Shown: one piece after another, positions 1 through 59,873 of the stretch
Position numbering within the stretch: position 1 is the stretch's first letter
Layout of the letters: each line of letters starts with the position of its first letter
DNA from: a virus
DNA length: 59,873 bases
Reading direction: 5' to 3' (one strand)
IMG/VR virus record: IMGVR_UViG_3300025107_000085
Span: 1 to 59,873 of that record
Notes under the pieces: model-generated
What the model saw: only the letters and a program-made list of their open reading frames with translations
What the model was told of the DNA's origin: nothing
Database searches by the model: none
Program-made: the position numbers and the translations under genes

Positions 1-4
1 GTAA

Positions 5-433
5 ATGCTTATGGCAAGATTTATATCAACGTTGTCTGAATCTGATATTGCTATGCAAATAGCGATCTTGCTAAATAAGCATAACAGACTGATCAGGCAA
101 CACAACCTAAACACCATAATGGCCTCAACCACAGATTACTACGTGGAATTGGCAGGTCAAGTTGTAGTAGGTTGTGTTGGCCTGGTTAGACAAGATCCAG
201 CGTTAAGTCTAATTAAGCATCTGAGTGTGCATGAAGAGCACCGCCGACGTGGCTTAGCTGAAAGGCTGTTACGAACGGCAATAAGTTGCTGCGGAACTCA
301 GTATAGTTACATGACCGTTCGAGAAGACAACAATGCTTGCTTAGCATTAGCAAACAAACTGCAATTTATGGCAGTGACAAAAAATTGGTCGAAAGATCAT
401 AATGTGGTGGTGCTTGGGAGGAAAAACACATGA
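5..433 (+). CDS. GNAT-family N-acetyltransferase
   Basis: Likely transfers an acetyl group from acetyl-CoA to an unknown amine. The 142-residue protein has the GNAT motif A (EHRRRGLAERLL, residues 78-89), where the RRRGLA loop fits the R/Q-x-x-G-x-G/A pyrophosphate-binding pattern, preceded by the usual beta strand (LIKHLSVHE). Length is normal for a single GNAT domain. The start is uncertain: ATGs lie at positions 5 and 11, and the window begins too close upstream to see a ribosome site, so the gene could begin earlier. Its stop overlaps the next start by 4 bp, so the two are probably translationally coupled. Substrate unknown. Confidence 0.75.
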   Translation: MLMARFISTLSESDIAMQIAILLNKHNRLIRQHNLNTIMASTTDYYVELAGQVVVGCVGLVRQDPALSLIKHLSVHEEHRRRGLAERLLRTAISCCGTQYSYMTVREDNNACLALANKLQFMAVTKNWSKDHNVVVLGRKNT

Positions 434-1176
434 TAATGCAGATCGCAGCGAAAGCTGCCGGCACATTGGCGTACGTGCTTGTGGAAATGGTGAACAAAGA
501 CAAAGCAAGAAACAGGGAAGTAAAGACCGCCAAAGATATTGAAAAAGGGCTATTTGAAGGCATTATGGTCCATTTGTACCCAAACAACAGCACAAGGGTA
601 TACGTGGTCTTAAGCACTGCTCCGAATAAGACAGTGTTGTTGGATACGGAATTTTACAATGTTTTATCCATAGAAGCGTATGAAGGCACGACACGTGAAT
701 ACCTGTTTTGGCGTGACACTGAGGAAGATCAGAAAGCAGCTTTCTCTGAATTGAGTGACTTACTCAATGTGCTAATTAACTCAGGGAAAACAATACCCGG
801 TTTTGATGTAGTAGATCTTACTTGCTATACAGATCTGCCAAAACATTTTATGGCTGAAACAACTAATAACACGACGAAAGTACATAGTAGCACCAATGTG
901 TCAAATGTATCCAGCACCCCAGCGTATTCAAACACTGTCTACAATAAGGGTACTGTCGTCAGTGTTTCAGGAACAAAGACTCCGACATTTTTCACCAGAA
1001 AATCAAAACCCCCTCATTGGAAAACGCTGGAGCAGATAAAAAGTAAGTTAAAGGATCTGGCAGGGGGCAAAAAACTTGATATACCTATACCAAGTACAGA
1101 CGCAACAGCCGAGGTTTTTTGTAGTGGTGCTGTGAGTGTAGGATCGTATAGGGATATTTACAACGAGTGGGATTAA
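430..1176 (+). CDS. Hypothetical protein
   Basis: I do not recognise a family. The 248-residue protein has a mildly hydrophobic first 20 residues, a mixed alpha/beta first half, a Ser/Thr/Asn-rich low-complexity stretch at about residues 143-190 and a basic segment (KSKPPHWKTLEQIKSKLKD) after it. This looks like two modules joined by a flexible linker. It overlaps the preceding acetyltransferase stop (ATGA) and ends 3 bp before the RuvB-like gene, so it sits in the same operon. No catalytic motif is visible. Confidence 0.7.
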   Translation: MIMQIAAKAAGTLAYVLVEMVNKDKARNREVKTAKDIEKGLFEGIMVHLYPNNSTRVYVVLSTAPNKTVLLDTEFYNVLSIEAYEGTTREYLFWRDTEEDQKAAFSELSDLLNVLINSGKTIPGFDVVDLTCYTDLPKHFMAETTNNTTKVHSSTNVSNVSSTPAYSNTVYNKGTVVSVSGTKTPTFFTRKSKPPHWKTLEQIKSKLKDLAGGKKLDIPIPSTDATAEVFCSGAVSVGSYRDIYNEWD

Positions 1177-1179
1177 ATA

Positions 1180-2160
1180 ATGATAGGGCACGTCAACACT
1201 AAAAAAAGGATTGCCCATGCGTTAGCTTCGGCTAAAAAAAGAAATGAGGCATTGCCACATATGCTATTCTCTGGGCATCCTGGTTGTGGGAAGACCAGTA
1301 TGGCCAGAGAGATAGCTAAAATATCTGGCGGGGATTTTATCTCGGTAGTACCAGAGACATTAAATGACATGAAGGCAATAAAAGCTTTAATGGAGTCCCT
1401 AAATTATACCGGTTATAATGATAGAGGAGATAGAGTAGACACCATAAAACCAAGCATAGTATTTATGGATGAAATCCATAGACTCCCAATCTTCGGCCAA
1501 GAAAAGCTTGGTATAATAATGGAAAATTTTATTATGGACACGGGTAGACCAAATAAATACTATTGGGCACCATATTTTACAGTTGTTGGTGCAACAACAT
1601 TGGTTGGTGAATTATCCCGTCCATTTTTAAACAGGTTTAAACTTAATTTTTTATTTGAACCTTATTCACTGGAAGAGTCTATATATATAATTGTAGCTCA
1701 TGCCAAAAGATTAAATATAGCACTTGACCCTGCAGCCATAGAAGATATAGCTGTACGTGGTAGAGGGGTACCAAGAATCTTAATAAGATATCTTGAATGT
1801 TGTAGAGATACAGCATTGTTTTACAACGCAAATGTCGTAACTAAGAAAATAACAACCGCAACTTTTGATGATTTAAATATTGATGCGTCTGGATTTTCAA
1901 AAACCGAAATTAAAATATTGGAGACGTTGTATAACTCTGAGCGCCCTGTTGGTCTGGAAACTTTGGCAATAATAACCAATGAGTCTTCAAAAACAATTAA
2001 AAATGAATTGGAACCCTACCTAATGCAACAAGGATTGCTGTTGCGTAGTGGGGCTGGGCGTGTAATAACGGCAAGAGGTAGAAATTACTTAGATGAAAAA
2101 GGATATGTGGGTACAAAATCAGGTAGAATAGAAATAACAGCCGACTATCAACGTCGTTAA
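1180..2160 (+). CDS. ruvB: RuvB-like AAA+ ATPase (Holliday junction branch migration)
   Basis: Resembles RuvB, the hexameric motor that drives branch migration at Holliday junctions. The 326-residue protein has Walker A GHPGCGKTS (32-40), Walker B VFMDEIHR (94-101), sensor 1 VGATT (136-140), an arginine-finger segment SRPFLNRF (146-153) and the lid motif RGRGVPRIL (sensor 2), followed by a winged-helix-like C-terminus. Length matches bacterial RuvB. No RuvA or RuvC gene is visible here, so it either uses host partners or loads another phage complex. A divergent clamp-loader-like role is less likely. Confidence 0.88.
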   Translation: MIGHVNTKKRIAHALASAKKRNEALPHMLFSGHPGCGKTSMAREIAKISGGDFISVVPETLNDMKAIKALMESLNYTGYNDRGDRVDTIKPSIVFMDEIHRLPIFGQEKLGIIMENFIMDTGRPNKYYWAPYFTVVGATTLVGELSRPFLNRFKLNFLFEPYSLEESIYIIVAHAKRLNIALDPAAIEDIAVRGRGVPRILIRYLECCRDTALFYNANVVTKKITTATFDDLNIDASGFSKTEIKILETLYNSERPVGLETLAIITNESSKTIKNELEPYLMQQGLLLRSGAGRVITARGRNYLDEKGYVGTKSGRIEITADYQRR

Positions 2161-2174
2161 AGGCAACATAACTT

Positions 2175-2906
2175 ATGGGAAAACTATTAAAAGCTTTCTT
2201 AGCCGACAGCAAAGAAGAAGCAGAAGAACTATATAATGAGTATAAACCCTTATTATGTTCTATCGTTAATTCATACGTCAAATCAACAGGACTTGATAGT
2301 AATGACTTGTTTAGCGAAGCTTTGTTAGGCTTAGCAATAGCAAAAAAAGATTTTGATCCGACAAGAAATGACAATTTTAAACAATTTGCGTTGCGTAAAA
2401 TAAAAGATTCTTTACATGAATACATAAGAAAGTTTTCTTCTATTGTTGTTATACCATCATATATTAAGAAAACAAGTAGTTTGTTAAACAGGCTAAATGT
2501 TTGTTTACTATCTAATGGCATAGCAGAGGATAAAGTAACAAACCTTCTTTTCTACGGAAAAGAAAGTGTTTTTTATACTGAAAATATGCCATGCTCCGAT
2601 TTATTTTTAAAACTAAGTAATGCTGCAGAGAGGGCTACTATCCCTTATTCAGAATTGGTACAAAGGGCTTACACATTACCAACAGATATAACTGTAAATG
2701 AATACTGCTCAGTCCATGAGGTCGAAGATCCTATGGACCTCATGGATATACAACAGCTTTTAACAGAGGAAGAAGCTATCGTGGTCGAAGGTCTTAACAA
2801 CGGAAAAAGTTTTAAGGAAATTAGCATAGAAAACGGATATAGCTCAGCAAGTTGGGCGCACAACATAATAAAGAAAGTCAGAATAAAGTTACAGGCCTGG
2901 CGGTAA
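2175..2906 (+). CDS. RNA polymerase sigma-70-like factor
   Basis: Likely redirects host RNA polymerase. Residues about 15-95 look like sigma region 2: a GLDSNDLFSEALLGLAIA segment like the core-binding helix, then an aromatic/basic stretch (FDPTRNDNFKQFALRKIKDS). The last 50 residues (LTEEEAIVVEGLNNGKSF, then EISIENGYSSASWAHNIIKK) look like a region 4 helix-turn-helix. The 243-residue size suits a small alternative sigma. It lies 14 bp after the RuvB gene. Host-type promoters occur elsewhere in the window, so this factor may serve a later class of promoters I could not identify. Confidence 0.75.
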   Translation: MGKLLKAFLADSKEEAEELYNEYKPLLCSIVNSYVKSTGLDSNDLFSEALLGLAIAKKDFDPTRNDNFKQFALRKIKDSLHEYIRKFSSIVVIPSYIKKTSSLLNRLNVCLLSNGIAEDKVTNLLFYGKESVFYTENMPCSDLFLKLSNAAERATIPYSELVQRAYTLPTDITVNEYCSVHEVEDPMDLMDIQQLLTEEEAIVVEGLNNGKSFKEISIENGYSSASWAHNIIKKVRIKLQAWR

Positions 2907-2919
2907 AGAGGTACTTACT

Positions 2920-3108
2920 ATGGAGAAATGTGTGGAATGTGGTGCACCTGCCACAAAAAATTATAAACTTCGTATGGAAATTTCCATCGACGACCTCCGC
3001 GAGGAAATCGCGGGTACTGTTAATGTTTGTGCCTCTTGCTATAATGAAGCCTATGATTCATTTGGCCACTTTATGGCAGACATACGAAAAGGACTAAAAA
3101 TCGAATAA
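2920..3108 (+). CDS. Small CxxC zinc-binding protein
   Basis: A 62-residue protein with two CxxC knuckles (C4-x2-C7 and C37-x2-C40), consistent with one structural zinc. An AGAGG ribosome site precedes the ATG. It sits 13 bp after the sigma gene and 10 bp before the tRNA nucleotidyltransferase. Small zinc proteins of this kind often modulate transcription or nucleic-acid enzymes, but nothing here shows its role. Confidence 0.7.
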   Translation: MEKCVECGAPATKNYKLRMEISIDDLREEIAGTVNVCASCYNEAYDSFGHFMADIRKGLKIE

Positions 3109-3118
3109 GGTTCCGGTT

Positions 3119-4522
3119 ATGTCACCAACAATAGACATATTAAAATTGTTACAAAAAAGTACTGCCGCCTACGTGTATATTGTAGGCGGTTTTGTGAGAG
3201 ATTTGTTGCGAGGTAAAACAAACAATGATTTAGATATTGTTGTTCTGGGATTACCTGTAAAGGATCTTAAAAGTTTCTTATCAAAATATGGTGTATTTAA
3301 AGAGGTGACCCTGGCACAAACAAATGAATCTCTTAGAACAGCCATTTATCTATTTAAGGCACATAATGATGACTTAACAGCACAAATATCATTCCCAAGA
3401 AGGGGGAAGCTGGAAATAGCACATCATGAGAATACTTTAAAACAAGATGTTAAGGTGAGAGATTTCACTATCAACTCTTTATATTTACCCATAGACTATA
3501 AGTCTGTCACCGACGTGATAGATTTGAGTGGCGGGGTTGTGGATATACAGCGGAAGATCATCAAAGCAAATGGTGATCCTTATGCAGTTATAGAAGCATC
3601 CCCAATACGTATGTTAAGGGCAGTGTCACTGGCTTGTAGATCAGGTTACGTGATACACAAAGGTTTAAAAATAGCTATATCCGAAAGAACAGCTTTGATA
3701 AATAAGTGTCCACCAGACACCATACGATTGGAACTGAATAAGATATTGCTGTCTGAAAACCCATCAAGAGGATTTAAATTGTTGTATAATTTAGGCCTCT
3801 TAAAAGTAGTAATGCCTCAGTTACACGCTTGTTATGGTGTAACTCAAAGCAGTAAACATCATAAGTACGATGTCTTTGGACATTGTATTAAAGCATGCGA
3901 TCATACAGCTGCAAATTTAACTCTTAGGTTAGCCGCGCTGTTACATGACATAGGAAAACCACGCGCCAGAAGAATACATGAAAACGGTAACATTACCTTT
4001 CATAATCATGAGATCATAGGCGCTGGGTTGGCTGAAACTTTATTAAGTAAGCTAAATTATGACATCAATCTCAAAAAACAAGTATGTGATCTTATTCGGT
4101 TGCACATGTATTACTACACGCATGATTTCACAGACGCAGCTGTTCGTAGATTTGTAGTATCAATCGGTATTACAGAAGAGGATATAGACAACATTTCAAT
4201 GTATCCCCTGTTTCAATTACGAATGGCAGATAGGCTTGGTAACGGTTTCAAAAAACAGGCAGTAACACCACGCCAACTTGAGCTTGAAGCTAGGATAGTT
4301 AAGTGCTTTGGGGACCGCAACACATTCACGGTTAAGGAATTGGCTATAAATGGAAGTGACATAATGCGCTTTTGTAGTGTTAGTCCAGGACCATTAGTAG
4401 GAAAAACCTTAAATTATCTGTTGGATAAAGTACTTGAAGATCCAAGTGTAAATAACAAGGAAGACTTGATAAATTTGGCATGGAACAAAGTCAAAGGAGG
4501 CCGACGATTAGATTGTGAGTAG
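3119..4522 (+). CDS. cca: CCA-adding tRNA nucleotidyltransferase with HD domain
   Basis: Adds or repairs the 3'-CCA end of tRNAs using CTP and ATP. The N-terminus has the class II signature GGFVRDLL (23-30) and the metal-binding NDLDIVV (36-42). An RNA-binding domain follows, then an HD phosphohydrolase domain (LLHDIGKP at 274-281, FHNHEIIG at 295-302) as in E. coli-type enzymes. Length (467 aa) fits the HD-containing subfamily. Several tRNA genes in this window lack an encoded CCA, so the enzyme is relevant to them. The stop is TAG, with a TGA two codons further on. Confidence 0.92.
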   Translation: MSPTIDILKLLQKSTAAYVYIVGGFVRDLLRGKTNNDLDIVVLGLPVKDLKSFLSKYGVFKEVTLAQTNESLRTAIYLFKAHNDDLTAQISFPRRGKLEIAHHENTLKQDVKVRDFTINSLYLPIDYKSVTDVIDLSGGVVDIQRKIIKANGDPYAVIEASPIRMLRAVSLACRSGYVIHKGLKIAISERTALINKCPPDTIRLELNKILLSENPSRGFKLLYNLGLLKVVMPQLHACYGVTQSSKHHKYDVFGHCIKACDHTAANLTLRLAALLHDIGKPRARRIHENGNITFHNHEIIGAGLAETLLSKLNYDINLKKQVCDLIRLHMYYYTHDFTDAAVRRFVVSIGITEEDIDNISMYPLFQLRMADRLGNGFKKQAVTPRQLELEARIVKCFGDRNTFTVKELAINGSDIMRFCSVSPGPLVGKTLNYLLDKVLEDPSVNNKEDLINLAWNKVKGGRRLDCE

Positions 4523-4600
4523 TTTGTGTGAGTAGCATACTGTTCGTGTATGTGTTAAACAATGGCTATGTAAGACCTAACGGTGCTGAAAAGGATTGGA

Positions 4601-4630
4601 TTAACACACGGCATCAGTAAATAGTATAAT
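4601..4630 (+). promoter_or_regulatory. Sigma-70-type promoter for the non-coding region
   Basis: TTAACA (4601-4606), 18 bp spacer, perfect TATAAT (4625-4630). It lies just inside the 1 kb gene-free region after the CCA enzyme, so it probably starts an RNA near 4637 rather than an mRNA. Confidence 0.55.
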
Positions 4631-4937
4631 AGTATAGATAAGGCTAATGCACCTTAAACCCTCTCCTGACGGTTTTTGCCGGAAATTTTTACGTCAGAAT
4701 CTTTCCCGTTCCAAAGATTTCGGTAACTGTGACGAGAAAGCTTAATTCAATCACGCTGGTGATGAGCTGTAAGTTACACATAATATTTGCAGATTTGATT
4801 ATGTAATCCTGATACATCAGGCGAGATAAATCTGTCAAGAGTCTATGGTTTTTATTTGATTACTTTCTTTTTCCATATATGAAAACTCTTGTAGGCCATA
4901 AAATGAAATTGTAACGATATAGAGAGGCTTTATAGGT

Positions 4938-4962
4938 TAAGTCCAGTTCGAATCCGGGCTTA
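4938..4962 (+). other. T-arm-like hairpin
   Basis: TAAGTCCAG and CCGGGCTTA form a 9-pair stem with one A-C mismatch around the classic T-loop TTCGAAT. No matching acceptor or anticodon stem sits at tRNA spacing, so it is a T-arm mimic, not a tRNA gene. Confidence 0.45.
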
Positions 4963-4969
4963 TACTAAA

Positions 4970-5002
4970 CTGATGTGATCTATCATTAAGATCGACAGTC
5001 AG
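4970..5002 (+). other. D-arm-like hairpin with GATC/GATC stem
   Basis: CTGA-TGT-GATC pairs with GATC-ACA-TCAG (two single-base bulges) around the loop TATCATTAA. The GATC/GATC stem with a 9-base loop is the same size as the D-arm of the tRNA mimic at 5274-5290, although this loop lacks the conserved GG. Confidence 0.4.
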
Positions 5003-5067
5003 GGGATAGCTATACGTAAAGAGCATGTCCAGCAAAGACAGGCAGGCGCAAATCCTGCGTATCCCCA
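5002..5067 (+). ncRNA. Short tRNA-like unit with GCA anticodon-like loop (Cys-like)
   Basis: GGGGATA (5002-5008) and TATCCCC (5060-5066) give a perfect 7-bp acceptor-like stem followed by A. A TGTC/GACA stem carries the loop CAGCAAA (GCA in the anticodon position, but A instead of U at position 33), and GCAGG/CCTGC carries the loop CGCAAAT instead of a T-loop. The unit is about 66 nt with no proper variable region or D-arm. It is either a decayed tRNA-Cys or a tRNA-like domain of the upstream RNA; I do not call it a functional tRNA. Confidence 0.4.
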
Positions 5068-5078
5068 CAATTATTTTT

Positions 5079-5176
5079 GTATGGTCGTGTTGTGTGAACA
5101 ATAACGGTTGACCCTTCCGTTATAGCACCTCCACAATGTTATGTTCCTTCCAGCACAGCATGACCATACATCTTTT
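5079..5176 (+). ncRNA. Y-RNA-like hairpin element 1 (divergent)
   Basis: An 11-bp closing stem (GTATGGTCGTG 5079-5089 with CATGACCATAC 5159-5169, one G-U) encloses an internal ATAACGG/CCGTTAT hairpin and ends in a T-run (TTTTTT, 5172-5177). The 3' side contains ATGTTCCTTCC, close to the conserved 3' segment of elements 2-4. It lacks the clear GGTGYAG and TACTTCA boxes, so its membership is weaker. Confidence 0.45.
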
Positions 5177-5182
5177 TTAATT

Positions 5183-5335
5183 TTATTGCATAAATGGTGC
5201 AGTATAGAGATACTTCATACCATAACCAGTAGGCCGCGGGTTCAAACCCCGCCTAACCACATAGTGGTTAGTAGATCAGACTGGTAGATCGACTGGCACA
5301 AAAAAGACTCTTTACGCCTTTCCTTTATGCAATAA
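5183..5335 (+). ncRNA. YrlA-type Y RNA with a circularly permuted tRNA mimic
   Basis: A perfect 12-bp stem (5183-5194 with 5324-5335) closes a Y-like stem with the shared TGGTGCAGT (5195-5203) and TACTTCA (5211-5217) boxes, an inner GTATAGAG/CTCTTTAC helix and CTTTCC on the 3' side. Beyond this lies a full tRNA fold in permuted order, 5226-5296: anticodon-stem 3' half CCAGT, 5-base variable loop, T-arm GCGGG-TTCAAAC-CCCGC, acceptor 3' strand CTAACCAC, loop ATA, acceptor 5' strand GTGGTTAG, U8-A9, D-arm GATC-AGACTGGTA-GATC, G26, anticodon-stem 5' half ACTGG. Bacterial YrlA RNAs are known to bind Ro60 and mimic tRNA this way, and a Ro60 gene follows 0.5 kb downstream. A T-run follows the stem. 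Confidence 0.85.
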
Positions 5336-5344
5336 TTCTTTTTA

Positions 5345-5436
5345 AGCTTAAAGCTGTAAATGGTGTAGTTCTCAGTTACTTCACTCGAAAATGGAAAAAA
5401 TGCTGAGTACGGTTTTCCTTTATGGCTTTATTTTGT
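5345..5436 (+). ncRNA. Y-RNA-like hairpin element 3
   Basis: A 12-bp closing stem (5349-5360 with 5419-5430, two G-U pairs), then the shared box TGGTGTAGTT (5361-5370), an inner CTCAG/CTGAG stem, the box TTACTTCAC (5376-5384), and TTTTCC just before the 3' strand of the closing stem. A T-rich tail (TTTATTTT) follows. The layout matches the Ro-binding half of the YrlA-like RNA upstream, without a tRNA module. Confidence 0.65.
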
Positions 5437-5443
5437 TAACCCT

Positions 5444-5535
5444 ATGTCTGGAATGGTGTAATAGTTCAGTTACTTCACGCTTATGAAACCAAACTACTGA
5501 CTATGTTTTTCCTTCCGGACATTCTTACTTTTAAC
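5444..5535 (+). ncRNA. Y-RNA-like hairpin element 4
   Basis: A 10-bp closing stem (ATGTCTGGAA 5444-5453 with TTCCGGACAT 5513-5522), then TGGTGTA (5454-5460), an inner TAGT(T)CAGT/ACTGACTA helix, TTACTTCAC (5470-5478) and TTTTTCC before the closing strand. The box order matches elements 2 and 3. It ends just upstream of the small coiled-coil gene that precedes Ro60. Confidence 0.65.
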
Positions 5536-5557
5536 TTATAAGTGTTGGAGATATACT

Positions 5558-5821
5558 ATGGCAGATGGCTTAGGGTTGTTCGGCAAGAACAATAGAAACA
5601 AAGATCGTAAGCAATTGGGCTCCATTTTGGATGCCTTCAATCAAATGAAAATGGATCTCGCCTCCTTTGTTGAAGAAAAAACAGGCCACATTTCCAGACT
5701 TGACAAAGAGCTTGCCCAGCTGGCCGGCGAAAAACACCATGCGACCAAAGACATGGAAAAAGCGATGGTCACGAAAACAAACATCGAAAAACTCATGGGT
5801 GAAAGTGGTAATTCCCTTTAA
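5558..5821 (+). CDS. Small coiled-coil protein upstream of Ro60
   Basis: An 87-residue, highly charged protein whose residues about 22-80 are predicted by eye to be one long helix with heptad-like spacing (MKMDLASFVEEKTGHISRL, then DKELAQLAGEKHHATKDMEK). No known family recognised. GGAG lies before the ATG, and the Ro60 ATG follows 20 bp after its stop, so it is likely a co-expressed partner, perhaps an oligomerisation or adaptor factor for the Ro60 particle. The role is inferred from position only. Confidence 0.7.
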   Translation: MADGLGLFGKNNRNKDRKQLGSILDAFNQMKMDLASFVEEKTGHISRLDKELAQLAGEKHHATKDMEKAMVTKTNIEKLMGESGNSL

Positions 5822-5841
5822 CAGCAACGGAGGCTTTTAAG

Positions 5842-7227
5842 ATGGCCAGAGTAAACAAAAAACCTCAGCCCTTATTTACACATGAAGGGGCCAAGGCAAA
5901 ACACATAACACCGGAGCAGGCCCTACGCAGATCAACCATGTGCTGCCTTCTATGGGAAAGAGAGTTTTATGAAAGCGGTGAAGCTATCGCTGACCGTATC
6001 TCGGAGCTGGTCGGTAAATGTGATCCAAAGTTTGTGGCACAATTGGCGGTGGGCCTTCGTAATGATATGAAGTTGCGCCATGCCCCCTTGTGGGTGGCAA
6101 ACAGCATGCTCAAATACACCGCCACAAAAAACTACGTGGCAGACGTGCTGCACGAAGTAATTCAACGACCGGACGAGCTGTGTGAGTTTCTGTCCCTGTA
6201 TTGGAAGAAGGGCAAGACCCCCATCGCTGCCCAGGTAAAACGCGGTTTGGCAAAAGCGGTAACAAAATTCAACGAGTATCAAATGGCCAAATGGAACAGG
6301 AAAACTGAAATAAAGTTACGTGATGTATTTCAGTTGATACATCCAAAACCGTTGAATGAGGAACAGGGGGCCATGTGGGGCAGGTTGATGGAGGGCACAT
6401 TGGCCACACCGGATACACGGGAGACTGCTTTGTCTTCTGGTAGAGATCAGAAAACGGAATGGACACGCCTGCTTCAGGAAAATAAACTTGGAGCTATTGC
6501 CTTGTTGGGTAGTCTCCGTCATATGACTGACTGTGGTGTTGACGAAGGCCTCATGCGGACAGCAATTCAAAAGATGTCTACGGATAAGGTATTGCCTTTC
6601 CGTTTCATATCCGCCGCCAGACATGCACCACATCTTGAAGACGTTTTGGAACAGAGTATGTTTAAATGTCTTGAAAGTCAGCCCAAGATTCCTGGTCGAA
6701 CGGTTTTATTGTTGGACCACAGTGGCAGTATGGATCAACCCCTGTCTGCAAAGTCAGAACTGACAAGAAGTGACGCAGCAATTGGTCTGGCATTATTGAT
6801 GCGTGAAGTTTGTGAAGAAGTGCTTATTTACACTTTTAGCAGACAATTGGTGCGTATTCCACCAAGGCATGGATTCGCCTTACGGGACGCCATAATGAAA
6901 AGCCAGGTTATGAGAGCCACGTTTCTTGGCACCGCCATAAATGCGATTTATTCCAAATCTGCTGTGACGTTGTCTAATAAACATATGATGACGGAGGTAG
7001 TATTCCCAGGACAAGGGCTAAATCCGGACAGGCTTGTAATTTTGACCGACGAGCAATCGAATGACCCAGTACCTGCTCCGCAAGGGGTTGGCTACATGAT
7101 AAATGTAGCCTCCAATGTAAATGGTGTTGGTTACCAGCCATGGGTACACATTGATGGTTGGAGTGAAGCAGTGGTGGCATGGTTACGCGAGTACGAGGCG
7201 GCCGGCTTCACCAAAGAAACAGGATAA
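5842..7227 (+). CDS. rsr: Ro60/Rsr ortholog (TROVE domain RNA-binding protein)
   Basis: Ro60 proteins are ring-shaped RNA chaperones that hold Y RNAs on the outside and the 3' ends of misfolded RNAs in the central hole; in bacteria Rsr works with exoribonucleases. The 461-residue protein has an alpha-helical HEAT-like N-terminal region (about 10-280; for example FVAQLAVGLRNDMKLRHAPL) and a C-terminal von Willebrand A domain with a complete MIDAS: D292-x-S294-x-S296, T364 (GTAIN) and D403 (LTDEQ). GGAGG precedes the ATG. Y-RNA-like elements lie directly upstream and more structured RNA follows, matching the bacterial rsr-yrlA arrangement. Confidence 0.92.
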   Translation: MARVNKKPQPLFTHEGAKAKHITPEQALRRSTMCCLLWEREFYESGEAIADRISELVGKCDPKFVAQLAVGLRNDMKLRHAPLWVANSMLKYTATKNYVADVLHEVIQRPDELCEFLSLYWKKGKTPIAAQVKRGLAKAVTKFNEYQMAKWNRKTEIKLRDVFQLIHPKPLNEEQGAMWGRLMEGTLATPDTRETALSSGRDQKTEWTRLLQENKLGAIALLGSLRHMTDCGVDEGLMRTAIQKMSTDKVLPFRFISAARHAPHLEDVLEQSMFKCLESQPKIPGRTVLLLDHSGSMDQPLSAKSELTRSDAAIGLALLMREVCEEVLIYTFSRQLVRIPPRHGFALRDAIMKSQVMRATFLGTAINAIYSKSAVTLSNKHMMTEVVFPGQGLNPDRLVILTDEQSNDPVPAPQGVGYMINVASNVNGVGYQPWVHIDGWSEAVVAWLREYEAAGFTKETG

Positions 7228-7355
7228 AGGTCTTCGTTCCTTTATTAGTTCTCATAAACTATATGACGAAATAGAGGCATCGCGCTTCTTATTTCTCATA
7301 TAGTGAGAACAAAAAGCAAACAAACGAGTGGGTTGGTGCGGTGGGATAGCGGTAA

Positions 7356-7405
7356 AAGTACTTAAAGGTGGTTTCATTGAATGAATTGCCTCCCTTTAAG
7401 TACTT
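7356..7405 (+). other. Strong hairpin after Ro60
   Basis: A 13-bp perfect stem, AAGTACTTAAAGG (7356-7368) with its complement at 7393-7405, closes a 24-base loop. No T-run follows, so it is not a standard terminator. It begins the 0.5 kb gene-free stretch between Ro60 and the acidic protein. Confidence 0.5.
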
Positions 7406-7493
7406 AACCAGGTGGTGGTTATAGTTAACACTAGTCTTTTGCAAGAGAAAGTGTCTTGAAAAATACTCTGTATACTATAATCGCTGCCTGGTT
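7406..7493 (+). ncRNA. Candidate structured RNA downstream of Ro60
   Basis: Two nested 7-bp helices, AACCAGG/CCTGGTT (7406-7412 with 7487-7493) and TTATAGT/ACTATAA (7419-7425 with 7474-7480), separated by an internal loop with GGTGG on the 5' side. The shape is like the Y elements upstream, but the TACTTCA box is absent between the stems; a TTACTTCAC copy lies separately at 7561-7569. It could be a further Ro60 ligand. Confidence 0.4.
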
Positions 7494-7617
7494 TATAAGT
7501 TTGATCTTTTGTTAGTAACAAAATATATCTGACATGTATCATTAATATGAAAAGCACACCTTACTTCACATATGAATGGTATAGCAACAAATTACTACGT
7601 AAGCTGTAGCTCAGATA

Positions 7618-7718
7618 GGGGAATTCACGGTTTTTTCGCAATCAACGGGAATGAAAACAATCCTTCGCCTTATGGAGGCGGGTTCAGCCGTATCCGTTAT
7701 AGAATTCCCCGCCTTTTT
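7618..7718 (+). promoter_or_regulatory. Candidate attenuator or riboswitch with mutually exclusive hairpins
   Basis: GGGGAATTC (7618-7626) pairs perfectly with GAATTCCCC (7702-7710). The 3' strand of that helix overlaps CCCGCC (7708-7713), which can instead pair with GGCGGG (7677-7682) and is followed directly by TTTTT (7714-7718), a typical intrinsic terminator. GGCG (7677-7680) can also pair locally with CGCC (7666-7669). This is the layout of a terminator/antiterminator switch in the leader of the acidic-protein and ATP-grasp operon. I do not recognise a known ligand class. Confidence 0.5.
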
Positions 7719-7744
7719 AATTTATAATGGTGGGGTATTTATTT

Positions 7745-8059
7745 ATGAGTAAAGAGTTCGATATTGACGACTTTATGTTTGGTCTGGGATTTGGTTACGA
7801 CCTCTCCTGCGGTGAAAACGGAAGAGACTCGTTTGATTATGACCCAGAAGTTGATGATGTTCTTGAAATCTCTGCTGCTGATAGAGCAGATCTTATAGAA
7901 GATCTCGTCGAAATGACCGCTAACATGGAAGCAGGTGTTTCAAGTGCATCAACAGAGTTCGAGAAGGTGAGATTTTCAGATAGTATAATGGATCGAAGAA
8001 AACCTTTCGAGGTTTTTGTAGATCATTACATTCAGGATCTTAACGATGGCCGAAGATAA
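7745..8059 (+). CDS. Small acidic hypothetical protein
   Basis: A 104-residue acidic protein starting MSKEFDIDDFMFG; the GGTGGGG at 7728-7734 supports the ATG at 7745 rather than one at 7727. It contains many Asp/Glu (for example FDYDPEVDDVLEIS) and no recognised motif. It overlaps the following ATP-grasp gene by 14 bp, so the two are coupled. It could be a substrate or cofactor of that ligase, but this is inference. Confidence 0.7.
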   Translation: MSKEFDIDDFMFGLGFGYDLSCGENGRDSFDYDPEVDDVLEISAADRADLIEDLVEMTANMEAGVSSASTEFEKVRFSDSIMDRRKPFEVFVDHYIQDLNDGRR

Positions 8060-8825
8060 CAGTAGAATGCTTAGATTGATTGCTAAACCAGGTTCAAAAG
8101 CGAGAAAAGATATCACAGCTGCTACTGGTATAGGCCGGTATACCGGAGACAAAAACAACTCTGTTGTAGCCATCATAAATTATGGTGTATGTGGGGATCA
8201 TCTTAGCACTTTTCTGAAAAAATATCCAGTCGCGGCAAAAGTACCTATGCTAAACAAGGGCATAGGCTGTGCTAAATACACAGCAGTTAAGGCCGCAGAG
8301 AAAGAAGGTATTGTTGTACCTGAAACACGCCTAAGTCTTTCAAAAGAACACAAATTAACAGACTGGATAATTAAAAGACAGCATTCTATTGGTGGTATCG
8401 GGATAAAATATGCCCAGAATAAAAATCAAAACCCAGGGCACTATTATCAAAAGTTTGTATCAAACAGGAAGTATGAATTGCGTGTACATGCGTTTACTTG
8501 GACCAAATGTACGGTGCAAAAGCGCATTGGAAAGTCAGACATTATAGCTTGGAACTTCAAAAATGGTGGACATTTCTTAAATGTACAGCAGCCAGAAAAG
8601 TACAAGCTATTCCGAGAAGCAGTACAAGTAGCATTGAAAATTCTTGAAATAAGAGCCATGGCTTTTGGTGCCGTGGATTTTATTGTGGATACTGAGGGAA
8701 AGTTATACTTTATTGAGGTGAATTCCTCCCCTGGTTTTACTGACTTCAGTAAACACATATATGTTGATGCTTTCACAGCATTGACTAAATGTAGTAAAGC
8801 ACAGATACTCGGTCTGTGTGCGTAA
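8046..8825 (+). CDS. RimK-like ATP-grasp ligase
   Basis: ATP-grasp enzymes join a carboxylate to an amine through an acyl-phosphate. The 259-residue protein has a glycine-rich ATP loop (KRQHSIGGIGIKYAQ, 110-124), a KYELRVHAF strand (142-150) and the metal-binding segment AFGAVDFIVD followed by YFIEVNSSPG near residues 218-240. The RimK-like family adds amino acids to proteins or peptides. No peptide precursor with a standard leader is seen; the overlapping acidic protein is the obvious candidate partner. Substrate unknown. Confidence 0.82.
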   Translation: MAEDNSRMLRLIAKPGSKARKDITAATGIGRYTGDKNNSVVAIINYGVCGDHLSTFLKKYPVAAKVPMLNKGIGCAKYTAVKAAEKEGIVVPETRLSLSKEHKLTDWIIKRQHSIGGIGIKYAQNKNQNPGHYYQKFVSNRKYELRVHAFTWTKCTVQKRIGKSDIIAWNFKNGGHFLNVQQPEKYKLFREAVQVALKILEIRAMAFGAVDFIVDTEGKLYFIEVNSSPGFTDFSKHIYVDAFTALTKCSKAQILGLCA

Positions 8826-9010
8826 ATGCGCACCTTTGGTGCACATTGGTAAAAGACTTGCTGTATAAAGTGTTTTTGCTCGTAGCTAATGATTAGAGTG
8901 ACGATTTATAATATAGAATATGAATAGCTCTAAAAGTTAAGTTGTTGTTCGAGCATAAAATACTGGCAGAGAGTTGTTTTACTGAGGACGAGTGGGATGA
9001 TGGGTGGGTT

Positions 9011-9117
9011 GTCACCCTTTCTATGTAAAACTGTGTTGGCCTGTTCTTAGTGGAGTAGTTTACACGAAACGCGGAGACCGCCATGAATCATTTTGCTTGA
9101 AAGGGTGACTGTTTTTT
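9011..9117 (+). ncRNA. Terminator-ended three-way-junction RNA upstream of the NAD genes
   Basis: An 11-bp perfect stem, GTCACCCTTTC (9011-9021) with GAAAGGGTGAC (9099-9109), is followed by TGTTTTTT (9110-9117). Inside are two hairpins: GTAAAACT/AGTAGTTTAC (9025-9063, 2-base bulge) and GCGG-AGA-CCGC (9071-9081). It ends about 30 bp before the nicotinamidase start. It could be a small RNA with its own terminator or a leader controlling the NAD operon. The rest of the 8826-9148 gap has one more hairpin (GCGCACC/GGTGC at about 8829-8843) and nothing else I can name. Confidence 0.5.
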
Positions 9118-9148
9118 ATCCACAAAAACTTAGACAATAGGTAATAAC

Positions 9149-9676
9149 GTGAATAAAGCACTGATCATTATAGATATGCTTAATGACTTCATCATGGAAA
9201 ACGGCGCTTTATATTGTGGCAAAGCAGCTTCGGATATAGTAGCGCGGATAAAGGATAAATTGGAGTTGGCAAGAAAAAATAATGATGTGGTTATTTTTCT
9301 GTGCGATGCTCATAAATCGTACGATAAGGAATTTCAACGTTTTCCAAAGCACGCTGTAATACATACAGTAGGTGCTCAAATAATTAACGATCTTTCCCCG
9401 GTGGAAAGAGGCCGCGAGTATGTTATTAAGAAAACGCGTTATAGTGGTTTCTATAATACCAATTTGAATGTGGTATTAAAATTAAATAATATAACACATG
9501 CGGAAGTTGTTGGTGTTTGTACCCACATCTGTGTGATGGACACGGTAGGGGGATTAGCCAACCGGGACATAGCTACTTTTATTGATAAGTCAGCTGTTGC
9601 TGATTTTGACAAGGCTGCTGCAGACGCCGCTCTCCTGCGTATGCAGTCTATATACGGAACAGTCGTGGTTCCGTAG
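9149..9676 (+). CDS. pncA: Nicotinamidase (isochorismatase-like hydrolase)
   Basis: Converts nicotinamide to nicotinate and ammonia, the entry step of the Preiss-Handler NAD route. The 175-residue protein has the catalytic Asp (D9 in ALIIIDMLNDF), Lys (VIKKTRYSGF, about 92-101) and Cys (C128 in GVCTHICVMDT), plus the metal-site segment CDAHKSYD (52-59). The start is GTG, supported by AGGTAA upstream. The downstream NAPRTase, NadD and NadE genes make nicotinamidase a better call than isochorismatase. The stop is TAG. Confidence 0.85.
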   Translation: MNKALIIIDMLNDFIMENGALYCGKAASDIVARIKDKLELARKNNDVVIFLCDAHKSYDKEFQRFPKHAVIHTVGAQIINDLSPVERGREYVIKKTRYSGFYNTNLNVVLKLNNITHAEVVGVCTHICVMDTVGGLANRDIATFIDKSAVADFDKAAADAALLRMQSIYGTVVVP

Positions 9677-9737
9677 TTGTTTCTCCAATGATGGGCGGGG
9701 TGGGAGACTACCCTGCCCATCTCTTACGAGGACCATA

Positions 9738-10598
9738 ATGAAAAAGATAAGCACTTTATCTGTTGTAACCGGCACCAATAGCTGCAATGCAAAATGCCCA
9801 TTTTGTATAGCCAGAATGACTCCGCAACAAAGTGCTATGAACAACATCAATTATCGTAATTTGGACATAGCCTGTCGCTTGGCGGAAAAAGCCGGCGCTG
9901 TAACCGCACTAATAACTGGTAAAGGTGAACCTACCTTATACCCAGATACCATCTCTTTCTACCTCACAAACCTCTCCAAGTACTTTCCAATCCTTGAATT
10001 ACAAACCAACGGTTTGATACTCCCCGATGATAAATATAATAAGTTTTTAAAAAGTTGGTACGGTCTTGGCCTTACAACAATATCCTTATCCATCGTACAT
10101 TATAATGACTCCCGAAATAAGGAAATATACACTGGTAATAGGGATTATATCAACTTACAATTGTTAATAAACAAGTTGCATAATTACGGATTTAGTGTTA
10201 GACTAAGTGTAATCGCGCTGAAAAATTATATAGATTCACCGATGGAAATCGCCCGTATGATTAAATTTGCTAAGGATAATAAAGTTGCACAACTAACCAT
10301 AAGACCTATGGTAGTTTATGAAGCAACGGCCAATAAAAAAGTTTTAAACTGGGCATTATCCCACACCATCGGCCCTAATTGGGAAGACATTGTTGCTAAA
10401 ACACTAAGTAAAATAAAAAATACCTTCTTAATGAATCTTACTCATGGTGGTAAAGTATACGATGTCTCCGGACAAAATGTGTGTTTCAATACTTGTTTAA
10501 CTTTAAACCCAAACGAGGATGAATTGAGGCAATTAATTTATTTTCCTGATGGAAAAATAACCTATGATTGGAGATATAAGGGAGCTAGAATAATATGA
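9738..10598 (+). CDS. Radical SAM protein in the NAD operon
   Basis: Binds a 4Fe-4S cluster and S-adenosylmethionine through C16-x3-C20-x2-C23 (CNAKCPFC). A GEP-like motif (GKGEPTL) follows near residue 56. The 286-residue length fits a core radical SAM domain with a short C-terminal extension. An open frame extends upstream, but CGAGGA before the ATG at 9738 supports this start. It lies between nicotinamidase and nicotinate phosphoribosyltransferase and overlaps the latter by ATGA. Its reaction is unknown; a link to NAD is suggested only by position. Confidence 0.8.
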   Translation: MKKISTLSVVTGTNSCNAKCPFCIARMTPQQSAMNNINYRNLDIACRLAEKAGAVTALITGKGEPTLYPDTISFYLTNLSKYFPILELQTNGLILPDDKYNKFLKSWYGLGLTTISLSIVHYNDSRNKEIYTGNRDYINLQLLINKLHNYGFSVRLSVIALKNYIDSPMEIARMIKFAKDNKVAQLTIRPMVVYEATANKKVLNWALSHTIGPNWEDIVAKTLSKIKNTFLMNLTHGGKVYDVSGQNVCFNTCLTLNPNEDELRQLIYFPDGKITYDWRYKGARII

Positions 10599-11914
10599 AA
10601 TCAACGGCAGACTTTCACATGAGACCATTAATAAACAGTTTATTGGATAATGACGCGTATACATTTTATATGTGCCAATTCATACTAAGCAGATTTAAAG
10701 GTACCATTGCTAAATATAAATACAAATGCCGTAATGGTAACGGTTTTCCTGCTGACATTAGTTATGATCAAAAACACTCATTCGTAGCAATGATGAATAG
10801 TCAAATAGACTCTTTCTGTAAATTACGATTTAATGAAACGGAAATTCGATTTTTACGGGGGACAGGAAAATTTAAAGAGTACTTCTTAGATTTTCTTAGA
10901 ACACTTACTTTGGATAGATCTCATATAAAAGCTACACTTGTAGGTGGTGCTTTATATATTGAGATAGAAGGCCCAATAGAACAGGTAATCTGGTATGAAA
11001 CACCGGTGCTTGCTTTAAATAGCGAGCTGTATTATCGTTTTTATGATATCACACTGGACAAATATATTGACAATCAAGCCAACTTTAAACCAGCGTATTT
11101 ATTTACAATAAAAAATAGTGAGAGACATGCAAATAGTTTAAATGTGGCTAGGAAAAAGTTGCTCGCTAAAATAGAGAAGATACGTAAAACCAATCTACCC
11201 GGTTTCAATATCATTGATTTTGGAACAAGAAGGAGGGCTGCATTTGATTGGCATGAGAAGGTAGTGGCCACACTTCACAAGGAAATACCTGATGTTTTAA
11301 AAGGTACCTCTAACTGTTATTTGGCCATGAAATATGGTTTGCCTATGATCGGTACTATGGCACATCAAATGTTTCAAATGTATCAACAAATTACTTCTGC
11401 CTATGATAGCCAGATAGACTTGCTGACTGCTTGGCGAGAGGAGTATGGGGATAAATTATTAATTGCTTTAAGTGATATATTTGGCTTTGAAGCCTTCCTA
11501 TCCGATTTTAGGCACTTTGCTGATCAATACTCTGGGGTTCGCCATGACAGCGGTAACCCTTATATTTGGTGTGACAAATTGTTGCAGCTTTATAATAAGC
11601 GGAATATTGACGCAAAGAGTAAGACTGCTGTTTTTAGTGACGGCTTAGATGTGGATAAAGCCCTCAATCTTTACGCCACTTTTTACAACAAAATAAATGT
11701 AGCCATTGCTATTGGCACCAACCTTACAAATGATACAGATGTCGAAGCATTACAAATTGTAATTAAACTCGTTGAGTTTAACCACGGCCCGGTAGCAAAA
11801 GTGAGTGACTCTCCTGGAAAAGGGATGTGCGAGAGTAAAGAGTATGAGGAATACATAAGCTACATTGTAAGCCGAAAAGAAAAGGAGTACAAAGAATGGC
11901 TAGAAAACAAGTAG
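10595..11914 (+). CDS. pncB: Nicotinate phosphoribosyltransferase
   Basis: Joins nicotinate to PRPP to form nicotinate mononucleotide. The 439-residue protein begins with the family N-terminus (LINSLLDNDAYTFYMCQF), has the MIGTMAHQMFQMYQ segment containing the likely phosphorylated His, the FGTRRRAAFD strand, and VRHDSGNPYIW followed by FSDGLDVDKAL for phosphate and ribose binding. Length fits the family. The gene is coupled to the radical SAM gene (ATGA) and overlaps NadD by 19 bp. The HDSGNP segment resembles the nicotinamide enzyme too, but the nicotinamidase nearby fits the nicotinate route. Confidence 0.9.
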   Translation: MKSTADFHMRPLINSLLDNDAYTFYMCQFILSRFKGTIAKYKYKCRNGNGFPADISYDQKHSFVAMMNSQIDSFCKLRFNETEIRFLRGTGKFKEYFLDFLRTLTLDRSHIKATLVGGALYIEIEGPIEQVIWYETPVLALNSELYYRFYDITLDKYIDNQANFKPAYLFTIKNSERHANSLNVARKKLLAKIEKIRKTNLPGFNIIDFGTRRRAAFDWHEKVVATLHKEIPDVLKGTSNCYLAMKYGLPMIGTMAHQMFQMYQQITSAYDSQIDLLTAWREEYGDKLLIALSDIFGFEAFLSDFRHFADQYSGVRHDSGNPYIWCDKLLQLYNKRNIDAKSKTAVFSDGLDVDKALNLYATFYNKINVAIAIGTNLTNDTDVEALQIVIKLVEFNHGPVAKVSDSPGKGMCESKEYEEYISYIVSRKEKEYKEWLENK

Positions 11915-12504
11915 CCTTATTTGGTGGGGCATTTGATCCTGTAACATTAGGACATATATTGGTAGCAAAGATGATGCTCGGGGTAGCAAATTTTGATAAG
12001 ATATGGTTCTTGCCGAGCTATCATTCCTGGAATGATAAAAATATGCAGGACGCCAATCACCGTTTAAACATGTTAAAGTTAACATGTAATGACATTTCTG
12101 ATAAACGTATAAATGTTTGTTCCTACGAGATAGCCAACAAGTTGATAGAACCAACAGTTGTTGTTTTAGATCGCTTGGCCTCATATATCGATGCGGATTT
12201 TTTCTTTTGTATCGGAACAGATCAAGCCGCAGAGATTGAAACTTGGCATGAGTGGGAACGTTTGATAAGTCAGTACTCATTTGTAGTTATGGAGCGTCCA
12301 GGTAGCCCGTATGTAGAGGGCAGTTGGTATACTATCGGAAAACATAAATTTGTTAAATGTACCTCCGGCATAGGCAACGTGTCTTCTACTGAGGTACGTA
12401 AGGAAATTGCCAGAGAGGGTATATCATACAATGTGACACAATCTGTAATGCAATATATTAAAGATAATAACCTTTATAAGGGGGCTTTGAAAATAAATGC
12501 TTAG
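11896..12504 (+). CDS. nadD: Nicotinate-nucleotide adenylyltransferase
   Basis: Transfers AMP from ATP to nicotinate mononucleotide, giving deamido-NAD. The 202-residue protein has the nucleotidyltransferase signature GGAFDPVTLGH (10-20, the T/HxGH motif) and the C-terminal SSTEVRKEI motif that replaces ISSTxIR of the family. It overlaps both neighbours, so the four enzymes are one translational unit. It ends in TAG followed two codons later by a second TAG. Confidence 0.92.
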   Translation: MARKQVALFGGAFDPVTLGHILVAKMMLGVANFDKIWFLPSYHSWNDKNMQDANHRLNMLKLTCNDISDKRINVCSYEIANKLIEPTVVVLDRLASYIDADFFFCIGTDQAAEIETWHEWERLISQYSFVVMERPGSPYVEGSWYTIGKHKFVKCTSGIGNVSSTEVRKEIAREGISYNVTQSVMQYIKDNNLYKGALKINA

Positions 12505-13327
12505 TATTAGTGCAGAGTACAATAAAATGTATAACAACATTTTGGCCGAGGGTATGGAGTACGTGCGAAGGAGCCGTCTGGAATCTTTGGTGATTGGTAT
12601 TTCAGGTGGTATAGATAGTGCCTTAGTGGCTGCCTTGGCACGCGTTATTTGTGACGAGACGGGTATTACCCTTATAGGCAGAAGTATGCCTATTGTAACA
12701 AATAAACCGGATGAAATAGCACGCGCTTCCGCCATTGGTAAATGCTTTTGTGATGACTTTGAGACAGTATCCTTGGATGATGTCTACAATAATCTGTATA
12801 AATCCATATCAAATCCGGCCAGGCATGATATCACTACAAAAGCAGAGAGGATTCGCCGTGGTAATGTAAAAGCAAGAACTCGCATGATACTACTGTATGA
12901 TTTGGCCCATCTTAATAACGGTCTTGTTTTGTCAACAGATAATTATACGGAGCTGCTGCTTGGCTTTTGGACAATGCATGGTGATGTTGGCGACTATGGC
13001 ATGATACAGAATCTGTGGAAAACTGAAGTGTACGGGCTGGCGGCTTGGCTCTGTAAAAAGTATGCCATGAACGACGCCGTGGATAAAGCAGAAGCACTTA
13101 ACGCGTGTATAACAGCGGTACCGACTGATGGTCTGGGTGTAACCGACAGTGATTTCGATCAACTCGGCCTTCGTCGCTACACAGACATCGACAACGTCCT
13201 ACTCAAATACATCACAGATGGTGTGGAAGAGGATGATAGTCCGGTTGTGCTTCGCTACAAAAATACGCATTACAAAAGGAATAACCCAATAAATCTTACA
13301 CGAAATAAGATTTTGGGAATAATGTAA
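12497..13327 (+). CDS. nadE: NAD synthetase (ammonia-dependent type)
   Basis: Converts deamido-NAD to NAD with ATP and ammonia. The 276-residue protein has the PP-loop SGGIDS (36-41) and the STDNYTELLLGFWTMHGD segment that binds deamido-NAD, and lacks the N-terminal glutaminase domain of the long form, so ammonia is the likely nitrogen source. It starts inside the NadD stop region. With the three enzymes upstream it closes a complete route from nicotinamide to NAD. Confidence 0.93.
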   Translation: MLSISAEYNKMYNNILAEGMEYVRRSRLESLVIGISGGIDSALVAALARVICDETGITLIGRSMPIVTNKPDEIARASAIGKCFCDDFETVSLDDVYNNLYKSISNPARHDITTKAERIRRGNVKARTRMILLYDLAHLNNGLVLSTDNYTELLLGFWTMHGDVGDYGMIQNLWKTEVYGLAAWLCKKYAMNDAVDKAEALNACITAVPTDGLGVTDSDFDQLGLRRYTDIDNVLLKYITDGVEEDDSPVVLRYKNTHYKRNNPINLTRNKILGIM

Positions 13328-13358
13328 TAAGACAAAACACTGACTAAAAGGAGTTACT

Positions 13359-14609
13359 ATGGGCTCTTTCAATGTAGCTTGCTCAATTAGTAATGTAAGT
13401 ATTAATGCTGGCCAACGTATAGCATTTATTCCGTTGGTAATAAAGCGGCATTTAGCCAAAGATGGTAAACTACCAATACCCAACCAGATGCTCATTGAGC
13501 CCGACTCATTATTAACTCCTTTTTGTTTACCAATCTTTGGTAAATATAATGATTATGGTTCGATAGAACACATAGAAAAGGATGCAAACACCGAGGCCAT
13601 TGAAGCATATATGGGTATGCCCATAGAATCCTTTGTTGATTGCATTACTTGTGGTAGAGAGCCTCATGATTATTTCGGCGATTTATTTAAACATTTTGCC
13701 ACCAATGGAACTCGTGGTGTAGTTAGAGATTATCGAGTTCATTTTGATGGTAAATACCTGGAACAAGTGGGTTTTAAACGACTTGACATACCGGGAGAAG
13801 CCTGGTATGATTATATTTATGAGGACTTTCCTTACCTGGTTAAACTCATAGCTGGCTATGATCAACGACCTATTTACCCTAATAATGGACATCGTATTAT
13901 GGGTATAGGCTTTGAAGTATACGATCATACTGGAAGTGTGGTTTATACGGGCAGTCATTACGACGCAAAGTCGGCCCTACCCAAAGCATTCTTAGCGCTT
14001 ACTGACTACTTTATTTACGTTAATAAAGAAGACCAGGAAAAAGTTAAGTTGCTTAAAAGTATGTCTGGTATGTTTATACATAGTGACATCTGGGATTATA
14101 TGATAAACATGCCAGGGCGTGAAAAAGAGCTGTTTAACCTAAGCTTTGACGAATTACAACAAAAGATAATAGCCTATGATAACGGTGAGGAGGACTACTT
14201 TACACATACTGTGCCGTCTGTTGAGAAACAGCTTACAGAGCATAACATGTTATGTGCAATACTGGAAAAGGTGGAAGACTTTGTACCGAATCAACCTGGA
14301 AGCACACTTAAAATATCTCAACCATTCTTTGTAGATCCTATAAAGGCGGTTGTTACTGAAAACTATTTTCATAGATTCTTTAACAATTGGCCGTACTTTG
14401 CCCCAGTCTATCGCGCGGCAATAAAGGATGACAGTATAAAGGAATACTTCATGAATTATTGTAGCTTTTATTGGGAGATGTATTCCACCAACAGATTCTT
14501 CTTTCCTGGTATGAATGGTGAACAGTCTGGTAATACAGAAGCGTCATTGCGTCTTGCAAGGCAAACAGTTAAACTTTTAGAGGAGAGGCAAAAAGAAGAA
14601 AATGAGTGA
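13359..14609 (+). CDS. Conserved hypothetical phage protein
   Basis: A 416-residue soluble protein starting MGSFNVACSISNVSI with AAGGAG at ideal spacing. The N-terminal strand-rich part (GQRIAFIPLVIKR, IFGKYNDYGSIEHIE) is reminiscent of a family of phage proteins of unknown function. The C-terminal part is helical and aromatic-rich. No catalytic motif is evident. It follows the NAD genes by 31 bp but may belong to the next cluster, since it overlaps the small zinc protein by ATGAGTGA. Confidence 0.75.
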   Translation: MGSFNVACSISNVSINAGQRIAFIPLVIKRHLAKDGKLPIPNQMLIEPDSLLTPFCLPIFGKYNDYGSIEHIEKDANTEAIEAYMGMPIESFVDCITCGREPHDYFGDLFKHFATNGTRGVVRDYRVHFDGKYLEQVGFKRLDIPGEAWYDYIYEDFPYLVKLIAGYDQRPIYPNNGHRIMGIGFEVYDHTGSVVYTGSHYDAKSALPKAFLALTDYFIYVNKEDQEKVKLLKSMSGMFIHSDIWDYMINMPGREKELFNLSFDELQQKIIAYDNGEEDYFTHTVPSVEKQLTEHNMLCAILEKVEDFVPNQPGSTLKISQPFFVDPIKAVVTENYFHRFFNNWPYFAPVYRAAIKDDSIKEYFMNYCSFYWEMYSTNRFFFPGMNGEQSGNTEASLRLARQTVKLLEERQKEENE

Positions 14610-14766
14610 CAAAAATAAAAAACCTAACTGGACTAATTGTAAAGACTGCGTGTGCCCCAAGTGTAAGGGCGGCAGAACACAGTGCAGAGAGAATGACCGC
14701 GGCGACTTTGAACACAGGTGTTTAGACTGTAAAAATACCTGGTGGATTGATGGAGCTGATTATTAA
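14602..14766 (+). CDS. Small zinc-ribbon-like protein
   Basis: A 54-residue protein with CKDCVCPKC and a second CRDC-type pair (CLDCKNTWW), giving the four cysteines of a zinc ribbon. Its ATG overlaps the stop of the upstream gene (ATGAGTGA), so it is translationally coupled. Function unknown. Confidence 0.65.
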   Translation: MSDKNKKPNWTNCKDCVCPKCKGGRTQCRENDRGDFEHRCLDCKNTWWIDGADY

Positions 14767-14795
14767 TGTGACTTGTAAAGGGTGGGGGTTTATTT

Positions 14796-15236
14796 ATGAC
14801 AACATTTAAAGATATTAAACTAAAAGTCCTACCCTTACCAAGCTTCTTTTATTTTTATAGAAGGCTGTTGGGGGAAGAAATCACATTAACTGAGTGTGTT
14901 GAAAACTATTCCGGTTATGTCCATGAGATCAGGCCAATGGTTGGAAGAGACGGTTGGTACTATGATAGAGTAAACAACTTTGCTTGGTTCGAGGTGGATA
15001 AAAGAGCTTTTGTAGATTTAACACCTGAAAGTTTTGTATATGAATTGAAAATGCTTAATCATATACCACTGCCGGCCAAAGTAAAACGTGCTATAACAGT
15101 GTTGAAGAATTACAATGCGTGCCCTGCTGATCTTAAAGAGCTTATCTATACGGATGAGTGCTTCTTAATGGGACAACAGGCATATAGAAGTGCCACACTC
15201 GCCAGGTTGAGGGTACGAAGACGTTTTAGGAAATAG
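14796..15236 (+). CDS. Hypothetical protein with basic C-terminus
   Basis: A 146-residue protein, aromatic-rich at the N-terminus (LPSFFYFYRRLLG), with an Arg-rich tail (LARLRVRRRFRK) that could bind nucleic acid. A G-rich ribosome site (GGGTGGGGG) precedes the ATG. No family recognised. It ends in TAG. Confidence 0.65.
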   Translation: MTTFKDIKLKVLPLPSFFYFYRRLLGEEITLTECVENYSGYVHEIRPMVGRDGWYYDRVNNFAWFEVDKRAFVDLTPESFVYELKMLNHIPLPAKVKRAITVLKNYNACPADLKELIYTDECFLMGQQAYRSATLARLRVRRRFRK

Positions 15237-15248
15237 GGGGCTTAAGCA

Positions 15249-15404
15249 ATGCTGGGAATTAACTACACCTATATAGACTGTGATAAGCGCAGCTGTAAAT
15301 ATAACAAACACGGCGCCTGCGATCCTCCAGAAGACAGGGAAGGCGATGGTCGTATAAAGCTTGTTAATGGTAAATGTATTACGTATCAAAGTAAAACAAG
15401 GTAA
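15249..15404 (+). CDS. Small Cys-rich protein
   Basis: A 51-residue protein with cysteines at C11, C16, C23 and C43 (DCDKRSC, ACDPPED, GKCIT), possibly a single metal site. TAGGGGGC lies upstream of the ATG. It ends just before the RNA ligase gene. Function unknown. Confidence 0.55.
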   Translation: MLGINYTYIDCDKRSCKYNKHGACDPPEDREGDGRIKLVNGKCITYQSKTR

Positions 15405-15413
15405 GTGAGCGCC

Positions 15414-16049
15414 ATGAAATATTACAAGTACCCAAGAACTCTACACCTTCCTTGGAGTCCTGGCAAAACAAATGATGACAAAGTATTAAAAGACGCCTCC
15501 CATTTTCTTGGAAAAGAAATAGTCATGTCATTGAAAATGGACGGGGAGGCGACAACTTTATATAATAATCACATGCATGCCAGATCTATTGATTCTAAGG
15601 ACCATCCATCCAGGCACTGGTTAAAAGCCCTTCATAGTGCCATTAGCGGCTTAATACCCGATGGCCATAGGGTATGTGGTGAGAACCTCTACGCATGCCA
15701 CAGCATACCTTACAATGCGTTATTGAGCTATTTCCAGGTATACTCTGTGTGGAATGATAAAAATATATGTTTACCTTGGGATATAACCGTTGATGTTTGT
15801 AAGCACATGGGTTTAATTACAGTACCTGTTATTTGGAGGGGCACAGTAAACGATAACCTTGAAACACTCTTACAGGATTTATTTAAACCTTACGCAAATG
15901 AGCATGAAGGTTACGTCATACGTACTGCCGACTCTTTTCCATATGATGAATTTGGTACGCATGTTGCTAAGTATGTAAGGAAAAATCATGTACAGACCGA
16001 CGGACACTGGTTGAATCAATCAGTAGTTAAGAACAAACTTAAACTGTGA
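15414..16049 (+). CDS. Rnl2-type RNA ligase
   Basis: Seals RNA nicks through a covalent lysyl-AMP. The 211-residue protein has motif I K41-M-D-G-E (SLKMDGEATTLY), motif III CGENLY, motif IV EGYVIR and motif V AKYVRK, the full adenylation domain without a large C-terminal domain. The ATG at 15414 fits the AAGG at 15398-15401 better than the GTG at 15405. With Ro60, CCA-adding enzyme, Thg1-like protein and tRNAs it suggests repair of cleaved tRNA or mRNA. Confidence 0.88.
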   Translation: MKYYKYPRTLHLPWSPGKTNDDKVLKDASHFLGKEIVMSLKMDGEATTLYNNHMHARSIDSKDHPSRHWLKALHSAISGLIPDGHRVCGENLYACHSIPYNALLSYFQVYSVWNDKNICLPWDITVDVCKHMGLITVPVIWRGTVNDNLETLLQDLFKPYANEHEGYVIRTADSFPYDEFGTHVAKYVRKNHVQTDGHWLNQSVVKNKLKL

Positions 16050-16061
16050 GGCACTGCTAGC

Positions 16062-16265
16062 ATGTCCAGCAAAAAGCTTAATGTGTTTGTGTACACACTA
16101 CTATATGGTGACTTACATGAGGTACCACTCAGTGTACTTGGTGAACACTGCCCCAGCGAAGAAGTATACCGCTCTTTTGATGAGGAGCAGAAGCTACGAC
16201 TACATGCCGCGGCGACGCTACAAAAACGTTTTGATGAAGTAATACCAAATAAACTATTAAAATAG
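16062..16265 (+). CDS. Small hypothetical protein, in frame with the next gene across a TAG
   Basis: A 67-residue mostly helical protein (SSKKLNVFVYTLLYGDLHEV and onward). GAGG precedes the ATG. Its TAG stop is in the same frame as the following HAD gene with no other stop between, so reading TAG as sense would fuse the two. A CUA-anticodon tRNA gene is present in this window. Function unknown. Confidence 0.6.
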   Translation: MSSKKLNVFVYTLLYGDLHEVPLSVLGEHCPSEEVYRSFDEEQKLRLHAAATLQKRFDEVIPNKLLK

Positions 16266-16280
16266 GAAAGAAACATTAAT

Positions 16281-16940
16281 ATGAGGCCAAGAAAAGGAAG
16301 TCCGGCTGAAAAGTTAGGTATAAAATTTACTGGTAATCCAGATGCATTAGATCAGCCGAAGAGAAAAGTTACATACGAAATACTTGAAAGGCCTGGAAAA
16401 TATACAGTAGGGCCGTTGTCTGATAGAGTCGTTATGAACGATACTTGGTACGTTTGGTACGTTGATTTAGACGGTGTTTTATGTAACTTTCTTAAAGGTG
16501 CCAGTATAGCGACAGGTAAACAACTTACCTCACATGCTGTTTGGGCTGCCAATAGAAATGAATACTGGGAAGATATACGTAAGCTAGGCCCAAACTTTTG
16601 GAGAAATTTAGAGTGGTTGCCAGAAGCAGAAAAGCTGTGGACAATATTAAAAAAGTTCCATACAAAAATATTAACCGCATACCCCACAGTACCTCAATTG
16701 CAACTTGACGCTATTATAGGAAAAGCTGATTGGATAGATGTCAATTTAGGTAGCAGGTTTTGTTGGGAGGCTATTATATGCCCAGTTGACTCTAAACAAA
16801 AATATGCCGGGTTGAACACAATACTTATAGATGATAATGAGTTAACGATTAAGCAATGGAGTGCAAAAGGTGGCATTGGTATTTTACATAATAATGTAGC
16901 GGACACTTTGGAGGAGATAAAGAAGTATGCCAATTTATGA
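16281..16940 (+). CDS. HAD-family phosphatase, 5'(3')-nucleotidase-like
   Basis: Likely dephosphorylates nucleotides or a related phosphate. The 219-residue protein has HAD motif I VDLDGVLCNF at about 69-78 (nucleophile and general-acid Asp), motif II-like ILTAYPT and a C-terminal ILIDDNELT (motif IV). This fits the deoxyribonucleotidase branch. The first 65 residues are an extra basic N-terminal region. It overlaps the zinc-ribbon gene by 14 bp. Confidence 0.8.
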   Translation: MRPRKGSPAEKLGIKFTGNPDALDQPKRKVTYEILERPGKYTVGPLSDRVVMNDTWYVWYVDLDGVLCNFLKGASIATGKQLTSHAVWAANRNEYWEDIRKLGPNFWRNLEWLPEAEKLWTILKKFHTKILTAYPTVPQLQLDAIIGKADWIDVNLGSRFCWEAIICPVDSKQKYAGLNTILIDDNELTIKQWSAKGGIGILHNNVADTLEEIKKYANL

Positions 16941-17139
16941 GTATATATGTGAGTCTTGTGGCAAAAGATTCGAGAAAACAAGAGGTATAAAAGAAGACAG
17001 CTCTATGGCTGTTTGTTTAAGATGCCAAGGTATTGGAAGAAAGGTACCATCACTTTCATCATTCCATCTTAAAGGTGGTGGTTGGTATAGTGATTCTTAT
17101 TCCAATAAAAGCTGTGATATAAAACAAAAGAAAGGTTGA
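16927..17139 (+). CDS. FmdB-type zinc-ribbon protein
   Basis: A 70-residue protein with the family start MPIYEYICESCGKRFE, a second knuckle VCLRCQG, and the PSLSSFHLKGGGWYSD tail typical of FmdB-like putative regulatory proteins. The four cysteines should bind one zinc. It is coupled to the HAD gene by overlap. The family's biochemical role is poorly known. Confidence 0.85.
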   Translation: MPIYEYICESCGKRFEKTRGIKEDSSMAVCLRCQGIGRKVPSLSSFHLKGGGWYSDSYSNKSCDIKQKKG

Positions 17140-17179
17140 GGTTAAATATATTCAAGAGGTTCTTGAAAGGAGCTAGAAC

Positions 17180-17311
17180 ATGTGTACAGTAGCAATAGCC
17201 TGGATCAACGCCAAATATAGAACAGGTTACAAGTACCTATTTATAGGTGCAATCATGGTAGACATTGCACTTTTTGAAACATTAACTGCTATGTTGGATA
17301 AGTGTGGTTAA
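17180..17311 (+). CDS. Very small hydrophobic protein
   Basis: A 43-residue peptide (MCTVAIAWINAKYRTG, then a hydrophobic segment YKYLFIGAIMVDIALFE) preceded by a strong AAAGGAG. It could be a single-pass membrane peptide. Its stop almost touches the next ATG. No family recognised. Confidence 0.6.
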   Translation: MCTVAIAWINAKYRTGYKYLFIGAIMVDIALFETLTAMLDKCG

Positions 17312-17313
17312 TT

Positions 17314-17529
17314 ATGACAACGCTGACAGCCGAAGAGGCAAAAAAGTTACGATGTTGTAAAGATGTTACGTTGCTTTGTGTGGCAGAAGAGTGCATGGCG
17401 TGGCAAATATATTATGAATATGAATTCCCGTCACGGTCTAACACATGTAAACACCCGCCACAGCAACCACAGCCTTCTATACGCAAGGACACTAATAAAG
17501 GTTACTGCGGTTGGCTTTGTAAAGAGTAA
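17314..17529 (+). CDS. Small Cys-rich hypothetical protein
   Basis: A 71-residue protein with cysteines in CCKDVTLLC, EEC, TCKH and GYCGWLC contexts, suggesting a metal site. The ATG at 17314 is preferred over an in-frame GTG at 17302 that would overlap the upstream gene. It is the last + strand gene before the terminator at 17560. Confidence 0.6.
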   Translation: MTTLTAEEAKKLRCCKDVTLLCVAEECMAWQIYYEYEFPSRSNTCKHPPQQPQPSIRKDTNKGYCGWLCKE

Positions 17530-17559
17530 AATAAAAATAATTGTCCTATCTGAAAATAA

Positions 17560-17582
17560 CTAGGGAGCCGCAAACTCCCTAG
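17560..17582. terminator. Bidirectional hairpin between convergent genes
   Basis: CTAGGGAG (17560-17567) pairs perfectly with CTCCCTAG (17575-17582) around a 7-base loop. It lies between the + strand operon ending at 17529 and the - strand holin-like gene ending at 17631. A weaker GCCC/GGGC hairpin follows at about 17600-17618. Confidence 0.6.
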
Positions 17583-17630
17583 TACACCCATCCTAGACGC
17601 CCGGTTTTTCGCAGGGCATTCACTAGCTTA

Positions 17631-17855
17631 CTAGAGCCTTTGAAGCTTGTGACCAATTCCTACCACACCTAAGCCTAGCCCCGCATCCATCACCGCCTTG
17701 GCCGCCGTATGGCTACCCATCAAGTCAATGACTACACTTCCGATAATCAAGAAGCCTCCTGTAATAGTTTTCCAATTAGTCCCTAAAACTTTTTCTAACC
17801 AAAAGGCAACAACTTGTTGTGTTTGTACTAGGTTTACTACACTTTCAGAGTTCAT
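17631..17855 (-). CDS. Holin-like small membrane protein
   Basis: A 74-residue protein with an amphipathic start and two hydrophobic segments (TGGFLIIGSVVIDLMG and AVMDAGLGLGVVGIG) ending in a short basic tail (HKLQRL). This resembles small phage holins that permeabilise the inner membrane at lysis. AGGGGGA precedes the ATG. It is transcribed alone, against its neighbours. No endolysin is next to it, so the call rests on shape only. Confidence 0.6.
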   Translation of the reverse strand: MNSESVVNLVQTQQVVAFWLEKVLGTNWKTITGGFLIIGSVVIDLMGSHTAAKAVMDAGLGLGVVGIGHKLQRL

Positions 17856-17938
17856 AATAATAGTCCCCCTATCTTTTTAATGAATTCTTTTTAATTAGTA
17901 ACTATAAATTTTTTTTATCTTCCCGTAAAAACTGGTCT

Positions 17939-18080
17939 ATGAACCGAGTTAAAAATGGTTCATGGTGCCACCTCACTAACTACTTTTATATTGTTGTATT
18001 TATTCATATATAGTATAATGAGGACAGTTAATTTTTTACTTTAATTTTTTTTATTCGCCGCCAAAAGTATCTTATGAACC
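17939..18080. repeat. Repeated ATGAACC operator-like sites in the divergent spacer
   Basis: ATGAACCGAGTTAAAAA (17939-17955) and ATGAACCGCGATAAAAA (18074-18090) are 15/17 identical. The first forms a hairpin with GGTTCAT (17957-17963). They lie in the 266 bp spacer between the divergent holin-like and methyltransferase genes, next to a promoter, so they could be repressor sites. Confidence 0.45.
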
Positions 18081-18106
18081 GCGATAAAAAGTGTACCCCA
18101 AAATAC

Positions 18107-18135
18107 TTGACATAGTAATGTGTGCATGTTATATT
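18107..18135 (+). promoter_or_regulatory. Consensus sigma-70 promoter
   Basis: TTGACA (18107-18112), 17 bp spacer, TATATT (18130-18135), positioned 41 bp before the methyltransferase ATG at 18176. It should drive the methyltransferase and TPR-glycosyltransferase pair. Confidence 0.8.
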
Positions 18136-18175
18136 AGCAAAGTTACTAAATATAAATTCTAACAATGAGGTTATT

Positions 18176-18727
18176 ATGGGCTTGAAACTTAATTTAGGTG
18201 GCGGTTACAAAGAGTACGATAATTATATAAACATAGATATAGATCCTAATTGTAAACCAGACTATGTCATAGATTTAGAAAGGGACATACTACCTTTTAA
18301 AGAAAATACTGTAAGTGAGGTAAGAGCATATCACATATTAGAACATCTTGGAAATGGTTTCTTTCATTGTTTACAAGAATTATATAGAGTATGTGAGCAT
18401 GGAGCTATTATAGATATACAAGTACCACACCATTTCCACGAAGTATTTATTAACGATCCAACACATAAAAGACCGATTACCGTTGAAGGCATGAGGCTGT
18501 TCAGTAAAAAATATAATGCGCTGGAAATAGAACGAGGTGGTAGCTCTTCTTGTTTAGGTATTAGATTTAATGTAGACTTTGAAATAGTACAATATAACTT
18601 TATACCTGATTTATTCTATAAAGATATATTAGCAAGTAATTCATTTGAACAAAATGTTAGACTTACAAGAGAATGTGTTAATGTGGTAATTGAAACTCAT
18701 ATGAAATTGGTGGTGGTAAAATGCTAA
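18176..18727 (+). CDS. SAM-dependent methyltransferase
   Basis: A 183-residue class I methyltransferase: LNLGGGYKEYDNYINIDID gives the glycine-rich SAM loop and acidic strand end, and EVRAYHILEHLG matches the motif of the type 11 family. The ATG at 18176 follows TGAGGT and a promoter; an upstream GTG would overlap that promoter. It overlaps the next gene. It may modify a sugar or small molecule together with the glycosyltransferase. Confidence 0.8.
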   Translation: MGLKLNLGGGYKEYDNYINIDIDPNCKPDYVIDLERDILPFKENTVSEVRAYHILEHLGNGFFHCLQELYRVCEHGAIIDIQVPHHFHEVFINDPTHKRPITVEGMRLFSKKYNALEIERGGSSSCLGIRFNVDFEIVQYNFIPDLFYKDILASNSFEQNVRLTRECVNVVIETHMKLVVVKC

Positions 18728-20055
18728 ATGAAACTATATTATTCCTTAAAGAACGTAACGAGAACAGGGTGGCTGCGGAGCTTCTAATGACCTTTGGTAA
18801 GTATGCTCATTCAGTAGAAGAGTATGATTCAATAGCAAAAGGTTACTGTGATATTAAACGTTATAAAGAGTCTATTAAGTGGGCGGAGAAGGCCCTTTCT
18901 GTGGCCGCCGGCAACGAAATGCTTTACGTTGTACGGGCTAACCTAGCTAAGGTATGTAATCACGCCAACATGCCAGTCAAAGCCTTATTTTATTTGAAGC
19001 TTAATGAGGCCCTGACACCAGAAGACCCAGAACTTCTTTTAGAAAAAGCTTTTAGTTTGTTCTTAATGAACCGACAAAAAGAATCTGAATCTATACTTAG
19101 AGGGTTAAACACAAGACCGGGTTTAGATGAGCAGTTAGCCACCAGAGTTAAGTTTAACCTGGGAACTTATGATCTATATAATGATAAGTTTCAAGAAGGG
19201 CTAAGAGGCTTCTTATTAGAAGGCAAGAAGTTAAATATTTGGAAAAATATAAAACTACCGCTAGAATTTTGGGAAGGTGGTATACAGCCCGGAAGAACCA
19301 TAGTTATAGTGGCTGAAGGTGGTATAGGAGACGAAATTATAAACATACGTTTCTGTGACAAGCTTGTAGACTATGGTATGGTACCTCTATGGTATACTAC
19401 TAGAAAGGACCTGTCAGCCATTTTTAATAGGCATGGGTACACTACCATCAATTCATTAGAAAACGTCCCTAAGGACGCTCTATGGACTTACAGCATGTCT
19501 TTACCAATCTACTTAGACCTACAACCAAAAGATTTGTGGAAAGGTAAGTATTTATATCCATCAGTAGCCCACCAAAAGAAATGGGATTGGATGAACAAAA
19601 CCAATAATCTTAAAGTAGGTATAAGGTGGAGTGGTAATCCTGAGTATGAACACGATTTACATAGAAGTGTACCCTTAGATAAGTTGTATGAGGTAGTGTT
19701 CCCCTTTAATTTTGATTTATATTCTTTACAACGCGACGAAGGCGTGGAACAAATACAGGAGCACTATGATCTGGATAATCTGTCAGACGAGTTAGTGTCC
19801 TTTGAGGATACGTTGGCTGTAATAAACAACTTAGATATTGTAATATCGTCATGCACTTCTATACTACATGCTGCTGCAGCAATGGATAAAAAAACGTATG
19901 GTTTAATACCGTGTACAGCCTACTACACTTGGTGCTCATCTAATGAGTATAAAAGTAAGTGGTATGGAGATAATCTTACTTTATTAAGACAACATGAGTT
20001 GAGAAGTTGGGATGGGCCTTTGAATAAATTAAAAGAATTGCTAATGAAGGGATAA
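18721..20055 (+). CDS. TPR-repeat protein with glycosyltransferase-like domain
   Basis: The first 170 or so residues form tetratricopeptide-like helices (for example KRYKESIKWAEKALSVAA). The C-terminal half (about 190-444) resembles GT9 or O-GlcNAc-transferase-like folds, with an AEGGIGDEIINIRF loop, LKVGIRWSGNPEYEHDLHRS and LDIVISSCTSILHAAAAM. Such proteins glycosylate proteins or lipids. It sits directly before the tail-fibre block, so modification of virion or surface structures is plausible. Donor unknown. Confidence 0.75.
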   Translation: MLNETILFLKERNENRVAAELLMTFGKYAHSVEEYDSIAKGYCDIKRYKESIKWAEKALSVAAGNEMLYVVRANLAKVCNHANMPVKALFYLKLNEALTPEDPELLLEKAFSLFLMNRQKESESILRGLNTRPGLDEQLATRVKFNLGTYDLYNDKFQEGLRGFLLEGKKLNIWKNIKLPLEFWEGGIQPGRTIVIVAEGGIGDEIINIRFCDKLVDYGMVPLWYTTRKDLSAIFNRHGYTTINSLENVPKDALWTYSMSLPIYLDLQPKDLWKGKYLYPSVAHQKKWDWMNKTNNLKVGIRWSGNPEYEHDLHRSVPLDKLYEVVFPFNFDLYSLQRDEGVEQIQEHYDLDNLSDELVSFEDTLAVINNLDIVISSCTSILHAAAAMDKKTYGLIPCTAYYTWCSSNEYKSKWYGDNLTLLRQHELRSWDGPLNKLKELLMKG

Positions 20056-20066
20056 TATAAAATGAT

Positions 20067-20096
20067 ATAGAGAAGCATCAAACGATGCTTCTCTAT
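20067..20096. terminator. Strong bidirectional terminator at the convergence point
   Basis: A perfect 13-bp stem (20067-20079 with 20084-20096) around a 4-base loop (AAAC). It separates the + strand half from the - strand half of the window. Confidence 0.8.
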
Positions 20097-20098
20097 AC

Positions 20099-21244
20099 TT
20101 AATTTGCATATGTAATAAAACCTGATGTGAAGTTAGCACAACCTATGCTCTTCCAGTTTGTTCTAGAACTAATTTGGGTGGGAGTAGGCTTATCTACTAT
20201 GTCACCCAAAGCTAGTGTTCCAGTCGTATTATAACCCCAGCCCCATAGTGTACCATCAGTTCTAATTGCTAATACATGGCTATAACCTAAGGCCACCGTT
20301 TTCCAGTCTGTCATAGCGCCCACTTGTATAGGAGATGATTTATCCTCAAAAGTACCGATACCTAAATTACCACGAAGATTTCGTCCCCAAGACCACAAGC
20401 TACCATCAGTTTTAATTGCAACCGTAAAATTGAAACCACCCAATACCGATTTCCAATCAGTAAGTGACCCAAGTTGCACAGGTGAACTTGTTGGTGTTGT
20501 TGTACCATCTCCAAGCTGTCCTAAGGCGTTATCACCCCATAGCCAAAGGGAACCATCATTTTTAATTGCCATGGTAGCGTAGTACCCACAATTTATCAAT
20601 GCCCAATCTGTGTCAGAGCCAACTTGAATTGGGGATGATTTAGACACAACCGTCCCATCACCTAATTGACCGCTATCATTAAAACCCCAAGTCCAAATAG
20701 TTCCATCTGTTTTAAGGGCCGCAGTATGGTATGTACCACAGGAAATATGCTGCCAATTAGTGAGAGATCCTACTTGTATTGGAGATGATGTATTAACTAT
20801 GCTATTGTTACCAAGTTGGCCATAACCATTATAACCCCAAGCCCATAGTGAGTTATCTTCTTTTATAGCCGCTAGATGGACACGCCCGCTAGCCAGTGTA
20901 TGCCAATCAGTAAGATTTCCTACTTGTATTGGGGATGATTTATCTACCAAAGTGCTATCCCCTAATTGACCGTAATGGTTTCTACCCCATGACCACAAGG
21001 TACCATCAGCTTTAATTGCAGAAAATTGTCTGTAACCGCCTGCAATTAGTTTCCAATTATTAAAACCACCCACTTGAATTGGAGATGATTTGTGTACTTG
21101 TGTGCTATCGCCTATGGCGCCGAATTCGTTATCACCGGATGTAAATAAATTACCAAAGTCAAATAAATCTCTCCGGGTGAACAAGTCATTAAAATCTACT
21201 ACCTGATCATTATAAGTAAATTTATAGCCTGTTGGATTTGACAT
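20099..21244 (-). CDS. RCC1-repeat tail protein, copy 1
   Basis: A 381-residue protein. After about 40 N-terminal residues it has seven RCC1-like repeats of about 50 residues, each with the pattern W-x-WG-x-N-x-x-GQLGD and SSPIQVG followed by an aromatic-rich strand (AIKTDGTLWSWG). This should form a seven-bladed propeller. Its place beside an S74 chaperone protein and two homologues suggests a tail-tip or receptor-binding protein. The N-terminus differs from the other two copies, consistent with different attachment sites. Confidence 0.85.
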   Translation of the reverse strand: MSNPTGYKFTYNDQVVDFNDLFTRRDLFDFGNLFTSGDNEFGAIGDSTQVHKSSPIQVGGFNNWKLIAGGYRQFSAIKADGTLWSWGRNHYGQLGDSTLVDKSSPIQVGNLTDWHTLASGRVHLAAIKEDNSLWAWGYNGYGQLGNNSIVNTSSPIQVGSLTNWQHISCGTYHTAALKTDGTIWTWGFNDSGQLGDGTVVSKSSPIQVGSDTDWALINCGYYATMAIKNDGSLWLWGDNALGQLGDGTTTPTSSPVQLGSLTDWKSVLGGFNFTVAIKTDGSLWSWGRNLRGNLGIGTFEDKSSPIQVGAMTDWKTVALGYSHVLAIRTDGTLWGWGYNTTGTLALGDIVDKPTPTQISSRTNWKSIGCANFTSGFITYAN

Positions 21245-21252
21245 TTTATCTC

Positions 21253-22431
21253 CTAATAATTTAAATCTGTTATAGCTATTACGCTGGTATTACATCCGAA
21301 AATGTTTTTCCAATTATTTAGACCCCCGACTTGGATTGGAGATGACTTATGTACATTTGTGTTGTCCCCAAGTTGCCCATCGGTATTAAAGCCCCAAGTC
21401 CAAATAGTGCCGTCCGTTTTTAAAGCTGTGGTATAACTATATCCACAAGATACTTTTTTCCAATTACTAAGGGAGCCTACTTGTACTGGTGAAGAGTAGT
21501 TTGCTGTAAGCACAGAACCCAAACCCAGCTGTCCGTAGTTATTAGCACCCCAAGTCCACAAGGTACCATCGGTTTTTATGGCTGCTGCATGATATTGCCC
21601 CGCCTCACAGCTAGCCCAGTCGGTCGAGGAGCCTATCTGTACCGGTGATGATTTACCCACACTAGTAGCATCTCCAAGTTGGCCACCATTATTATAGCCC
21701 CAGGACCATAAGGTACCATCCAATTTTAAAGCAAGGGTATATAATTGGCCACAAGAAACTTGCTTCCAATCAGTTAAACTCCCTACCTGAATTGGAGAGG
21801 ATTTACTATCCAAAGTCCCATCCGCTAACTGGCCGTCTGTATTACTTCCCCACATCCAGAGTGCGCCGCTCGAATTTATAGCTGCGCCATGCCCACCCCC
21901 ACTGGCTATCGATATCCAATTAGTAAGCGCCCCTATCTGAATTGGGGATGATTTAGAAATAGTTGTACCATCTGCAAGTTGTCCGACAGTATTAGATCCG
22001 CCGATAGACCATATGGTGCCATCAGTTTTTAAAGCTAACATAAAAATATGCCCAGAAGCAACACTTGCCCAATCCGTAAGAGCCCCAATTTGTTGCGGAG
22101 ATATGGATCTTGTGGTTGTACCATCACCCAACTGTCCGTATACATTGTTGCCCCAAGTCCACAAAGTGTTGTCATTCTTAGTGGCTATCATTTGCTGCCA
22201 CCCACCAGCAATGTTTTTCCAATCTACCAAGGAACCGAGTTGTATTGGTGAAGATTTACCAATTAAAGTACTGTCACCTAATTGCCCACTAGCATTTTGT
22301 CCCCAAGTCCATATACTAGCCCTTTTTGAGGACGGTACTAATTGTGGGTAAACACGTAACAAATAATCTTTTGTGACAAAGTTACCGCAGTCAGAACCAT
22401 CTGCTCTTTTATAGTTGGTCGTTATTGTCAT
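21253..22431 (-). CDS. RCC1-repeat tail protein, copy 2
   Basis: A 392-residue homologue of the neighbouring RCC1 protein, again with seven blades after an N-terminal region (TITTNYKRADGSDCGNFV). Blades carry SSPIQ(L/V)G and WTWG motifs. It ends in TAG, 8 bp before the next start. High similarity between blades within and between copies at the DNA level could allow recombination. Confidence 0.85.
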   Translation of the reverse strand: MTITTNYKRADGSDCGNFVTKDYLLRVYPQLVPSSKRASIWTWGQNASGQLGDSTLIGKSSPIQLGSLVDWKNIAGGWQQMIATKNDNTLWTWGNNVYGQLGDGTTTRSISPQQIGALTDWASVASGHIFMLALKTDGTIWSIGGSNTVGQLADGTTISKSSPIQIGALTNWISIASGGGHGAAINSSGALWMWGSNTDGQLADGTLDSKSSPIQVGSLTDWKQVSCGQLYTLALKLDGTLWSWGYNNGGQLGDATSVGKSSPVQIGSSTDWASCEAGQYHAAAIKTDGTLWTWGANNYGQLGLGSVLTANYSSPVQVGSLSNWKKVSCGYSYTTALKTDGTIWTWGFNTDGQLGDNTNVHKSSPIQVGGLNNWKNIFGCNTSVIAITDLNY

Positions 22432-22446
22432 CTTTACACCTCGGTA

Positions 22447-23079
22447 TTATAGTAGTACATCAAGAGAATCATCTATTGCAGTAAGAGTATTTAAATCAAC
22501 CGCGTTATTTATTGATGTAACTATGCCAGATTCCCATTCAAATTGCGCTTGTATATGTGCTAATACAGCAGATACCAGAACTTGTAGATCTGCAAGAGAT
22601 AATACAAGCCATGTATTACCAAACTTCCAATTAACACCAGCAACACCAAGTAGTAATGCCTGTGAGTACATATTGCGTGTCTCCCTATCAGTTGCAACTC
22701 CTATTTCTTGGTCTTGAAGTGTGATTTTTGTACCGCTAACCTCTTTCTGCCAACGAAGATTAGCCACTTTTGCTTTAAGTTCATTACGTACAGCTTCAAT
22801 AGGTCTATCTACAACGGTGTAGCTGGCGATAGCCTTATCCGCTTGTATCGTCCAATTAGGCCCGGCTAGTTGCTGAATCCTGTGGTCATAATTTACAGCA
22901 GTAAATTCAACAGGAAGTATCTTTACAGTATCACTAACTGAGTATGCTGCTGAATCTTCCGTAATAGTTGGAAGTGTAAAATTTAAACCTAGCTCATCTG
23001 TTAAAACAGATTGAAACATATTCTGGTTCCACCAGGTAGGCCCTAATATCACTTTATTATTAGATACTAATACTTTCAT
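22447..23079 (-). CDS. Tail-fibre-associated protein with DUF4376-like domain
   Basis: A 210-residue protein. The second half (LRWQKEVSGTKITLQDQEIG, then ATDRETRNMYSQALLLG) fits the DUF4376 pattern found in phage tail-fibre and assembly proteins. It sits between RCC1 copies 2 and 3. Its role is probably structural or in fibre assembly. Confidence 0.65.
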   Translation of the reverse strand: MKVLVSNNKVILGPTWWNQNMFQSVLTDELGLNFTLPTITEDSAAYSVSDTVKILPVEFTAVNYDHRIQQLAGPNWTIQADKAIASYTVVDRPIEAVRNELKAKVANLRWQKEVSGTKITLQDQEIGVATDRETRNMYSQALLLGVAGVNWKFGNTWLVLSLADLQVLVSAVLAHIQAQFEWESGIVTSINNAVDLNTLTAIDDSLDVLL

Positions 23080-23092
23080 TTATATCCTCCAT

Positions 23093-24223
23093 TTAGTTTC
23101 CGTATGTAACAACAAGAGGTGTTGCTCCACCAGCCACCTGTTTCCAATTTGTTAATGAGCCTACTTGTATAGGAGAGGACTTATGTACAATTGTGCCATC
23201 TCCCAACTGGCCGTAGTTATTAGGGCCCCAAGACCACAAAGTGCCATCGGTCTTAGTAGCAAAAGAATTGGATGACCAAGCGGAGGTCTGTTTCCAATCA
23301 GTTAAACCCCCTACCTGAACAGGGGATGATTTATCAACAATAGTACCGTCGCCTATTTGACCGTAGTAGTTTAACCCCCATCCCCAAAGAGTGCCATCTG
23401 TCTTAATGGCTAAAACGTGTAACCAACCAGCTGAAAGATTTTTCCAATCCGTGAGTGCTCCTATCTGTACCGGGGAGGATTTACGTGTAGTAGTACCATC
23501 TCCTAATACACCTACATAAGCATATCCCCAAGCCCACAAAGTACCATCGGTCTTTATGGCATGGGAAGATAAACTACTACAAGCAACCTCTTTCCAATCG
23601 GTTAAAGTTCCAATTTGTATAGGAGATGACTTTCCTACCACAGTATCATCACCAAGCTGCCCATAAGTATTTCTACCCCAAGACCATAAAGTACCGTCGG
23701 TCTTTATAGCCAAAACGTGTGAATCGTATGTAATTACATCTTTCCAATCTGTTAAACTGCCTACTTGTATTGGAGATGATTTAGGGGCAATTGTTCCATC
23801 GCCCAACTGACCGTAGCTATTAGCACCCCAAGACCATAAGGTACCATCAGTTTTTATAGCTAGTGCATTTATAGAACCAACTTTTATAGACAACCAATCT
23901 GTTAAACTACCTACCTGTATCGGGGATGATTTAGGCGCAATTGTTCCATCACCTAGCTGTCCGTTATTATTGTAGCCCCACATCCATAACGTACCGTCAG
24001 TTTTGATACCAGCAGAGACATTACCAATAGAACTTACTTGTTTCCAATTAGTAAGTGCCCCTATCTGAATTGGGGATGATTTAGAAATAGTGGAAGAATC
24101 ACCCATTTGCCCAAAGTTATTGTAACCCCAAGAAAATAAAGTATGTCCTACAAATCTATCTATCAGCTCATAATCAGTGAAGAAGAGGTTGTCTAACTCA
24201 CCTTCTAATGTTCTGAATCCCAT
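23093..24223 (-). CDS. RCC1-repeat tail protein, copy 3
   Basis: A 376-residue seven-bladed RCC1-like propeller (repeats with GQLGDGTIAPKSSPIQVG and AIKTDGTLWSWG). Its N-terminus (MGFRTLEGELDNLFFTDYE) differs from the other copies. Two consecutive blades are almost identical (GDGTIAPKSSPIQVGSLTDW twice), a sign of recent blade duplication. It lies directly after the S74 gene. Confidence 0.85.
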   Translation of the reverse strand: MGFRTLEGELDNLFFTDYELIDRFVGHTLFSWGYNNFGQMGDSSTISKSSPIQIGALTNWKQVSSIGNVSAGIKTDGTLWMWGYNNNGQLGDGTIAPKSSPIQVGSLTDWLSIKVGSINALAIKTDGTLWSWGANSYGQLGDGTIAPKSSPIQVGSLTDWKDVITYDSHVLAIKTDGTLWSWGRNTYGQLGDDTVVGKSSPIQIGTLTDWKEVACSSLSSHAIKTDGTLWAWGYAYVGVLGDGTTTRKSSPVQIGALTDWKNLSAGWLHVLAIKTDGTLWGWGLNYYGQIGDGTIVDKSSPVQVGGLTDWKQTSAWSSNSFATKTDGTLWSWGPNNYGQLGDGTIVHKSSPIQVGSLTNWKQVAGGATPLVVTYGN

Positions 24224-24694
24224 TTATTTATCCTCCAATATTTCTAGCCTCTCTCTAAGCTCTTTTATGGCCTCTACCAATATACCTATTGTAGCAATAT
24301 AGTTGACAGCTTTCATGTTATGTTTATCGGTAACCACAAGCTCGGGCATTGTAATCTCCACCTCTTGTGCTATAAAACCATAAGATTTTTTACCGGTAGA
24401 GATCCAATCAAATGAACAGCCTTCTAAATTATTTAACATATCTAAAGCACCATATATTGGCTGTATGTTTGTTTTTAGTCTTTCATCGGAAGATGTTACA
24501 AAACCTACGGAAATAAAATTACCTGTGTAAGGATTATAAGATAATTTATTTGAAGACACCCCTGCGGCACTCATAGTACCGGATATTGTGCTCGTAAACA
24601 TTGGATAATAAGCGGCATCAGTGGTAATGTCTGATACAGATATTTCTCCACCAGCTCCACCACCTGTACTTACGTAATCAGAATAATTTGACAT
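24224..24694 (-). CDS. Tail protein with peptidase S74 intramolecular chaperone
   Basis: A 156-residue protein whose residues about 65-156 match the S74 chaperone (SSDERLKTNIQPIYGALDML, YGFIAQEV, VNYIATIGILVEAIKELRER). This domain trimerises fibre proteins and cleaves itself off before its conserved Ser, here S65/S66 of SSDERLKTN. The N-terminal part is short, so it may cap a fibre tip or act in trans. AGGAGG precedes the ATG. Confidence 0.88.
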   Translation of the reverse strand: MSNYSDYVSTGGGAGGEISVSDITTDAAYYPMFTSTISGTMSAAGVSSNKLSYNPYTGNFISVGFVTSSDERLKTNIQPIYGALDMLNNLEGCSFDWISTGKKSYGFIAQEVEITMPELVVTDKHNMKAVNYIATIGILVEAIKELRERLEILEDK

Positions 24695-24705
24695 TTACAT
24701 CCTCC

Positions 24706-25458
24706 TTATTGTACTATACTTAGGATATTAGGTTTATCTCTTGTTACCTCAATCGTATGCTCAAAGTGAGCAGAGTATTTTCCTGAAGCGGTAGATATTG
24801 TCCAACCATTGGCTTCTCTAAACACCCTACAATCAGGGCCTTCTATAAGCATGGGCTCTATGGCTAATACCATACCTGCTTTTAATATAGCACCCTTATT
24901 TTTTTTACCATAGTTTGGTATTTGAGGTCTTTCATGCAAATCTTTGCCCACAGCATGACCAACAAATTCGCGTACAACTGAATAACCATTGCTTTCGGCG
25001 TGTGTTTGTATGGCATTTGATATATCCCCTATACGATTACCGCTGACAGCTTTTTCAATACCTTTATATAAACATTCTTTGGTTGTATCTATTAGCTGTT
25101 GATTTTGCTTCGTTACATTTCCTATTGGCAGTGTAATAGCGGCGTCACCATAAAAATAATCTTTACATATACCAAAATCTATACTAAGTACATCACCATC
25201 ACGTAATGTAGTATTAGAAGGAAAACCATGTACTACTTGATTATTAATGGAAGCACATATCGCATACGGGTAACCTTTATAATTTTTAAAGCCTGCTATG
25301 GCTTTATGGGATACAGCTAACTCATTGGCTACTTGTTCTAAATATTGAGTAGTTACACCAGGAACGGCTAAAACTTTCAAATTACTAAGAAAAGTAGCTA
25401 CTATTTTACAGCTGGTTTTTATTTTTTCTATCTGTGAGGGTGTTTTTAATATCATCAT
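24706..25458 (-). CDS. map: Methionine aminopeptidase type I
   Basis: Removes the initiator methionine. The 250-residue protein has the family core: VVHGFPS with the substrate His, SIDFG and DAAITLPIG with metal Asp residues, VGHAVGKDLHE with a metal His, and AIEPMLIEG with a metal Glu. The length is that of bacterial MetAP. Its ATG overlaps a six-codon leader reading frame (25455-25475) carrying the only strong ribosome site (AAGGAG). It lies inside the tail block, so it may process abundant virion proteins. Confidence 0.9.
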   Translation of the reverse strand: MMILKTPSQIEKIKTSCKIVATFLSNLKVLAVPGVTTQYLEQVANELAVSHKAIAGFKNYKGYPYAICASINNQVVHGFPSNTTLRDGDVLSIDFGICKDYFYGDAAITLPIGNVTKQNQQLIDTTKECLYKGIEKAVSGNRIGDISNAIQTHAESNGYSVVREFVGHAVGKDLHERPQIPNYGKKNKGAILKAGMVLAIEPMLIEGPDCRVFREANGWTISTASGKYSAHFEHTIEVTRDKPNILSIVQ

Positions 25459-25514
25459 GATGAATAGCCAAGCATTAGTTATATCTCCTTAAATACATTT
25501 GAACTAAAATAGAA

Positions 25515-25543
25515 AATAAGGGCAACAAAATGTTGCCCTTATT
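25515..25543 (-). terminator. Intrinsic terminator after the virion gene
   Basis: AATAAGGGCAACA and TGTTGCCCTTATT form a 13-bp stem with a 3-base loop; on the - strand it is followed by a T-rich tail (TTTCTATTTT). It lies 22 bp beyond the end of the gene at 25565. Confidence 0.8.
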
Positions 25544-25564
25544 CATCGCTTATTCAATCATGTA

Positions 25565-26827
25565 TTACTCTATAATTCTCCAACCGTAAGTATCATTATA
25601 GTAAATTAACTCAAACGAAGCATCATCTACATCTATTATTAAATCCTGATCAAGCCCCATAATTAATTTACCATTCCTGCTAATTGTTACATTTACTGTA
25701 CCACAATTACCGCCTCCATCAAAAATAGATACAGGTACACCAAACACTGGGTTTGGTGGCAATGAAATGGTATAGGCAGAAACTGCTTGGGTATTTACCA
25801 CTATTCTATCATAAGGTAAAGCCGTATAGTTAGCTAGTTTTTCAACCCAAACTTTAAGACCGCCAGATGCGGCATAAGATGAATTCCATTCTATATTGAC
25901 CCAATCATCTGTGTATGTATCAAAAGCAGGTGTAACTTGTAGTACGCCCGCGGCCACAGCAGCTGTGTAATAGTCTGCCGAGTTTTTAAATTTGACACCA
26001 TTGTAGTACACTTCAAGATCGGCGGGTACAGTAGTAAAGTTACCATCATACTCCCACACACCACCATTATAAACCATATCAGCACTAGCGTGCTGAATAT
26101 TTGCAGCACCACTGATTGTAACTATTTTACCGACACTATCAACTGTAACGTTAAGACCACCAGATGCTTGGAAAGTTAATGTATCCCCAGAGCTTGATGC
26201 TTCAGCGGTATTGACGCCATCAGTCATGTATAGAAAAGATTTACCACCACCAGAAACCGTGGTGTCAATCTTATCCGATAAAAATTCACCTGTGTATTTA
26301 TAAATCTCGCCCCAAAGAGGGCCTGTGTAACCTAAACCAGTTGGATCAGCATCAAAGTAAACTGTACCAGCTGACGCATCGTACTCCCAGTTAAAAGCAG
26401 TCTCTGATGCTAAAATTTCAGAGGCATAATTAGGAGCTGTACCAGCACCATTATCAGCAAACACGCGAAGTTTGTACTGAGTTTCCGCGTAACGCATCCA
26501 CATATCTATACGGATAGCGCCTCTTGCTGAATGGCCTGTTTCAATACAGTCACTTTCGTAACCTATCCAAGCCTTATTACCATTTACAGTAGGATCTGCT
26601 GTAAGTTTTATTGTGTGTTTTTCAACTAAACCAGCTGTGATGCCGCTAGCTACCAACGGACCGTAAGTAGCAACCACATCTATGGCTGGAATTTGATTAG
26701 CGAGTATCTGATGAGGGTTCTTTAAAGCAAATGATTCGTTAGACGCACCTTTGGCGGTTGACGTGAACCCTACATTACTCAGATGCTTGCTTTGAATACT
26801 TTCTCTATAAGTATCTGAAAAAGCCAT
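25565..26827 (-). CDS. Virion or tail-fibre structural protein
   Basis: A 420-residue, Gly/Thr/Asn-rich beta protein with no catalytic motif. The N-terminal 100 residues may anchor it, and the C-terminus (VFGVPVSIFDGGGNCGTVNV, then ISRNGKLIMG) looks like the fold seen at fibre ends. AAGGAG lies upstream of the ATG. It is co-transcribed with the larger gene upstream and ends at a terminator. Confidence 0.65.
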   Translation of the reverse strand: MAFSDTYRESIQSKHLSNVGFTSTAKGASNESFALKNPHQILANQIPAIDVVATYGPLVASGITAGLVEKHTIKLTADPTVNGNKAWIGYESDCIETGHSARGAIRIDMWMRYAETQYKLRVFADNGAGTAPNYASEILASETAFNWEYDASAGTVYFDADPTGLGYTGPLWGEIYKYTGEFLSDKIDTTVSGGGKSFLYMTDGVNTAEASSSGDTLTFQASGGLNVTVDSVGKIVTISGAANIQHASADMVYNGGVWEYDGNFTTVPADLEVYYNGVKFKNSADYYTAAVAAGVLQVTPAFDTYTDDWVNIEWNSSYAASGGLKVWVEKLANYTALPYDRIVVNTQAVSAYTISLPPNPVFGVPVSIFDGGGNCGTVNVTISRNGKLIMGLDQDLIIDVDDASFELIYYNDTYGWRIIE

Positions 26828-26839
26828 AATTAATCTCCT

Positions 26840-28831
26840 TTATAATGTAGGATTAAAAGTAATCTGAGTCAATGCCGTAGGATTACCATTAGCAAATTTA
26901 ATACGCATAACGATCCTATTACCAAAACTGGAAGAACTCGTGGTACCAAAGCTAAAGGCCACAGTACTTCCAGAAGAACCTGCACCTAAACAACCATTGC
27001 CGGCGTATGTCTGCTGATCAACAGCTAAATCCTGCCAAACTGCAGTATTTCCATTACCATAGTCAGAACAATTGGGTAGACGCAGATGAACTTCTACATC
27101 AGCTCCCTGGATTGTAGTCAATGCGTTAGACCAACCAGAGAATGTAATTGTGCCTTGATTGAAAGCACCAGTAGCAATAAAAATTCTGTAATAATAACAA
27201 TCACCAGATACCGCAGAGTAGTTAGGTCCGGCTGGCAAGAATAGAGAATGGTTAATGGATGGATAGTCTAATGTACCATTATAAGTCTCTAAATGTCCAC
27301 CGGCACTTCTATCTGTGGCTTCTACCCAAGCACTGTCTGTTGATGGAGTATCGCCCAAAGTGATGTCAGTAAAATCTTCTGTACCAACATAACGTTTGTC
27401 TTCATCATCAAAATACTCGATAGTGTTTGTACTTGTAACTCCGTAAGTATCTACTCTAAATGTGCCAGCAGCAGAACTAGCTGATGTGGCACTAGCAAAT
27501 ACATTCCAATAGGTGGCGGTAGCACGTGCATCTAAATCTCTAAAATTACCTGCTCCTACCGTTATTGAAGAGTTATAAGTACCTATTGTATCCGTTATAG
27601 CCAAAGGCTCCGTTAAACCCAAATTGGTAAGTGTGGGTGTCTGGTTTGCCGCATTAAATTCACTAAGATTAAGTCTAAGAGGACTTGAAACATATCCTCT
27701 ATCAAATAAATCCTCAGTATCTGTAACACTGATATTAAATGTTGATCCGGTATTGTAATAGGGTACACCACTTAAATACTTATTTGATGGTGTATTTTCT
27801 GTTACTGTTGGTGCCGGGGCAGCTATGCCCTGGTCAGTAGTATCAACCCAAAAACTGGCATAAGTATAAGAAGCCGACCCGCCGACGGTGTGTTGAATTA
27901 CTATTTGTCCTACATAACCAACGGCTAGTGTGAGTGTCGCACTCATACTGGCTATTTGATAGGGAGGCCAAAAACCAGCGTAGCCATCAACAGTAGTGTT
28001 CATACAACGTCTGTTTGTAAGGTTAATTATATTTGTACCGACATTTGTAGCTGTGTGATTAGGATTCGATCCCACATCTGCTTCGGTTTCTTCTAAAACA
28101 CAACCATCGGCCGCAAAAGCTGCAGCTAGATCCAATGTACCAACAATAGTGCCGTCTTTAACTACTTGAAGGGTACCAGTATCTGCTGGGTAAAAACCCC
28201 CTGCTATACTAATAACCATGGTATTATCGTCAGTAAATCTTACTGTAGTTCCAGCTGTTACTGTGGCCGTATTATCAGTATACTCTTCACTAGGTGCACC
28301 ACTACTAACTTTTGCCGTTTGATCTATATCATCTATGGTAAAAGTAGCTGTACCTGGTCTTATAGCATACTGTGAGGTTTCTCCAACATAATTAGGCCTC
28401 TTGGGAATTAAAAAAGCCATATTCCGAAGGTCTGTGTTAGGAGTGTCATTCCAATTATCTTCGCCAACAACCAAATTCATCATTCTACGAAGATAGTTCA
28501 AGTCATCCTCTAAATTTTCATGATTGTGTCTTCTACCGGAAACACTGGCTACCGTAGCACTTGGGGTTGGGCTTACTGTGGCGTTGGTACCAGATACCGC
28601 AGTAATCTCATAAACACCGGCCGCATCGCCGGAGTCAATAACCAAGTAGTTACCTACCTCATTTCCTGTAAAAGAAGATACATCCGCAATTGTAGGCGAA
28701 CCTGATGTAACTGTAAAGGTGGCTGTAGCATAATCACGACCACACTGCTCAGCGTACTGCTGAAGCATTGCATCATAAAATGTACGAGTACCTCTAATTT
28801 TGTCAAACTGTTCCATTAGGCTGCGTGACAT
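26840..28831 (-). CDS. Large virion structural protein
   Basis: A 663-residue beta-rich protein. The helical N-terminus (EQFDKIRGTRTFYDAMLQQY) is followed by an Ig-like segment (TFTVTSGSPTIADVSSF) and a histidine-rich turn (RRHNHENLEDDLNYLRR), then long Thr/Ser/Gly-rich strands. This is the composition of tail-fibre or baseplate-wedge proteins. No exact family recognised. AAGGAG precedes the ATG. Confidence 0.65.
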   Translation of the reverse strand: MSRSLMEQFDKIRGTRTFYDAMLQQYAEQCGRDYATATFTVTSGSPTIADVSSFTGNEVGNYLVIDSGDAAGVYEITAVSGTNATVSPTPSATVASVSGRRHNHENLEDDLNYLRRMMNLVVGEDNWNDTPNTDLRNMAFLIPKRPNYVGETSQYAIRPGTATFTIDDIDQTAKVSSGAPSEEYTDNTATVTAGTTVRFTDDNTMVISIAGGFYPADTGTLQVVKDGTIVGTLDLAAAFAADGCVLEETEADVGSNPNHTATNVGTNIINLTNRRCMNTTVDGYAGFWPPYQIASMSATLTLAVGYVGQIVIQHTVGGSASYTYASFWVDTTDQGIAAPAPTVTENTPSNKYLSGVPYYNTGSTFNISVTDTEDLFDRGYVSSPLRLNLSEFNAANQTPTLTNLGLTEPLAITDTIGTYNSSITVGAGNFRDLDARATATYWNVFASATSASSAAGTFRVDTYGVTSTNTIEYFDDEDKRYVGTEDFTDITLGDTPSTDSAWVEATDRSAGGHLETYNGTLDYPSINHSLFLPAGPNYSAVSGDCYYYRIFIATGAFNQGTITFSGWSNALTTIQGADVEVHLRLPNCSDYGNGNTAVWQDLAVDQQTYAGNGCLGAGSSGSTVAFSFGTTSSSSFGNRIVMRIKFANGNPTALTQITFNPTL

Positions 28832-29054
28832 TATTAATCTCCTTATTAAATTATTAACGCGTTAAAAAACTAAAAACTTGTAACTAGAAAAACATTAACT
28901 CCATGACATCGTGCCCGGATGTCGATAAATAAAGATAAACCTAATATTAGTAGGAATATTAGACTTAACTTTATTACTCTATATATAGATAGGTTACTTA
29001 ATTACTAATGCAATAAAAAACCCCACTTAATAATTAAATTAAGCAGGGTTTATG
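28832..29054. other. Intergenic region with terminator and short hairpins
   Basis: This 223 bp gap holds the terminator of the downstream operon at 29021-29047, a GACATC/GATGTC hairpin at 28905-28923 and TTAACGCGTTAA at 28854-28865. A promoter for the virion pair should lie here, but I cannot point to a convincing one. Confidence 0.4.
29021..29047 (-). terminator. Intrinsic terminator of the 29055-33372 operon
   Basis: On the - strand, CCCTGCTTAAT pairs with ATTAAGTGGGG (two G-U pairs) and is followed by TTTTTT. It lies just after the TAG of the gene at 29055. Confidence 0.75.
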
Positions 29055-29453
29055 CTAAACTCTTGTGAGCACACAGCCGGTATCGTCTACTCTAAATGTT
29101 TCAAAATAAACCTTGCCTGCTTTTACTAAGTCCCTTACATTTTTTTGTGACTTACTTAGCTTAGATTTACCTGTTTTGATTTCAATAAAAACAATTTCAT
29201 TATCGTTAATAAGTATACCATCTATCTCCCTCCCAATAAAAATAAAATCTTCAGGGGCATATGGCCAAGCATCAGTAAAAGGGGCTAAGTTTTCTCCTAT
29301 TTTGCCTAGACGCACCTCAGAACTTTTCTTTTGTCCCAATAGGATGTCGTATTTATTACGCCAATCTTTTACTTCTTTTTTGGCGTCTAAAAAATTTTTT
29401 AAGCTTACTATAATTACAAACACACAAACAATAATTGTTGCTAAATCTGGCAT
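29055..29453 (-). CDS. Membrane-anchored Holliday-junction-resolvase-like endonuclease
   Basis: A 132-residue protein with an N-terminal membrane helix (TIIVCVFVIIVSLKNF) followed by a PD-(D/E)xK-type core: RLGKIGENLAPF, GREIDGILI (metal Asp) and VFIEIKTGKSKLS (ExK). This resembles the archaeal-Hjc-related endonuclease family that has a similar N-terminal helix. Substrate unknown. It is the last gene of its operon and ends in TAG. Confidence 0.75.
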   Translation of the reverse strand: MPDLATIIVCVFVIIVSLKNFLDAKKEVKDWRNKYDILLGQKKSSEVRLGKIGENLAPFTDAWPYAPEDFIFIGREIDGILINDNEIVFIEIKTGKSKLSKSQKNVRDLVKAGKVYFETFRVDDTGCVLTRV

Positions 29454-29454
29454 A

Positions 29455-30201
29455 TTAGTCTTTAATCTCCTCTATGGCTGAGGCGTAATCCACACGCTTT
29501 TGATAAACACCTTCAAGTTCTTTGGCCAGAGCGGCCCTTATTTTCTTTAAGTTACCTAGTTTGGTGTTTACATCATCAAACTGTCCGTTATCAAGCAAAC
29601 CATTTATGGTTTGTTCTAATACGGCGGCAGGATCAAAATTACCAGATTGAACTAGGGACCTACTAGTGGCCTCTACTCTATCACATATAAGTAACACAGC
29701 AGCCTCTATTGACTTAGGTTTACTGCAAGGATATCTAAAAGAATCTGGATCAGCATCTTTACCTGCCCTTGAATAAAAATAAATAGCTATATCGTTACCA
29801 TGATGTTGACTTATAACTTCTATAACACTTCTTGGAAATTTATGGTCACCAAGCAGTATATTTACTGAGTCAGCAACATGCCTTGTTATAATCTGAGTAC
29901 TTATCCATGAGTCTAAACTATCATGTGGATTTTCATTGTCTAATTGGTTTTCTGAAAACATGTTTGGATTAACACATTTACCAATATCATGATAAACAGC
30001 ACACACCTTCATAAATTGAATATCAAGTCCTAATTCCGCACTTACCGCTTCTGCCATAGAAGCCACTGATTGGCTATGTTTAAATGTGCCAGGGCACTTA
30101 GATTTAAACCATTTAGCCAAAGGGTAAGAAGAATCAAGTAATTCAGCTAATTCTATTTCTTGTGTTGAGATAGCTGTATTATTACTACTCTCGTCGTTCA
30201 T
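29455..30201 (-). CDS. HD-superfamily phosphohydrolase
   Basis: A 248-residue protein with the metal-binding His/Asp set H42 (FKHSQS), AVYHDIGK (71-78), a later HHGND and DRVEA. The layout is like the HD domain of 7TM-HD proteins that hydrolyse cyclic dinucleotides, but there are no membrane segments. It could hydrolyse nucleotides or a defence signal; substrate unknown. Confidence 0.8.
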   Translation of the reverse strand: MNDESSNNTAISTQEIELAELLDSSYPLAKWFKSKCPGTFKHSQSVASMAEAVSAELGLDIQFMKVCAVYHDIGKCVNPNMFSENQLDNENPHDSLDSWISTQIITRHVADSVNILLGDHKFPRSVIEVISQHHGNDIAIYFYSRAGKDADPDSFRYPCSKPKSIEAAVLLICDRVEATSRSLVQSGNFDPAAVLEQTINGLLDNGQFDDVNTKLGNLKKIRAALAKELEGVYQKRVDYASAIEEIKD

Positions 30202-30203
30202 TA

Positions 30204-30494
30204 TTAAACTCCTTGAATATCATTACCAAAAAGTTGTTTTCTGGAAGCTACCTTAGATAAACGTAGTTTTTCTACATTATCAATTTTATTTTGTTGTATC
30301 GTACCGTCTCCAAAGGCCATACCCTCAGGGTCATCTCGGTAATCCCAAATACCTCCTAAGCATTCTTCACCTGTTTCATCATCAATCATAATCTCCAAGG
30401 CCAAACCCAAAGGATGAAAAAATAATCTATTGGCTTCCTGTAAAAAGCCAAATTCTCTAAATTCTTTTATGTCCATCCTATTAATAGTAGTCAT
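30204..30494 (-). CDS. Hypothetical protein
   Basis: A 96-residue protein (for example LFFHPLGLALEIMIDDETGE, GGIWDYRDDPEGMAFG), acidic in the middle. It looks like a small conserved phage protein, but I cannot name the family. AAGGAG precedes the ATG and it is 2 bp from the HD gene. Confidence 0.65.
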   Translation of the reverse strand: MTTINRMDIKEFREFGFLQEANRLFFHPLGLALEIMIDDETGEECLGGIWDYRDDPEGMAFGDGTIQQNKIDNVEKLRLSKVASRKQLFGNDIQGV

Positions 30495-30504
30495 TTTTAT
30501 CTCC

Positions 30505-30891
30505 TTAAAGTTGTTTTTTATAATTACCTTTACCTGGTATTACATTCCTAACCCCGCCGATAGGATCTTCTACATCCCCGTCACGTCTTGGAATTAGGTG
30601 ACAATGCGCATGCATTATCGTCTGTCCAGCAGACTCACCGCAATTCCAGCCAACATTAAAACCAGTTATAGTGGGATCTTCTCTTACCATTTCTTCTTTT
30701 AATATAGTACAAATGCTGTATATATCATCCAACTCCTCACGACTTAAATCCCAATAAGTTTTTTTATGCACAAAAGGTATGATTAGTTTGTGCCCCTTTG
30801 TTACAGCATACGAGTCATCCACAGCGTAAGCAGTTATTAATTCCAACACGCCCTGCTTTTCAAAAAATTCTTGATTACAAAATAAGCACAT
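30505..30891 (-). CDS. HIT-family nucleotide hydrolase
   Basis: A 128-residue protein with the histidine triad HAHCHLIPR and the upstream GFNVGWNCGESAGQ strand. CxxC near the N-terminus (CLFC) may bind zinc. HIT enzymes split nucleoside phosphoramidates or dinucleotide polyphosphates (AMP-lysine, Ap4A). GGAGG precedes the ATG. Confidence 0.9.
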   Translation of the reverse strand: MCLFCNQEFFEKQGVLELITAYAVDDSYAVTKGHKLIIPFVHKKTYWDLSREELDDIYSICTILKEEMVREDPTITGFNVGWNCGESAGQTIMHAHCHLIPRRDGDVEDPIGGVRNVIPGKGNYKKQL

Positions 30892-30893
30892 AA

Positions 30894-31379
30894 TTAAACC
30901 TCCAAGCTTTTTATTGGCTCCCCTAAGGTTACCTCTTCATATAAATTACTCAAAATCTTTCTTGGTATTTTATATCCTAATGTTATATAGTTGTTATTAG
31001 GCACCTCTATTAGTGGGATATTCCTTTCTTTGGTGTAGTCTTCTACAAGTACTATGAGTGCTTGTAAATTTTTAAAAACAAATAGTTTATTATCGTTAAT
31101 AAAAAAATATATAAATAGCCTACTTCCCTTTTCCCATGCCTGCCAAGGTCCCCCAGGAGATAGATTATGTTTTTTACTATAACGTTCTATAAAAAAATTA
31201 GGCGTTTTATTTATACTATATGTATCTGTTTTAACTTCGGTAGGGGTACTATTTTTTATATATACCAAGTCTGAAGCACGACTTTTAACAAACCAATCGA
31301 AATCATTTGGGTACGTATCTTTAATAAGCTGTTCACCCTTATTCCCAACCTCTAATTGTTTACTCCATTGATACATCAT
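30894..31379 (-). CDS. Candidate PD-(D/E)xK nuclease next to Dam
   Basis: A 161-residue protein with GNKGEQLIKD (helix with acidic residue), SRASDLVYIK (metal Asp) and TEVKTDTY (ExK), the order of a PD-(D/E)xK core. It overlaps the Dam methylase stop by TAATG. The pair could be a compact restriction-modification unit, or the nuclease could attack unmodified host DNA. Not certain. Confidence 0.6.
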   Translation of the reverse strand: MMYQWSKQLEVGNKGEQLIKDTYPNDFDWFVKSRASDLVYIKNSTPTEVKTDTYSINKTPNFFIERYSKKHNLSPGGPWQAWEKGSRLFIYFFINDNKLFVFKNLQALIVLVEDYTKERNIPLIEVPNNNYITLGYKIPRKILSNLYEEVTLGEPIKSLEV

Positions 31380-32221
31380 TATCCTCCAAATAAATCCACA
31401 GTAAGTTTTTTTATTGGGTAGTTGGTTACTATAACTTCTTCTACTTTACCTCTTCCAGCAGCATCGCTATTAATATACCTGTGGACTTCTATTACATTAA
31501 TAACGTACTCTTTATATAAATCTTGTATGAATGCGGTATTTGCATTAGACAGCATCCATTTTACGCCACGTCTGTTTAATTCATCACACAAGTTTTTTAC
31601 AAGCTGTTGATCCTTTTGATTAAAATCATCTTTATTATAACCTGTAAAAGAATTACCATCTAATATATCGTAAGGAGGATCACTATATACAAAGTCATCT
31701 TTCTTGACATAATCAAGTATTTTGCTGTAATGCGCACGTTCGATGTGGGTATCGGCAAGACTCTCAGCACACTCTTCTAATAAAAACACATCATCTATGG
31801 TCGGGTTATTTCTAAAACCAAAGGGGACATTAAAAAGACCCTTAGAGTTTACTCTAAACAAACCATTAAAACATGTTTTATTAAGAAATAGAAATCTTGC
31901 TGCTTTGTCTATATCTACTTCATCGCTGTACTGATCCATGCCTTTTTGATCTCTGACTGTGTAATAATAAGCCTCATCATTTACGTGTTGTTTCAACGCT
32001 TCTATTAGTTCCTGAGTATTATTTTTAAGCACCTTATAAAAATTTATTAGGTCGCTGTTGCAATCTATAAGTATAGCGTTTTTGGGACGTAAGTGAAAAA
32101 AGAATGACGCCCCTCCCGCAAAATTCTCTATGTATCTATTATAAGCGGTGGGCATATAGCTAGTTAAATCTTTTAATAACTTACCTTTCCCGCCAGCCCA
32201 CCTTAATGGGGACTTAGCCAT
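31379..32221 (-). CDS. dam: DNA adenine methyltransferase (Dam / D12 class)
   Basis: Methylates adenine N6, usually in GATC. The protein (280 aa from the ATG at 32221, where AGGTGA precedes it; a GTG at 32230 is also in frame) has the SAM motif PLRWAGGKGKLL, FAGGASFFFHL and the catalytic DPPY in YSDPPYDIL. The family layout (alpha class, Dam/D12) is clear; the target sequence is inferred only from the family. GATC occurs widely in the window. Confidence 0.9.
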   Translation of the reverse strand: MAKSPLRWAGGKGKLLKDLTSYMPTAYNRYIENFAGGASFFFHLRPKNAILIDCNSDLINFYKVLKNNTQELIEALKQHVNDEAYYYTVRDQKGMDQYSDEVDIDKAARFLFLNKTCFNGLFRVNSKGLFNVPFGFRNNPTIDDVFLLEECAESLADTHIERAHYSKILDYVKKDDFVYSDPPYDILDGNSFTGYNKDDFNQKDQQLVKNLCDELNRRGVKWMLSNANTAFIQDLYKEYVINVIEVHRYINSDAAGRGKVEEVIVTNYPIKKLTVDLFGG

Positions 32222-32226
32222 ACTAA

Positions 32227-32373
32227 TCACCTATATTTATACCCGTATTTATTAGTTAAAATAGCTCTGTACCAAGCCGTGTGCCAATCTCTATCACTAT
32301 TAGCCCTAGTATTACATCCTATACATAATGTTATTAAAATGTATAGCCGGTAGCATGAAACGAATTTATTACT
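32227..32373 (-). pseudogene. Remnant of an HNH homing endonuclease (C-terminal end)
   Basis: An open stretch of 48 codons without a start codon encodes LCIGCNTRANSDRDWH and then TAWYRAILTNKYGYKYR, which looks like the C-terminal zinc knuckle and tail of phage HNH endonucleases. The rest of the gene is missing and the upstream frame is closed by a stop. It is probably a decayed mobile endonuclease between two methylases. Confidence 0.5.
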
Positions 32374-32397
32374 TCAGTGTTACTAGGCGACATTGCA

Positions 32398-33372
32398 TTA
32401 TATAGGTTTTATATTATTAAAATACTTATCATCTAAGTCAAATGTATGTTTAATTCTATACTTTGCTATCTCCACAGTTTCTAGATCCATCTCAATACCT
32501 AAAAAAGGCCTATTTAGTTTTCTACAAACAACCCCTAAACTACCAGTACCGCAATAGATATCAGCAACCAGTTGATTGGATGAGTTAGTTAGAAGTTTTA
32601 CAAGCCACGAAAGAATACCTAAGGGCTTAACAGATACATGTGGGTTGTTTATAGTATTGTTTACAGTTTTCTCTTCTTTGGCCGCTCTAGGACAATACTG
32701 TATATTGGTTGGTAGTGCCCCCCTACTATTAGGCACCCATTCAGTCCTATTTAATTTACTAAATGTATTACTTTTAGTCTCTGATTGCATATGCCCCTTA
32801 CCAGTTTCCTCAAATTTTCTGACTATTGAAGAATGGTCTCCTTTATACACTTGACGAGTATCCTCCAAATTAAGTAGATTGGTTCTGTATAAGGACCAAT
32901 TATTTAATTCTGACCCAACAAGCTTTTTTCTATATATAAGTATAGGGTTATAGACATTACGTATCTTACTACCATATGAACCGTCTTCTGTTTTTATACC
33001 TTTAATATGTGTACCTGCAAATGCCCAAATTAATTGATCTCTAAATTCAAACTGTGTTTGACTCATCCTAGCATATAAAATAGGGAGCATTGACGGCTGA
33101 CAAAAAATAGCTAAGTGGCCACCTGGTTTTAATTTATCATAGCATAAGTTCCATACTTCTACAGACGGCATATCGTTGTCCCAAGTATCCATTTTAACCC
33201 CATATGGAGGGTCTGTGATTATAGCATGGATAGAATCGTCTTGAAGTGCTTGCAATAAGTCTTCACATTTACCTGCGCGCACTTCAAAATTTGATCCTGT
33301 TCCTGTATATATATTGGATCTGGGACGCCCTTTTTCAGGTCTAACTTTACAATCAAAAATATCATAAATCAT
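32398..33372 (-). CDS. DNA methyltransferase (DPPY, N6-adenine/N4-cytosine)
   Basis: A 324-residue beta-class methylase: the catalytic motif TDPPYGVKMDTW near residue 53 precedes the SAM-binding end (VADIYCGTGSLGVVCRKLNR, then FLGIEMD). The central target-recognition region differs from the usual short form. It starts inside the ribosome-site region of the histidine-kinase stop. Methylation would protect phage DNA from restriction; target unknown. Confidence 0.87.
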   Translation of the reverse strand: MIYDIFDCKVRPEKGRPRSNIYTGTGSNFEVRAGKCEDLLQALQDDSIHAIITDPPYGVKMDTWDNDMPSVEVWNLCYDKLKPGGHLAIFCQPSMLPILYARMSQTQFEFRDQLIWAFAGTHIKGIKTEDGSYGSKIRNVYNPILIYRKKLVGSELNNWSLYRTNLLNLEDTRQVYKGDHSSIVRKFEETGKGHMQSETKSNTFSKLNRTEWVPNSRGALPTNIQYCPRAAKEEKTVNNTINNPHVSVKPLGILSWLVKLLTNSSNQLVADIYCGTGSLGVVCRKLNRPFLGIEMDLETVEIAKYRIKHTFDLDDKYFNNIKPI

Positions 33373-33378
33373 TATAAA

Positions 33379-36300
33379 TCACCTATCTAATACATGTCTT
33401 ATTAATACCGCTAAATCAGTTAATGTGAAGGGTTTATTTAAATAACCTAAAGCCCCCATAGTTTTTGTTTCCCCAATAGGTCCTGCATCTGAGTAACCAC
33501 TGGCAATTATTACCTTGGCTTTAGGATCATACTCCAATAGTTTTTTCAAACAAGCTATACCACCCATACCAGGCATATTAAGATCCAATATAACTAAATC
33601 TATTTTAAAGGTTTTCTTATAGATATCCAGTGCTTCTTCACCGTTTTTAGCTAATATAACATTATAGCCTTGTGTTGTCAAGTAATTTTCAGTTAAATCA
33701 GTTAAAAACTCTTCATCATCTACCACAAGTATGGTTTCATTGCCCTCAGTATAATCTGTTACTGTGATTACCGCTGTGGGCGGTTTGATAACAGCGGTTC
33801 TATCCGCCGGTAAATAAATACAAAAGGTAGTTCCTTGATCAACTACGCTATCACACGTTATATAACCTGAATGGTTTTTTACAATACCATAAACCACATA
33901 TAAACCTAAACCTGAACCACCTGTCGTTTGTTTTTTCGTAGTAAAAAAGGGATTAAAAATCTTGCTTATGTTTTCTTGTGGTATACCACACCCAGTATCA
34001 CTAACCGTAAGTACTACATAGGTGCCTTCTTTAAATTCTGTATGCCCAGCACCTATATGCGTATTACATGTTATTATATTTAAATCACCACCATCTGGCA
34101 TAGCATGTACAGCATTTATAGCAAGATTCATTATAACCTGCTCTATTTGTCCAACATCAGCCATAATAGGGTATAGGTCTTTTTCTAAGGAGTAGTCAAT
34201 GTTTATCATCTTAGGTATAGTTCTTTTCATAAGCTCTACCGTACTTTCTACTGATCTGTTTAAGCTAATTGGTTCTTTAAAACTTCTTTCCTTTTCAGAA
34301 AAGTATCTGAGCTGCCCTGTTAAGCGGGCTCCTTTATTAGCAGCCTCTACTATTGCTTGTATATACTCTTTTTTTGGTGTTTTCTCATTATTTATTTCCA
34401 GCATAATTAAATCAGAGTAGCCTAAAATAATTTGTAGTATGTTATTAAAATCATGTGATAACCCACCAGATAAGGTGCCTATGGCCTCCATTTTTTGTGC
34501 TTCACGTAATTGTTTTTCTAATCGTAATGTTTTTATTATATTACGTTTTCGTTGTATTATACGCCAAACATTATCGGCAAGGCTGAGCAAGTGGTCAACG
34601 TCTTTATTGTTGTAGTCACCATGATTTTTATTACCTACACCAAAAATAGCTACAATATTGTTACCATCAAATACGGGTACGTTCATATGATTAGTTATAG
34701 GCACATGCCCCTCTGGTAAACCACGTTTATTTATATAATTAGGATAATCATTTATAAAAATGGCTTCTCTTGTTCTCAAACAATCTGCCCATACACCACA
34801 CTTATCTAAGTTATAAGTAACATTTAATTTATCTGACCTAGAGCATTCACTCATAGCTTTGCCATTGTACGCTACTTGGGTTATTTTATCTTCATCACTA
34901 TTAACCAGACTAACATAGCTTATAGAACTGTCACAAAGTTTTGAAATACTTTCGGCCACAAAAGCAAATATACTTGCCTCATCTCTTTCTTCCATCTGAC
35001 TAAGTTCTAAAAGTATTTCTTTACGCTGGCTTAGTAACTTGGTTTCTTCCTCCGCCTGTTTGCGCTCAGATATGTCTGTAATAACACAATGTGTTTGTTT
35101 AAAATTACCATTGTTATCATAACCAACCCTACCACTGACACTAACCCAGACTGGAGTACCATCAGCTTTATTTAAAATATATTCTATACCAGAAAGATAA
35201 CCAACTTTTTTTAATTTAGGTAGTTGCTCATTTATATAGGTATGATATCTTTTATCAACAAAATCTAATATATTACGTTTTTGTACTTCTTCTTTTTTAT
35301 ACCCTAATAATTCTAGCCAAGCATTATTAACATCAAGTAATTCACCGTGTATGCCTAAGGATTGATAGGCCAACGGTGCGTTCATAAACAAATCTTTATA
35401 TTTTTTCTCATTTTCTATAAGGCGTATTGAGGCTTTTTGTAAGTCTTGTTGACGTAATTCATTTGATCGTAACGCAAGAAAAATACCAAACAAACCTATT
35501 ATATACACTGCTGCATGGCAATATAAATCTACTATCATTTTAGAATCTGCCAAGTCATGCATATGATCCATTGGAAGGCTTACACTTAGTGCGCCTACTA
35601 ATTCCCCATCCTTAAATTGTTTGTGGCATACTTTACAGCCCTCCACTGCGTAAATAGTGTGTATATACCTAAAAGTGTTATCATCCACATAGTAGCTTTC
35701 TATTTTTTTACCTTCTTTTATAGACTCTAATAATTTGTTTTCCCAAAGTTCTGGCTGATCTTTTGTATTAAAACCCAGAATGCGGGCGGAGCTGGCTGCT
35801 TTGTGGGTATCTAATGTTACTCCAGCCTCATCAAAGTTTTTTAGCGTAGTATATGAGTACCTCATTACGACGCTGGGATTGAATAAAGGATTACTAGTAC
35901 TACCATTAAGACACTCTTTCACATTTGCATGTGTTTCTTTTTTATGAGTTGTCATATTAGAGTTGGGTAGCCCCCCATAGTTAGTAATCCAGGATCTAAG
36001 CAATAAATCCTTTTCAAAAATGTTTTGTGCTTCAAGCAAAGCTGTGTGTTCTATAATATTATGTATTCTAGTGTGGTTATAACCTAAGGAGCTGGCTATA
36101 AGTGCGGTCCAAATAAAGAATACTATGGAATACGCGGTTGTATTAAGTTTACCACCAAATTTAGTTGTAAACAATAACAATATGGCTACTATTGCCACAA
36201 ACAACACTAAGTAAGGTATTACTTCTTTTACACCGTATTTAGGATATTTTTGTTGTATAGGTAGTTTTGAAAACCATTTATGCAATGCAACACTGTACGG

Positions 36301-36996
36301 TGATCCTTCATCTATTATCCAATCCTTCATATAATTGTCAATAGTGGATAGTATGTTTAAATGTTGATCTTTACGTGTAGCAAATAGTGCGGTGGAGGGA
36401 GAAAAAAATAAACCCGTTCTTTTTATATTATATGTTTTTAACGCGGCAGCATCATGGATATTGTTGGCCACAATAAATGTGGTCTCATTACTACTTATAC
36501 TATTAAATAATTCAGCATAACTTTGGTAATATAACAAAGTAGGTTTAATACCAACACTATTGCAATAGTCGTAAAAAGAATTTGCAATTACTGTGTCTTT
36601 TATAACCCCTACACGCTTATTATTCAACTCCGTAAAAGTATTTATACTTGTGTTAGTGTGTGTATAAACAACACCCCAAAAAGTAAATAAAGGTATAGAT
36701 GAGAAACTAAGAGTTTCTTCAAGAGAATCTGTTTTTGCAATAGCTGGTAATAGGTCTATTTTACCTGTTTTTAGTTCATCCAAGCACTCTGAAAAATTAC
36801 AGCTTTTGTAAGTTATATTCCAACCCTCCATAGCTGCTATATTATCCAAAACATCTACATACAGGCCTTGTGCTTTATCTTCGTCATAGTAAGTTATAGG
36901 TTTATTTTCAAACACACCTACTACTAAATCGTTAGCAGAAGTAGCTTGTGTTAATAAAACTAGTATGATGCTAAATAATACTGCTTTTAGGGTCAT
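33379..36996 (-). CDS. Hybrid sensor histidine kinase with haem-binding sensor
   Basis: A 1205-residue membrane sensor. Order: signal peptide (1-22); periplasmic solute-binding type 3 domain (about 23-245); membrane helices (about 258-277 and 287-305); a DUF3365-like domain with one c-type haem site C454-K-V-C457-H458; a third membrane helix (about 488-508); PAS (530-648); GAF (660-815); HisKA with H848 in LSHDFNN; an ATPase domain ending in DTGCGIP and GGSGLGLYVV; and a receiver domain (DDEEF, LVILDLNMPGMGG) to residue 1205. It would sense a small molecule or redox state. Such a full sensor is rare in phages. No separate response regulator is seen. GAGGTGG precedes the ATG. Confidence 0.9.
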   Translation of the reverse strand: MTLKAVLFSIILVLLTQATSANDLVVGVFENKPITYYDEDKAQGLYVDVLDNIAAMEGWNITYKSCNFSECLDELKTGKIDLLPAIAKTDSLEETLSFSSIPLFTFWGVVYTHTNTSINTFTELNNKRVGVIKDTVIANSFYDYCNSVGIKPTLLYYQSYAELFNSISSNETTFIVANNIHDAAALKTYNIKRTGLFFSPSTALFATRKDQHLNILSTIDNYMKDWIIDEGSPYSVALHKWFSKLPIQQKYPKYGVKEVIPYLVLFVAIVAILLLFTTKFGGKLNTTAYSIVFFIWTALIASSLGYNHTRIHNIIEHTALLEAQNIFEKDLLLRSWITNYGGLPNSNMTTHKKETHANVKECLNGSTSNPLFNPSVVMRYSYTTLKNFDEAGVTLDTHKAASSARILGFNTKDQPELWENKLLESIKEGKKIESYYVDDNTFRYIHTIYAVEGCKVCHKQFKDGELVGALSVSLPMDHMHDLADSKMIVDLYCHAAVYIIGLFGIFLALRSNELRQQDLQKASIRLIENEKKYKDLFMNAPLAYQSLGIHGELLDVNNAWLELLGYKKEEVQKRNILDFVDKRYHTYINEQLPKLKKVGYLSGIEYILNKADGTPVWVSVSGRVGYDNNGNFKQTHCVITDISERKQAEEETKLLSQRKEILLELSQMEERDEASIFAFVAESISKLCDSSISYVSLVNSDEDKITQVAYNGKAMSECSRSDKLNVTYNLDKCGVWADCLRTREAIFINDYPNYINKRGLPEGHVPITNHMNVPVFDGNNIVAIFGVGNKNHGDYNNKDVDHLLSLADNVWRIIQRKRNIIKTLRLEKQLREAQKMEAIGTLSGGLSHDFNNILQIILGYSDLIMLEINNEKTPKKEYIQAIVEAANKGARLTGQLRYFSEKERSFKEPISLNRSVESTVELMKRTIPKMINIDYSLEKDLYPIMADVGQIEQVIMNLAINAVHAMPDGGDLNIITCNTHIGAGHTEFKEGTYVVLTVSDTGCGIPQENISKIFNPFFTTKKQTTGGSGLGLYVVYGIVKNHSGYITCDSVVDQGTTFCIYLPADRTAVIKPPTAVITVTDYTEGNETILVVDDEEFLTDLTENYLTTQGYNVILAKNGEEALDIYKKTFKIDLVILDLNMPGMGGIACLKKLLEYDPKAKVIIASGYSDAGPIGETKTMGALGYLNKPFTLTDLAVLIRHVLDR

Positions 36997-37013
36997 ATTG
37001 CCACCTCTATAAT

Positions 37014-37046
37014 AAAGGGCTGATGCTTTAATAACATCAGCCCTTT
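37014..37046 (-). terminator. Intrinsic terminator between the FN3 genes and the kinase
   Basis: AAAGGGCTGATG and CATCAGCCCTTT form a 12-bp stem around a 9-base loop, followed on the - strand by TATTATAG. It lies 60 bp after the end of the gene at 37106 and just before the kinase start, so the kinase needs its own promoter. TTGATA-17-TGTTAT overlapping this hairpin is a weak candidate. Confidence 0.65.
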
Positions 37047-37105
37047 AAGTAGCTATCAATTTTTACAGAGTTTAAAAACTCTTTTTAATAAACACAACAT
37101 TTTGT

Positions 37106-37414
37106 TTAACCAACTTGTACTATCTCCAACACGCCGGGGGCATTTGGAGCAATAAAATCTAAAGGGACCGCAGTTGCAACACTCATGTCACTTTCATTGC
37201 CCCCACCATCGTATGCAGTTACACCTAAATTAAAAACACCCTCTTTTCCTGTGGCTATTGTAGATAAATCTACTTCCATGGCCATACCAAGATCAATTGA
37301 AGGAGAATCATAGGTTAATTCCATTGTCGCATCTACAAAATAAAGCTTATACCCAGTCACATCAGCACTACTTGAACCAGGAAACCTTAGAGTTTTACTT
37401 ACAATTTTTGCCAT
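37106..37414 (-). CDS. Fibronectin-III-like small protein
   Basis: A 102-residue beta protein with FN3-like strands (TGYKLYFVDAT, FNLGVTAYDGGGNESDM) and a Pro/Ala-rich end (APNAPGVLEIVQ). It has no signal peptide. It follows the larger secreted FN3 protein and shares its motifs. It is likely a virion surface or adhesion module. Confidence 0.65.
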   Translation of the reverse strand: MAKIVSKTLRFPGSSSADVTGYKLYFVDATMELTYDSPSIDLGMAMEVDLSTIATGKEGVFNLGVTAYDGGGNESDMSVATAVPLDFIAPNAPGVLEIVQVG

Positions 37415-37432
37415 TTTAATTTCCTCCTAAAT

Positions 37433-38122
37433 TTATTGTATTATTATTGGTCCGGCGCCGGCTACCCAGCCCGAAATTAGTTTTGGGGCAGACACCCAAG
37501 CTACCATATTGTCTGCTTTTAAATCCACCCTATATAAACCTGTAACAGGTAACTTTATAATTATTACATTTGTATTTATTGTAGATATTATACGGTAAAC
37601 CTTTTTATTAATATCATATAGCCTGAATGTGTAAGAAATCGCACCAGATACCACAGGCCAAGATACAACAATATCCTTGTCCGTGGTACCTACGTATAAG
37701 TTCCCACCCAAAAGTTGAGCATCAGGATAATTTATTAATATAGTATTAGGGTCTAATGCCCCATCAAGCACGGGTGGCTCTATAACAGGGTCAACCTGAG
37801 CAGTTGCCACAACGACTTCTTTGGAATAGTCACTTTCAAAACCATCGGTATCATAAGCGGTTGCAGCAAAGTATAGGGTAACACCGTCTGGTACACCTAC
37901 TACTGTGTATGTTACCCTGCCATCTTTGGTCGCTGGTAATCCGACATCTATGCCCATTGTATAACTACGGGTTGCTGAACCGTAATAAATTTTATACCCT
38001 TTTAAGTTAGTTTCAGTATTCGGTGCCCAAGCAAAAGTTAGATCTGCCGCATACGAAGTATTACTTATACTGAGTAAACATAGAAATAAAATTAATATTG
38101 TGCTTTTAATAAAATGGCGCAT
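37433..38122 (-). CDS. Secreted FN3-domain protein
   Basis: A 229-residue protein with a clear signal peptide (basic start, hydrophobic ILILFLCLLSI, cleavage near SYAA, residues 24-28). The first domain is FN3-like (LKGYKIYYGS, LYFAATAYDTDGFESDYSKE) and a second beta domain follows. Export to the periplasm or surface is expected, which is unusual for a phage gene and points to alteration of the infected cell envelope. It ends 18 bp before the small FN3 gene. Confidence 0.7.
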   Translation of the reverse strand: MRHFIKSTILILFLCLLSISNTSYAADLTFAWAPNTETNLKGYKIYYGSATRSYTMGIDVGLPATKDGRVTYTVVGVPDGVTLYFAATAYDTDGFESDYSKEVVVATAQVDPVIEPPVLDGALDPNTILINYPDAQLLGGNLYVGTTDKDIVVSWPVVSGAISYTFRLYDINKKVYRIISTINTNVIIIKLPVTGLYRVDLKADNMVAWVSAPKLISGWVAGAGPIIIQ

Positions 38123-38125
38123 TAT

Positions 38126-39700
38126 TTATAACCCCAAGTCATTGTATATATCATCTATATTATGAATTATTTTATAAGGTATATTTAGTTTATTATATGT
38201 ATTTAGTATATTAGTATTTACATCACTTCTAAATTTAGGGTCCAAATCACGTACACCATCAGCTAACTGAAAGTTAAACATATCCATATTTGGTATATAA
38301 ATAGTCTTATATAAATTTAGTATATGGTCCTTTATTACACCTTCATAGGCCGACATTGTAGAATTGCTGCCATGTATAGTAAGATCGTAACAATAAGCGT
38401 CCATTACAGACCTATCAGCAATAACAAAATCAACCTTATCTTGTAATTCTAATTCCTCAGTTATTTGTTTACATGTTAACCATCTTGGAGTATGGGAACC
38501 TGCCCCCTTATTTATAATAAAGGGGCATTTCCGAGCTAACTCATCAAGTACTATGGCATTTTTACCAGACAACTTCATTTTAGTACAAAGACTATACGCT
38601 ATGGTGCTTTTTCCAGAGTTTTTTAATACTGTACCATCTGCATGGAGAAATAAATTATTACCGTCAAGAGTAAATCCATAATAAGTGCCAATACCAAGAG
38701 GGGTTACATTACGTATGCCCACTCTTGATGTTGTTCTTTGAGGATTTTTTACCTGTACCGCCTTTTTATGTGCAAGTTTACATGGTATTATATCTATACC
38801 TCTTGTTAAATTTACCCTATAATAATATCCCTCTTTACCATTATTTGTGCAAACACATTTTACTTTTTTTATTGTTGTGTGTATACCGCAACTTCTAGAA
38901 ATATAAAATAAATCATAGGCTAGTTGTTTAGACTTTAATTTTACTTCATATCTACCTTTACTACGTTGATCTAAGTGTCCATCGGCATCCAGTATACCGG
39001 CTATAATGGATAAACGTTGTTCTATACTTGCATTAAAATAATCTAAGGGTATATGTTTATTATTAATTAAATTATATTTCTGTAAATCAACTAAAAAACT
39101 ATTCCCTTTACCTCTAACATTAGTTATTCCATAAGTATACTTAGTATTACCAACGTGTTTAAAAAACAAATTTCTGCTTTCAGCGAAACACTTAAATGTA
39201 TTTAATATAATTTCATCTGTATTAGTTAATCTTGTTCCTGCTGAATGCCCATCACCAAGCCAAACACCCAGTATATATGGCGGTATTGCTAAGGTACTAC
39301 TTACTGCTCTTTTAATAACAGCATTAAACTTACAAAGAATTCTTTGTTTTTGTTTACCTAATTTTAAATAATTTTTTACTGTTATTATACGTATATCACC
39401 TAATTGTTGCTTTTTTAGTGATCTTTTTGTAGCCCCACTTTTACGAGATTGTGAGTATTGTAATACTAACTCGTGACTTGCATTATAAATATGTTTTATT
39501 CCATCAATATATTCAAATTCATAAAGATCTTCCCTACCGTCTTTAAGTTCCAACACTCTTCTTGGGGTAGAGTCATCCCCCATTAAAACATCACCAACTA
39601 CTATAAGTTCGACTGGTTTTATGGTACCATCATACATTCTAACTAAGGTGCCTTTACCAAAACAACCATGCGTGCCGCTAATAGCTATAATTTTCTTCAT
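38126..39700 (-). CDS. P-loop NTPase (NadR/AAA_28-like) interrupted by an intein
   Basis: The host protein is about 175 residues once spliced: residues 1-12 (MKKIIAISGTHG) joined to 362-524 (SGKSTIAYSLC) restore a Walker A GTHGSGKST. An inserted intein spans 13-361: it starts CFGKGTLVRMYDG (C13), has LAGLIDADG-type blocks (VWLGDGHSAG, ILDADGHLDQ), and ends TVLKN before S362. The extein (ADRSVMDAYCYD, then YNKLNIPYKIIHN) resembles AAA_28 / NadR C-terminal ATPases, which include ribosylnicotinamide kinase. The penultimate intein residue is Lys instead of the usual His. Confidence 0.85.
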   Translation of the reverse strand: MKKIIAISGTHGCFGKGTLVRMYDGTIKPVELIVVGDVLMGDDSTPRRVLELKDGREDLYEFEYIDGIKHIYNASHELVLQYSQSRKSGATKRSLKKQQLGDIRIITVKNYLKLGKQKQRILCKFNAVIKRAVSSTLAIPPYILGVWLGDGHSAGTRLTNTDEIILNTFKCFAESRNLFFKHVGNTKYTYGITNVRGKGNSFLVDLQKYNLINNKHIPLDYFNASIEQRLSIIAGILDADGHLDQRSKGRYEVKLKSKQLAYDLFYISRSCGIHTTIKKVKCVCTNNGKEGYYYRVNLTRGIDIIPCKLAHKKAVQVKNPQRTTSRVGIRNVTPLGIGTYYGFTLDGNNLFLHADGTVLKNSGKSTIAYSLCTKMKLSGKNAIVLDELARKCPFIINKGAGSHTPRWLTCKQITEELELQDKVDFVIADRSVMDAYCYDLTIHGSNSTMSAYEGVIKDHILNLYKTIYIPNMDMFNFQLADGVRDLDPKFRSDVNTNILNTYNKLNIPYKIIHNIDDIYNDLGL

Positions 39701-39701
39701 A

Positions 39702-40478
39702 CTACATCCATACCCCAGACATATCCAAAGAGCGGCCTACCGGATTAGCAATCTGAATAAGCTTTCTTAAATTACAAGAAAAGGAGTTGCCGTAACTTCC
39801 ATTTTGAAGCTTTGTAATAAAATGTGTAGATTCTGGATAGCGTTCAACATACAGTGCCAGTAGATCCCCCATAAATTCCTCACTATTTAAATTAGCGAAC
39901 ATTTCATTACAGGCCGTAAAATCACTGTCTTCAAAACCCCAAAAGCTACCATCAACAATGGCATAGTCATAAACAATGTCATCTTGTGTACGTCTTACGC
40001 ATACCACCAATACATCTAAAATGAGGTCCTCTGCCACGCCCACTTTCATTCTGCGAGGCAGTATATCTACTGCTTTAACGTGCTCAGGATAGATAGAGGC
40101 ATTTGATAACAATTTTTTACTGTTGCCTTTAACCGACTTAATTTCAATAGCTACCTTAGCGTCCAAAGACACGATATCAAAAGCACACTGAGATGGCATA
40201 ACCTGCCATGTAAATTCTGGGAACATAGAAGAGATATACTTTCTAAGCCTCTCAGAATTTTTATCTACACTGCCATTAAAAGTCCATGATCTGTCAGCGG
40301 CAGACAGCCATTCAGCACACACCCTGGCTACGGCTAATTTAAGGGGGTTATTGCTAATGGTTATTCTAATATTATTTTTAGGTTCTTTGTACACCTTATT
40401 GTGGGTTGCTTCCATTCCTAATGCTGAGTTAACTAATACAAAACTATTTCCTTTTCCTTGTGCTTGTTGCATACTCAT
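39702..40478 (-). CDS. Hypothetical protein, candidate PD-(D/E)xK nuclease
   Basis: A 258-residue protein with CAFDIVSLDAKVAIEIKSVKG, a D-x(n)-ExK pattern typical of restriction-like nucleases. AAGGAG lies upstream. It ends in TAG, 1 bp before the intein gene start. It could be a restriction enzyme, a repair nuclease or a homing enzyme; no known family recognised. Confidence 0.55.
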   Translation of the reverse strand: MSMQQAQGKGNSFVLVNSALGMEATHNKVYKEPKNNIRITISNNPLKLAVARVCAEWLSAADRSWTFNGSVDKNSERLRKYISSMFPEFTWQVMPSQCAFDIVSLDAKVAIEIKSVKGNSKKLLSNASIYPEHVKAVDILPRRMKVGVAEDLILDVLVVCVRRTQDDIVYDYAIVDGSFWGFEDSDFTACNEMFANLNSEEFMGDLLALYVERYPESTHFITKLQNGSYGNSFSCNLRKLIQIANPVGRSLDMSGVWM

Positions 40479-40491
40479 AATTAAAATCTCC

Positions 40492-40680
40492 TTAGTTTAA
40501 ATCTAGGCCTAATGCTACTGTGGCTAATTCACCACCACAATCGCAGAGTAATTGGCTGCCAAAAACTTTTGTATCAAGTACTTTTTTTGCGCCACAATTT
40601 TTACATACGTAATTAAATAATCTTAAATTAGCCACTTCTTTTTTATCTGCTGCTTTTTTTCTACCATTTTCTTTATACAT
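40492..40680 (-). CDS. Small zinc-ribbon protein
   Basis: A 62-residue basic protein with YVCKNCGAKK and LLCDCGGE, a zinc-ribbon arrangement. The N-terminus is Lys-rich (NGRKKAADKKEV). It is coupled to the upstream gene by adjacency. Function unknown. Confidence 0.65.
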   Translation of the reverse strand: MYKENGRKKAADKKEVANLRLFNYVCKNCGAKKVLDTKVFGSQLLCDCGGELATVALGLDLN

Positions 40681-41175
40681 TTATTCTTCCTCTGGCATCA
40701 TATCATAAAATGCTGGATCTACCGATAATATATAAGCGGCTGACATACCCAGCGCTTCTTTATTTTCGTTTGCTAACCAAACATACTTAGGTTTATCTGC
40801 CCAAATTCTAAGACGTTCTTTAATTATACGTCTAGCGAAATCTTGCTCAATAATCAACGTTTTAAATTGATTGCTGTATCTACTTCTAATATATCTGAGG
40901 TAACCGCTGCGCATAAGAGCCCATATTAAAGATATTTTCCACTCATGCAGTAAATCTTCGGTGGTTACATAAACTATTCGATATCCATTAAATCTAGTAT
41001 CTATACTATCATCGGTTAGTTTATAGTTTACACTATAAATACCGTTAATAACTACACCAAACATTGGAATAGCGATGTAAAAAGACGATTTGTTTGTTGT
41101 AAAATCTAATCTATATGTTAAAAATAGTGCTTTTAGTATAATTTCAACTTCTGTGGCTAATGCGTCAATATTCAT
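40681..41175 (-). CDS. Hypothetical protein
   Basis: A 164-residue mixed alpha/beta protein (for example FGVVINGIYSVNYKL, FARRIIKERLRIWADK). The ATG at 41175 is preferred because AGGTAA sits just before it. No family recognised. Confidence 0.65.
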   Translation of the reverse strand: MNIDALATEVEIILKALFLTYRLDFTTNKSSFYIAIPMFGVVINGIYSVNYKLTDDSIDTRFNGYRIVYVTTEDLLHEWKISLIWALMRSGYLRYIRSRYSNQFKTLIIEQDFARRIIKERLRIWADKPKYVWLANENKEALGMSAAYILSVDPAFYDMMPEEE

Positions 41176-41231
41176 AAAATTTACCTGCAATTAGATAGGG
41201 GCTTATAAAGCCCCCATCCATTTATAGATTA

Positions 41232-43169
41232 TTAGCAATCATCAGAACATGGTTCAGTACAAGAGCAGCCATCGTTACAAGCGATTATTTGCTCCATCTC
41301 TTTTTCAACCACAGCAAAGGATACTTTACCCTTTTTATTGCTTACCTTAATAGTAACGTTCTTTTGTATATTATCATCCGCTAACAATTTTTTAGCTAAC
41401 GGTGTAGCCACTTCACGTTCTATGGTACGTTTTAAAGGTCTAGCACCGTAATCCGGGTCTATGCCTTTTTCGTAAACAAATTCTTTTACTTTGTCGTCGA
41501 ATTCGAGCCAAAGTTCTTTATAGTCAGTGTCGTTAGCTCGTAAATTATCATTTAGTTTATACAACTCAATATCTATGATACGCATAAAGTCTTTCTTATT
41601 TAAAGACTTGAAGTGTATAATAGCATCAATACGGTTAAGAAACTCCGGTTTAAACTTATGCTTTAAAGCTTTGTCCAAAGCAGCTTCTTTTTTATTCTCA
41701 GTAATCTCAGCCACACTACCAAAACCAATTGTTTTTCTGATGCGTTCTACTTCATCCACACCAACATTAGAGGTCATAATAACAATGGTCTGATTAAAAT
41801 CAACTGTTTTACCCTTGCCATCAGTCAGCCTTCCTTCTTCAAGAATTTGAAGGAGTAGTTCATGTACTTTCCTAGAAGCTTTTTCAACCTCATCAAATAC
41901 AATGACACTAAAAGGGCTTTTCATAACAGCATTGGTGAGAAAACCGCCAGCCTCATGTCCAACGTAACCACTTGGAGAGCCAATTAGTTTAGCATACTCA
42001 TGATCTGCGGAATACTCAGAACAGTCAATGTTTATTAAATTATCTCTTCCTTTAATAAGCTCATCAGCTAAAACTTTGGTGGCCTGTGTTTTACCTACGC
42101 CAGTTCTACCAGCAAATAAAAAGGAACCAATAGGCTTATTTGGCGCTTTAAGGCCCACACTGGCACGTTGAATAGCCTCGGATAATTGATCCACAGCCTC
42201 ATCCTGACCAACCAGCATGATTTTCATATTATCTGCGAGATTTAATAAGTCTTCCTTAGGTAAATCTCTAAAAGATTTCTTCTTCTTTTTGTTACCATTA
42301 GCGTACTGCCCCATGGAACCAGAGGTGGCTGTCTTTTTTTTGCTACCACAAGAGCCACCACAAGAATCGTCCTCTTCTTCTGGTTCATCTGAAAGCGCGT
42401 GTGCATTTTCATAAGTTAGAAATGTATTACATGACTTACATAACTCATAAAGTTCGTGCATCAGTAGCGGAGGTGCTACCCGTTTTGGTATACCCATGTC
42501 ATCTAACAATGCGAACAATTCTTCAAAGCCATCTACACAAAAAGAAACAACAAAGGTAGAAAAGCTTGTCCTATTATGAAAATATCTGTTCTTTAAAATA
42601 GCCTCAGCATCTTCCGAAGAAAAACGTTTAATCTGGATATACTGCCCAATACGTTTCCACCATTTTTGTACAATAGCGTATGAAAGTTTATTTAAATCTG
42701 TATTGTTTTTAGTACTATTAGTATTAGTTACTTCTGTTGTTGTCGGTCTCTTAAAAGAGTCAACTACTGGTGGTTGATCCCAAAATTTAGTATCTGTGAG
42801 TACCTTAATGTCTTCCGGCATGTTTTTAATTTTAAGCTTTATGACATGGTTTCTATTTATCACTAAATTTTCTGGGTTCAACTTAGGATTATGCTCTATA
42901 ATGGCGGACATAACCTCTGATCTAACAACCAGTAGATCTTCTGTTTCAAAGTTATCCCCTGCCAATTGAAATAGTAGTTGGTTTATATTAGCCACACAGG
43001 TAGCAATAACATAGTCTTCATACATCCCTTTTGAAATCTGGCCTTTCTCCTTAGTTAAATAGGCTAATTTATCTTCAATTTCCCCTTCTGGTAGTTGAAG
43101 CACAAGAATTTCAAAATCATTTGCCTTTTTGATTTTAACTCTAAACACTTGGTAGTCGTTTTTAGACAT
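41232..43169 (-). CDS. Clp-like AAA+ ATPase with a novel N-terminal region
   Basis: A 645-residue protein. Residues about 315-620 form one AAA+ module of the ClpA/B D2 type: VGQDEAVDQLSEAI, Walker A AGRTGVGKTQ (353-362), Walker B VIVFDEVEK, MTSNVG, arginine-finger KPEFLNRID, sensor 2 GARPLKRTIE. The first 300 residues are not a Clp N-domain; they include a DYQVFRVKIKKAND module, a helical domain and a CGGSCG linker with poly-Lys. The last 20 residues are Cys-rich (CNDGCSCTEPCSDDC). No ClpP-binding loop is recognised. It may remodel a phage complex. Confidence 0.85.
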   Translation of the reverse strand: MSKNDYQVFRVKIKKANDFEILVLQLPEGEIEDKLAYLTKEKGQISKGMYEDYVIATCVANINQLLFQLAGDNFETEDLLVVRSEVMSAIIEHNPKLNPENLVINRNHVIKLKIKNMPEDIKVLTDTKFWDQPPVVDSFKRPTTTEVTNTNSTKNNTDLNKLSYAIVQKWWKRIGQYIQIKRFSSEDAEAILKNRYFHNRTSFSTFVVSFCVDGFEELFALLDDMGIPKRVAPPLLMHELYELCKSCNTFLTYENAHALSDEPEEEDDSCGGSCGSKKKTATSGSMGQYANGNKKKKKSFRDLPKEDLLNLADNMKIMLVGQDEAVDQLSEAIQRASVGLKAPNKPIGSFLFAGRTGVGKTQATKVLADELIKGRDNLINIDCSEYSADHEYAKLIGSPSGYVGHEAGGFLTNAVMKSPFSVIVFDEVEKASRKVHELLLQILEEGRLTDGKGKTVDFNQTIVIMTSNVGVDEVERIRKTIGFGSVAEITENKKEAALDKALKHKFKPEFLNRIDAIIHFKSLNKKDFMRIIDIELYKLNDNLRANDTDYKELWLEFDDKVKEFVYEKGIDPDYGARPLKRTIEREVATPLAKKLLADDNIQKNVTIKVSNKKGKVSFAVVEKEMEQIIACNDGCSCTEPCSDDC

Positions 43170-43182
43170 CTAGTTGTCTCCT

Positions 43183-44223
43183 TTACTGTTTACGGTATAA
43201 ATGATTTCCATAACTTATAACAGCAACAGCTTGTTTATAAGTAAGTTGATTCATAGCTGGGATATTATTAGTATCCATAGTGTTGGCTTCAAAAGCTGCC
43301 AACGCCAAGTCTTCATATTTAACTCCACGTAAGTTTAGAAGCGCATCCAAAGCGGCTAACTGAACATCCGTAATGCCCCCTACCGGACCACCATAAGAAG
43401 GTTTAGTGCTCATTTGGGGTATATTAGAACTATCACTGGTGGGTGACGGTATCTTAGGCATCACATCCATAACTTTTTTAACTTGATCAGGCACTTGTTC
43501 TTCTTTTAAATCAACCGGCGGCGTGGGAAACGTATTAGGTGGAGCAGTCGGCTTTTTATTCTTACGTTCTGATAAAGATAATTGTACCACGGGTGGAGCC
43601 ATTTCTTGTTTAACGGGTGGAGCTGTCTCTGGCCCAGAAGAAAAAACTGTCGTGGGTGGCATAGTAAAAGTGCTTTCTGTAACTGGTGCCTCTTCTTCTT
43701 CCTCTGTCCTTGATAAACTAGGTGGCGCAAAAGTTGGAGGTATATCGCCACTTTCTTTATATCTTTCTAAACTAGGCGGCATAATTGTGGCGTCTCCATC
43801 ATCAGCAGAATTATATTCCTCATCTGTCCAATGATCACCTTCTAAATAAAGCCCTACACCATAACGTGTGCAGGCGTTTCTAATTGCTGTGGATAACGCA
43901 CTTTTATATGAGTTGCCGATATCAATAATCTTGCCCTCTTTGGGGCCACTACTAAATCTGGCTACGGCCGAACTACCATAACCTTCATGACAAAAACGTT
44001 CTCTGTCATTAGGTGCTACTTCCACCGTAACACGCACAACAATAGAATCTTCAACTATCTCACTCGATAAAACCCTAGTACTCCAACGACCTTTAAATAC
44101 TTTATTCATTCTATCAATGACATCAGTGCTAGGTATATATTTAAATTGTTGGTTACCAACACCTTTACGTGTTCTAAGCTCAAAACGCTCGTACAATTGT
44201 TTTAATACATTATCATCTACCAT
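43183..44223 (-). CDS. Rad52-like single-strand annealing protein
   Basis: Promotes annealing of complementary single strands in recombination-dependent replication. The N-terminal 140 residues match the Rad52/22 core: DVIDRMNKVFKGRWSTRVL, VRVTVEVAP, GKIIDIGNSYKSALSTAIRN, then ACTRYGVGLYLEGD. A long Pro-rich linker follows (about 145-275), then a small helical C-terminus (ITDVQLAALDALLNLRG) that may bind partners such as the phage SSB. AAAGGAG precedes the ATG. Confidence 0.87.
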   Translation of the reverse strand: MVDDNVLKQLYERFELRTRKGVGNQQFKYIPSTDVIDRMNKVFKGRWSTRVLSSEIVEDSIVVRVTVEVAPNDRERFCHEGYGSSAVARFSSGPKEGKIIDIGNSYKSALSTAIRNACTRYGVGLYLEGDHWTDEEYNSADDGDATIMPPSLERYKESGDIPPTFAPPSLSRTEEEEEAPVTESTFTMPPTTVFSSGPETAPPVKQEMAPPVVQLSLSERKNKKPTAPPNTFPTPPVDLKEEQVPDQVKKVMDVMPKIPSPTSDSSNIPQMSTKPSYGGPVGGITDVQLAALDALLNLRGVKYEDLALAAFEANTMDTNNIPAMNQLTYKQAVAVISYGNHLYRKQ

Positions 44224-44272
44224 TACAAAATCTCCTTTATCGTATAACTGCTTTTATTACTCACATGCTTAT

Positions 44273-44301
44273 AGTATATAACATTAATCAGTTTTCGTCA
44301 A
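44273..44301 (-). promoter_or_regulatory. Sigma-70-type promoter for the Rad52-like operon
   Basis: On the - strand: TTGACG (44301-44296), 17 bp, TATACT (44278-44273), about 50 bp before the Rad52-like ATG. The -35 overlaps the end of the Cys-rich gene upstream. Confidence 0.75.
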
Positions 44302-44452
44302 CAACTTTTATAACTGACTTGCATTTTTTGTCGCACTTGCATTCTTTAATGTATGGTACTTTGCCAGCTTCTCCTACTGAGTTTTCAATACCACCGTATT
44401 CACCTGAGATATGACAAGCACATTCATCACTACATTTACACTCATCTGACAT
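44288..44452 (-). CDS. Small Cys-rich (metallothionein-like) protein
   Basis: A 54-residue protein, MSDECKCSDECACH with CxC pairs plus ECKCDKKCK near the end. GGAGGTAAT precedes this ATG. A longer frame starting further upstream is rejected because it would run through the suppressor tRNA gene. The CxC spacing and His resemble bacterial metallothionein-like metal binders. Confidence 0.65.
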   Translation of the reverse strand: MSDECKCSDECACHISGEYGGIENSVGEAGKVPYIKECKCDKKCKSVIKVVDEN

Positions 44453-44473
44453 ATTATTACCTCCAATATTTTT

Positions 44474-44544
44474 TGTCCCGTAGAGGAATTGAACCCCTTT
44501 AAGCGAGTTTAGAGTTCGCCGCAACGCCTGTCTGCCAACGGGAC
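44474..44544 (-). tRNA. Suppressor tRNA, anticodon CUA (reads UAG)
   Basis: Cloverleaf: acceptor GTCCCGT/ACGGGAC, D-arm GCAG-ACAGGCG-TTGC, anticodon arm GCGAA-CTCTAAA-CTCGC (U33, anticodon CUA, A37; the closing A31-C39 is a mismatch), 4-base variable loop, T-arm AGGGG-TTCAATT-CCTCT, A73. CCA is not encoded. It starts 1 bp after the TAA of the glycosylase gene, so it must be cut from a shared transcript. Which amino acid it carries cannot be read from sequence alone. TAG ends about fifteen genes in this window. Confidence 0.8.
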
Positions 44545-44545
44545 T

Positions 44546-45142
44546 TTATGCTGTAATATTTTTGATAGCACTATAATGGTTCCAGATTTCTAAATCAAGT
44601 TCGGCGACCGTTTTATTGTATTTATATGCTAGTTTAACAAATTCTTGTTCTAATTGCAAGTATTTTCTTTTGGTAGGTGTTGCTTTTGGTGCATCAAACC
44701 CCATAAGGCGCATAAATTTAAGTATATGGGTATCTAACCCAGCGCAGTTTGCGTTCTTTCTACTATGTATAATAAAACACCTGGCTGTTTTCATTCCTAT
44801 GCCGTGTATTTTTTCTAAGTCTTCTACGGCGCACTTTTTTAAATCCAACCCACAACAAGCCAGAGCTATAAAAGTTTTGGCTTTATTGTTATAACAACCT
44901 ATGCCACAAGATCGTAATAGGTTATCTATACCGTGGAGCGGGGTACCTACATTGTTAGCAGCATAAGTAAGTATAGCATTAAATGGGGTTTCATCATTAT
45001 GTGTTATTTTATTGAGCAATGTTTCTAGGCAACGTGCTGCTGTCTTACCGTTCTTTCCAGCAGCACATACCCAGAATAGTAGGCTCTCTTGTAGTTGAGC
45101 CGTAGTTTGATTATAGTTTGTTATGTTGTTTGGATCAATCAT
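44546..45142 (-). CDS. HhH-GPD DNA glycosylase (endonuclease III-like)
   Basis: A 198-residue protein with the helix-hairpin-helix LEKIHGIGMKTARCFII and the downstream catalytic Asp in GLDTHILKFMRLMG. It lacks the C-terminal 4Fe-4S Cys cluster of classical EndoIII and is short at the N-terminus. It likely removes damaged or modified bases. The start overlaps the PTH2 stop (ATGA). The suppressor tRNA follows directly. Confidence 0.78.
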   Translation of the reverse strand: MIDPNNITNYNQTTAQLQESLLFWVCAAGKNGKTAARCLETLLNKITHNDETPFNAILTYAANNVGTPLHGIDNLLRSCGIGCYNNKAKTFIALACCGLDLKKCAVEDLEKIHGIGMKTARCFIIHSRKNANCAGLDTHILKFMRLMGFDAPKATPTKRKYLQLEQEFVKLAYKYNKTVAELDLEIWNHYSAIKNITA

Positions 45143-45429
45143 AATAGTTGTAACTTTTTAAAAACTTTATCTTCGGCTACTGCTGCTATGGCAGTTAATT
45201 CATAGTTCATATCAGGCTCCCTAAAACTCTTCCAGGCCACGCCAATCAAATCTAACTTATCACCCCAGTATTTAAGTATATCTTCATTCTTGACTTGCAG
45301 ATATATTAAAGTGCCGTTGGTCCAAGAGGTTTTATAATTAAGTAAATATTCAGCTAAGGCGTGGCCTGCTTGTATGGCCTGTTGTATTTTAGTTAAATCT
45401 TTTCTAACAAGCACATACATCTTTTTCAT
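45139..45429 (-). CDS. Peptidyl-tRNA hydrolase type 2-like protein
   Basis: A 96-residue protein matching the PTH2 core: KMYVLVRKDLTKIQQAIQAG, then HALAEYL, GTLIYLQVK, and FREPDMNYELTAIAAV. PTH2 recycles tRNAs from drop-off peptidyl-tRNA. Its ribosome site (GGAGGTGATG) lies within the upstream gene, so the two overlap. It adds to the tRNA-care genes in this phage. Confidence 0.82.
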   Translation of the reverse strand: MKKMYVLVRKDLTKIQQAIQAGHALAEYLLNYKTSWTNGTLIYLQVKNEDILKYWGDKLDLIGVAWKSFREPDMNYELTAIAAVAEDKVFKKLQLL

Positions 45430-45712
45430 ATTGCTTCATCACCTCCTCCAATAAATTACTATACGGCGGATTGTAATTAGGTGATCCTGGTACCTCTATT
45501 TTTTCCATAGGAGTACCATGTAATAAGCAATATACAATATGTTTATATCTAAACTTTTCTTTAAGTTTGTTTAAATAGCACAGCTCTAATGTGTATTTAT
45601 TATATATATTAGCACGTTGTGCTTCTTTGTAGCTTAACCTGGTTGATCGTATTGAGCTTGCCAATTGTTTAAGTTCTGCTTTAAGTAGCGGCAGTTTTGT
45701 TTTCCGTGACAT
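45404..45712 (-). CDS. Hypothetical helical protein
   Basis: A 102-residue basic, helical protein (LLKAELKQLASSIRSTRLSY, LNKLKEKFRYKHIVY). It ends in TAG inside the PTH2 gene. Its ribosome site sits at the 3' base of a long hairpin (45724-45769). No family recognised. Confidence 0.6.
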   Translation of the reverse strand: MSRKTKLPLLKAELKQLASSIRSTRLSYKEAQRANIYNKYTLELCYLNKLKEKFRYKHIVYCLLHGTPMEKIEVPGSPNYNPPYSNLLEEVMKQYEKDVCAC

Positions 45713-45723
45713 AATTATTCTCC

Positions 45724-45769
45724 TTTAATTTGATTAATAATAAATTAATTAGTTTAATATCAAATTAAA
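45724..45769 (-). promoter_or_regulatory. Leader hairpin touching a ribosome binding site
   Basis: TTTAATTTGAT (45769-45759) pairs perfectly with ATCAAATTAAA (45734-45724), and the AAA of that second strand is part of AAAGGAG, the ribosome site of the gene at 45712. AT-rich, so it could melt with temperature or be opened by a factor. Confidence 0.5.
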
Positions 45770-45819
45770 AGTCACGGTGGTGCTCTGGCCTACGTCCAAA
45801 TCATAGTTGTCCTCCTATA

Positions 45820-47241
45820 TTATAGGTCTATTGGAAATTTTTTTAATGTTGTTGCTGTATACCCGCGCCAATCACCGGCGTATACTTGCCCATTATACTT
45901 CATGTATTCATACATATCAGTGCTATTTAATTTATTAAGTAATAATTCAGCGTCCACAGTAAACTCACTAAGAACTAAACCTGATCTAACAAGGCTATTA
46001 TCTAATTCAGAGGTTAGAATAAAGTTAGGTTTATCGTTTAGAGCAGATGTAACTATACACCGCCCTCCAAAATTGCGCAAGCCTTGTTTTCTGCCAAATT
46101 CAAACCATTTATATCCCTTACTTTTACCCTTGTCCCTTTTTAAAAGTTCCTCCTTATGGTATAAAAGATATTTATATGTTTCAGGAAATCTTGTAGCAAA
46201 TTTATTCTCATCCAAACAAGTTAAATCAGGTAGGTAAGGAAATATAATTTGATACTCTGTGTTTATTATGTCTGCTTCTGTTTTTACTACTGATAATTTT
46301 ACAAGTTTTTTTACTGCTGTTTTTTCAATTTTAAAATTATCTACATAAATATAAGTATTATCTACTTTATCTGGTTTTAAAACAAATATGTTGTCTCGTA
46401 AAGTGGCAATACCGCCTGTAATTTTACATACATCCCCTAATACTGCGTTTTTAGTGTTTTGTATTACTATACCATTGTCTACAAACATGTTTCTGTCTAT
46501 GGCATAGTCATTACCATATAAATTATAGGTAAATGTCTTATCTATGCTAAACAAATCTTTATTTTTTACCATATAAAGTATGGCAGTATACGCGCCGCAT
46601 GAAAACTGTTTAGTAGAACCATGGTCTTTTACATAAAACACATAATTAGTTATATTATTTCTTAAATTACGGCCGGCCTTAGATCTAAGATATGATGATG
46701 GTGTTATTAATGCAACCACACCACCTGGTTTTACTAACTCTAAAGCCCTTTGTATAAAAGCATAGTATATATCAGTTGCGCCATTAGCACAGACGGTATA
46801 ATTATTTTTTAGTAAAGGCCTATATGAGTCATCTAAATTTTGTAGTCTTATATAGGGCGGATTACCAATTACAATGTCATATGTATTTTTTAATAGTTTT
46901 TTTGTAAATAGGGCATCGCTTTCAAGTATTGTTGGGTGTATAGATAGATTTGAAAAAATATTTCTAGCCTCGATAACAAAAGTAGTGTCCTTCTCAACAA
47001 GTGTTACCAAATTAGCTGCTTCATCAAGAGGCATCCCGTATTTTGCTGACAACATACCAATAAAATAATAAGCAAACACACCAGTGCCTGCCGCCAAGTC
47101 TAAAATACTTGGGCACTTTTTTGTGTCTAATAAGTTCAAAGCGGTGGAGCACATTTCTTCTACAATATTTTCTGGCGTGAAATGTGCCCCGGATAACTTT
47201 CTAAACTCATCAGTTCTTAATATATCTTTGTAAAAATCCAT
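45820..47241 (-). CDS. N6-adenine DNA methyltransferase, Eco57I/TaqI-like
   Basis: A 473-residue protein: SAM motif LDLAAGTGVFAYYF, catalytic NPPYIRLQNL, and PGGVVALITPSSYLRSKAGR, then a C-terminal target-recognition region (FEFGRKQGLRNFGGR) as in type IIG and gamma-class methylases. The nuclease part of type IIG enzymes is absent. The gene directly upstream in the operon (47247) is unknown and could be a partner. Target unknown. Confidence 0.87.
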   Translation of the reverse strand: MDFYKDILRTDEFRKLSGAHFTPENIVEEMCSTALNLLDTKKCPSILDLAAGTGVFAYYFIGMLSAKYGMPLDEAANLVTLVEKDTTFVIEARNIFSNLSIHPTILESDALFTKKLLKNTYDIVIGNPPYIRLQNLDDSYRPLLKNNYTVCANGATDIYYAFIQRALELVKPGGVVALITPSSYLRSKAGRNLRNNITNYVFYVKDHGSTKQFSCGAYTAILYMVKNKDLFSIDKTFTYNLYGNDYAIDRNMFVDNGIVIQNTKNAVLGDVCKITGGIATLRDNIFVLKPDKVDNTYIYVDNFKIEKTAVKKLVKLSVVKTEADIINTEYQIIFPYLPDLTCLDENKFATRFPETYKYLLYHKEELLKRDKGKSKGYKWFEFGRKQGLRNFGGRCIVTSALNDKPNFILTSELDNSLVRSGLVLSEFTVDAELLLNKLNSTDMYEYMKYNGQVYAGDWRGYTATTLKKFPIDL

Positions 47242-47246
47242 ACCAG

Positions 47247-47921
47247 TTAAAGTGATTCAATATATGTAGTTAATGACACTGATCTGGGCACGTAAACACT
47301 TGTTGTATCGATATAAACAGAAGAGTCAAGTTGTCTATAAGGAACAAGTACTACATTTACACCTTTACTTAACAGCGACAAATATCTAGCTCTAGAGTGC
47401 ACGTGTTCTGGATCATTGAGATCCAGAAAAGCCATAAAAGTAAAGTAGTTTCCGACCACACCTGTTCTGTATTCCATAAGTTTATTATATTGTACATGCC
47501 TACCTAATATATCTCTAGCCATATTTGCACTATTTTTAGCGAGGCTTTGTGTTGCTGCTCTAATTTCTAAACCATGGATAGGAGCTATGTCTAAAAGATC
47601 ATTATAGTAATCTTCTTTATTCATATAAGTGGCATCAACAGTGATTGTATCTTGACTTACAAATCCACCGTAGTTAAACACGTGCTTAAAGGTTAAGTCT
47701 GCCTTAGAGGAGGTGCCCTCAGTATGCACACGGCGCTTACCCTTAGCTAAGTACATATATCTACAAGCTTGATAAACTTTATATAATTTTGTATCACTTC
47801 GTTGCGCATTTTGCCCTGAATAATTTTCAAAAAATTCAAACATACCTTCTAACCCGCGCTCAAAATTGGCCACAAGGTCCTGTGTAGAAACTTCTTTTGC
47901 TATCGCTAATTCTCCAGTCAT
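47247..47921 (-). CDS. Hypothetical protein next to the methyltransferase
   Basis: A 224-residue protein (KLYKVYQACRYMYLAKGKRR, GGFVSQDTITVDATYMNKED), mixed alpha/beta, 5 bp before the NPPY methylase. No nuclease motif is obvious. AGGAGG precedes the ATG and a good promoter lies upstream. A role in modification or as a partner is suggested only by position. Confidence 0.6.
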   Translation of the reverse strand: MTGELAIAKEVSTQDLVANFERGLEGMFEFFENYSGQNAQRSDTKLYKVYQACRYMYLAKGKRRVHTEGTSSKADLTFKHVFNYGGFVSQDTITVDATYMNKEDYYNDLLDIAPIHGLEIRAATQSLAKNSANMARDILGRHVQYNKLMEYRTGVVGNYFTFMAFLDLNDPEHVHSRARYLSLLSKGVNVVLVPYRQLDSSVYIDTTSVYVPRSVSLTTYIESL

Positions 47922-47972
47922 GTTAAAAAACCTCCTGTCTAAAATTAATAATTCATTGCCTTAATTATGGGT

Positions 47973-48001
47973 AGTACAGCACATGTACAATACAATGTCA
48001 A
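47973..48001 (-). promoter_or_regulatory. Sigma-70-type promoter upstream of the methylase pair
   Basis: On the - strand: TTGACA (48001-47996), 17 bp, TGTACT (47978-47973), about 50 bp before the ATG at 47921. Confidence 0.7.
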
Positions 48002-48010
48002 CAACTTTTA

Positions 48011-49801
48011 TTACACCCTTGTATTAATACTCCAACCTTTGTAGTGTTCTGCAGTCATCGTAGCACCCAGATCTGGATTTCTTATGTAATTACGCCATGT
48101 GGCATCTACCACACCATCTTTTGTGACATACCAGAAATCTTCTACATAGTTGTAATTATCTTTAAGTGGTACTCTTTCATCTATTGCTAAGTCAGTGGCG
48201 TAGTATGAACCCTCTATCGGCACCCATTCACCATCGTCCCGTTTGAATGCTCCCCAACCATGTCCCGCTATGGAGCTACTTGACATAGCCCCTGTGCCGG
48301 CTTTAACTAAACCACCATACATTCTTAAACGTGAGGGGTCTACACCGGAATGTAATGCCAAACTTGTTATAAGGAAAGCCATATCCTCACAATTATGGCA
48401 TATATGACCAAACTTACTTACGAACGTATGAGTATCAGCCACCATAAAGTCACGAGTATTGGTGCTGCCCATAGGTTTAACACTGTGTATGGACACTTCG
48501 CTTATACCGTCGTACCCGTAGTCCTTTGCAAAATAGCTATTAGAGTTATAACTAAGTCGCCATATGGGTTTGTTGCCCACCCCTTTATGGTCTTTTTGTA
48601 ACCACATATGAATAGGTATGCCCAACTGCATGTGCAGTCTCTGTAGGTCGTAAGCTAACTTGTACGAGCTAGTTGAATAGGTCTTTTCTTTGTTAGAGTT
48701 TTCAGCATATTTTGAGTAATGACCATCCCCAAGAAAGTGTCCATTTATTATAGCATATAGTTTATTCGCTGGCAAGTAAAATAGTTCTTCCGGTATATTA
48801 ATATCAAAACTATTGACTTTACAAAGCCTTAAATACTGCTTCAACTTTGAGCTCAAAAAATTAAGGTAGGGCACACCACTGTTATTAGTAGTAATACTAT
48901 ATGGTATGTTATATTTATCCAAAATAGGTACTATACTTGTGGGTACATCATAACCACTTGTTCTAACGTGACTACGGTCTGTATCACCTTCAGCTAAAAA
49001 ATGCCCTATAACAAAACATAAATCTTCGGTAAGCCAGTCAATGTCTTTAATTACATATGGTAGTTTTTTAACACAAGGTATTTTACGTTTCCACCACCTG
49101 CTAAGGTCTATATCACATAGCTTAGTTTTCTCATAGTCAGAATACTTTTGTACACGCCTAGTCCAGAAAGGGTGGTCCTCTGTCACGTCTATCCAGGTAC
49201 CATTAGTAAATTTCACCCTAAAAATAGGTAGATTTCCCTTCTCCCATATTTTAAGCACAGGTTTATAACAATAACTTTTTTTGTTAAAGTCATAAGATAG
49301 AACTATGTCCCCTACTTGTAAAGCGCCTACTTCTTTGAGGCCATCCTTTGTCCAAATTTCCTCATAGTTAGCAGTACAATCCCCGTCCTTATGTAAAAGC
49401 GTCTCTGTTGGGTAAGCCCAGTACTCATCGGGGCCGTAGTTCATGTCATCAGTTTGATAAGTAATATTGCTATTTACCCATTGTTCAACAGCATACATTT
49501 TTTCAGTATCTGTTGTAGTGCCTTTGGTTATTTCTGCAGCGAGTTTAAATAATCTGGTATTGGGATATTCAAAGTATTTATTGTAGTCCAAATCTTGGCC
49601 GGCGGCTTTACCACTAACCGCACCATTAAAACGCAAAAGTGCCACATCAAGAGCTGATTTTGTGTTCATCAGGTCTTGTATAAAGGCACTTGCTGAGTTG
49701 GGTTCTGTTTTAAAACTATCCCAAATGGTGGCGGATTTCCAATTATTGATTTGAGGTAGTAACTCAGATATAAAATTAGATACGCTACTGATTGAAGACA
49801 T
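48011..49801 (-). CDS. Transglutaminase-like cysteine protease interrupted by an intein
   Basis: The mature protein is about 267 residues: 1-141 joined to 471-596. The join restores KDGD-CEDMAF, the GDCED catalytic motif of transglutaminase-like proteases, with GHGWGAF (catalytic His) and a following acidic segment (DGEWVPIEGS). The intein spans 142-470: it begins CTANYEEIWTKDGL and ends HICHN before C471. LAGLIDADG-type blocks are visible (GHFLAEGDTD, GHFLGDGHYS). AAGGA precedes the ATG. The extein could process virion proteins or act on peptidoglycan. Confidence 0.88.
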   Translation of the reverse strand: MSSISSVSNFISELLPQINNWKSATIWDSFKTEPNSASAFIQDLMNTKSALDVALLRFNGAVSGKAAGQDLDYNKYFEYPNTRLFKLAAEITKGTTTDTEKMYAVEQWVNSNITYQTDDMNYGPDEYWAYPTETLLHKDGDCTANYEEIWTKDGLKEVGALQVGDIVLSYDFNKKSYCYKPVLKIWEKGNLPIFRVKFTNGTWIDVTEDHPFWTRRVQKYSDYEKTKLCDIDLSRWWKRKIPCVKKLPYVIKDIDWLTEDLCFVIGHFLAEGDTDRSHVRTSGYDVPTSIVPILDKYNIPYSITTNNSGVPYLNFLSSKLKQYLRLCKVNSFDINIPEELFYLPANKLYAIINGHFLGDGHYSKYAENSNKEKTYSTSSYKLAYDLQRLHMQLGIPIHMWLQKDHKGVGNKPIWRLSYNSNSYFAKDYGYDGISEVSIHSVKPMGSTNTRDFMVADTHTFVSKFGHICHNCEDMAFLITSLALHSGVDPSRLRMYGGLVKAGTGAMSSSSIAGHGWGAFKRDDGEWVPIEGSYYATDLAIDERVPLKDNYNYVEDFWYVTKDGVVDATWRNYIRNPDLGATMTAEHYKGWSINTRV

Positions 49802-49802
49802 A

Positions 49803-49970
49803 TTAAATCCTTATATCTAAGATAGTTCCTTTGTTTGTAGCAGTTGGACAGGCTTCTTTGGGGCCTTTCGAAAAAACTTTCGTAAGCTTCTTTTTATTTT
49901 TCTTTTCAATCTCTTTAAGTTCATCTACCGTCATTAAGGATGTTTTTTGCATTATTGGGGTTGTAAGCAT
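49803..49970 (-). CDS. Small Lys-rich hypothetical protein
   Basis: A 55-residue protein, MLTTPIMQKTSLMTVDELK then IEKKNKKKLTKVFSKGPKEA, with one Cys. GGAGG precedes the ATG, and its stop is 1 bp from the transglutaminase start. No family recognised. Confidence 0.6.
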   Translation of the reverse strand: MLTTPIMQKTSLMTVDELKEIEKKNKKKLTKVFSKGPKEACPTATNKGTILDIRI

Positions 49971-50114
49971 TGTGCATCCTCCCTTTTGTAAGACAGGTGC
50001 GCATAGCTATTTGAAAGGCGGACCAGTCTTTTAACATAAAAATAGTGTGCTTACAATACGAAATTTCTTTATCTATAATCATTTATCTACCTTGTAGTTA
50101 AGTAAAGTCTATAC

Positions 50115-50774
50115 CTATTTAATTTTTCGTCCTCTAACCCAACCCAAATTTTCCAACGTATTAAGTTCTTCTTTGTTTATGGACCTACTTTCATGAGTGT
50201 AAGGGCAGTAAATCCACACGGTACCATAGCGAGAATTAAGTTGTCCTGCTTGCTTTATTGAGTTTTTTCTACCAATTATATTCTTAGTTTCTTGTGTATG
50301 CTTTTTACCGTAAAAAGCGTTTTTAGTCCCTTTATGCTTACCGGTATGGGATTTACTAATTTTATCTTTATACTTTTCCCATCTGCCAGAAGCTATTAAA
50401 AGTGTCTTTAATTTATTACCACACACTAAATTTTCTTGCCCATAACCTTTTTGGCCATTTTTCCCATATAAATTTAATTTGAATTCATTTATGGTAGCTA
50501 TATTTTTATAGCCGCCCTCAATTAAATTATATGTAAATGGGTGTTTAACAAAGTCTTTGTTTACTAAGATTTCTTCAAGCTCCGACATGTCCTCGTGATT
50601 ATCAAATACGGCCAGGATGTCTTTTTTAAAATTTTGTATACCGTATTTTCGTTGAGCGGCTATAAGATGCCGCCCTGAACCCATATATGTGTCATCAACA
50701 TGCGCAGTTCTATGGCAACCTATATAAATTTTATTATTAATGATGTTTGTTATTTTATATACAACATAAAACAT
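50115..50774 (-). CDS. GIY-YIG homing endonuclease
   Basis: A 219-residue endonuclease with the GIY-YIG core (FYVVYKITN, KIYIGCHRT), catalytic helix (SGRHLIAAQRKYGIQNF) and a C-terminal DNA-binding tail with a NUMOD-like part (GKHKGTKNAFYGKKHTQET). The start at 50774 is chosen because the longer frame would run into the tRNA gene at 50834. It is a SegA-like free-standing mobile gene beside tRNAs. It ends in TAG. Confidence 0.85.
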   Translation of the reverse strand: MFYVVYKITNIINNKIYIGCHRTAHVDDTYMGSGRHLIAAQRKYGIQNFKKDILAVFDNHEDMSELEEILVNKDFVKHPFTYNLIEGGYKNIATINEFKLNLYGKNGQKGYGQENLVCGNKLKTLLIASGRWEKYKDKISKSHTGKHKGTKNAFYGKKHTQETKNIIGRKNSIKQAGQLNSRYGTVWIYCPYTHESRSINKEELNTLENLGWVRGRKIK

Positions 50775-50833
50775 ATAATAATTCCTGACACTTAAATAAA
50801 AAATTATTGTATTTGTATAAACATAATAATAAG

Positions 50834-50919
50834 TGGAGCCTAGAGAGGGATTCGAACCCCCGATGTGTTTTACCACGACAGCTTACAAAACTGCTGCTAT
50901 ACCCCTTAGCGATCTAGGC
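50834..50919 (-). tRNA. tRNA with UGU anticodon (Thr) and long variable arm
   Basis: Acceptor GCCTAGA/TCTAGGC, D-arm GCTA-AGGGGTA-TAGC, anticodon arm GCAGT-TTTGTAA-GCTGT (U33, anticodon UGU, A37), T-arm GGGGG-TTCGAAT-CCCTC, U73 and encoded CCA. The variable region is about 16 bases with a small GTG/CAC stem, as in class II tRNAs, which is unusual with a threonine anticodon. A misassigned serine, leucine or tyrosine isoacceptor is an alternative, but no other 7-base loop gives those anticodons. Confidence 0.75.
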
Positions 50920-50957
50920 CTATATATATATATATATATATTAAAGTTAGTTAAAAT

Positions 50958-51032
50958 TGGTAGCGGCAGTAGGACTCGAACCTACATAACCAGGGATATG
51001 AACCCTGTGAGAAGCCTTTTCTCGATGCCGCG
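50958..51032 (-). tRNA. Initiator-type tRNA-Met (CAU)
   Basis: Anticodon arm CAGGG-TTCATAT-CCCTG has CAU and the three G-C pairs (GGG/CCC) of initiator tRNAs. The first pair is a C1-U72 mismatch, followed by GCGGCA/TGCCGC, and the D-stem GAGA/TCTC gives A11-U24. These three features mark bacterial initiator tRNA rather than elongator Met. T-arm GTAGG-TTCGAGT-CCTAC, A73, CCA encoded. Confidence 0.82.
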
Positions 51033-51046
51033 ACACATTTTATTAT

Positions 51047-51349
51047 TTATTTATTTCTTGTAAAAAATAAATGATTAAAAAACTCAAAGTTTATTTTTTG
51101 AAGATACTCTGAGGGTGATTCAATATCAAGACCAAGTTGTTTTACTATTTCACTGGTTACTTCCTCGTCTTGTAAATATTGTTGGTTAAAATTATAAAAC
51201 TCATACAAATCTTCGTCAGATAAACCGTTCATGTGTTCCTTCCATGCTGCTTGACAAGTAGGGCAAACATAAGAAGAGTCTTCATTATTATTAATACAAT
51301 TAGGATCTGAACATTCAGGGTGAAAATCTAAAAAGTCGGGTGCGAACAT
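51047..51349 (-). CDS. Hypothetical protein with zinc-binding cysteines
   Basis: A 100-residue acidic protein with CSDPNC and CPTCQAAW, a likely zinc knuckle near residues 14-35, then a helical acidic tail. GAGG lies upstream. Function unknown. Confidence 0.6.
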   Translation of the reverse strand: MFAPDFLDFHPECSDPNCINNNEDSSYVCPTCQAAWKEHMNGLSDEDLYEFYNFNQQYLQDEEVTSEIVKQLGLDIESPSEYLQKINFEFFNHLFFTRNK

Positions 51350-51352
51350 GTA

Positions 51353-51625
51353 TTAATCCTCTATAATAGTACTGTTGGTATTATTAATTTGTTTACCATA
51401 AACTAACATATTTGGTAGTACTTCATCATTATTACTCATTGTGATTAAATCGTCTTCTAACGATTGTGTCCAATAAGGTTTACTTCGTAAATAAATTATT
51501 GCCGCTGCGTAATCTCGGCCAATCCCAAGTTCTTGTTCAACTTCTTTAATTCTACTAAAAAAAATTCTATGGTTACTAATAGCTGCTGAGTCTAATGTGT
51601 TTAGAGTTTCTTCTATTCTAGCCAT
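51353..51625 (-). CDS. Hypothetical protein
   Basis: A 90-residue, mostly helical protein (RIFFSRIKEVEQELGIGRD, then YAAAIIYLRSKPYWTQSLED). GAGG precedes the ATG and a promoter lies at 51693-51721. No family recognised. Confidence 0.6.
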   Translation of the reverse strand: MARIEETLNTLDSAAISNHRIFFSRIKEVEQELGIGRDYAAAIIYLRSKPYWTQSLEDDLITMSNNDEVLPNMLVYGKQINNTNSTIIED

Positions 51626-51692
51626 GTCTGTAATTTCCTCGCTCCTATTTAGTTTTTAATAATTCTTATCCTTAACTACTAAACTTGTTAAT

Positions 51693-51721
51693 AGTATAAC
51701 ATGTATTAACTGAGTTGTCAC
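51693..51721 (-). promoter_or_regulatory. Sigma-70-type promoter
   Basis: On the - strand: GTGACA (51721-51716), 17 bp, TATACT (51698-51693), about 70 bp before the gene at 51625. Confidence 0.7.
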
Positions 51722-51724
51722 TAC

Positions 51725-52150
51725 TTATTTTATAGTTAGTTTAATACCCATAGTATTTAAATAAAATACATACTCATCCAAGCTGTTTAAATTGTTTAAC
51801 AACTCGTTGTGCTTTTTACATTCTTTTATATGCTTGTAAGTATCGTCGCAACGACAAGTTTTACCACATAGTTTACATCCACAATACTCCACGGGATAAT
51901 TACCCTCTATACCCCAGCTACCACCATTATAGTATTCATACTTGGTTTCAGTATTTTCAAAAAGCAGTGTAGGTAATTTTCTAAAAGCTACACTATCTGG
52001 GTAATTATCAAACAACTTGTGTGACCAGTGTGGAACTAATGCTTCTATAATAGCAGCCTGGTTACTGTAAGATAAAGTGTCAAACAACAGCATTACTATA
52101 TTTTTAAGTTCTGCTTGCTCAAACAATGTTTCTTTTGTGGGTATGGCCAT
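51725..52150 (-). CDS. Hypothetical protein with Cys-rich zinc site
   Basis: A 141-residue protein with the Cys/His cluster CGCKLCGKTCRCDDTYKHI then ECKKH in its second half, consistent with one or two zincs. The N-terminal half (LFEQAELKNIVMLLFDTLSY) is helical. GAGGTAAA precedes the ATG. No family recognised. Confidence 0.6.
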   Translation of the reverse strand: MAIPTKETLFEQAELKNIVMLLFDTLSYSNQAAIIEALVPHWSHKLFDNYPDSVAFRKLPTLLFENTETKYEYYNGGSWGIEGNYPVEYCGCKLCGKTCRCDDTYKHIKECKKHNELLNNLNSLDEYVFYLNTMGIKLTIK

Positions 52151-52166
52151 AATTTACCTCAATTGT

Positions 52167-52397
52167 TTAGTACTCTACTGTGTAACTTTCAACAAATAAT
52201 ATTGATCTAACTGGTATTAACATTTTACCTACTTCTATAAAAGTGTTATCATTATTATGGTCAGCTATTACTTCTAATGGGTCACAATTTTGATTCCTGG
52301 ATCTGCCCGAATCACGTGAAATAGACAAATAAGTACATGTAGTGCCTAGTAAATCTACTTCTAAACCATTAAGTAAAACCAATTTATAAGCATACAT
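52167..52397 (-). CDS. Small beta-rich hypothetical protein
   Basis: A 76-residue protein starting MYAYKLVLLNG. AAGGAG lies 7 bp before this ATG, inside a longer frame that begins at 52418, so the shorter form is preferred. Function unknown. Confidence 0.55.
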   Translation of the reverse strand: MYAYKLVLLNGLEVDLLGTTCTYLSISRDSGRSRNQNCDPLEVIADHNNDNTFIEVGKMLIPVRSILFVESYTVEY

Positions 52398-52414
52398 TCC
52401 ATAGCTCCTTATTA

Positions 52415-52627
52415 TCAAACTTTAATTAGATCTGGCTCTTTTAAACCCCAACATTCTAATTCGAACTCGTATAAATAGCCTATCACTTCTTCTGACTCGT
52501 TAGGATGTTCTAATTTAATTTCTTCTAATGTTTTAGGGCGATATTCTCCAGGCTTATCACCGTAAGTTTGTTTCATTAATGCTTCATCTCGTTCTTCACA
52601 TAAACGCATAAACCAGTTTTTAAGCAT
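52415..52627 (-). CDS. Small hypothetical protein
   Basis: A 70-residue, charged helical protein (MRLCEERDEALMKQTYGDKP). AAAGGAGACAAG precedes the ATG. It is read from the tRNA-Tyr promoter through the structured RNA at 52647-52731. Function unknown. Confidence 0.6.
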   Translation of the reverse strand: MLKNWFMRLCEERDEALMKQTYGDKPGEYRPKTLEEIKLEHPNESEEVIGYLYEFELECWGLKEPDLIKV

Positions 52628-52646
52628 CTTGTCTCCTTTAAAGCGT

Positions 52647-52731
52647 CCCCTCTTCCAAAGTCTATCGAAGTCACTCGATGTTGCTCTGATGACTAGTCAG
52701 AACCGGGATGTTTATCCCGCTAAGGAAGAGG
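52647..52731 (-). ncRNA. Cloverleaf-shaped non-coding element
   Basis: On the - strand a 9-bp perfect closing stem (CCCTCTTCC/GGAAGAGGG) holds three arms: CGGGAT-AAAC-ATCCCG, TCTGA-CTAGTCA-TCAGA (5 bp, 7-base loop) and ATCGA-GTGACT-TCGAT. The four-way layout and 85-nt length are tRNA-like, but no T-loop or D-loop bases are conserved. It lies between tRNA-Tyr and the next gene, in one transcript. It could be a regulatory RNA or a tRNA-like decoy. Confidence 0.55.
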
Positions 52732-52738
52732 GTTGTTG

Positions 52739-52820
52739 TGGAGAGTGATGGAGTCGAACCACCCGAGCTTCCGCATCTGATTTACAGTCAGACCCGCTGC
52801 CATCTACGGTATAACTCTCC
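52739..52820 (-). tRNA. tRNA-Tyr (GUA)
   Basis: Acceptor GGAGAGT/ACTCTCC, anticodon arm TCTGA-CTGTAAA-TCAGA (GUA), long variable arm as expected for bacterial tRNA-Tyr, T-loop TTCGACT, A73. CCA is not encoded. A consensus promoter lies just upstream. Confidence 0.9.
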
Positions 52821-52834
52821 CTTTTATGCTTAGT

Positions 52835-52863
52835 ATTATAGCATAAAATTATTTAACTGTCAA
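52835..52863 (-). promoter_or_regulatory. Perfect sigma-70 promoter for tRNA-Tyr
   Basis: On the - strand: TTGACA (52863-52858), 17 bp, TATAAT (52840-52835), placing the start a few bases before the tRNA. The -35 overlaps the end of the gene at 52853. Confidence 0.85.
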
Positions 52864-53119
52864 TAGCTTCTTCTAATATTAAAGTTTCTAATAATGGAGG
52901 CAGTTGATTAAAAGAATTTAAAACTACCTCCCCAGTAGCTACATTTTTTGTTTCTATATACGTAGAATACGTAGTACCTCTATTAGAGCCCGCGTGTTTA
53001 ATTGGGACAGAAAATGTTATTTTATCTCCAATTTTCAGATCTTTAAATAAACGGGCCTTAGTTTTACGTAGAATTTTTGCTACTACTAATATGTTGCTTT
53101 TTAATAGTATATCATTCAT
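52853..53119 (-). CDS. Small hypothetical protein
   Basis: An 88-residue protein starting MNDILLKSNILVVAKIL; AAGGAG lies 8 bp before this ATG and inside a longer frame from 53140, so the shorter start is used. It has a beta-barrel-like section (LKIGDKITFSVPI). Function unknown. Confidence 0.6.
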   Translation of the reverse strand: MNDILLKSNILVVAKILRKTKARLFKDLKIGDKITFSVPIKHAGSNRGTTYSTYIETKNVATGEVVLNSFNQLPPLLETLILEEAIDS

Positions 53120-53167
53120 TTTATACTCCTTAATAAACATATTACTTTATTGTGGTATATGTTTATT

Positions 53168-53196
53168 AGTATACCATATGCTGTAATCATTGTCAA
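53168..53196 (-). promoter_or_regulatory. Consensus sigma-70 promoter
   Basis: On the - strand: TTGACA (53196-53191), 17 bp, TATACT (53173-53168), about 50 bp before the ATG at 53119. Confidence 0.82.
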
Positions 53197-53197
53197 T

Positions 53198-53701
53198 CTA
53201 ATATCTTTTTGCTATTAAATTAGGGTTGTCCGGTCTACCAGCCATTATCTCCGTAAGCTGAGTAAAAGATACGGGGTAAAAGTTATTGTTATCCACACCA
53301 ACATCCCAACTCTTTCCAATAGGTGGTAGTTTGCCATGACTATGTCCATAAAGATTCCAACTATTGTAGTGACTCGCATTCCATACGCGTAAGCTATAAT
53401 GGGAACAAACTATCTTCTGTCCTTCAATAGTACGTTCCCAAATATCACCATAGAATTTATCATTTTTATGATCATGATTACCCCGAAGAAAGACGTGACT
53501 ACCATTAAGTTGTCGTACATACTTCTCGCGCGGTTGAAAACTAAAATCACCGACGTGGATAACCACATCTCCATCCTTAACTACTTCATTGTGTCTACGT
53601 ATAATTTCATCATTCATTTCTTGCGCATCTTTGAAAGGCCTCGCGCAGTACCTAATGATGTTGAAATGACCGTAATGGCAATCCCCGCTAAAAAAATACA
53701 T
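53198..53701 (-). CDS. Calcineurin-like metallophosphoesterase
   Basis: A 167-residue phosphoesterase with SGDCHYGH (metal Asp and His), VIHVGDFSF (GDxx) and LRGNHDHK (GNHD/E), plus later His residues (CSHYSL, YGHSHG). Small stand-alone members hydrolyse nucleotides or RNA ends. GAGG precedes the ATG. It ends in TAG. Confidence 0.87.
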   Translation of the reverse strand: MYFFSGDCHYGHFNIIRYCARPFKDAQEMNDEIIRRHNEVVKDGDVVIHVGDFSFQPREKYVRQLNGSHVFLRGNHDHKNDKFYGDIWERTIEGQKIVCSHYSLRVWNASHYNSWNLYGHSHGKLPPIGKSWDVGVDNNNFYPVSFTQLTEIMAGRPDNPNLIAKRY

Positions 53702-53704
53702 AGC

Positions 53705-54340
53705 TTAATACCTCATCCACTGTTTTTTCTTTTTTGTACAATCTTTCCAACAAATAGAATGAAAGTCACTTCTGTACATATCATCCCACGAATTAGCTAA
53801 ATTCATTAAATTCCTACAAGCACGTACATAGGGAGCATGTCCACAACTTAAACGCCGTTCTTGTGTTGTTTTAGGGCGTCTATAATAGTGGCTAAAATGC
53901 CATTTTCTTTTGCCTGTATAAGGGACAGGCCCATTACGGAAACCTAACCACTCATACTCTTTAAACCTGTTACGTTTAGTATACTTTTTAGGCACGTAGT
54001 TGTCAAGATCTTTTTCTATTTGTTCTGTATTTATTACTCTAAAATTAGCATCCAGAAGTAGGAAATCAACGGTGCTTCTTATATCTTTACCTATCCAACT
54101 TCCTGTCTTTATAGGCTCAAAATAAATATAAGTGTCATTCCAGTTGTTGCCAATATTTTGTGATAACTCCTTAGCAATACTTTTTGGGCGAAAATATTCA
54201 CGTAATGTTTTTCTGTTAGGATCACGCCATTGGCGTTTGCGGTATCTAGCTAATAAAAAGTCTGTGTAAGATTTGAACTCCTCATAGTTGTTATCCCTAT
54301 CAACCAAATAAACTCTTTCATCTTTATTAATTGTGTGCAT
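53705..54340 (-). CDS. Conserved hypothetical phage protein
   Basis: A 211-residue basic protein with NGPVPYTGKRKWHFSHYYRR and SCGHAPYVRACR in its C-terminal half, which look like conserved, possibly metal-binding, blocks. The N-terminal half (DFLLARYRKRQWRDPNRKT) is Arg-rich. I cannot assign a function. Its ribosome site is buried in a leader hairpin. Confidence 0.65.
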   Translation of the reverse strand: MHTINKDERVYLVDRDNNYEEFKSYTDFLLARYRKRQWRDPNRKTLREYFRPKSIAKELSQNIGNNWNDTYIYFEPIKTGSWIGKDIRSTVDFLLLDANFRVINTEQIEKDLDNYVPKKYTKRNRFKEYEWLGFRNGPVPYTGKRKWHFSHYYRRPKTTQERRLSCGHAPYVRACRNLMNLANSWDDMYRSDFHSICWKDCTKKKKQWMRY

Positions 54341-54348
54341 TTAGATTC

Positions 54349-54379
54349 TCCTTTAAGTTAAATTAATAAACTTAAAGGA
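54349..54379 (-). promoter_or_regulatory. Ribosome-site-sequestering leader hairpin
   Basis: TCCTTTAAGTT (54379-54369) and AACTTAAAGGA (54359-54349) form a perfect 11-bp stem with a 9-base loop. The second strand contains AAAGGA, most of the AAAGGAG ribosome site of the gene at 54340, so the folded RNA should block initiation. Confidence 0.6.
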
Positions 54380-54450
54380 TATCTTGTACGTAATAATATA
54401 ATATTTTATATTTCATAATGTTAATTTATTTCCAGTGTAAAATATTAGAT

Positions 54451-54544
<94 letters not shown>

Positions 54545-54560
54545 ATAGTCAATAAAATTG

Positions 54561-54643
54561 CGGAAAAGGTAGGATTCGAACCTACGGAACTTTCGCTCAA
54601 CGGTTTTCAAGACCGCCGCCTTCAGCCACTCGGCCACTTTTCC
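54561..54643 (-). tRNA. tRNA-Ser (UGA)
   Basis: Acceptor GGAAAAG/CTTTTCC, anticodon loop CTTGAAA (UGA), long variable arm, T-arm GTAGG-TTCGAAT-CCTAC, G73. CCA is not encoded. It is 16 bp upstream of tRNA-Ser(GCU) in the same transcript. Confidence 0.92.
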
Positions 54644-54718
54644 TATTTAATAAATAATAAGATGACCACAGTCTAACCACCACGGTCATCTTATTATTTA
54701 TTTTAATCTATGCTAATA

Positions 54719-55561
54719 CTATTTTAATGTATGACACTTAGTACAAGCAATATTACGTTTTGCATGGGTATCATGAAGCCCACTATTCCAAGTTTTCCTA
54801 CTGTGACAGGTGCTACATAAGTTTTGCCACGGAGTCATAATAAAACCAGTAGGGTCAACGGTACCTGTACCAGGAGTAGGGGTAGGGGTAGGGGTAGGGG
54901 TGGTGCCTGTGTCCCCGTCAACCCCATCTTTTACCTCACCTGAGCCCACTGTAACATGGCAGTCCAAGCAGCCCTGATGTATAAGGTATGTTTCTTTCCT
55001 AAAACCAGGTGTGGCATGTGGATAGTGGCACATTTTACATGTTATAATATCCCCTTTTAGCAGTACAGCGATCCCGCCCCCAGATACAATTTCATCACCA
55101 CTCATAGGGTCTTTAACAAAACCCCCATTTCCGTCGGCTACCTTTCTACCGTTAAATACGAAATCGTATTGAGCGCAGATAAACTTGTCGAATGCAACCA
55201 CTGAGTCCTTCCCATTATGACAGTCTCTGCATACACCAACACCTTCACGCTTTACTCTCTCGCCATGATTTACTCCATGTGCGTTGCCGGGTGACGGTAA
55301 AAACTTAGTAACAGTGTCCGGACATTCTGGACAAACCGGGTCTGGACATTCTGGACAAACTTGATCTTTACATTCCTCGCACGAAGGACACTCTCTATCT
55401 TTACATTCCTCGCACGAAGGACACTCTTTATCTTTAACTTTCTTTTCTTGTTTGTAAGACTCTCTATCGCGTTTATGCTCATCATCCTTAGCAATAGATG
55501 TACCCGCTACCATAAAACTAAAACAGAGTAAGATTGTTATAATACTTAACAATTTATTCAT
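54719..55561 (-). CDS. Secreted pentaheme c-type cytochrome
   Basis: A 280-residue protein with a signal peptide (MNKLLSIITILLCFSFMVAG) and five CxxCH haem sites: CRDCH, CKMCH, CLDCH, CSTCH and CTKCH (the last near the C-terminus). Between the signal and the haems is a Cys/Pro/Glu-rich repeat (CPSCEECKD twice, CPECPD twice); a Thr-Pro linker (TPTPTPTP) splits the haem part. The start at 55561 is used because GGAGGA lies just before it. It would be matured in the periplasm and carry electrons. It ends in TAG. Very unusual for a phage. Confidence 0.9.
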   Translation of the reverse strand: MNKLLSIITILLCFSFMVAGTSIAKDDEHKRDRESYKQEKKVKDKECPSCEECKDRECPSCEECKDQVCPECPDPVCPECPDTVTKFLPSPGNAHGVNHGERVKREGVGVCRDCHNGKDSVVAFDKFICAQYDFVFNGRKVADGNGGFVKDPMSGDEIVSGGGIAVLLKGDIITCKMCHYPHATPGFRKETYLIHQGCLDCHVTVGSGEVKDGVDGDTGTTPTPTPTPTPGTGTVDPTGFIMTPWQNLCSTCHSRKTWNSGLHDTHAKRNIACTKCHTLK

Positions 55562-55672
55562 ACATTCCTCCATCGTTTTGTAGTGATTTAATCACTGTTT
55601 GTGTTAGGCCTACACACAACAATGGTTAGCTTGCTATGCGTAGGTATAAAATACTTAACTGTAATTAAGTAA

Positions 55673-55701
55673 AGTATAAGACATTAAATAAAGATTGTCA
55701 A
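55673..55701 (-). promoter_or_regulatory. Consensus sigma-70 promoter for the cytochrome
   Basis: On the - strand: TTGACA (55701-55696), 17 bp, TATACT (55678-55673), about 110 bp before the cytochrome ATG. The -35 overlaps the end of the radical SAM gene. Confidence 0.8.
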
Positions 55702-56645
55702 TTACTTTTAAACTTTTTAAGTAAAAATTGTCCGCATGCAGCCTTTACTTCCGATCCGGTGGATACTTGATATTTTAATTTACTGATATTATCTGAAAGT
55801 GTTTTTACTATTGTATTAAAATTTGTTGTTTCTTTAAAAGCAGATCCATCACAAGTATTAAAACGTAAGATGCGTAATTCTTTGTTGTAATTACTTGGAC
55901 TATCCATAAAAGAAATAAGTTCCTTAATCTCTTCCAAGGAGTCATTGCATGACTGTAAAAAAACTTGATGGTATAATACATCAATGCCTTCTAACGCAGA
56001 AAGAATATTTAAAGCAGATACAGCTTCTATTATAGGTAGAGTACCTGGAATTAAACCACTGCGTGTTTTTTGAAAAGCAGAATGTAATGAGTAAAATAGT
56101 CTAAAAGGACTTCTATCATCAATATGTTCTGGATTAATATCATATAATTCTAAGGCTGTATTTAATTCTATAAATTTATTAAAATAAATATTTTTTACAT
56201 TAGGGTATACAGTGGATAAATCCACCCCATCCAAGCCTTTTGCATAACCGTTAGCAAAAACCCAATTAAGTACATTTATAGAAACTTGATATACAATATC
56301 CCCGTATGGTAATGCATCACCCATACCCATCCATGAAAATTTTATGTATTTGTCTTTAAGCTCAGGTTTGTGTGCTACTTCTGCTGCTATTGCATCTTTA
56401 ACATTCTGCTCTATTTGTTTAGCGGATAATTTTGTATAACCACACTTTTTCACTGTCAGATAACAAAAAGCACAACGCATTGCACACCCTGCTGATACAG
56501 AAACAAACACGGAGTATTTATTTCTAGCTGTTGTAGTTACACCTACTGTGTTATTACAAGAACTTACAGTTTTTATGGCAGTCTCTGAACCATCGTTGTG
56601 TATATATTTAGCCACCTGGTTATCTTTTGTTCTATAAACTTCCAT
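55698..56645 (-). CDS. RlmN/Cfr-like radical SAM methyltransferase-type protein
   Basis: A 315-residue protein with the radical SAM cluster CAMRCAFC, the GMGD loop (FSWMGMGDAL), and the C-terminal Cys-containing EVKAACGQF, which matches the second catalytic Cys region of RlmN (AACGQL). RlmN methylates adenosine C2 in 23S rRNA and some tRNAs. It lacks the RlmN N-terminal domain. ATG at 56645 is preferred to an upstream TTG. It lies next to Thg1, so an RNA substrate is plausible. Confidence 0.78.
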   Translation of the reverse strand: MEVYRTKDNQVAKYIHNDGSETAIKTVSSCNNTVGVTTTARNKYSVFVSVSAGCAMRCAFCYLTVKKCGYTKLSAKQIEQNVKDAIAAEVAHKPELKDKYIKFSWMGMGDALPYGDIVYQVSINVLNWVFANGYAKGLDGVDLSTVYPNVKNIYFNKFIELNTALELYDINPEHIDDRSPFRLFYSLHSAFQKTRSGLIPGTLPIIEAVSALNILSALEGIDVLYHQVFLQSCNDSLEEIKELISFMDSPSNYNKELRILRFNTCDGSAFKETTNFNTIVKTLSDNISKLKYQVSTGSEVKAACGQFLLKKFKSN

Positions 56646-56665
56646 AATTAACCCCGCTTTCAAAA

Positions 56666-57436
56666 TTATACTACTTCTAATGTAGCTGGTGCTGCCCCTT
56701 CAAAAATAACTTCTTCTTTATTAGAAAGTTTTGATAATGGGGGAATAAGATATTCAGCTACAATGTGGCGATTTACAAATATATCATTTAACCTTGTAGC
56801 CTTTTTAATCAGCTGTCTTTTAACATAAGTACCACGTTTAAAGTGTGTAGGGTAATCGTTCCAATTTACACCTTTTCTCATAAGCATGTCTAACATCTCT
56901 TCCCTATTTTTAGAGTGCAGTTCTTTGTGTGCATAATGGAATCTTGCTGCCATAGAGACACTGTTTTTAATTGCATCTAATTCACGCCATACAAGTGTGT
57001 TGACTGCCTCCATTTTAGTAGGAACCACCCAAGCACGACAATCAAATAGACCAGCATCTTCACCTTTTTCAGGAATAACTTCTTTAAGATAAGAAGAAAA
57101 CATAACTGATGCCGCTGAAGCCAATACAGAAACAATCTTCTGTATTTTTCCATCAAAATAAACTTGTTTATTATAACTATCGCTATATAAAATAAGGCTT
57201 ATTTCATCACTTTGGGTGTAACCTATTATTGCGTTTGACATTGAAACTAACGCCCCAGTGACATTTATCATTAAATGACTTAAACGTTCATCATAAGGCC
57301 TTTTAAGGCCTTTTGTAAGTGTACTAAAACATTTACCATCCAATCTTACACATATAGGTAGTAAAGGAGTAAATTGTCTGCCTGACTCATAACGCTCTAA
57401 CAATTTCATCCTGTCACCCAGCGCATCTTTATTCAT
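56666..57436 (-). CDS. Thg1-like tRNA 3'-5' polymerase
   Basis: Thg1 and Thg1-like proteins add nucleotides to tRNA 5' ends in the 3'-5' direction. The 256-residue protein has the signature RLDGKCFSTLTK (two metal Asp region) and GYTQSDEISLI, followed by a basic helical part (KRGTYVKRQLIKKATR). Length matches bacterial Thg1-like proteins, which repair truncated tRNAs. No tRNA-His is seen here, so repair is more likely than G-1 addition. GGAGG precedes the ATG. Confidence 0.88.
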   Translation of the reverse strand: MNKDALGDRMKLLERYESGRQFTPLLPICVRLDGKCFSTLTKGLKRPYDERLSHLMINVTGALVSMSNAIIGYTQSDEISLILYSDSYNKQVYFDGKIQKIVSVLASAASVMFSSYLKEVIPEKGEDAGLFDCRAWVVPTKMEAVNTLVWRELDAIKNSVSMAARFHYAHKELHSKNREEMLDMLMRKGVNWNDYPTHFKRGTYVKRQLIKKATRLNDIFVNRHIVAEYLIPPLSKLSNKEEVIFEGAAPATLEVV

Positions 57437-57461
57437 AGTTTCCTCCTAACAAATGCTTAAT

Positions 57462-57548
57462 AAAAAAAAAACGAGAGAAAAGTGATTAAACTGTTTTTGA
57501 GTTCTGATTAATGGTCAGAATGAAGTAAGTGTAATCTGCACTACTACC
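57462..57548 (-). ncRNA. Structured leader downstream of tRNA-Glu, possible Y-like element
   Basis: On the - strand: GTGCAG and TTACTTCA boxes similar to the Y elements near Ro60, a TTCTGA/TCAGAA hairpin, a GTG-ATTA/TAAT-CAC helix with a bulge, and a run of ten T. AAACG/CGTTT may close it. The match to the Y consensus is partial, so this is a suggestion. The T-run may also end the tRNA-Glu transcript. Confidence 0.3.
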
Positions 57549-57551
57549 GTT

Positions 57552-57627
57552 TGCGCTGTGTACAGGAGTCGAACCTGCGAATGCCGACTAGAAAGGTCGG
57601 TGTCTTAAACCACTTGACTAACACAGC
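57552..57627 (-). tRNA. tRNA-Glu (UUC)
   Basis: Acceptor GCTGTGT/ACACAGC, anticodon arm CCGAC-CTTTCTA-GTCGG (UUC), 5-base variable loop, T-arm GCAGG-TTCGACT-CCTGT, G73. CCA is not encoded. Confidence 0.9.
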
Positions 57628-57663
57628 GTAAATTGATTTTAGGGTTTTTTATTAATTTCTTTA

Positions 57664-57831
57664 TTACCCTTTTCTAATAAAAAATTTTATCCATAGGAAA
57701 GAAAATTTAAGCAGCTCTTTTAAAGTAATACGTTCACCAGCAAACCAAGTAGTAGCTAAACCAAAACCCACACCTATAACAATATAGATAGTAAATAATA
57801 CAAAAACTATACAAAGTAAATCAAGTAGCAT
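57664..57831 (-). CDS. Small membrane protein
   Basis: A 55-residue protein with a long hydrophobic N-terminal helix (LLCIVFVLFTIYIVIGVGFG) and a basic aromatic C-terminus (FLWIKFFIRKG). GAGGTGGG precedes the ATG. No family recognised. Confidence 0.6.
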   Translation of the reverse strand: MLLDLLCIVFVLFTIYIVIGVGFGLATTWFAGERITLKELLKFSFLWIKFFIRKG

Positions 57832-57848
57832 ATGCCCACCTCATACAA

Positions 57849-58421
57849 CTAAGTTGTTTTAGAAATTAATTCTTTTGCATACTCAAAATGTTTAAGTACA
57901 TCCTTAAATTTAGGACTTTTTTCCCCTCCTGTCCTTAGCAGATAGGACGGATGATATGTAGGTATAGCATAAATGTCCTTAGCATATTCATACAAGCGTC
58001 CCTGCATTGCACTTAGTGTTTGCTTCGCATCCAAATTTAACATAGCTCCGGCAGCGTCTTTACCTAACAATAATATTACTTTTGGTTTAATTAAATTTAC
58101 CTGTGTTATTATATAGGGTAAACAGGCGTCTATCCAATCTTTTTGGAGCGGTTGGCCAGCAGCTAAGTAACATTTAACTAAATTAGTGATGTATACATCT
58201 TCATAAGTTAAAGATGTTCTAGCTAAAATTACATCAAGTAGTTTACCGGCTCTACCAACAAAAGGTATACCGACTTTGTTCTCTTCGTCTGCTGGCACCA
58301 TACCACATATAAGAAGTTTAGCAGTAGGATTCCCTTTATCAAAAACGGGAAGCAGACGTCCTTCGTGTAGTGAACAAGCAGTACATTCTGCTGCCATATA
58401 ATATAAGGTGATTAAATCCAT
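57849..58421 (-). CDS. Uracil-DNA glycosylase, family 4
   Basis: Removes uracil from DNA. The 190-residue protein has CTAC and later cysteines (LVKCYLAAGQ, WIDACLPY) for a 4Fe-4S cluster, motif A GMVPADEENKVGIPFVGRAG and the C-terminal TYHPSYLLR. Length and layout fit family 4/5 UDG. GAGG precedes the ATG. It ends in TAG. Confidence 0.9.
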   Translation of the reverse strand: MDLITLYYMAAECTACSLHEGRLLPVFDKGNPTAKLLICGMVPADEENKVGIPFVGRAGKLLDVILARTSLTYEDVYITNLVKCYLAAGQPLQKDWIDACLPYIITQVNLIKPKVILLLGKDAAGAMLNLDAKQTLSAMQGRLYEYAKDIYAIPTYHPSYLLRTGGEKSPKFKDVLKHFEYAKELISKTT

Positions 58422-58443
58422 TCAGTTAAATCCTCAATTTTAG

Positions 58444-58695
58444 TTAAACACATTTCTTAGCGAGTACTAATTCCAACCCAGGGGTTTTAATGGACTGTTC
58501 TACCAAAGCCCGTGTCTCATTAAAAATCTCTAAACTGATTATATCATTTATTTCCGCTTCAGTCAAGCCAATATCTGATTTTTCTTTCTTAATGCATCCC
58601 ATTGTTTTACCTCTTCTGGTTATACACGCATGAATATTCTTCTTTGTGCTATCAGAAAATTTGCTTCTGTTTAATAATCTTAATGCTGCGGTATA
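58444..58695 (-). CDS. Exon 2 of a gene split by a group I intron
   Basis: After splicing, this 83-residue exon (YTAALRLLNRSKF, then KKNIHACITRRGKTMGCI) continues the 59757-59873 exon to give NDCAH-YTAALRLL. The joined text reads like a phage domain with a conserved DCAHVTAALRLL-type core and a C-terminal GC end. The frame beginning at 58740 with MWYSP is an artefact of the intron. Confidence 0.85.
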   Translation of the reverse strand, partial: YTAALRLLNRSKFSDSTKKNIHACITRRGKTMGCIKKEKSDIGLTEAEINDIISLEIFNETRALVEQSIKTPGLELVLAKKCV

Positions 58696-59756
58696 CAGAC
58701 TGTTTACTCCCATTACTGGAAGGATCGGACTATACCACAAGTTTGAGTTTATCTAAAAAATATTCTTGACTTAGGTTCTCGTCATATCTAAACCTTATCA
58801 TAGTTACTCCATTACTTGCACATAATTTGTTTTTTATAGTGTCAAGTGTCTGTCGGCGCTCAACATCTTTTTGAGTATCATAACCCAAACATGGGTAAAA
58901 ATGCTGCTTTCCGTCATACTCTAATGCTATGGAGTGGTCGGGCAAAAAGATATCAAGAAATAGATTATGTCTGGTTTCTGGGTTTCTTAGCCAATCAAAA
59001 GTTTTTTCCAGTTCTATACTAATTCCTATATCTTTAAGCCACAGTACCATATCTTTTATTTTGTATGAGCCCCTAACCCCGTACCGCAGGTAACATCTTT
59101 TTGAGCAGTAGTAATTAGGATCTCGTTTAGCTCTTGAAGGCCCCCTAGCAAAAATAATTCCACAACCTTTACAAGTAAACAGTGTCTTTTCTTTTAGCAT
59201 ACTTTTGTTGTGGCAGAGTTTAGAACAAAACTGCCCCCGCCCTTCACGTAATGCTGTACTTATAGAATCAAGTCTAAAGTCTTTACCACACTGAGCACAA
59301 GTATGTATAGGTATATTTACGTTATATTTATAATTACTTGTACTAGAAATTTGGCGTCCTTGTAGTCTATGCCCGCATTCCGTGGAGCATGTTCGTATCT
59401 CTCTACGTTTTGGGGTAAATAAATTACTACAAATGGGGCATATAATTTCTTCTTTATTAAAAGACTTATGTTTTAAACCCTTCATAGTAATACTTCGCCA
59501 TTGGGAGGCGCAGTTTTTACTACAAGTAGTTTGTTTACGTTTACTTATAAAGTAATTTTTACATATTGGACATTCTTTGTTCATACAATCCTCAAACTTC
59601 CCGGCGTATTATACACTCGTTGTGTATCTCGACTTTCGTCTCAGTCTCTGCGGGGTCAATTACGACTTCCCTCAGGATTGCCCTCAACTTAATTGGTAGG
59701 GGTTCCCTGATATGAGCCAGGTTTATTAACGTGCCCACCATACCTTAATAAGAAAA
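58696..59756 (-). mobile_element. Group I intron with homing endonuclease
   Basis: Deduced boundaries: the 5' exon end GTGCCCAT pairs with the internal guide GTGGGCAC (59738-59731), giving the required terminal U-G pair at the splice site. The guide's upstream neighbour GGTATG pairs with the first six bases of exon 2 (TATACC), forming P10. The intron ends in G. The core shows an R-like segment GCAGAGACTG (59651-59642), a GAC-GAAA-GTC hairpin and the S-like TATAGTCC (58734-58727) for P7. Length 1061 nt including the endonuclease gene. Confidence 0.9.
58730..59584 (-). CDS. Intron-encoded homing endonuclease (Cys-cluster plus EDxHD/Vsr-like)
   Basis: A 284-residue protein with repeated CxxC knuckles (CPICKNYF, CPICSNLF, CAQCGKDF, CKGCGIIF, each with a second pair), then a nuclease-like end: FLDIFLPDHSIALEYDGKQH and MIRFRYDENL. 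The EYDGKQH block fits the Vsr/EDxHD or DUF559-like fold of intron-encoded endonucleases. Its stop codon (TAG) lies within the P7/S region of the intron, so gene and ribozyme overlap. Confidence 0.82.
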   Translation of the reverse strand: MNKECPICKNYFISKRKQTTCSKNCASQWRSITMKGLKHKSFNKEEIICPICSNLFTPKRREIRTCSTECGHRLQGRQISSTSNYKYNVNIPIHTCAQCGKDFRLDSISTALREGRGQFCSKLCHNKSMLKEKTLFTCKGCGIIFARGPSRAKRDPNYYCSKRCYLRYGVRGSYKIKDMVLWLKDIGISIELEKTFDWLRNPETRHNLFLDIFLPDHSIALEYDGKQHFYPCLGYDTQKDVERRQTLDTIKNKLCASNGVTMIRFRYDENLSQEYFLDKLKLVV

Positions 59757-59873
59757 ATGGGCACAATCATTAACTGGAAAACTTTTTCCAGGACCGCAAA
59801 AGGTTGATTTCTTTAACTTTTTTCTTTCCTTGGTAGTTAATTTAGCGGCGTCTTCTTTACCAAGGGCAGTCCG
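59757..59873 (-). CDS. Exon 1 of the intron-split gene (partial, runs off the window)
   Basis: 39 codons at the window edge, in the same frame as exon 2: KLTTKERKKLKKSTFCGPGK then SFPVNDCAH. Without splicing the frame runs on only three codons into the intron before a stop. The start lies outside the window. The pattern (KERKKL-x-FCGPG-SFPV-DCAH) suggests a conserved phage domain near the end of a larger protein. Confidence 0.85.

What the first reader, a model, noticed from the sequence alone, without database searches (positions are those of the whole stretch)
5183..5335. Phage-encoded YrlA RNA carrying a complete circularly permuted tRNA mimic
The sequence folds as a tRNA opened at the anticodon loop and closed at the acceptor end. 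All stems pair perfectly (acceptor 8 bp, D 4 bp, anticodon 5 bp, T 5 bp), and U8, A14, G15, G18, G19, A21, G26, C48, G53, T54, T55, C56, A58 and C61 are all present. The opened anticodon stem continues into a Y-RNA-like helix with a terminator tail. Bacterial YrlA RNAs are known to mimic tRN_A in this way and to bind Ro60, whose gene is 0.5 kb away. A Y RNA with a near-perfect tRNA core in a phage is, to my knowledge, not well described.
Basis: partly seen in the sequence, partly recalled or inferred. Interest (0 to 1): 0.92.

Follow-up and report, generated by a model that had tools for sequence, protein, structure and literature searches.

The report
Phage Y RNA with permuted tRNA domain
A virus of bacteria carries a small RNA that folds like a tRNA opened at the wrong place and sits beside the gene for its likely protein partner Ro60; the RNA is real, but RNAs of this kind turn out to be common beside Ro60 genes in phages.

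Summary
Window 5183-5335 reads as a Y RNA whose arm is a complete tRNA core opened at the anticodon and closed at the acceptor end, 0.5 kb upstream of a Ro60/TROVE gene. A covariance model built from 24 other phage Y RNAs, window excluded, finds it at 81.5 bits, E 1.8e-18; 27 of the model's 31 pairs change on both sides. Two more Y RNAs, without tRNA domain, follow at 5356-5427 and 5449-5521, and a possible one lies at 57467-57548, minus strand.

The novelty claim does not hold. Permuted tRNA cores occur on the Ro60 strand in 42 of 85 viral and 57 of 80 cellular Ro60 loci, and phage YrlA-type RNAs are mentioned in print. This is a new member of a known kind.

The stranger result lies in relatives. 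In 14 of 108 viral loci, crAss-like phages among them, the same fold is opened at the acceptor end instead: an ordinary-order tRNA whose anticodon arm is a Y RNA, sometimes with encoded CCA. The window shows no supported copy of that form.

The parts
5183..5335 (+). Y RNA 1, YrlA type: terminal and Ro-binding stems plus permuted tRNA-like domain
   Evidence: Inverted repeat 5183-5194/5324-5335; model R1, built without the window, 5190-5332, 81.5 bits, E 1.8e-18; Rfam YrlA 5203-5319, 34.9 bits, below cut-off
5226..5296 (+). circularly permuted tRNA core (anticodon 3' strand - T arm - closed acceptor hairpin - D arm - anticodon 5' strand)
5195..5216 (+). conserved 5' boxes UGGUG...UACUUC with the 5' strand of the inner Y stem 5202-5209 (partner 5308-5315)
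   Evidence: R1 alignment; motif scan of the Ro loci: 70 plus-strand against 2 minus-strand matches, overlapping matches and the window's own record included
5308..5323 (+). 3' strand of the inner Y stem and the UUUCC box (many relatives: CGCUUGUUCCC)
   Evidence: R1 alignment, alignment A3
5336..5346 (+). T-rich tail after the terminal stem, terminator-like
   Evidence: sequence; the terminator scan, which asks for G-C pairs in the stem, did not list it
5356..5427 (+). Y RNA 2, no tRNA domain
   Evidence: R1 36.1 bits E 3.2e-7; R2 42.0 bits E 3.7e-10
5449..5521 (+). Y RNA 3, no tRNA domain
   Evidence: R1 26.2 bits E 8.9e-5; R2 34.9 bits E 4.9e-8
57467..57548 (-). possible fourth Y RNA, without tRNA domain, next to a tRNA-Glu gene
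   Evidence: R1 E 0.0049, R2 20.5 bits E 0.0011; fold hardly better than shuffles, z -1.2, 25 of 200 as stable
5842..7227 (+). Ro60 (Rsr) protein, TROVE domain, with DxSxS residues D292, S294, S296 invariant in eight phage Ro60 proteins
   Evidence: Pfam TROVE E 1.1e-15; PHROG 850 RNA-binding protein E 1.6e-40; PDB TROVE proteins 9l5y, 9kop E about 1e-17; alignment A1

Best explanation
The locus encodes a phage Ro60 ribonucleoprotein. Y RNA 1 is a YrlA-type RNA: its two ends meet in stems with UGGUG/UUUCC and UACUUC boxes that would hold Ro60, and its far end is a tRNA-like domain, a tRNA opened at the anticodon with the acceptor closed by a 3-nt loop. Y RNAs 2 and 3 carry the Ro-binding part alone. 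Inferred, by analogy with studied bacterial systems: Ro60 sits on the stem, and the tRNA-like arm acts as the effector that docks host partners of tRNA (modification enzymes, and PNPase as in the RYPER machine), so that the phage steers decay or quality control of structured RNA during infection. Shown here: sequence, covariation in relatives, linkage to Ro60, family membership by model. Not shown: transcription, Ro60 binding, docking of any host enzyme. I hold the identity at about 0.93 and the effector mechanism at about 0.4.
For: Model built without the window hits it at E 1.8e-18 over its full length (E-values are rough). Alignment A3: 96.4% of cells paired, 27 of 31 pairs with a change on both sides, covariation score 0.82 against 0.21 in shuffles (0/500) and at most 0.19 when slid. 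In 85 viral Ro loci the 236 model matches listed at E up to 0.1 (the 24 building rows and some tRNA genes included) all lie on the strand of the Ro gene. TROVE protein. After un-permuting, ARAGORN calls the window core a tRNA, as it does 57 of 65 permuted domains (window included) and 16 of 16 with a 5-bp anticodon stem (partly circular, because the scan asked for acceptor, D and T stems). For the effector role: passages of PMC8394870 on DusA, TruB and PNPase.
Against: No expression or binding data. Rfam YrlA stays below its cut-off. The free minimum-energy fold of 5183-5332 forms neither the D arm nor the anticodon stem nor the inner Y stem. Two other copies of this locus are 100% identical over the 9,383 bases compared, so they add no independent variation. 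Promoter-like sites in 4500-7800 are no more frequent than in shuffles (8 against 7.4), and terminator-like sites likewise (4 against 3.3).
Confidence: 0.8

Rival explanations
1. Decoy: the Ro60-bound tRNA mimic soaks up host nucleases or other factors that attack tRNA during phage defence, protecting phage and host tRNAs.
For: The phage carries seven tRNA genes plus a CCA-adding enzyme and a Thg1-like protein, so tRNA upkeep seems to matter to it. Hughes et al. name a competitive-inhibitor role of YrlA as a possibility (passage of PMC7790460).
Against: The core has no anticodon loop, the usual target of anticodon nucleases; in Salmonella fragments of YrlA were not detected (same passages). 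No PADLOC defence family matched the four window proteins tried.
Confidence: 0.25
2. A permuted tRNA gene: the transcript is circularised and cut to give a working tRNA, as permuted tRNA genes of some algae and archaea do (recalled).
For: The tRNA stems and core residues are present; ARAGORN accepts the un-permuted string.
Against: The segment between the anticodon strands is the conserved Ro-binding Y domain, not an anticodon loop, and the acceptor strands are joined by 3 nt with no room for a CCA end.
Confidence: 0.02
3. A decayed tRNA gene or chance fold beside Ro60.
For: tRNA relics occur in phages (recalled); a degenerate tRNA-like stretch lies at 5002-5066. The full-length minimum-energy fold is not the cloverleaf.
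Against: Compensatory changes in every stem of the phage consensus, model match of the window, no minus-strand or shuffled hits in the scan.
Confidence: 0.02

Closest known systems
YrlA RNA of Salmonella and other bacteria (Rfam RF02553; structure 6CU1)
   Same: Gene beside Ro60, Ro-binding stem, tRNA-like domain that superposes on tRNA by circular permutation (6CU1: passages of PMC11472068), full-length alignment to the Rfam consensus
   Different: Rfam model scores 34.9, below 69; the window RNA has a full 5-bp anticodon stem, seen in 16 of 65 viral permuted domains scanned; no RtcB or RtcA among the 18 window proteins scanned with Pfam
Phage Ro60/Y RNA loci (Brevundimonas, Caulobacter, Rhizobium, Xanthomonas phages; many IMG/VR contigs)
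   Same: Permuted tRNA-like Y RNA on the Ro strand; the 36 viral rows all start within 1 kb upstream of the Ro match
   Different: Some hold several tRNA-like copies, for example three in L076; the window holds one plus two plain Y RNAs
Listeria phage CKA15 putative Y RNAs
   Same: Highly transcribed regions within 2 kb upstream of an Rsr-like gene (passage of PMC12282133)
   Different: The authors leave their nature open; no tRNA-like domain in the passages seen; sequence not compared here
Acceptor-open Y RNA/tRNA chimeras in relatives
   Same: Same arms and boxes
   Different: Opened at the acceptor end, Ro stem closed by a loop; none supported in the window

Membership tests
Ro60-associated bacterial and phage Y RNAs with tRNA-like domain (YrlA type) | Encoded next to a Ro60/TROVE gene, same strand | tested here: met
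   Ro60 5842-7227, 507 nt downstream
Ro60-associated bacterial and phage Y RNAs with tRNA-like domain (YrlA type) | Closed stem from the two ends with the conserved Ro-binding boxes | tested here: met
   R1 alignment over 5190-5332, inverted repeat
Ro60-associated bacterial and phage Y RNAs with tRNA-like domain (YrlA type) | tRNA-like domain: T arm, closed acceptor hairpin, D arm, in that order | tested here: met
   core fold; covariation in relatives
Ro60-associated bacterial and phage Y RNAs with tRNA-like domain (YrlA type) | Binds Ro60 | not testable with these tools
   needs pull-down
Ro60-associated bacterial and phage Y RNAs with tRNA-like domain (YrlA type) | Carries tRNA-type modifications (dihydrouridine, pseudouridine) | not testable with these tools
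   needs RNA
Rfam RF02553 YrlA (curated model) | Score at or above the gathering cut-off of 69 bits | tested here: not met
   34.9 bits, E 3.6e-5, full-length match; 0 of 15 other phage loci tried reach it either. Not filed under this model.
tmRNA / permuted tmRNA | Match to RF00023 or RF04321 | tested here: not met
   none in the window at gathering nor at E up to 10 in 4500-7800
Permuted tRNA gene | Anticodon loop and processable acceptor ends | tested here: not met
   Y domain in place of the loop, 3-nt acceptor loop
Acceptor-open Y RNA/tRNA chimera | Acceptor and D strands 5' and T and acceptor strands 3' of one Y module | tested here: not met
   R3 in the window (E up to 5): six matches at or within tRNA genes and two plus-strand ones overlapping Y RNA 1, 5119-5259 (E 6e-7, aligned through the T arm, first acceptor strand not paired well) and 5265-5411 (E 0.3)

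The most novel reading that the evidence does not exclude
Phage Ro60 RNPs use one RNA fold in two circular permutations. One, as in the window, is open at the Ro stem with the acceptor closed. The other, in crAss-like and other phages, is open at the acceptor with the Ro stem closed by a small loop, so that a Y RNA sits in the anticodon arm of an ordinary-order tRNA body, at times with an encoded CCA end. The second kind could be processed by RNase P, CCA-tailed or even charged, giving a Ro RNP with a true tRNA end. Tandem arrays of the first kind would yield the second when the 3' half of one copy is kept with the 5' half of the next.
Probability: 0.4. Interest if true: 0.72.

Novelty: new member of a known kind. 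Interest (0 to 1): 0.42.

Why it matters
It adds a clean phage case of tRNA mimicry by a Ro60-linked RNA and shows, by covariation, that such RNAs are a regular feature of phage Ro60 loci which the curated Rfam model did not reach in the 15 phage loci tried. The acceptor-open relatives would make the function of the tRNA-like arm directly testable, since one form could receive a CCA end and the other cannot.

Tried and rejected
A second tRNA-like assembly in the window (acceptor strands TAGTATAA 4622-4629 and TTATACTA 4960-4967, D arm 4632-4650, T arm 4942-4958 with one mismatch, 291-nt insert) looked like an acceptor-open chimera: 0 of 500 shuffles of the 3.3-kb stretch and 0 places in the rest of the plus strand gave such a set, though the minus strand of the window gave 1. 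I rejected it as unproven because its acceptor 5' strand overlaps a TATAAT box of the best promoter-like site (4601-4630), models R1, R2 and R3 list nothing there, and its likeness to Y RNA 1 is not significant (67 of 1000 shuffles as good).

Rfam beyond YrlA in 4500-7800: rli45, mir-2818, SNORD34 and sroH at E 0.7-6.9, taken as chance. Y RNA identity of the hairpin 5078-5170: very stable (z -5.7) but no R1 or R2 match.

Rows dropped: one search kept only permuted cores with recognisable boxes, 36 viral rows plus the window. A3 holds 24 of these 37; the window was left out on purpose and 12 others by hand for mixed reasons (long acceptor loops, second copies, ragged ends; not applied evenly, since three rows with loops of 10-12 were kept), before any pair was counted. 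A5 holds 12 sequences chosen; L010:5379-5518 was left out as deviant. R1 was run on 36 of 80 cellular loci, Rfam gathering on 15 of 85 viral loci. The loci are the best 80 of 395 viral and of 309 cellular relatives plus seven named phages, so the fractions are not those of a random sample. Of the 12 acceptor-open hits, L045:8046 and L078:5476 show no convincing Y module; of the 17, L045:8046 is discounted, leaving 16 in 14 of 108 viral loci.

Literature: Chen 2014, Sim and Wolin 2018 and 2020, Wang 2018 and Chen 2013 are not held, so I could not check whether the acceptor-open form is in print. The listings of searches (some capped) and the passages I read named no such form.

Full report
What was checked. 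The window is a 59,873-base virus record; two further IMG/VR contigs carry the same stretch, 100% identical over the 9,383 bases compared. The core alone folds as this cloverleaf. The minimum-energy fold of 5183-5332 keeps T arm and acceptor, but pairs the anticodon 3' strand with the D loop and loses the D arm and the inner Y stem. Comparison therefore carries the case.

Comparison. Ro60 relatives were found in 85 INPHARED records and in 395 stretches of viral contigs, of which the best 80 loci were kept; with seven named phages, and without the window copies, 85 viral loci were used. A strict scan for T arm, closed acceptor hairpin, D arm and anticodon strands gave 25 plus-strand hits in 23 of these, 0 on the minus strand and 0 in one shuffle of each locus; L015 repeats L014, and the L008 hit is weak. 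A scan that does not ask for the anticodon stem gave 54 plus and 0 minus in 42 of 85 viral loci, and 75 plus and 0 minus in 57 of 80 cellular loci. When the acceptor was not asked for, 70 distinct plus-strand anchors (the window's own record and tandem ordinary tRNA genes among them) had on average 5.6 of 7 acceptor pairs against 3.2 when partners were swapped.

Covariation. Twenty-four full-length phage Y RNAs, window excluded, were aligned (A3). RNAalifold, given no structure, returned the terminal stem, inner Y stem, T stem, acceptor hairpin and D stem: 31 pairs, 27 with changes on both sides. Counting gave 96.4% of cells paired and a covariation score of 0.82, against 0.21 for shuffles and at most 0.19 for slid partners. 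The rows came from a scan that asks for T, D and acceptor pairing, so for those stems the test is partly circular; pairing of the two Y stems was not asked for (only their sequence boxes were) and 13 of their 15 pairs change on both sides. The anticodon stem is not in the consensus. On 63 distinct viral permuted cores, chosen without regard to it, the canonical register pairs 3.2 of 5 positions against 1.9 when swapped (0 of 2000 permutations reach it); pairs 27-43 and 28-42 hold in 84%, the inner three in 37-63%. A full 5-bp stem as in the window is thus above the norm, 16 of 65 by the best register.

The window against the model. R1, built from A3, finds window 5190-5332 at 81.5 bits, E 1.8e-18, and the plain Y RNAs 5356-5427 and 5449-5521. 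R2, built from 27 phage Y RNAs without tRNA domain (A4), finds the latter two at E 3.7e-10 and 4.9e-8, and a weaker one on the minus strand at 57467-57548 (E 0.0011) next to a tRNA-Glu gene; its fold is unremarkable, so I call it possible. Rfam YrlA matches at 34.9 bits, under its cut-off of 69, and reaches the cut-off in none of 15 phage loci tried.

Partner and setting. 5842-7227 is a TROVE/Ro60 protein. Upstream lies a CCA-adding enzyme (3119-4522); a Thg1-like protein and seven tRNA genes, one with a CUA anticodon, lie further off. A promoter-like site at 4601-4630 matches 11 of 12 consensus positions, but such sites are no more frequent here than in shuffles.

Mechanism. By analogy with studied Ro60 systems (passages of PMC8394870 and PMC7790460), Ro60 grips the stem and the tRNA-like arm acts as effector for PNPase or tRNA enzymes. 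This is inference; nothing here shows transcription or binding. A decoy role against tRNA-cutting defence is the main rival.

Known or new. That Y RNA superposes on tRNA by circular permutation is in print for a bacterial Y RNA, 6CU1 (passages of PMC11472068; named as Salmonella YrlA in PMC8394870). That phages hold YrlA-type RNAs or Y RNAs is stated in PMC12282133 and PMC7765460 (passages), which cite Chen et al. 2014 and Sim and Wolin 2018; I recall the 2014 abstract as counting more than 250 bacterial and phage species, but the papers are not held. Hence: new member of a known kind.

What may be new. In Bacteroides phage crAss001 a tRNA in ordinary order (L010:5124-5267, Rfam tRNA 46.6 bits) holds the Y boxes inside what ARAGORN takes for a 70-nt intron. 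A scan for this acceptor-open form gave 17 hits in 14 of 108 viral loci and 2 in 2 of 80 cellular loci, none on the minus strand; I discount one, leaving 16. Twelve such RNAs (A5) fold without prior structure into acceptor, D, Y and T stems; acceptor, D and T pairing had guided their choice, but the Y stem had not, and 7 of its 8 pairs change on both sides. In L078 and L086 the Ro stem is closed by a UUCG loop, where acceptor-closed forms such as L024 close the acceptor with UUCG. Encoded CCA follows the acceptor in L042, L043, L188 and, among cellular loci, L130; the other hits listed lack it. Among ten loci fetched with the crAss001 protein (L170-L179), four gave acceptor-open hits in the strict scan and none a permuted one. 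The window itself has no supported copy.

Noticed in passing
L010:5124-5268 and L010:5379-5518 (crAss001, MH675552); L171, L172, L176, L177: Ordinary-order tRNAs with a Y RNA in the anticodon arm, downstream of the TROVE gene; not listed as features in the crAss001 record.
   Followed up: yes
window 5078-5170: Very stable long hairpin (z -5.7) just upstream of Y RNA 1 with a UUCCUUCC stretch like the 3' box of Y RNA 3; no model match.
   Followed up: partly
window 5002-5066: Degenerate linear tRNA-like stretch: acceptor GGGGATA/TATCCCC, T-arm-like hairpin, short D hairpin without GG; not called by ARAGORN.
   Followed up: partly
window 4622-4967: tRNA-like acceptor, D and T pieces around a 291-nt insert; acceptor strand overlaps a TATAAT box.
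   Followed up: partly
window 7356-7405 and 7580-7722: Structured non-coding stretches downstream of Ro60: a 13-bp perfect hairpin, and a GGGGAATTC...GAATTCCCC stem ending near a T run with a GTAGCTCAG box before it (fold z -1.7).
   Followed up: no
window 44474-44544 (-): tRNA with CUA anticodon (ARAGORN: Pyl), a likely amber suppressor, although 14 of 65 selected ORFs end in TAG.
   Followed up: no
window 9149-13327: Run of genes that looks like NAD salvage: isochorismatase family (nicotinamidase-like) and NAPRTase family by Pfam, then ORFs that look like nadD and nadE by eye.
   Followed up: no
window 56666-57436 (-): Thg1 (tRNA-His guanylyltransferase) family protein near the tRNA genes.
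   Followed up: no
L004:3311-3385 (Brevundimonas phage Gurke): Annotated tRNA-Ser overlaps an R1 match (3314-3447, 98.6 bits), so the annotation is probably half of a permuted Y RNA.
   Followed up: partly
L004:6887-7232 and L006:7289-7546: Rfam permuted tmRNA in Brevundimonas phages a few kb from Ro60.
   Followed up: no
L089 (contig titled Micrarchaeota MAG): Ro60 at 56% identity to the phage protein on a 4.9-kb contig; perhaps a phage contig in the bin.
   Followed up: no
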